DNA from: an uncultured Chloroflexota bacterium
Lineage (GTDB): Bacteria > Chloroflexota > Anaerolineae > Anaerolineales > Anaerolineaceae
Reading direction: 5' to 3'
Length of the DNA: 20,745 bases
NCBI GenBank assembly: GCA_902795255.1
Contig: CADBKS010000026.1
Span: 1 to 20,745 of the forward strand
The translations under genes and the position numbers were made by a program. Below, in pieces: positions 1 to 20,745 of the stretch (within the stretch, counting starts at the first letter, position 1; the number at the start of each line of letters is the position of its first letter). A model generated the notes under the pieces. It saw only the letters and a list, made by a program, of their open reading frames with translations, was not told where the DNA came from and searched no databases.

Positions 1-238
1 AGTCAGCCGATCCCACGGAAAGAGGTGTTTTCTGTCCGGCAGCTTCCGGATCAATGCCGCCGGTATCGATGATATCGAATTCCGTACCGCACCATTCGGC
101 ATGACCGAACAGACGATCCCGGGTCGTCCCCGGAACGTCATCCACGATCGCATCCCGGGTCCCCGAGAGACGGTTGAATAAGGTGCTTTTCCCGACATTG
201 GGACGGCCGACCAAAGCCACAACAGGTTTACGTGTCAT
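1..238 (-). CDS. der: Ribosome-assembly GTPase Der (EngA), N-terminal part
   Basis: This is the first 79 residues of Der, a tandem-G-domain GTPase that acts in late 50S ribosomal subunit assembly; the gene continues past the left edge of the window. The visible part carries the first G domain: the P-loop GRPNVGKST at residues 11-19, the switch I segment PGTTRDR around residues 36-42, and the G3 motif DTGG near residues 58-61. The start is the ATG read from 238, preceded by a strong GGGAGG site with the usual spacing. The first P-loop lies within about ten residues of the start, as is typical of Der, so no extension is expected. The second G domain and the KH-like domain cannot be seen. Identification is firm because the N-terminal motif order distinguishes Der from Era and MnmE, whose G domains follow or precede other domains. 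Confidence 0.93.
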
Positions 239-284
239 TTTCTACCTCCCATTTACAGACCGGCACGGTCCGAACTAAACAATT

Positions 285-293
285 ATTTTACCA
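285..293 (-). promoter_or_regulatory. Possible extended -10 promoter of der
   Basis: Read on the minus strand, 293-285 is TGGTAAAAT, a TGn extended -10 with a TAAAAT hexamer (5 of 6 to consensus). It lies about 47 bp upstream of the der start codon. No good -35 hexamer is visible at 16-18 bp, which is tolerable for an extended -10 site. This is a prediction from motif match only. Confidence 0.35.
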
Positions 294-570
294 GATTTTA
301 TGTGTTCGTACTTTATCCGGGACCATGGATGTGAATCCGCTCCTTTCCGTCTTATCTTAAAAAAATATGAAACGGATTTTCTTCAGAGAATTGTGAAAAA
401 ACTATCGTTTTCAGCCGGTAATAAACTTTAGCTTAAAGAAATATTATTTGAAATTCGATTATTTTGTGATCCTTTTCCCGCTTTTCTGGTACACTTATAT
501 CCGAAATCAGCATTTTTGGAAAGAAACGGTGCCGTCGGAAAAACCGGATGGCAGCCGGAAATACAGATCA

Positions 571-601
571 TTCCGGTGAACGGATAACGGCTTCACCGGA
601 A
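571..601 (+). repeat. 10-bp perfect inverted repeat in the yerC leader
   Basis: Positions 571-580 (TTCCGGTGAA) are exactly complementary to 592-601 (TTCACCGGAA), with an 11-nt loop. No T-run follows, so it is not a simple intrinsic terminator. A second, bulged hairpin lies just upstream at about 531-552 (arms GCCGTCGG and CCGGATGGC around an A5 loop). Together they may be a structured leader or an operator for yerC. Confidence 0.5.
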
Positions 602-663
602 ATGTGCTCAGGCGTAAAATTGGTGTACAATTCTATTAATAAAAGCAGTTGGTGAGGTGAGAA

Positions 664-957
664 ATGGCGCAGAAAAGTCTTCATAATGAAAAAACGGATG
701 CCCTGTTCAGGGCGATCCTGTCACTTGACTCGCTTGAGGATTGTTATGCTTTTTTCGATGATCTCTGCACGATCAAGGAACTTACTGCGATGGTCCAGCG
801 CTATGAGGTCGCGGACCTTCTGAACAGGGGGCATACTTTCAATTCGATTTCCGAGGAGACGGGGGCTTCACCGGCGACGATCGCCCGTGTGAACCGCTGC
901 CTTCAGTACGGCGAGGGGTATATCCGGGTCCTGAAAAAGGAATCCCCAGAGCAGTAA
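664..957 (+). CDS. YerC/YecD-family TrpR-like DNA-binding protein
   Basis: A 97-residue, wholly helical protein of the YerC/YecD family, which belongs to the TrpR superfamily. Residues 33-60 (KELTAMVQRYEVADLL and onward) form the family's helical core, and residues 60-80 (SISEETGASPATIARVNRCL) are the helix-turn-helix, with the recognition helix in the SPATIARV part. The length matches the usual 90-105 residues. The start follows GGTGAGGTGA with good spacing. It stands alone, after a long structured leader and before a bidirectional terminator, so it is probably monocistronic. The ligand and target genes of the family are mostly unknown; it is not the tryptophan repressor proper, and no trp genes are nearby. 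Confidence 0.85.
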   Translation: MAQKSLHNEKTDALFRAILSLDSLEDCYAFFDDLCTIKELTAMVQRYEVADLLNRGHTFNSISEETGASPATIARVNRCLQYGEGYIRVLKKESPEQ

Positions 958-981
958 TTTCTTCAGAAAATCACGGCAACA

Positions 982-1012
982 AAAAAGTGCGGGAAACTTT
1001 CCCGCACTTTTT
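982..1012. terminator. Bidirectional terminator between yerC and the SDR gene
   Basis: Positions 982-996 and 998-1012 are exact inverted repeats (AAAAAGTGCGGGAAA and its complement). The stem is GC-rich at the centre with an A-run on one side and a T-run on the other, so it can stop transcription from both convergent genes. Confidence 0.85.
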
Positions 1013-1034
1013 GTATTTTACCGGACAGACCGGA

Positions 1035-1808
1035 TCACATCGCGGTGTAGCCGCCGTCGACCGGGAGGTTGACGCCGGTCACATAGGAAGACTTCGGGGA
1101 AGCGAGGAACAGCGCGGCTGTGTCCAGTTCGCCTTCTTCACCGTAGCGTTCTTCCGGGATCATGGTCTTGGCGTTCTGCTGGAAGAAGTCGGAGTTGAGG
1201 GTGTCGCGGGTCAGATCGGTGTAGAAGTAGCCCGGGCAGATGGAGTTGACGGTGATGCCGTATTTGCCCCATTCGGCTGCCAGTGCGCGGGTCATGTTGA
1301 CGACGCCGCCTTTTGCCGCGTGGTAGGGAGCGGAACCGGCGATTTTGTTGCCGACCAGACCGTACATGGAGGCGATATTGATGATGCGGCCGTATTTCGC
1401 GGGGATCATGGCTTTCTTGGCGACAGCGCGGGCAACGCGGAAGGAGCCGAAGAGGTCGATGTTCATTTCGTTCCCGAACTGTTCGTCGGTGATATCTTCA
1501 GCCGGGGCGACTGCGCCGGTGCCGGCATTGTTGACCAGGACATCGATGCGTCCGAGTTTTTCGAGGACGGTATCGACCATGGCATTGACAGCTTCCGTAT
1601 CGGTAATGTCGCAGCGGACTGCGAGTGTGGGAACATTGTATTCTTCAGCGATTTCTTTGGCGACTGCATCGATCATGTTCTGACGGCGCGCGACCGCGAC
1701 GATCCCGCAGCCCTGGCTGGCGAGGGCTTTTGCCATCTGGACACCGAGTCCGGTGGAACATCCGGTCACTACAGCGACCCGACCGGTAAGATCAAAATAG
1801 TTCTTCAT
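1035..1808 (-). CDS. Classical short-chain dehydrogenase/reductase (gluconate 5-dehydrogenase-like)
   Basis: A 257-residue NAD(P)-dependent oxidoreductase of the classical SDR family. It has the cofactor motif TGCSTGLG at residues 15-22, NNAG at 93-96, the catalytic Ser147 (INIASMYG) and Y162-x-x-x-K166. The C-terminal PVDGGYTA motif is typical of classical SDRs, which are tetrameric. The sequence style is closest to gluconate 5-dehydrogenase and 3-oxoacyl-ACP-reductase-like enzymes, but the substrate cannot be fixed from sequence. An upstream in-frame ATG at 1844 exists, but the ATG at 1808 follows AGGAG at correct spacing and gives the usual SDR N-terminus, so I chose it. It is transcribed alone and convergent with yerC. 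Confidence 0.9.
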   Translation of the reverse strand: MKNYFDLTGRVAVVTGCSTGLGVQMAKALASQGCGIVAVARRQNMIDAVAKEIAEEYNVPTLAVRCDITDTEAVNAMVDTVLEKLGRIDVLVNNAGTGAVAPAEDITDEQFGNEMNIDLFGSFRVARAVAKKAMIPAKYGRIINIASMYGLVGNKIAGSAPYHAAKGGVVNMTRALAAEWGKYGITVNSICPGYFYTDLTRDTLNSDFFQQNAKTMIPEERYGEEGELDTAALFLASPKSSYVTGVNLPVDGGYTAM

Positions 1809-1859
1809 TAAATAACTCCTGTATTTTGTTTGATAAAGCAGCATCTGCCGCTTCTTCTA

Positions 1860-1865
1860 ATTATA
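1860..1865 (-). promoter_or_regulatory. Possible -10 box for the SDR gene
   Basis: The minus strand reads a perfect TATAAT from 1865 to 1860, about 52 bp upstream of the SDR start codon. No convincing -35 hexamer is seen at 16-18 bp. The position is sensible, but the evidence is one hexamer in an A/T-rich stretch. Confidence 0.3.
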
Positions 1866-1902
1866 TATTAAAAGCTGCTGATTTTGGGAGAATTTTTTAC
1901 CG

Positions 1903-1936
1903 GTTATTCGCCAATAACAGTACTTCTTCAAGTACT
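1903..1936. repeat. Two directly abutting perfect inverted repeats
   Basis: GTTATT (1903-1908) pairs with AATAAC (1913-1918) around a 4-nt CGCC loop. Immediately next to it, AGTACTT (1919-1925) pairs with AAGTACT (1930-1936) around a 4-nt CTTC loop. No base separates the two dyads. No T-run follows on either strand, so they do not look like intrinsic terminators. They may be operators or a stacked RNA structure. Confidence 0.6.
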
Positions 1937-2141
1937 CCTTGGGATATATACCTCGCAGCCGAAAGTGAGGAACCTGCTTCGCAGCGGGCGGGCGATCCAC
2001 ACACTCCTTCTATGATGCGGATCCGGTGCTGCGACTGTTTTTCTCCGGGCGGGGCCGGTGTTTCTCATAAAAACGGACCGTCGCAGGGATTATGGTTTAG
2101 AATGTATATGTAAAAAATTGCATATTGCTTTAAGGAATTCT

Positions 2142-2534
2142 ATGGAGAAACTGAGAACGGGATTAAAAGGACATCAGGATTTTGTTGTGAAGGAGAGTGA
2201 CAGCGCGCATGCTTTCCGCAGCGGCAGCCTGGAGGTCCTGGCAACGCCTGTGCTGATCGCTTCGGCGGAAGAGACCTGCGCGGATCTGGTGCAGCCGCTG
2301 CTGGAGCCGGGCATGGGAACGGTCGGGACCATGGTCAATATCCGGCATCTGGCACCTTCCCCGATCGGGATGAAATACAGCTGTGACTGTGAGATCACCG
2401 AAACGGAAGGCCGTGTGATCCGCTTTCATGTGGTCCTGCGGGATGAACGGGAACAGATCGGTGAGGGTACGCATGAGCGCGTCATTATCAATGAAGCGCG
2501 TTTTTTTGAAAAATCACAGAAGAAACTGAAATGA
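2142..2534 (+). CDS. FlK-like hotdog-fold acyl-CoA thioesterase
   Basis: A 130-residue hotdog-fold protein of the fluoroacetyl-CoA thioesterase (FlK) family, predicted to hydrolyse a small acyl-CoA in the cytoplasm. The FlK catalytic residues Thr42, Glu50 and His76 are matched here by Thr35 (LATP), Glu43 and His69 (NIRHL) with identical 8- and 26-residue spacings, so the active site looks intact. A longer in-frame ATG exists at 2058, but the ATG at 2142 follows AAGGA at 5 nt and gives the family's usual N-terminus. The gene opens a seven-gene + strand cluster and overlaps the next gene by ATGA. Most bacterial FlK-like proteins are not linked to fluorinated compounds, and nothing nearby suggests fluoroacetate, so the natural substrate is unknown. 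Confidence 0.85.
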   Translation: MEKLRTGLKGHQDFVVKESDSAHAFRSGSLEVLATPVLIASAEETCADLVQPLLEPGMGTVGTMVNIRHLAPSPIGMKYSCDCEITETEGRVIRFHVVLRDEREQIGEGTHERVIINEARFFEKSQKKLK

Positions 2535-3037
2535 GTGAAATGATCGAACTGAGCCAAACAGCACGCGGTGTGCTGGCTGAAAAAATCAAAAATGAGATCC
2601 TGTCGGCCCCGGGGCGCAAAGCGCTGGAATTCGGCAGCGGGAAATATTCCCTGGCGCCGGACCTGCGGGAAGAACTGGAATATCTGGCCTGTACGGACAA
2701 GACGGAAGCCGGACTGGGATCCGTCCGCCCGGCTGCAGAGGCGAGTGACATCAGCCTGATCCCGGACAGTGAGATGGGAGAAGACTGCTATTTCGGCCGT
2801 TTCCACCTGGTTTATACGGTTTTCGGTTTTTCCGGACTGCCGCATCTGGTGGATGAGATCATGCGGCTGCGCCGGCTGATCATCAAAGGCGGAAAACTGG
2901 CCGCAGTCGATTTCGCGGATGACGGTTTCGAGACGGAGTGCGTCAAACAGCTCAAACGCTGCGGCTTTGCCGAAATCAAAACGAATCATTTCCTGCTTGA
3001 CGGCAGGCAGGCTTTTCTGCTTTCCGCGGAAAAATAG
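2531..3037 (+). CDS. Class I SAM-methyltransferase-like protein
   Basis: A 168-residue protein with the outline of a small Rossmann-fold methyltransferase. Residues 31-37 (ALEFGSG) resemble motif I, although the usual GxGxG is reduced to GSGKYS. Residues 91-100 (FHLVYTVFGF) resemble motif IV, and a helix and strand (RLIIKGGKLAAVDF) match the region after it. The C-terminus (RCGFAEIKTNHFLL) is the typical beta-hairpin end of methyltransferase type 11 proteins. The segment at about 55-75, where motif II should bind the SAM ribose, is poorly conserved, so either the enzyme is divergent or SAM binding is weakened. It overlaps the thioesterase gene by four bases (ATGA), which implies translational coupling. 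Its substrate is unknown. Confidence 0.65.
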   Translation: MSEMIELSQTARGVLAEKIKNEILSAPGRKALEFGSGKYSLAPDLREELEYLACTDKTEAGLGSVRPAAEASDISLIPDSEMGEDCYFGRFHLVYTVFGFSGLPHLVDEIMRLRRLIIKGGKLAAVDFADDGFETECVKQLKRCGFAEIKTNHFLLDGRQAFLLSAEK

Positions 3038-3045
3038 ACGGTATC

Positions 3046-3633
3046 ATGGAAAGCAGCTTGAAGCGGGGACTCAGCCTCTACTGGATCTTCTGCAAAGGGA
3101 TGATGTTTGCCTTCACCAACGGGATGGCGGCCCTGCCTTCGATCGAACGGTCGATCGTTGACCGGCGGAAATGGCTGACGAATGAGGAGTTCTGGACTTA
3201 TCCGGTGCTCGGGCAAAGTCTGCCCGGCGTGATCTCCCTGCATAATGCCGTTCTGATCGGGAACCGGATCTCCGGTCCGTTCGGGGCCGCAATGGCTGCG
3301 CTGGGTGTTCTGACCCCCGCTTTTGTCTGTATGCTTGCCATCGCGGCACTGTTCCGTACCTTCGTGGATGATCCGTATGTACAGGGGGCGATCCGCGGGA
3401 TCCGTGTGATCTCGGTCGTGATCATCTTCAGCAATGCGGTCCGGCTGCTGCGCACGGTGCAGAAAAACCTTTTTTCAGTTGTTCTGGCCGCTGCCGCGCT
3501 GATGATCCCGCTTTTGGGCCGGGGCAGCGCTTTCCGGACGATCATCGCCTGCGGTGCGGCGGGGATCATCAGTGTCCTGATCGATCCGGCTGCCGCTGAC
3601 AGCGGCAATGCGGAAAGGAAGAGTGGCTCATGA
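3046..3633 (+). CDS. CHR-family chromate transporter subunit, first of a pair
   Basis: A 195-residue membrane protein with about five to six hydrophobic segments, matching one half (a short-chain CHR domain) of ChrA-type transporters. Recognisable features are FCKGMMFAFTNGMAALP near the start, in the position of the family's FxxG element, WLTNEEFW at about residues 43-50, and the Q-x-LPGV loop (GQSLPGVISLHN) that follows. Short CHR proteins occur as adjacent pairs that work together as a heterodimer in the membrane; the partner is the next gene, overlapping by four bases. ChrA proteins export chromate, but many short pairs in anaerobes have no tested substrate, so an anion-transport role is all that can be claimed. 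Confidence 0.85.
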   Translation: MESSLKRGLSLYWIFCKGMMFAFTNGMAALPSIERSIVDRRKWLTNEEFWTYPVLGQSLPGVISLHNAVLIGNRISGPFGAAMAALGVLTPAFVCMLAIAALFRTFVDDPYVQGAIRGIRVISVVIIFSNAVRLLRTVQKNLFSVVLAAAALMIPLLGRGSAFRTIIACGAAGIISVLIDPAAADSGNAERKSGS

Positions 3634-4199
3634 GTATCGGGGTGAGGCTTTTTCTGCTGTTTCTGAAAATCGGCATCACCTGTTTCGGCGGGGGATACGG
3701 CATGATGTCCATGATCTTTGATGAAGGCGCGAAGCTGGTCGGCCTGACGGCGGAAGAATTCGCGGATATGACCGCGCTGGACCTGATCTGTCCCGGCCCG
3801 GTCGCGCTCAATTCCGCGACCTATGTCGGATACATCAAGGGCGGTGTTTCCGGTTCTGTTCTCGCGACCGCGGGCATGATCCTTCCGACCGTGATCGTCA
3901 GCATCCTTGCTGTGATTTTTATGAGCAGATTTTCCGAAAACCGGATCGTAAAGGGCCTGTTCCGCGGGATCCGGCCGGCCTGCGGCGGTTTGCTGATCTA
4001 TACTTCGGTCAGCCTGCTGCTGAATGTCTTTTTCGGGACGGAGTCTGTTTCCGCAATTACCATGCCCACGCTGAGTGCTGATCTTGCTGCCATGCTCGGG
4101 CTTTTTGTGCTCGCTGTTATTCTGGTGTTCCGTTATAAGATCGATCCGATCCTTCTTACCGTGATCGGTGCGGTATTCGGACTGGTTTTCCTGCGTTGA
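3630..4199 (+). CDS. CHR-family chromate transporter subunit, second of a pair
   Basis: A 189-residue CHR-domain membrane protein paired with the preceding gene. It has the CHR hallmark CFGGGYGM at residues 18-25, a KLVGLTAEEFADM loop, and PGPVALNSATYVGY at about residues 54-67, the conserved PGP motif of the family. About five to six hydrophobic helices follow. The start is set by the ATGA overlap with the previous stop and an AAGGAAGAG site upstream. The pair probably folds as a two-subunit version of the 400-residue, two-domain ChrA. Chromate as the physiological substrate is uncertain. Confidence 0.88.
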   Translation: MSIGVRLFLLFLKIGITCFGGGYGMMSMIFDEGAKLVGLTAEEFADMTALDLICPGPVALNSATYVGYIKGGVSGSVLATAGMILPTVIVSILAVIFMSRFSENRIVKGLFRGIRPACGGLLIYTSVSLLLNVFFGTESVSAITMPTLSADLAAMLGLFVLAVILVFRYKIDPILLTVIGAVFGLVFLR

Positions 4200-4206
4200 G
4201 GTGCTT

Positions 4207-5694
4207 ATGGAAGAATCAAGACCCGGACTCGGCCTTTTTTTCGTCGCCTTCAGTCTGCTTTTTTTAGCGGGCGTTCTGACCTTTCTGGCTTTTCAGCAGT
4301 ACCGGGCAGTTGAGCCGGTCATTCCTGACGGTTCCGTGATCGGGAATATTCCCATCGCCGGACTTTCCGCAGATGAGGCAGTTGAACGGGTCCGCTCCGT
4401 TTATGATCTTCCGGTCGATCTGGTCTATCAGGACCAAATCATCCGTCTGCCGGTTTCCGACAGTATCGATTATGACGGTCTGAAAGCGGAGCTTGAGGCC
4501 CGGATCGCGGACCTTTACGAAGGTTTCAGTTTCATCAGCTGGCTTTCCGGAAGGTTCTCCCAGGAACCGATCCGGATCGGACTGACCTTTACCGAACTTC
4601 CGGATTCGGTCCGGGCATATCTTGAAGAAGAGGTCCGCCCGCGTTATGATGTGGTGCCGATGGCGGTCCGGCCCGAGGGAAACTCGTTCCGGGCGGGACA
4701 TGCCGGCAGGATGCTGGACACGGAGGCTTCTCTGGCAGCGATCGATGATGCCCGCCGGTCGGATTCGGACCGGACCGCTGTGCTTACGGTCAATGAACTG
4801 GAGGAACCGGCCGGAAACCTGCAGAACCTTGCCCTGATGCTGCGCTCCGTTACGGATACGTGGCAGGACAGCGGGCAGGTCACGGAGATCTGGCTGAGCG
4901 ATCCCTCCTCCGGACAGAGCTTTGACATCGCCCGCAGGGACCGGGAGGATCTCGCTCCGGAGATCGCTTTTACGGCCGCCAGCACGATGAAGCTCCCGAT
5001 CATGATCTCATCCTATATCCGGATGGATGAAGCGCCGGATGCTTTCACGATGAAGACCCTGCGCCTGATGATCACGGAGTCCAAGAATGACCAGACGGAC
5101 TGGATGATGGAAAATGTGATCGGCGGAGCTCGTGCCCCGATCACGGTGACGGAGGATCTGCAGAAGCTCGGGCTGATGAATTCATTTCTCGCGGGCTATT
5201 TTTATCTCGGCGCTCCGCTGCTGGATGTCGTGCGGACGGAGGCGAATTCCCGCTCGGACATCGATCTGAGACCGGATGTTTACAATCAGACGACTGCAGC
5301 GGATATGGGAACGCTGATGGACGCGCTGTACCGCTGTTCCGAAAATGAGGCTTCGATCCTTACCGAAACTTTTCCCGGACAGATCACACAGGCGGAATGT
5401 GCGGAAATGATCGGCCTGCTGAAAGACAACCACCTGCCGTACCTGATCAGTGCCGGTGTGCCGGACTATATCGCGGTCGCCCATAAACACGGATGGATCG
5501 AGGAAAATGACGGACTGCTCCACACTATGGGGAATATCGCGGCTGTTTATACGCCCGGAGGAGACTATATTCTCAGTATTTATACCTATCATCCGGAAAA
5601 TCTGATTTTTGAGGAAGGCAGTACGCTCTTCGCGCAGATCTCCGCAGCGGTTTTCGGTTTTTTCAACCCGCAGAGGGCGGAAGATACGCTATAA
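4207..5694 (+). CDS. Membrane-anchored class A beta-lactamase-like serine hydrolase
   Basis: A 495-residue protein with an N-terminal membrane helix at about residues 8-30, an extracytoplasmic region at 40-200, and a penicillin-recognising hydrolase domain at about 205-490. The early extracytoplasmic part (NIPIAGLSADEAVERV) resembles the peptidoglycan-binding repeat found in YoaR/VanW-type proteins. The catalytic motifs are S259-T-M-K262, S292-K-N294 and K427-H-G429, in the usual order and spacing. I could not find a clear counterpart of the class A Glu166/ExxLN deacylation motif, so it may be a slow hydrolase, a peptidase-like enzyme or a penicillin-binding protein rather than an antibiotic-resistance enzyme. 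The ATG at 4207 follows GAGGTG; a longer in-frame start at 4168 would overlap the CHR gene and lacks support. Confidence 0.8.
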   Translation: MEESRPGLGLFFVAFSLLFLAGVLTFLAFQQYRAVEPVIPDGSVIGNIPIAGLSADEAVERVRSVYDLPVDLVYQDQIIRLPVSDSIDYDGLKAELEARIADLYEGFSFISWLSGRFSQEPIRIGLTFTELPDSVRAYLEEEVRPRYDVVPMAVRPEGNSFRAGHAGRMLDTEASLAAIDDARRSDSDRTAVLTVNELEEPAGNLQNLALMLRSVTDTWQDSGQVTEIWLSDPSSGQSFDIARRDREDLAPEIAFTAASTMKLPIMISSYIRMDEAPDAFTMKTLRLMITESKNDQTDWMMENVIGGARAPITVTEDLQKLGLMNSFLAGYFYLGAPLLDVVRTEANSRSDIDLRPDVYNQTTAADMGTLMDALYRCSENEASILTETFPGQITQAECAEMIGLLKDNHLPYLISAGVPDYIAVAHKHGWIEENDGLLHTMGNIAAVYTPGGDYILSIYTYHPENLIFEEGSTLFAQISAAVFGFFNPQRAEDTL

Positions 5695-5725
5695 TCAAAA
5701 TATAATCAGTGGGAGAGTAATTATT

Positions 5726-6586
5726 ATGCAAACATTATTTACGATGATCCTGGTCGCTGTGGTAACGGTGCTGAATCTGATCGCTCCTCAGGATCAGACT
5801 TCGCTGACGGATATGTTTCTCCAGGCGTATACGGATACCATGTCAGGAGGACCGGTGCGTGAGAACAGTACGGCCGTCATTCCGGATATTCAGGCGACCG
5901 CGGTATCACCGTCTGCAGATGCCGCTTTGATCGAAAATCCGCATACTGAACCAACTCCTTTGCCTGTGATCCCGACAGCTTCCGCGCTGGATATGCTGCA
6001 GACCAATCCGAAGATCCTTTTCGGAAACCCGCAGACGGAGGATAATTTTGAGCGCGGTTCCACGGGATTCGGGATCAATGCCGGGCTGAACGATGATGAA
6101 GGGATCCGCATCATCGCGCTGAATAACCGTATTTCACTGGAGCCGAAGAAAAATAACGGCTGGCTGAGCTGGAGACTGCGTCCGCCCGCTCTCAGTGAAG
6201 GTGCGGCGGAAATGGAGTTTTCGATCCTGACCTGTGCCCGCGGCGACCGTACCGGTCTGGTCATGCACGCGCCGGATTATACCGGCGGTCACGGTTATTA
6301 TTTCAGCCTCGCCTGTGAAGGTACGGTCAGCATTCTGCGGGACGCGGAAGTTCTCGGCACCGCGGATGCCGCAAGCCTGTTCAAAAACAGTTCCGGCGAT
6401 GTGAATACGATGACCGCGATCATCCGCGGGAACTCGCTTTCGCTGATCCTGAACGGACAGAACGCCCTGACGGTCCAGGACAGCACGTATCCGCAGGGCT
6501 ACAGCGGCTTTTTCACGGCTCCGCAAAACCAGGATACGCTGACGCTGGATATCATGACTTTCAGAAGCTTTTCCCCGCAGCAGTGA
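5726..6586 (+). CDS. Secreted protein with a C-terminal concanavalin/DUF1080-like domain
   Basis: A 286-residue exported protein. Residues 1-20 form a signal peptide or anchor (MQTLFTMILVAVVTVLNLIA), followed by a low-complexity Ser/Pro/Thr-rich linker to about residue 95. Residues 100-286 look like a jelly-roll, laminin-G or DUF1080-type domain: alternating beta strands, an early DNFERGSTGFG element, and late pairs such as AIIRGNSLSLILNGQ and GYSGFFTA, which recur in this fold. Such domains bind or act on glycans, but I see no catalytic residues I can name. The start at 5726 follows GGGAGAG; an upstream in-frame ATG at 5609 lies inside the previous gene and would spoil the signal peptide. 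It sits between a cell-wall-type hydrolase and a kinase gene. Confidence 0.65.
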   Translation: MQTLFTMILVAVVTVLNLIAPQDQTSLTDMFLQAYTDTMSGGPVRENSTAVIPDIQATAVSPSADAALIENPHTEPTPLPVIPTASALDMLQTNPKILFGNPQTEDNFERGSTGFGINAGLNDDEGIRIIALNNRISLEPKKNNGWLSWRLRPPALSEGAAEMEFSILTCARGDRTGLVMHAPDYTGGHGYYFSLACEGTVSILRDAEVLGTADAASLFKNSSGDVNTMTAIIRGNSLSLILNGQNALTVQDSTYPQGYSGFFTAPQNQDTLTLDIMTFRSFSPQQ

Positions 6587-6588
6587 CC

Positions 6589-7941
6589 ATGGATCCGGAA
6601 AAGTTTGCCCATGAACTCATTCAGGCCGCAATCGATTCGGTGCGGCCTGACTTTTTTATGCCGGAAACCCTGCGCCTTTCGGGAAGCACCCTGCGGATCT
6701 GCGGACAGGCTCATCCGGGGTATGATGAATATTTCGAGACCGATCCGGGCCGGTATGAGCATGTTTATCTCGCGGCTGTCGGCAAGGCTGCCTTCGGGAT
6801 GGCTGCCGCGGCAGAGCGGACACTCGGCCGTTATATCAGCGAGGGGATCATCGTGACAAAACAGCTCCCTTCCGAAAGTCTTCCCGGACGGTACCGGATC
6901 TTTCAGGGCGGGCATCCGGTGCCGAACGCGCAGAGCGCAGCCGGAGCGGAGGCGGTCTTGCGGATGCTGGATAAAGCCGGTGAAAAGGATCTGGTGCTTT
7001 TCCTGATCTCAGGCGGCGGATCCGCTCTGATGGCGGCTCCGGTTGACGGGATCAGCCCGGATGTGTATCAGGCATTCTGCACCGCTGTACTGGGGTGCGG
7101 GGCGGATATCGGTGAGTTCAATACGCTGCGGAAACACCTGGATCAGGTGAAAGGCGGCCGGCTGGCGCTTCGGGCTGCTCCGGCAAGGCAGGTCACGGTC
7201 ATTTTGTCGGATGTTGTCGGCAGTCCGAAGGATATTATTGCGTCCGGACCGACCGTTCCGGATCCCTCAACTTTCCGGGATGCGCTGGAGATCCTCGACC
7301 GCTATTCCGGTCAGGCGGTTTTTCCGCCGGAGATCCGCGCAGCGCTGCTGAAGGGGCTCCGCGGGGAACTGGAGGAAACAGCGAAAGCGGATCAGGATAT
7401 CTTTCAAAAAAGTTCGGTCTTTCTCGCGGCGGACAACCGGACCGCGGCGGAAGCGGCCGCGCGCAGGGCCCGGGCGCTGCGCCTTCCGGCATTGATTGAT
7501 GATGTGAATTACACGGGCATTGCTTCAGAAGAAGGCATCCGGCTCGCGGAGCGTTTCTGCGAATCGGATACACCCGGCGTGATGATTTTCGGCGGGGAGA
7601 CGACAGTTCACCTGAAAGGCAGCGGGTATGGGGGAAGGAACCTGGAAATGGCGCTTGCAGCGGTCCGACCGATGGCTGAATTTCCGGATTGCGCGCTGGT
7701 GACCCTGGCGACTGACGGCGAGGACGGACCGACCGACGCGGCCGGGGCTTTTGTCACTTCGGAAACACTCGCGAAAGCACTCGCGGCCGGATGTGTTCCG
7801 GAAGATTATCTGGAGCGGAACGATTCCTGGCACTTTTTCGAAAAAACCGGCGGCCTGATCAAGACCGGATCGACCGGGACGAACGTCAATGACCTGACAT
7901 TCCTGATCCGCTTCCCGCCCGCTCCCGCGGCATGCAGCTGA
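6589..7941 (+). CDS. Glycerate 2-kinase (GckA/TtuD type, DUF4147-MOFRL)
   Basis: A 450-residue enzyme that phosphorylates D-glycerate at carbon 2 to 2-phosphoglycerate, feeding glycolysis from serine, glyoxylate or sugar-acid breakdown. The N-terminal DUF4147 domain shows GKAAFGMA at 65-72, GHPVPN near 108-113, SGGGSALM at 141-148, an NTLRKHLDQVKGG helix and LSDVVGSPKDIIASGPT at about 206-222. The C-terminal MOFRL domain shows FGGETTVHLKG, TDGEDGPTDAAGA and TGTNVNDL. All family landmarks are intact and the length is normal. The ATG at 6589 starts two bases after the preceding stop; a GTG at 6583, overlapping that stop, is an alternative. No clear Shine-Dalgarno is visible, so translation is probably coupled. 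A terminator follows at 8042-8083. Confidence 0.92.
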   Translation: MDPEKFAHELIQAAIDSVRPDFFMPETLRLSGSTLRICGQAHPGYDEYFETDPGRYEHVYLAAVGKAAFGMAAAAERTLGRYISEGIIVTKQLPSESLPGRYRIFQGGHPVPNAQSAAGAEAVLRMLDKAGEKDLVLFLISGGGSALMAAPVDGISPDVYQAFCTAVLGCGADIGEFNTLRKHLDQVKGGRLALRAAPARQVTVILSDVVGSPKDIIASGPTVPDPSTFRDALEILDRYSGQAVFPPEIRAALLKGLRGELEETAKADQDIFQKSSVFLAADNRTAAEAAARRARALRLPALIDDVNYTGIASEEGIRLAERFCESDTPGVMIFGGETTVHLKGSGYGGRNLEMALAAVRPMAEFPDCALVTLATDGEDGPTDAAGAFVTSETLAKALAAGCVPEDYLERNDSWHFFEKTGGLIKTGSTGTNVNDLTFLIRFPPAPAACS

Positions 7942-7990
7942 GGCGCTGCAGGCAGCCTGCCCAAACACACGAATGATCATTCCTCACCGT

Positions 7991-8006
7991 GCAGTACATG
8001 TACTGC
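7991..8006. repeat. 16-bp perfect palindrome
   Basis: GCAGTACATGTACTGC is self-complementary with no spacer. It lies 50 bp after the glycerate kinase stop and 35 bp before the bidirectional terminator. A second dyad, TGCCGG (8004-8009) with CCGGCA (8021-8026), overlaps its end. It may be a protein-binding site or a REP-like element. Confidence 0.6.
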
Positions 8007-8041
8007 CGGCTGCCATGGGCCCGGCAAAGTGAGTTCTTATT

Positions 8042-8083
8042 GCAAAAAAGGATACCGCCCATCCGGGCGGTATCCTTTTTTGC
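8042..8083. terminator. Bidirectional terminator, 19-bp perfect stem
   Basis: Positions 8042-8060 and 8065-8083 are exactly complementary with a 4-nt ATCC loop. The stem core GGATACCGCCC is flanked by six A and six T, giving a U-run in both directions. It separates the glycerate kinase gene from the convergent response regulator. Confidence 0.92.
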
Positions 8084-8103
8084 TGACCGCAGCTTTTGCC
8101 GGA

Positions 8104-8757
8104 TCAGAGATATTCTTTCAGGTTGTGTTCAACAGCGTAAGCGGCTGCTTCGGCCCGGTTGCTGGCGCCCAGTTTGGAAAGGATGCTGCTGACATAGTTG
8201 CGGACCGTCCCTTCACCGAGGAACAGGGATTTTGCGATCTCGCGGTTCGTTTTTCCTTCGGAGACGAGGATCAGGACGTGTTTTTCCTGCTGGCTGAGGA
8301 TCGCGAATGCGGAGGCTTCTTCCTCCTTGACCGCCCGGCGGACTTCCTGGAAGACGCGCTGGGTGACCATCGGGTCCAGCAGGGCGTCGCCCCGGCGGAC
8401 GGACTCCAGCGAATGGATCAGGTCCTCGCTGTTGATCTGTTTGAGCAGGTAACCGGAGGCACCGGCGCGGATCGCGGAAAACAGCATTTCATCTTCTGCG
8501 TATGACGTGAGCATGACGACCCGCACTTCAGGATATAATTGAGTAATCTCCTCGCAGGCTTCGATGCCGGATGCCCCGGGGAGGCGGATATCCATCAATA
8601 CGATGTCCGGGCGGAACTTACCGGTGATTTCGACAGCTTCTTTTGCGTTGTTGGCCTCGCCGACGACTTCGAAATGATCGCTCTGTTCCAGGAGAACCTT
8701 CAGACCTAAACGAACTACTTCGTGGTCATCAACTAAAACGATGCGCATTTTTGACAT
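8104..8757 (-). CDS. NarL/LuxR-family response regulator
   Basis: A 217-residue two-domain transcription regulator. The receiver domain (residues 1-120) has the acidic pair Asp10/Asp11, phospho-acceptor Asp56 (VLMDIRLPG), Thr84 (VMLTSY) and Lys106 (YLLK), so phosphorylation chemistry is intact. The C-terminal LuxR-type helix-turn-helix (about 153-215) carries [39 protein letters not shown] and AAAYA. This resembles DevR/LiaR-type regulators. The start follows AGGAG at 9 nt. No histidine kinase gene lies in the window, so it is an orphan here. The upstream region contains several TGACA/TGTCA half-sites that could be its own operator. Confidence 0.93.
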
Positions 8758-8789
8758 TTGTTATTACTCCTCTACCCAGGGGCTGCGTC

Positions 8790-8873
8790 TGTCATGGACA
8801 AAATAAACAATAGTTACCTATGACATGTCACAAATTTTCGTGTCATTTAAGAAATTTGTAACTGACAATAGTA
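8790..8873. promoter_or_regulatory. Divergent control region rich in TGTCA/TGACA dyads
   Basis: Between the response regulator (-) and the flavoprotein (+) lie TGTC-ATG-GACA (8790-8800), the perfect palindrome TGACATGTCA (8821-8830), TGTCA (8841-8845) and CTGACA (8862-8867). The octamer ACAATAGT occurs twice, at 8807-8814 and 8865-8872, and CAAATTT (8831-8837) is inverted at 8852-8858. CTGACA at 8862 could also be the -35 box of the + strand gene, with TATACG (8888-8893) as a weak, 20-bp-spaced -10. Confidence 0.5.
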
Positions 8874-8905
8874 ATTTTACACCAAAATATACGGATTAAG
8901 CAAGG

Positions 8906-10126
8906 ATGAATTTTGGAATAATCGGAGCAGGACCTGCGGGAATCTTTTCCGCACTGATGATCAAAGAGCAAAACCCCGAACACAGTGTGACTGTTTTTGA
9001 CGGGAACCAGAAAATCGGGCGCAAATTGTTCGCGACCGGGAACGGGCGCTGCAATATTACGAATATGCAGGCCGGGCCGGACAGTTATTACAGCGAAAAG
9101 CCGGGGGACCTTTCACCGGTATTCGACCGTTTCCCGCCGGAAAAGATCCGTGAGCAGCTTGCCGCGCTGGGGATCCCGACTGTTCAGACGGAGGACGGCT
9201 GGGTCTACCCGCAGTCCTATTCGGCCGCCAACGTCGTACAGATCCTCACGGATGCGCTTGCTTACAGCGGGATCGAAGTGCGGAGCGGGGCACGGGTCCT
9301 GAAAATATCCTGCGGCGGGGACAAATTTGTGCTTTCTGCGGAAGGGCTTTCCGGACTGCCGGCGTATGACCGTCTGATCCTCGCCAGCGGCAGCCGCGCC
9401 TTTCCGCAGCTCGGCGCGAACACCAGCATCCTGAGCGAGCTGTTTCAGTTCGGGCACCGCGACCTGCCGTTCGTGCCGGCACTGGCGCCGGTCACCGCGA
9501 AGGGCGATATTTTTAAAGTGCTCCAGGGGGTCCGGGTCGACGCGGGGGTCACGCTGCTGCACGGGAAGGATGAACTCGGGAGCAGCTTCGGAAATGTCAT
9601 TTTTACGGATTACGGTCTTAATGGCCCGGGGGTGATGAATGTTACCCACCTGATCGATCCGAATGATCAGAAGGGCTATTCCCTGCGCCTGAATTTTGTC
9701 CCCGGTGAGCTGAAACGGCAGCTGGACGGCTTTTTCTATTCGCATATCAACAGAGACTATCCTTACCGCAGTGTTTTCCTTTCGGTCCTCCCCGGAAAAC
9801 TGATCGAATATTTCTTCAGGATCTGGAAGATCGACTGGGAGACCTCCTGCCGGCGGATCGATTCCAGAACGTTCCGTGTGCATCTCAAGCGCCTTGAAAG
9901 CGGGGTGATCCCGATCGAGGGCTCGCGCGGTTTTAATTTCGGACAGGCAGCAGCGGGCGGGATCCCGCTTGCGGAAGTGGATCTGCATACGATGCAGTCA
10001 CGAAAGCAGAAAGGGCTTTATTTTGCCGGTGAAGTGGTGGATGTGGTCGGTCCCTGCGGCGGGTACAATCTGACCTGGGCGATCGCGTCCGGGATGCTGG
10101 CCGGTATTTCCGCCGGAAAGGGATAA
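8906..10126 (+). CDS. HI0933/BaiN-family FAD-binding oxidoreductase
   Basis: A 406-residue flavoprotein of the HI0933 (YhiN/BaiN) family, annotated in databases as aminoacetone oxidase-like or NAD(P)/FAD-dependent oxidoreductase. It has the dinucleotide-binding GAGPAG at residues 7-12, the family signature GRKLFATGNGRCNITN at 38-53, ASGSRAFPQLG in the middle, and CGGYNLTWAIASG near the C-terminus, which closes over FAD. The clostridial member BaiN has been linked to bile-acid dehydroxylation, but most members have no proven substrate and the bai operon is absent here. The ATG at 8906 must be close to the true start because the FAD motif begins at residue 7; the AAGG in front of it is unusually close. 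It is followed 11 bp later by a flavin-binding PNPOx-like gene. Confidence 0.9.
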   Translation: MNFGIIGAGPAGIFSALMIKEQNPEHSVTVFDGNQKIGRKLFATGNGRCNITNMQAGPDSYYSEKPGDLSPVFDRFPPEKIREQLAALGIPTVQTEDGWVYPQSYSAANVVQILTDALAYSGIEVRSGARVLKISCGGDKFVLSAEGLSGLPAYDRLILASGSRAFPQLGANTSILSELFQFGHRDLPFVPALAPVTAKGDIFKVLQGVRVDAGVTLLHGKDELGSSFGNVIFTDYGLNGPGVMNVTHLIDPNDQKGYSLRLNFVPGELKRQLDGFFYSHINRDYPYRSVFLSVLPGKLIEYFFRIWKIDWETSCRRIDSRTFRVHLKRLESGVIPIEGSRGFNFGQAAAGGIPLAEVDLHTMQSRKQKGLYFAGEVVDVVGPCGGYNLTWAIASGMLAGISAGKG

Positions 10127-10137
10127 AGGGAGGAAAA

Positions 10138-10641
10138 ATGTTCAGAAAAATGCGCAGATCCGGACAGCAGCTGCCTGACAGTGAGGTGACGGAGATCATG
10201 GAGCGGAACGCGGACGGTGTCCTTTCCGTTATCGGGGATGACGGATATCCGTACGGGGTCCCGGTCAATTATGTTTATACGGACGGAAAGATTTATTTCC
10301 ACGCGGCAGTTTCCGGGCATAAAAAGGACGCGATGGAAAAAAACAGCAGGGTCTGTTTTACGGTCGTGGATACACATGAGGTCCTGCCGGCTGAACGTGC
10401 CACCCGTTACCGCAGTGTGATCGCGTTCGGTCATGCCCGTTTTCTGACGGATGCGGACGAAAAGCTCCGTGCGCTGCAGGCCTTCGGGTACCGGCATTCG
10501 GGCGATTATAAAGCCGATGTCGATGCAGAGATCCAAACCGAATTCGACCGTACGCTGATGGTCGAGATCACGGTCGATCAGATGACGGGGAAGGAAAGCA
10601 AAGACCTGATGCTGCTGCGAAAAAAGGAGCCTGCCGCATGA
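10138..10641 (+). CDS. PNPOx-fold flavin protein, NimA-like
   Basis: A 167-residue split-barrel flavin-binding protein of the pyridoxamine 5'-phosphate oxidase-like superfamily, close to the NimA/5-nitroimidazole-reductase-related group. Features are GVLSVIGDDGYPYGVPVNYVY (residues 27-47) for the first barrel strands, KIYFHAAVSGHK (51-62) and VCFTVVDTHEV (72-82). Arginine-rich YRSVIAFGHARFL follows. The length is typical. A strong GGGAGG site precedes the ATG. Probably co-transcribed with the flavoprotein gene and ending at the hairpin at 10751-10781. The family includes redox enzymes and heme- or flavin-binding proteins, so substrate and any nitroimidazole role are unknown. Confidence 0.85.
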   Translation: MFRKMRRSGQQLPDSEVTEIMERNADGVLSVIGDDGYPYGVPVNYVYTDGKIYFHAAVSGHKKDAMEKNSRVCFTVVDTHEVLPAERATRYRSVIAFGHARFLTDADEKLRALQAFGYRHSGDYKADVDAEIQTEFDRTLMVEITVDQMTGKESKDLMLLRKKEPAA

Positions 10642-10750
10642 TCCGGACAGGCAGCGCGGCAGTGCGGTGATGACCGGCGTCCGGCAAGCGGTACGCAAAT
10701 CAAAAACAACTCTTACAGCAGTATATTCGTATAAGAGGAAAACTTTCTAT

Positions 10751-10781
10751 AACAGAACGGACAGATTTTTTCCGCTCTGTT
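10751..10781 (+). terminator. Probable intrinsic terminator after the flavin gene pair
   Basis: AACAGAACGGA (10751-10761) pairs with TCCGCTCTGTT (10771-10781) with one mismatch, and TTATTTT follows. It is weaker than the other terminators of the window but well placed. Confidence 0.6.
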
Positions 10782-10847
10782 TTATTTTCGGCAGTTTATC
10801 CGACTGAACGGCACTCAGGTGCCGGCGGGACAAACGGGACCGGCGGG

Positions 10848-11129
10848 TCAGTCTGCTTCTTCGTAAAGCCGGTAATTTCCGCCTTTGATCTCCAGGGGCC
10901 GGCCGTAAACGATCGAATCCGCGATCTTTTTGCGGGCTCTTTCATAGATCAGCGCAATGGTGGTTCTCGCGACTTCCATTTGGATACCGCATTCTGCCTG
11001 GGACAGTCCGCAGTGGTCGATCAGACGAATGCATTCAAATTCGTCCAGCCCCAGTACGATCGCAGGGCCTTCCTGCCTGTACACTTCGGGAAGTGCACAG
11101 ATCCGTCGTATTTTTACCGGTCGAGCCAT
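10848..11129 (-). CDS. DUF134 (UPF0251) DNA-binding protein
   Basis: A 93-residue protein of the DUF134/UPF0251 family. It starts with the family signature MARPVKIRRIC, followed by LGLDEFECIRLIDHCGLSQ and a sigma-70 region 4-like helix-turn-helix at about residues 36-70 (LSQAECGIQMEVARTTIALIYERARKKIA written in two parts around EVARTT). The length is normal for the short form of the family, which lacks the C-terminal metal-cluster-type extension seen in some relatives. The ATG follows GGAGG. It is divergent from the iron-sulfur aldo/keto reductase gene, which is the obvious candidate target. The family is predicted to regulate redox or metal-cluster genes, but no member here can be assigned a ligand. 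Confidence 0.9.
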   Translation of the reverse strand: MARPVKIRRICALPEVYRQEGPAIVLGLDEFECIRLIDHCGLSQAECGIQMEVARTTIALIYERARKKIADSIVYGRPLEIKGGNYRLYEEAD

Positions 11130-11146
11130 AGTCCTCCAACTTCTGA

Positions 11147-11176
11147 CTTATTCCTGATTTCAGGCTCTTCTGTCAA
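11147..11176 (-). promoter_or_regulatory. Possible promoter and dyad upstream of the DUF134 gene
   Basis: The minus strand reads a perfect TTGACA from 11176 to 11171, with a weak -10 (AATAAG, 11152-11147) 18 bp away. CCTGA-TT-TCAGG (11153-11164) is an inverted repeat lying between the two boxes, a good position for autoregulation. The weak -10 keeps confidence low. Confidence 0.35.
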
Positions 11177-11186
11177 ATTACTTCCT

Positions 11187-11203
11187 GCTGGTAAAAAACC
11201 AGC
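11187..11203. repeat. Short hairpin in the divergent region
   Basis: GCTGGT (11187-11192) pairs with ACCAGC (11198-11203) around an A5 loop. It is followed on the + strand by an A/T-rich stretch (to 11366) holding further TGATTT/AAATCA dyads, for example 11255-11260 with 11276-11281. Confidence 0.4.
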
Positions 11204-11366
11204 TTAATGCTTGAACCACTGAATTGCTATGTCGTATATCTTACAAATTATAACTGATTTAAGACATTATTATACAAATCATGGATATCTGTGATTACAA
11301 TGATTATACCAAATAGATAAGTAATTAACAAAAGATATTATTATGAGCAGTACAGGAGTATAAACA

Positions 11367-12500
11367 ATGATGAAAAATAATCCTCATTTTCCGGAAATTC
11401 ACGGTAAATTCGGCTTCGGATGCATGCGTCTGCCGATGACGGAGCAAAAAACGGTCGATCTGGAACAGACAAAGCAGATGATCGATGAATTTTTGGCGGC
11501 CGGGTTCAATTATTTTGATACGGCCCATCCTTATATCGGCAAACAGAGCGAACCGGCGCTCCGGGAGTGCCTGACCTCAAGGTATCCGCGGGAAAGCTTC
11601 CTCCTGGCGGATAAAATGTCCTCTTCTTTCTTCAATTCCGAGGAGGATGTGCGGACCCAGTTCCTGAAGCAGCTGGAGATCTGCGGGGTGGACTATTTTG
11701 ATTTCTTCCTGATGCACGCGCTTTCGGCTGAGAATTATGAGAAATATAAGCGCTGCAATGTTTATGAAGTCCTGAAACAGTTCCGCGCGGAGGGGAAGAT
11801 CCGCCATCTCGGTTTTTCATTCCATGATAAGCCGCAGATGCTCGAAAAGATCCTTGAGGATTGTCCGGAGACCGAGTTCGTGCAGCTTCAGTTCAACTAT
11901 ATCGATTATGATGACCCGGTCGTGCAGTCCAAAGCCTGCTATGATGTCTGCGAAAAATACGGGAAGCCTGTTGTCGTGATGGAACCGGTCAAGGGCGGTA
12001 CGCTGGTCGATCTGCCGCCGGTGGGTAAGGCGGCGTTTGAACAGCTCGGAACGGGGAAAAGCACCGCTTCCTACGCGCTGCGGTTCGCAGCCGGTTTTGA
12101 CAATATTGCCGTGGTGCTCTCCGGAATGAGCAGCATTGAACAGATGCGGGACAACATCCGCGCGATGGCGGAATTCGAACCGCTGAATGCGGCCGAGAAC
12201 GCAGCGGTCGAAAAGGCGCGGGATTCGATCCGGTCGCTCGGGACGATCGCGTGCACCGGCTGCCGCTACTGCACGGAAGTCTGCCCGCAGGACATCATCA
12301 TTCCCGACATCATGTCGATCCTGAATATGAAAAAGATGTACGCGGACGGCGGAAACTCCTGGTATTACTGGACGCTGATCCAGGGACACGGAAAGGCTTC
12401 CGACTGTCTGAAGTGCGGAGCCTGTGAAGCACAGTGCCCGCAGCATCTCCCGATCCGCAGCCTGCTTGAGGAAGCGGTAGAGAAGGTCGAAAAGGCCTGA
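11367..12500 (+). CDS. Aldo/keto reductase with C-terminal 2x[4Fe-4S] domain
   Basis: A 377-residue oxidoreductase. The N-terminal TIM barrel (about 10-280) has the aldo/keto reductase catalytic tetrad Asp51, Tyr56, Lys83 and His117. The C-terminal domain holds two ferredoxin-type motifs, Cys296-x2-Cys299-x2-Cys302-x3-Cys306 and Cys347-x2-Cys350-x2-Cys353-x3-Cys357, each followed by Pro-Gln. This fusion is common in strict anaerobes and suggests electron exchange with ferredoxin-like partners instead of, or as well as, NAD(P)H. The substrate is unknown. The first of two adjacent ATG codons is chosen because AGGAG lies 8 nt before it. The gene is divergent from DUF134 and ends at the terminator at 12532-12559. 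Confidence 0.92.
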   Translation: MMKNNPHFPEIHGKFGFGCMRLPMTEQKTVDLEQTKQMIDEFLAAGFNYFDTAHPYIGKQSEPALRECLTSRYPRESFLLADKMSSSFFNSEEDVRTQFLKQLEICGVDYFDFFLMHALSAENYEKYKRCNVYEVLKQFRAEGKIRHLGFSFHDKPQMLEKILEDCPETEFVQLQFNYIDYDDPVVQSKACYDVCEKYGKPVVVMEPVKGGTLVDLPPVGKAAFEQLGTGKSTASYALRFAAGFDNIAVVLSGMSSIEQMRDNIRAMAEFEPLNAAENAAVEKARDSIRSLGTIACTGCRYCTEVCPQDIIIPDIMSILNMKKMYADGGNSWYYWTLIQGHGKASDCLKCGACEAQCPQHLPIRSLLEEAVEKVEKA

Positions 12501-12531
12501 GCCCGAAACGGAAAATACTGCCGAAGATATC

Positions 12532-12559
12532 AAAACAGCCGCCCGGAGGCGGCTGTTTT
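12532..12559. terminator. Bidirectional terminator between two convergent genes
   Basis: AAAACAGCCGCC (12532-12543) is exactly complementary to GGCGGCTGTTTT (12548-12559) with a CGGA loop. It ends two bases before the stop codon of the membrane-protein gene on the other strand. Confidence 0.9.
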
Positions 12560-12561
12560 TG

Positions 12562-14403
12562 TCAGTTCGTTTCCTGGACCCGGCTGACTGTCCAGGCGAT
12601 GCAGACCGGGAGAGGGATCAGCAGCGGCAGCATATAGCGGAAAAATCCGTTGATCGCAGAGTTCTGCAGCATGATGAAGGTGACAAGCCCCGGCAGCAGC
12701 GGAATGATGATGCCGCGGACTTTCTTCCGCAGCAGGCTCGCCAGGCAGAAGATCATGACCCATGCGCTGAAGCCGAGTGAATAAAACAGCGCGGTCAGCG
12801 GCAGCCGCGGCATTCCGTCCGCGATGTTGGTGAGCACGGTCCGGAGACCCCCGAATGCCGGATCGTATCGGAGGTCGAACAGCCCTTTATTTACATATTC
12901 TGCCTGTTCGATCCCGAACCAGCCGTAAATATCCCGGTGGACACCGAGAAACGGATCGTAGTAGCGGGTGTTGGAGCAGAGAAAGACATTCAGGTAAGTC
13001 AGCGGATGCTTCAGCCCGAGCCCGGCCCAGACTTTCATATAGCGCAGGATCGCTTCCCGCGGGGCCCACGGGTCGAACTGGCCTTTGAGCGCGTCAGCGT
13101 TCTGGAAGCTTTCCGCGTACATGGCGGGGATCTTTTCGTAGACGAAGAGCTCGTGCAGGACCGCGGACTCTTCTTCGGTCAGGCTGTCTTCCATTTCAAC
13201 GACAACGGCGGAGGTCTGGCGGATCGGCATGGTCAGGGCTTCCCGGGCAGGGGCGTCTGCGATGCCGAGCTGCGGACGGATCACGCGGTCAAAGACATTG
13301 ATCAGGCAGAGCGGGACCAGCAGGACCGGGAGGAGCCGTTTCCAGAAACGGCGAACGGCAGGAAGCGTGAAAAGGGTCAGAAAGATCACGCCGCCCACAT
13401 ACTGACCCTCATGCCGGACCATGACCATCAGGCACATGGAGGCGCACATCAGGATCAGATTCCCCGGCTTGCCGCAGAATTTTTCCGGATCGCGGATGAT
13501 CCGGATCAGCTGCAGAACAAACAGCAGGATCATGGCCATGTAAAGGCTGTCCTTCAGCAGGGAATAAGCGTAATTCGGCCAAATCGGGATCAGCGCGAAA
13601 TCCGCCAGGGCCAGCTTCCGGATCACTCCCGGGGTGCGCAGCTGCCTGAAAAGCGGGAAACAGGCCGCCATCACCGCGGCGCAGATGAGCATCTGCGGAC
13701 CGGTGAAGAGGAACAGGCCGAGATTGTCAGAACCGAGTTTCCGGCCGAGCATCATGGCCCATCCCATCAGCATGCTGGAGAAAGCCGGATGGTTGTCGGT
13801 AAAGTTGCCGGAGCCGAAAAAGTTGTTCAGCTGTTTGAGCCCGTCCGAGGGGACGAAACCCGGGTAAAACGCAATGAGATAAGGGAGCCAGCAGAACAGA
13901 ATGATCAGCAGCGGAAGAAGAAAGCAGTGCTCCTCAAACACAGCCCTGCCGGTCTTCCCCGTGACGGACCCCGGCTTCGTTCCGTCGATCAGGACGAAAC
14001 CGGCGCGGATGACCGTGTAAAACAGCGGCAGATATCCGCAGCATTTGATGACGGAAATCAGGATCTGCGGCATATTGCTGAACAAAGGCCGCAGGTCCGC
14101 ATAAAGCGACGCGCATTCCCCGAAAAGCAGGTACAGTGAAAACAGGACCGCTGTCAGCAGTGCTGAGAGTGAAAACTGTTTGCCGCGGATCTTCGGCAGC
14201 ACCACCCGGTAGAGCAGGAAAAACAGCAGGAACAGCAGCCCTCCGTGCGGGAACATCCGGCTCCCGAGCACCGGAAGAAAAGCGGTATATTTTTCCCAAA
14301 TGCTTCCGGCAGACATGCGCGCGGCAATCTCCGCCGTGTCAAGCAGTTCAAAGGGGAGCGAAAACGCACAAGAGGTCAGAAAAGCGAAAAGGATCGTAGT
14401 CAT
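12562..14403 (-). CDS. Polytopic membrane protein, DUF6020/GT-C-like
   Basis: A 613-residue membrane protein with about eleven to thirteen hydrophobic helices. Its layout resembles DUF6020 and other GT-C-type glycosyltransferase-like families: the first extracytoplasmic loop carries YPGFVPSDGLKQ (180-191) and DNHP (203-206), where such proteins have a conserved acidic/HP element, then LLKDSLYMA and MVRHEGQY between later helices. A soluble segment lies at about residues 395-500, before three final helices. Function is unknown; GT-C relatives transfer sugars from lipid-linked donors. The ATG at 14403 is preceded in frame by a GTG at 14406; neither has a ribosome binding site, and a promoter ends 9 bases upstream (see promoter entry). 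Confidence 0.7.
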   Translation of the reverse strand: MTTILFAFLTSCAFSLPFELLDTAEIAARMSAGSIWEKYTAFLPVLGSRMFPHGGLLFLLFFLLYRVVLPKIRGKQFSLSALLTAVLFSLYLLFGECASLYADLRPLFSNMPQILISVIKCCGYLPLFYTVIRAGFVLIDGTKPGSVTGKTGRAVFEEHCFLLPLLIILFCWLPYLIAFYPGFVPSDGLKQLNNFFGSGNFTDNHPAFSSMLMGWAMMLGRKLGSDNLGLFLFTGPQMLICAAVMAACFPLFRQLRTPGVIRKLALADFALIPIWPNYAYSLLKDSLYMAMILLFVLQLIRIIRDPEKFCGKPGNLILMCASMCLMVMVRHEGQYVGGVIFLTLFTLPAVRRFWKRLLPVLLVPLCLINVFDRVIRPQLGIADAPAREALTMPIRQTSAVVVEMEDSLTEEESAVLHELFVYEKIPAMYAESFQNADALKGQFDPWAPREAILRYMKVWAGLGLKHPLTYLNVFLCSNTRYYDPFLGVHRDIYGWFGIEQAEYVNKGLFDLRYDPAFGGLRTVLTNIADGMPRLPLTALFYSLGFSAWVMIFCLASLLRKKVRGIIIPLLPGLVTFIMLQNSAINGFFRYMLPLLIPLPVCIAWTVSRVQETN

Positions 14404-14412
14404 CACGGCTTA

Positions 14413-14442
14413 ATCATAACGCACACATGAACATAAAATCAA
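14413..14442 (-). promoter_or_regulatory. Promoter of the DUF6020-like gene, possibly leaderless
   Basis: On the minus strand TTGATT (14442-14437) and TATGAT (14418-14413) are separated by 18 bp. The -10 box ends only 6 bases before the GTG at 14406 and 9 before the ATG at 14403, which places the expected transcription start on the start codon itself. No Shine-Dalgarno is visible. Confidence 0.5.
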
Positions 14443-14662
14443 GGCTTTGGCCCCCGATTCGGTACAGCGTTCCCCGTTTTATGGTACGATAAGCTGGAAA
14501 CAGGTAACCTCCGCTGAATGCTGCTGCGTCTTAATATGAGCCGGGGATACACATTGAAAAATGCCGTCTGCAGCGTATTAGAACCCGGGGAATTAAAACA
14601 GGCGCGGCCAGATTGCCGCGGATACAACAAAGTAAACTCTTATAGCGGAAAGGAATGGCAGA

Positions 14663-15028
14663 ATGAAACTGGAAACACTTTCGGCAGAACTGACGGTATG
14701 CAAACCCGCGGATGTGTCGCGGATCGATCTACGGAAAGACTTTTACTTTATTGGAAAAACGGATGAAGAGCTTTCGCTGGTCTGCCGGACGGCGGACACG
14801 CCTGCGGAAACACTTGAACGGGAAGACGGCTGGCGCGCCTTCCGCATACAGGGAACGCTGGATTTTTCGCTGATCGGGATCCTTTCAAAAATAACCGGGA
14901 TCCTCGCGGAAAACGGGATCGGCATCTTTGCCGTATCGACCTACAACACGGACTACATCCTTGTGAAATCGGAAAACTTCGGACGGGCGCTGCAGGTCCT
15001 TTCGGAAGCCGGCTATGAGGTGATCTAA
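14663..15028 (+). CDS. ACT-domain protein (ACT_7/CASTOR-type)
   Basis: A 121-residue soluble protein made of a beta-rich N-terminal half (VCKPADVSRIDLRKDFYFIGKT as two strands and a turn) and a C-terminal ACT domain at about 60-121. The ACT part shows FRIQGTLDFSLIGILSKITGILAENGI and STYNTDYILVKSENF, the standard beta-alpha-beta-beta-alpha-beta signature with the glycine-rich ligand turn. Such small proteins bind amino acids and probably act as sensors or regulatory subunits. The start follows AAGGA at 9 nt. An 82-codon frame starting at 14518 overlaps it and looks spurious. Its stop codon overlaps the stop of the convergent MGMT-type gene. The serine/glycine enzymes downstream make an amino-acid ligand plausible, but this is inference. 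Confidence 0.78.
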   Translation: MKLETLSAELTVCKPADVSRIDLRKDFYFIGKTDEELSLVCRTADTPAETLEREDGWRAFRIQGTLDFSLIGILSKITGILAENGIGIFAVSTYNTDYILVKSENFGRALQVLSEAGYEVI

Positions 15029-15333
15029 ACTTCCCAGCGGAAGCGCTCCATATCCACACAGCCGTTGGCTTTGAAACCGACACCTTCTTCTTCCAGCAGC
15101 CGGCGCTGCTCCGGAAAGTGCGGGGCGGTCCTGCCCGATGCGGAAACAACGCGGTGACAGGGAAAATCACCGTAAAACTGAGCCATGCTCAAAACACGGC
15201 CGACCAGCCGCGCGTTTTTTGCCTGCCCGATCATTTCCGCGATCTGTCCGTAAGAGGCTGCCTTCCCGGCAGGGATCTCTTCCACCACGGAAAGGATCTG
15301 CAGGATCAGTTCTTCGTTTAAATGCAATGCCAT
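15025..15333 (-). CDS. Small MGMT-family (alkyltransferase DNA-binding domain) protein
   Basis: A 102-residue protein equal to the DNA-binding domain of O6-alkylguanine-DNA alkyltransferases, without their N-terminal domain. It has the tyrosine in AASYGQIA (Tyr28), the arginine finger region NARLVGRVL (Arg42) and the active-site motif PCHRVV with Cys59. Alkyltransferase-like proteins of this size often replace that cysteine with tryptophan or alanine; here it is kept, so alkyl transfer is possible but unproven. It could otherwise act by flagging damaged bases for excision repair. The ATG follows AAGGA at 8 nt. It ends tail to tail with the ACT gene. Confidence 0.88.
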   Translation of the reverse strand: MALHLNEELILQILSVVEEIPAGKAASYGQIAEMIGQAKNARLVGRVLSMAQFYGDFPCHRVVSASGRTAPHFPEQRRLLEEEGVGFKANGCVDMERFRWEV

Positions 15334-15342
15334 TCCCGTTCC

Positions 15343-15370
15343 TTGCCCTGATATTATTTTACAGTATAAT
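15343..15370 (+). promoter_or_regulatory. Promoter of the glyA-gcvT fusion gene
   Basis: TTGCCC (15343-15348) and a perfect TATAAT (15365-15370) are separated by 16 bp. Transcription would start near 15377, giving a 5' leader of about 180 nt before the ATG at 15558. Confidence 0.6.
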
Positions 15371-15376
15371 GAAAAC

Positions 15377-15557
15377 AGGCATCCGCCCCAATATGTGCAA
15401 AACAGGCAAATGAAAACGGGCGGAAAGCCCGGCAGACCGGTGCGGCTGCCGGCTCATGTGGACTCACGTGCGGCTGTGTACGTGGCAGCGTGAGCGCTTA
15501 AAACGGAATGCCTTATGCCGGAAACGGCATGAAATATATGATTTTCACGGGAGGTTT
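15377..15557 (+). promoter_or_regulatory. Structured 5' leader of the glyA-gcvT fusion gene
   Basis: The leader holds three simple hairpins: CCGGCAG (15429-15435) with CTGCCGG (15446-15452); CTCACG (15463-15468) with CGTGAG (15489-15494); and ATGCCG (15515-15520) with CGGCAT (15525-15530), closed by a GAAA tetraloop. The last sits about 20 nt before the GGGAGG ribosome binding site. I compared it by eye with the glycine, THF and ZTP riboswitch consensus sequences and do not see their conserved cores. It may be an uncharacterised regulatory leader. Confidence 0.45.
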
Positions 15558-18500
15558 ATGGACAACTATTTGTTTCAGGGAAAGCTTGTCGATGTCGATG
15601 AGGCTGTGGCCCGCATCATCGAGCTTGAAGAAGAACGGCAGAAACGGAAACTGATCATGATCGCGAGCGAATCCTTCGCTCCGGAATCGATCCGCGAATC
15701 CCTCGGCTCTGTGTTTCAGAACGTGTATGCGGAAGGCTATCCGGACGAAGCCACCCGTAAGATGAGCGAGAAGGAGATCCTGGACCTGGACTACAGCCTC
15801 GGGAATTTCCGCCGCAATTCCGACCCGCGCTACTATAAGGGTGTGGAATATGTGGACGTTCTCGAAGCGCTTGCCCGCCGCCGCTGCGCGGAGGTGTTCG
15901 CCAATGACCGGGTCCCGGCCGATAAGATCCAGGTGAACGTTCAGCCGCTTTCCGGCGCTCCTGCGAACAACGCCGCTTATCATATTATTGAACCGGGTGA
16001 CACGGTCCTGGCGATGGATCTGCTCCATGGCGGACATCTGAGCCACGGGTCACCGGTCAACCGGACCGGGATGCTTTACAACATCGTCCACTATACGGTG
16101 GATCCGGAAACGGAGATGCTCGATTATGACGAGCTCCAGCGCCTGGCACTGGAGCATAAGCCGAAAATGATCATCTGCGGTTATACATCCTATCCGTATA
16201 TTCCGGACTGGAAACGCTACCGTGAGATCGCGGATTCCGTCGGCGCGTACCTGCTGGCGGATATCGCCCACATCGCGGGCCTTGTGGCTGCCGGTGTGGT
16301 GGAGAGCCCGGTCGGATACGCGGATGTGGTCTCCTTCACGACACACAAGACGATCACCGGGCCGCGCGGGGCGGTCCTGCTGACGACGGATCCGAAGATC
16401 AGCAAGATCATTGACAAAGCGGTTTTCCCCGGTGAGCAGGGCGGTCCGCACACGCAGGTGTTCGCGGCGCTTTCTACGATTTTCAAACTGGCAAAGACCC
16501 CTGAATACCGCGCGTATCAGGCGCAGATCCTCAAAAATACGCAGGCACTGGTGGCGGAGTTCAAGGCCCGCGGTCTGAAGGTCCCTTATCAGGGCTCCAA
16601 CAGCCACATGCTCCTGCTGGACTGCAAGGCGGTGAAAGGGGAGGACGGCACTTACCTTTCCGGTGATATCGCCGCCCGTGTGCTGGACATTATCGGCATC
16701 GTGCTGAACCGCAACACGATCCCGGGCGACATGTCCGCCCTGAAGGCCAGCGGTATCCGCATGGGCACCGCCTGTGTCACGCAGATCGGGCTGAAGGAAG
16801 ATGACATGAAGGAGATCGCCGACATCATTGCCGACGTCCTCTATGCCTTCCATCCGTACGCCATGCCCGGCGCGAAATCCATGCTCCAGCGGGCCCGGGT
16901 CGATTTTGACGTTATTGAAAACGCCAAACTCCGCGTCCGTGCGCTGACCGAAAAATGCACGGAACTCAGTGAAGATCCGAAGTTCGGATATCCGAATTTC
17001 TATTACATTGACGACAAGTTCAAGACTGTTAAGGGCAAAGCCCATCTGCTGATCCATGGCGGCAATTACCGTGAGTTCGTAAATTATGCTTTCCTCAGTG
17101 ACGCGGAAGCGCTTTCCGAGGGCGAAGAGCAGGATACGGTCCTTTCCATCGATGGAAATGAGATCAGCGGTACGCTGATGCTCCGCCCGGACGGTTTCCA
17201 GTTCAGCTGCAAAGCGGAGGAAGCCGGCGCGGCGGCAGCCTGGCTGCGCGATCTTTCCGACGGCTTCGTGAAGTTCGATCAGGATCTGCGCAAGCGTCTG
17301 CCGGGACCGGTTTATGTGGAAGAATGCAAACCGGCGGAAGGAAAACCCTGCGGAGCGCCGTCCTTCACGAAGGCTTATGCGGTCGGAATGTCCCCGGATG
17401 AGGGAACACCGCTTCCGGAGTTTGATTTCAGCGCCTATGATGAGGACGAGAACGCCCCGATCAAGCGGACGCCGCTTTATGAGACGCACAAAGCGCTCGG
17501 CGCGAAGATGGTCCCGTTTGCCGGCTGGGATATGCCTGTCTGGTATACCTCCATCAAGGAGGAGCATAATGCCTGCCGTCAGGCCGGCGGTCTCTTCGAT
17601 GTCTCCCACATGGGTGTCTATGAGGCCAACGGTGCCGACGCGCTGCCTTTCCTGGACAGTGTCTGCGCCAATGACATCAGTGTCCTGGCTGTGGGCGACA
17701 CGATCTATACCCACTTCCTGGATCCGGACGCGAATGTGATCGACGACCTGATCATCTACCGGACCGGTGAGGAGAAATATCTCATCGTTGTCAATGCGTC
17801 CAATAATGACAAGGACTGGGCCTGGCTGAATGCGGTCCGCGAAGGGAAGGTCCTGGTGGACCGCAGCCGTCCTTCCGCCCGGGCATTCGGCCGGAACGTG
17901 ACGCTCGAAAACCTGCGCGACCCGAAGGCGGGCGACCGGATGCGTGTAGACCTTGCCCTGCAGGGCCGGATCTCGATCCAGGTCCTGACCGCGCTGGGCT
18001 GTTCCGAAGAAGACGCACAGAAGATCAAAACCCTGAAGAAGGGCTGTGTGACGCATGCGGTGGTCGGCGGTTTCGACCTCTATCTGGCCCGCACCGGTTA
18101 TACCGGCGAAAAGATCTCCTTTGAGCTCTTTGTCCATCCGGATAAACTCACGGATCTCTGGAACCGTCTGCTGGAAGCCGGCGCCCCGCTGGGCCTGAAA
18201 CCCTGCGGTCTGGGTGCCCGCGACAGCCTGCGCACGGAAGCCGGACTGCCGCTTTACGGTCATGAGATGGCCGGCGATATGGGCATCAAGGTGAATGAGG
18301 CCGGGTTCCATTCTTCGGTCAAGACCTATAAGTGCTGGTTCATCGGACGGGATGCCTACCGAAAGGATGAGGCGGCCCAGAAGGTGACTGCGGTCCGCTT
18401 CCGCTTCAACGACCAGGTCGTCCGCATGGCGCATCATGGGGATCCGGTCCTGGATCTGAAGGGAAAGGTGATCGGACATGTCACCAGCTGCGCGATGGAT

Positions 18501-18686
18501 AAGGATGGCTGGGTGACCGGCCTGGCGCTGGTCGACCGCAAGTGCAATGCGGAAGGCACCCAGATCCTGATCTATCAGAACGCGGAAAAGGCGAACCTGA
18601 AGTCGCCGTCCGGACTGAAGTTCGGCGAAAAAGCGGTGCTCCCGGGTGCCGCGACGATCCTCAGCCGCTTCCCGAAGCTCAGCTGA
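15558..18686 (+). CDS. Fused serine hydroxymethyltransferase-aminomethyltransferase (GlyA-GcvT)
   Basis: A 1042-residue fusion. Residues 1-440 are serine hydroxymethyltransferase, which interconverts serine and glycine with tetrahydrofolate: NVQPLSGAPANNAAY (127-141), ADIAH (234-238), the PLP lysine Lys264 in TTHKT, GEQGGPH (292-298) and RMGTA (401-405). Residues about 635-1042 are the glycine-cleavage T protein, which releases ammonia from the aminomethyl-lipoyl H protein and makes methylene-THF: PFAGWDMPVWY (653-663), DVSHMG (681-686), VIDDLIIY with folate-binding Asp729/730, and a GLGARDSLRTEAGLPLYG stretch. Between EGYP and RYYKG (63-91) is a 28-residue insertion absent from E. coli GlyA. 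Residues 495-576 look like a degenerate T-protein copy. The ATG at 15558 follows GGGAGG; the longer frame from 15456 has no support. gcvH and gcvP are not in the window. Confidence 0.92.
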   Translation: MDNYLFQGKLVDVDEAVARIIELEEERQKRKLIMIASESFAPESIRESLGSVFQNVYAEGYPDEATRKMSEKEILDLDYSLGNFRRNSDPRYYKGVEYVDVLEALARRRCAEVFANDRVPADKIQVNVQPLSGAPANNAAYHIIEPGDTVLAMDLLHGGHLSHGSPVNRTGMLYNIVHYTVDPETEMLDYDELQRLALEHKPKMIICGYTSYPYIPDWKRYREIADSVGAYLLADIAHIAGLVAAGVVESPVGYADVVSFTTHKTITGPRGAVLLTTDPKISKIIDKAVFPGEQGGPHTQVFAALSTIFKLAKTPEYRAYQAQILKNTQALVAEFKARGLKVPYQGSNSHMLLLDCKAVKGEDGTYLSGDIAARVLDIIGIVLNRNTIPGDMSALKASGIRMGTACVTQIGLKEDDMKEIADIIADVLYAFHPYAMPGAKSMLQRARVDFDVIENAKLRVRALTEKCTELSEDPKFGYPNFYYIDDKFKTVKGKAHLLIHGGNYREFVNYAFLSDAEALSEGEEQDTVLSIDGNEISGTLMLRPDGFQFSCKAEEAGAAAAWLRDLSDGFVKFDQDLRKRLPGPVYVEECKPAEGKPCGAPSFTKAYAVGMSPDEGTPLPEFDFSAYDEDENAPIKRTPLYETHKALGAKMVPFAGWDMPVWYTSIKEEHNACRQAGGLFDVSHMGVYEANGADALPFLDSVCANDISVLAVGDTIYTHFLDPDANVIDDLIIYRTGEEKYLIVVNASNNDKDWAWLNAVREGKVLVDRSRPSARAFGRNVTLENLRDPKAGDRMRVDLALQGRISIQVLTALGCSEEDAQKIKTLKKGCVTHAVVGGFDLYLARTGYTGEKISFELFVHPDKLTDLWNRLLEAGAPLGLKPCGLGARDSLRTEAGLPLYGHEMAGDMGIKVNEAGFHSSVKTYKCWFIGRDAYRKDEAAQKVTAVRFRFNDQVVRMAHHGDPVLDLKGKVIGHVTSCAMDKDGWVTGLALVDRKCNAEGTQILIYQNAEKANLKSPSGLKFGEKAVLPGAATILSRFPKLS

Positions 18687-18713
18687 GGTCTGTGGTCTTT
18701 GTTGAAATAACGT

Positions 18714-18745
18714 GCCGGGGCGGCAATGCTGCCCCGGCCTTTTTA
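18714..18745 (+). terminator. Intrinsic terminator after glyA-gcvT
   Basis: GCCGGGGC (18714-18721) is exactly complementary to GCCCCGGC (18731-18738) and is followed by CTTTTTAT. This ends the fusion transcript before the next promoter. Confidence 0.88.
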
Positions 18746-18827
18746 TATCAAAACGGTGCAGTGCCGGAATCAGCCCTGTTCCGCAAAACTTCCTAATAAT
18801 ATCTTTGTCCCCTTTGACGCTTTCATC

Positions 18828-18836
18828 TGATATACT
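18828..18836 (+). promoter_or_regulatory. Extended -10 promoter of the oxoamine synthase gene
   Basis: TGATATACT is a TGn extended -10 with TATACT (5 of 6). TTGTCC (18805-18810) is a possible but distant -35 (20 bp); TTGACG (18814-18819) is closer to consensus but only 11 bp away. The predicted leader is about 65 nt. Confidence 0.45.
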
Positions 18837-18908
18837 TTTTGTGAATTTAAACGCAATTTACCGGTGAGATCGATTTCGCATTTCGCTGCGCAGATAAAGG
18901 GTTAATCA

Positions 18909-20084
18909 ATGATCGATATTTTTGAAAAATGTGCAAAACGTGCCATTCAGGATGACCTCCGCGACCAGGGGATCTACCCCTATTTCCACTACCTGGAGAC
19001 CCGCCAGGCTCCTGAAGTGATCATGGAAGGCAAACGCCGCATCATGCTGGGCTCCAACAACTACCTTGGCCTGACGACGAATCCCGAAGTGATGGAAGCC
19101 GCCATCAAAGCCGTCGAACAGTTCGGCACCGGCTGCTCCGGTTCCCGTTTCCTGAACGGGACGCTCAAGCTCCATCTGGAACTTGAAGAAGAGCTGGCGG
19201 ATTTTCTGCATAAGGAAGCCGTCATCACCTTCCCGTCCGGTTTCCAGTCCAATCTCGGCATCATCAGCGCGCTGGTCGGCCGCAATGACTATGTGATTCT
19301 GGATCGCGAAGATCATGCCTCGATCTATGACGCGGCCCGGCTCGGCTGGGGCAAAATGCTCCGCTATCATCACGACAATATGCAGGAGCTGGAACAGTGC
19401 CTGCAGCAGGTCCCGGAAGACCGCGGCTGCCTGGTCGTGACGGACGGTGTCTTCTCCATGAGCGGCGGGATCGCCAATCTGCCGGAGATCTGCCGCCTCG
19501 CAAAACAGTACGGTGCCCGGGTGATGGTCGATGACGCGCACGGTCTCGGCGTTCTCGGTGAAGGCGGCCGCGGTACGGCCAATTATTACGGTCTTGAGGA
19601 TGAAGTTGATATCTATATGGGTACCTTCAGCAAATCCCTGGCGAGCCTCGGCGGTTATATGGCCGGCAAAGCCCGCATTGTGGATTTCGTCAAGCATAAC
19701 TCCCGCCCCTTCATGTTCGCTGCCTCCATCCCGCCGGCTCAGGCTGCTGCCGCACTGGCATCCCTGCGTTATCTGAAGGCCCATCCGGAACTGGTCTCCC
19801 ATCTGAACAGCCTGGCAGACCGCTTCCGCTCACAGCTGAAGGAAAAAGGGCTGGAGATCATTGAAGCCAAGACGCCGATCGTCCCGATCTTCACCTATGA
19901 AGCCTACCGGACGCTCGAAAAATGCCGCAGGATCTATGACGGCGGTGTTTATGTCAACTCCGTGCTGCCGCCTGCCGCTCCGGAAGGCGAATGTATGATC
20001 CGCACCAGCCTGATGGCTTCCCTGACCGATGCACTGGTCGATGAAGCTGCCGGCATCATTGCGGAGGCGATCAACAATGACTGA
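18909..20084 (+). CDS. Alpha-oxoamine synthase, serine palmitoyltransferase-like
   Basis: A 391-residue PLP enzyme of the alpha-oxoamine synthase family, which condenses an amino acid with an acyl-CoA and releases CO2. Motifs: GSNNYLGLT (48-56), SGSRFLNGT (77-85), DHASIYD with stacking His136, VDDAHG (207-212), PLP lysine Lys242 in GTFSKSLASLGG, and a late YVNSVLPPAAPEGE-MIRTS stretch. From memory, bacterial serine palmitoyltransferases (Bacteroides, Sphingomonas) share the N-terminal GVYPYF-like motif, GSRFLNGT, RNDY-I--D--DHASI, GTFSKSLAS and the VNP-PPA end, whereas KBL has a YPVVPKG-type end. I therefore favour serine palmitoyltransferase (L-serine plus acyl-CoA to 3-ketosphinganine). KBL (2-amino-3-ketobutyrate CoA ligase) or BioF remain possible. 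The next gene overlaps by 8 bases. No usual Shine-Dalgarno beyond AAAGGG is present. Confidence 0.8.
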   Translation: MIDIFEKCAKRAIQDDLRDQGIYPYFHYLETRQAPEVIMEGKRRIMLGSNNYLGLTTNPEVMEAAIKAVEQFGTGCSGSRFLNGTLKLHLELEEELADFLHKEAVITFPSGFQSNLGIISALVGRNDYVILDREDHASIYDAARLGWGKMLRYHHDNMQELEQCLQQVPEDRGCLVVTDGVFSMSGGIANLPEICRLAKQYGARVMVDDAHGLGVLGEGGRGTANYYGLEDEVDIYMGTFSKSLASLGGYMAGKARIVDFVKHNSRPFMFAASIPPAQAAAALASLRYLKAHPELVSHLNSLADRFRSQLKEKGLEIIEAKTPIVPIFTYEAYRTLEKCRRIYDGGVYVNSVLPPAAPEGECMIRTSLMASLTDALVDEAAGIIAEAINND

Positions 20085-20745
20085 AAAGATCGCCATCGTG
20101 ACCGGGGGAACCTCCGGGATCGGGCTCTGCACGGCGGCCGCGCTGCAGAAACAGGGCTGTAAGGTCTATACCATCAGCCGGCGTGATTTCAGCGATTCGC
20201 GCTTTACGCATATCCGTGCCGATGTCACCGATCCGGAAGCCGCGGAACAGGCGGTCCGGCAGGTCAAAGAGGCAGAGGGGCGGATCGATATCGTCGTGAA
20301 CTGTGCCGGGTACGGGATCTCCGGAGCGATCGAATTTACCCCCGCGGAAGACGCGAAACGTCAGATGGATGTGAATTTCTTCGGTATGGTGAACGTGAAC
20401 AAGCCCGCGCTCACCATCATGCGCGAACAGGGCGGCGGACGGATCGTCAACACCAGCTCCATGGCTGCGGTTTTCGCGATCCCCTTCCAGGCTTACTATT
20501 CTGCCTCGAAGGCCGCCATCAACAGCTACACCTGCGCGCTGATCAACGAAGTAAAGCCCTATAACATCACCGTCTGCGCGGTCCAGCCCGGCGACATCAA
20601 GACCGGATTTACCGCCGCACGGAAAAAGATCGAAGACGGCAATGAAGCTTACGGCGGACGGATCGTCCGTTCGGTCGCGAAGATGGAAAAGGATGAACAG
20701 ACCGGCCTGGATCCGCAGAAGGCCGGGAATTTTATCGCCAAGGTC
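20077..20745 (+). CDS. Short-chain dehydrogenase, candidate 3-ketosphinganine reductase (partial)
   Basis: The first 223 residues of a classical SDR that runs off the right edge. It has the NAD(P)-binding TGGTSGIG at residues 9-16, NCAG at 75-78, the catalytic Ser127/128 (NTSSMAA) and Tyr141-x-x-x-Lys145. PGDIKTGF at about 171-178 is in the usual substrate-loop position. The ATG at 20077 lies 8 bases inside the preceding gene, behind GGAGG at 9 nt, so the two are co-translated. By context it may reduce the beta-keto product of the preceding enzyme, as KDSR does in sphingolipid synthesis. SDR sequence alone does not prove a substrate; a threonine-dehydrogenase-like or general reductase role is possible. 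Confidence 0.85.
   Translation, partial: MTEKIAIVTGGTSGIGLCTAAALQKQGCKVYTISRRDFSDSRFTHIRADVTDPEAAEQAVRQVKEAEGRIDIVVNCAGYGISGAIEFTPAEDAKRQMDVNFFGMVNVNKPALTIMREQGGGRIVNTSSMAAVFAIPFQAYYSASKAAINSYTCALINEVKPYNITVCAVQPGDIKTGFTAARKKIEDGNEAYGGRIVRSVAKMEKDEQTGLDPQKAGNFIAKV

What the first reader, a model, noticed from the sequence alone, without database searches (positions are those of the whole stretch)
18909..20745. Candidate sphingoid-base pathway start: SPT-like enzyme overlapping an SDR
The oxoamine synthase matches my memory of Bacteroides-type serine palmitoyltransferase over its N-terminal, SGSRFLNGT, DHASI and C-terminal VN-x-V-x-PPA motifs more closely than KBL or BioF. It overlaps by 8 bases an SDR that could reduce 3-ketosphinganine. 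These would be the first two steps of sphingolipid synthesis, in a genome whose other genes look like Bacillota or Chloroflexota, where such lipids are little described. The rest of the pathway would lie to the right of the window.
Basis: partly seen in the sequence, partly recalled or inferred. Interest (0 to 1): 0.72.

Follow-up and report, generated by a model that had tools for sequence, protein, structure and literature searches.

The report
Sphingolipid-starter gene pair in rumen Chloroflexota
A gut bacterium of the Chloroflexota carries two overlapping genes that very probably make the backbone of sphingolipids, and it seems to have acquired them as a pair from unrelated gut bacteria of the Clostridia, a group not usually counted among sphingolipid makers.

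Summary
An intact 391-aa alpha-oxoamine synthase (18909-20084) overlaps by 8 nt an SDR gene that runs off the window. The first is serine-palmitoyltransferase (SPT)-like by profile ranking, tree, active site (23 of 25 sites as in Sphingobacterium SPT; KBL, BioF, HemA and SulA-like rows 12-14) and predicted structure; the SDR's best curated match is 3-ketodihydrosphingosine reductase. Neither reaches its NCBIfam cut-off and no characterised enzyme lies securely in its immediate clade, so function is inferred. The host is a ruminant-gut Anaerolineaceae (Chloroflexota). The pair recurs: 55 of 80 fetched loci, mostly gut Clostridia, have the SDR directly downstream. The window's SPT nests among Clostridia, away from the SPT-like gene of other Anaerolineaceae (about 50% identical, no close SDR adjacent), whereas two flanking genes tested are Anaerolineaceae genes. 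Best reading: a two-gene sphingoid-base module acquired from gut Clostridia that replaced the resident gene. In five relatives the pair is followed by an opposite-strand gene, so the expected continuation to the right is not supported; ceramide synthases were not searched. SPT-like genes in marine Anaerolineae are already published. New member of a known kind; moderate interest.

The parts
18714..18738 (+). Intrinsic-terminator-like hairpin (11 pairs, 10 G-C) followed by a T-run; separates the pair from the upstream SHMT-GcvT gene
   Evidence: pattern match only
18909..20084 (+). SPT-like PLP-dependent alpha-oxoamine synthase, 391 aa (gene 1 of the pair)
20063..20067 (+). GGAGG, likely ribosome-binding site of the SDR, lying inside gene 1
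   Evidence: read directly; inference
20077..20745 (+). SDR, best curated match 3-ketodihydrosphingosine reductase (NF049977); first 223 codons, truncated by window end (full length 264 aa in L001)

Best explanation
The pair encodes the first two steps of sphingoid-base synthesis. Gene 1 condenses L-serine with a long-chain acyl thioester (CoA or ACP) on PLP to give 3-ketodihydrosphingosine; gene 2 reduces the keto group with NAD(P)H to sphinganine. The overlapping genes are probably translationally coupled. The unit was acquired from gut Clostridia by an ancestor of the ruminant-gut Anaerolineaceae and replaced the older resident SPT-like gene. Shown: gene structure, SPT-type active site, place in the SPT clade, conserved pairing, incongruent phylogeny. 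Inferred: substrates, products, acyl donor, translational coupling, direction of transfer, any later conversion to ceramides.
Against: Neither protein reaches its curated cut-off: SPT 481 of 640, KdsR 232 of 400 (full-length relative L001). The window's clade is sister to the Bacteroidota SPTs and holds no characterised enzyme in that tree; Sphingomonas SPT, with only 17 of 25 sites, joins it in the quick tree on a very long branch. Placing the window with KBL was rejected only at p-AU 0.0425. Residue matching can mislead: a Nostoc protein with the SPT-critical residues made no 3-ketodihydrosphingosine in E. coli and groups with BioF (PMC8895605, passages). 21 of 80 loci lack an adjacent SDR with room for one; of these only L070 and L072 had their genomes searched, and both have a KdsR-family SDR on another contig (210 and 293 bits). 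No ceramide synthase or head-group gene identified. No enzymatic or lipid data. By their titles nearly all relatives are MAGs. The window's own genome is not held.
Confidence: 0.8

Rival explanations
1. An SPT-fold enzyme with another amino-acid preference (alanine, glycine or homoserine), so that the pair makes 1-deoxy or other unusual 2-amino-3-alkanols rather than sphinganine.
For: Bacterial SPTs use Ala and Gly at low efficiency (abstract start of PMC10196870; Ala, Gly and Hse complexes in passages); 1-deoxysphingolipids occur in anoxic Black Sea water (PMC11334938, abstract passage). Two of 25 compared sites differ from Sphingobacterium SPT (Ser53 to Asn51, Ala79 to Ser77), and Ala79 contacts the substrate side chain through a water.
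Against: 23 of 25 sites identical; the residues that the passages place around the serine hydroxyl and carboxylate (Asn50, Gly78, Ser79, His136, Ser241, Met269 in window numbering) are all kept. The Ser-to-Asn change gives the residue that human SPTLC2 has there.
Confidence: 0.12
2. A KBL-type (2-amino-3-ketobutyrate CoA ligase) or BioF-type enzyme with an unrelated SDR (threonine breakdown or biotin synthesis).
For: Same superfamily; KBL and BioF profiles score 383 and 364 bits; the p-AU for placing it with KBL is only 0.0425; it is the only alpha-oxoamine synthase with E <= 1e-40 in G001-G005.
Against: Motifs, active site and tree; no Tdh and no BioB over cut-off in any of 9 genomes, though the MAGs may be incomplete and weaker relatives of both families exist (best 216 and 87 bits); other Anaerolineaceae carry a separate gene that is far from it in the tree, one of which passes Kbl/BioF-type cut-offs.
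Confidence: 0.05
3. A cysteate acyltransferase (SulA type), first step of sulfonolipid synthesis.
Against: The SulA-distinguishing Lys281 is Ala272 here, as in SPT; the four SulA-like rows (Aureibacter and three from the order of G007) have Lys and lie in a distant clade.
Confidence: 0.02
4. Vertical inheritance or mis-binning instead of transfer: either the phylogeny is an artefact, or the contigs are clostridial.
For: The related genomes are MAGs; the group tested by AU was named after seeing a first tree; the SDR tree has modest supports; the window's own genome is not held.
Against: Five separate MAGs; neighbouring genes match the family of G001: response regulator 74-84% in 16 of 17 family genomes tried against at most 45% in the matches listed for 22 others (21 from the class of G008, plus G009); SHMT-GcvT as one collinear match in 15 of 17 (3 of them with stops inside) and in 0 of 22. 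Log-likelihood drop of 103 when Anaerolineaceae are held together.
Confidence: 0.07

Closest known systems
Serine palmitoyltransferase of Sphingobacterium multivorum / Bacteroidota (SPT; PDB 3a2b, 8guh; NCBIfam NF047600)
   Same: 45-47% identity, same fold, 23 of 25 compared active-site positions, GSRFLNGT and GTFSKS motifs
   Different: Outside the Bacteroidota clade; below the NF047600 cut-off; usually paired with an SDR, which 4 of 14 Bacteroidota SPT loci show within the 1.5-kb flanks held
3-ketosphinganine reductase BT_0972 of Bacteroides thetaiotaomicron (PMC9278070); KdsR model NF049977
   Same: Best curated family is KdsR; SDR motifs TGGTSGIG and YSASK
   Different: BT_0972 is not clustered with SPT BT_0870 (PMC9278070 passage); here the genes overlap; score below cut-off. 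The window SDR was not aligned with BT_0972 itself
Spt-like proteins of marine Anaerolineae (Black Sea, PMC11334938)
   Same: Same phylum and class, SPT-like
   Different: From the passages seen, found by BLASTP with known Spt sequences in MAGs of an anoxic sea. The resident SPT-like gene of the family of G001 seen here is only about 50% identical to the window's, has no close SDR beside it (0 of 15 loci; one distant SDR in L102), and is absent from G001-G005 at E <= 1e-40. I did not compare Black Sea sequences directly
Caulobacter Spt-bCerS-CerR pathway (PMC11087976)
   Same: SPT step
   Different: CerR is a periplasmic NDUFA9-like protein proposed to act after N-acylation (passages); the partner here is an SDR of the KdsR type

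Membership tests
Serine palmitoyltransferase | PLP-lysine motif GTFSKS and active-site set of S. multivorum SPT | tested here: met
   23 of 25 sites (24 of 27 with the two further sites); Lys242, His136, Asp208, His211, Arg365 present
Serine palmitoyltransferase | Groups with characterised SPT, apart from KBL/BioF/HemA | tested here: met
   SPT clade 98* (113 rows, a B. theta plasmid protein just outside it) and 100/100 (38 rows); holds 3a2b. The window lies in the sister group of the Bacteroidota SPTs. In one search Sphingomonas SPT falls in that group on a very long branch
Serine palmitoyltransferase | Curated NCBIfam cut-off (NF047600, CFB type, 640 bits) | tested here: not met
   480.8 bits. 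So not a member of that Bacteroidota-type equivalog as NCBI defines it; it is still the best-scoring family
Serine palmitoyltransferase | Condenses L-serine with palmitoyl-CoA/ACP | not testable with these tools
   needs assay
3-ketodihydrosphingosine reductase (KdsR) | SDR cofactor and YxxxK active-site motifs | tested here: met
   TGGTSGIG, YSASK
3-ketodihydrosphingosine reductase (KdsR) | Curated NCBIfam cut-off (NF049977, 400 bits) | tested here: not met
   231.5 (partial), 231.8 (full-length L001). Three SDRs beside over-cut-off Bacteroidota SPTs also fall short (333-359), and none of 14 control genomes passes, Bacteroides ihuae included
3-ketodihydrosphingosine reductase (KdsR) | Reduces 3-ketosphinganine with NADPH | not testable with these tools
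   needs assay
KBL | KBL clade, SVRFICG motif, Tdh partner | tested here: not met
   AU rejection of KBL placement is weak (p 0.0425)
BioF | BioF-type motif and biotin genes (BioB) in the genome | tested here: not met
   no BioB over cut-off in G001-G005 (MAGs, completeness not told)
SulA (cysteate acyltransferase) | Lys at SulA position 281 | tested here: not met
   Ala272 at that column
Complete sphingolipid pathway | Ceramide synthase and head-group enzymes | not tested
   no query sequence at hand; none seen among the nine right-hand proteins scanned

The most novel reading that the evidence does not exclude
A two-gene sphingoid-base module (SPT plus KDSR, translationally coupled) circulates among gut Clostridia and has crossed into Spirochaetes and into Chloroflexota, where it displaced the resident SPT gene; a sizeable minority of gut Clostridia, not only Bacteroidota, therefore make sphingoid bases or sphingolipids.
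Probability: 0.5. Interest if true: 0.65.

Novelty: new member of a known kind. Interest (0 to 1): 0.45.

Why it matters
Gut sphingolipid production is attributed mainly to Bacteroidota (recalled, and as in the abstract start of PMC10865984). SPT-like genes scoring at E <= 1e-135 are in 39 of 291 genomes sampled from the class of G008 (a MAG titled Clostridia) and in 28 of 301 sampled from the phylum of G001, each sample including its centre. If these enzymes are SPTs, the set of candidate gut sphingolipid producers widens to common anaerobes of the Clostridia and to ruminant Chloroflexota, and this becomes testable with a two-gene expression experiment and lipidomics of cultured Clostridia. 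Gain of the pair together with loss of the resident gene suggests selection for keeping the first step in the ruminant gut (inference).

Full report
What is there. The window holds an intact 391-aa ORF at 18909-20084 and, overlapping its last 8 bases, an SDR ORF that begins at 20077 and is cut by the window edge after 223 codons. A terminator-like hairpin at 18714-18738 closes off the upstream gene, so the pair is probably its own unit.

Identity of gene 2. Its best curated family is 3-ketodihydrosphingosine reductase (231.5 bits over the available 223 aa; next family 174), below the 400-bit cut-off; a full-length relative scores 231.8. SDRs lie directly downstream of the over-cut-off SPT in 4 of 14 loci from the order of G007 (L072, titled Paludibacteraceae; taken as Bacteroidota); the three I scanned score 333-359 and also miss the cut-off. 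The TGGTSGIG and YSASK motifs are present. In G001-G005 the genome's strongest match to this family is the gene after SPT.

The pair is a unit. One scan of 84,980 species genomes with patterns from the window protein gave 178 relatives, of which the best 80 loci were kept. In 55 of 80 the SDR follows directly on the same strand, in 21 it does not although there is room, and 4 end within 400 bases; one of the 55 (L059) is a weak 33% match and one (L062) is cut by a contig end. Two of the 21 had their genomes searched (L070, L072) and have a KdsR-family SDR on another contig. Of 54 measured pairs (53 loci and the window) 43 overlap, 33 of them by 4 or 8 nt. Nothing else within 8 kb recurs at a fixed place across the set. 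Six of the best-scoring clostridial SPT-like genes from another sample show no SDR directly downstream; four have a 34-42% SDR upstream in divergent orientation. So the overlapping pair is common, not universal.

Host and origin. The closest loci are five MAGs titled Flexilinea, Anaerolineaceae or Chloroflexi, two from goat gut and three RUG assemblies (92-94% for SPT, 84-88% for the SDR); that RUG stands for rumen genomes is recalled. Flexilinea belongs to the Anaerolineaceae, Chloroflexota. Two window neighbours behave as genes of that family: the SHMT-GcvT fusion is one collinear match in 15 of 17 genomes tried from the family of G001 (54-61%; three with stops inside; the other two have partial matches) and is never fused in 22 other genomes (21 from the class of G008, plus G009); the response regulator at 8104-8757 is 74-84% identical in 16 of 17 family genomes and at most 45% in the matches listed for the 22. 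But the SPT is about 50% identical to the SPT-like gene of the family and up to 72% to Clostridia. Of 147 genomes of the family of G001, 141 have an alpha-oxoamine synthase at E <= 1e-40; only G001-G005 have the 92-94% version, and each has only that one, whereas most others have two matches, typically one of about 50% and one of about 39% as far as the cut list shows. Of these, one 39% protein scanned passes Kbl/BioF-type cut-offs and the two 50% proteins scanned score best with SPT (534 and 545 bits). In the careful tree the ruminant Anaerolineaceae nest inside the gut-Clostridia group, which also holds one Bacilli and one Spirochaete MAG row (97/94, 99/97, 98/94, 100/100; some forks between are weaker), and the resident clade is separate (100/100); holding all Anaerolineaceae together costs 103 log units, p-AU 0.0003. 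The SDR tree places the window's SDR among clostridial SDRs too, with SH-aLRT of 84-90 at the forks concerned. I conclude that the pair was acquired from gut Clostridia and that the resident gene was lost; the direction is inferred from nesting.

How it probably works. Gene 1 makes 3-ketodihydrosphingosine from serine and a long-chain acyl thioester; gene 2 reduces it to sphinganine, the order proposed for Bacteroides (PMC9278070, passages) rather than the Caulobacter order in which N-acylation comes first (PMC11087976, passages). What happens afterwards is unknown: the right-hand flanks of L001 and L003 hold DUF218, LRR, Wzy_C, InhA-like, GGDEF-EAL and PfkB genes but no obvious lipid genes, and ceramide synthases were not searched for lack of a query.

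Novelty. SPT and KDSR are known enzymes, and SPT-like genes in Anaerolineae have been reported from the Black Sea (PMC11334938, passages). New here, as far as my searches show, are the SPT-SDR pair as a recurring unit in gut Clostridia, its transfer into ruminant Anaerolineaceae with loss of the resident gene, and the frequency of SPT-like genes in sampled genomes (39 of 291 in the class of G008; 28 of 301 in the phylum of G001, E <= 1e-135; of 14 control genomes only Bacteroides ihuae matches at that limit, and Caulobacter, a known sphingolipid maker of another SPT type, does not). Without lipid data this is a well-supported prediction, not a demonstration.

Noticed in passing
window 15456-18686 (+): 1076-aa fusion of serine hydroxymethyltransferase (SHMT) and aminomethyltransferase (GcvT). 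One collinear match in 15 of 17 genomes tried from the family of G001 (3 with stops inside) and separate in 22 other genomes; upstream of the pair in L001-L004, directly in L001. Its domains interconvert serine and glycine, serine being the SPT substrate, but a terminator lies between.
   Followed up: partly
L098-L112 (whole-genome loci, family of G001): The resident SPT-like gene of the family (about 50% identical; NF047600 534-545 bits in the two scanned) stands without an adjacent close SDR; in L098 and L109 the next gene downstream begins like a methyltransferase (label from recall).
   Followed up: partly
L174-L179: In 4 of 6 of the best-scoring clostridial SPT-like loci a 34-42% SDR lies upstream in divergent orientation, a different arrangement from the overlapping pair.
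   Followed up: no
L067, L068: Two Spirochaete MAG loci carry an SPT-SDR pair whose SPT lies inside the clostridial clade, genes overlapping by 23 nt by my start choice: possibly another transfer.
   Followed up: no
L145 (Priestia megaterium plasmid CP109762): A plasmid-borne alpha-oxoamine synthase, 48% identical, with a GSRFLNGS motif and 21 of 25 SPT-type sites, in the SPT clade: a named Bacillota species carrying an SPT-like gene.
   Followed up: no
window 1035-1844 (-): A second ORF that looks like an SDR, 34% identical to the pair's SDR, far from it in the SDR tree.
   Followed up: no
window 11367-12500 (+) and 4168-5694 (+): An aldo/keto reductase fused to a 4Fe-4S dicluster domain, and a 508-aa protein with a Beta-lactamase2-family domain.
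   Followed up: no
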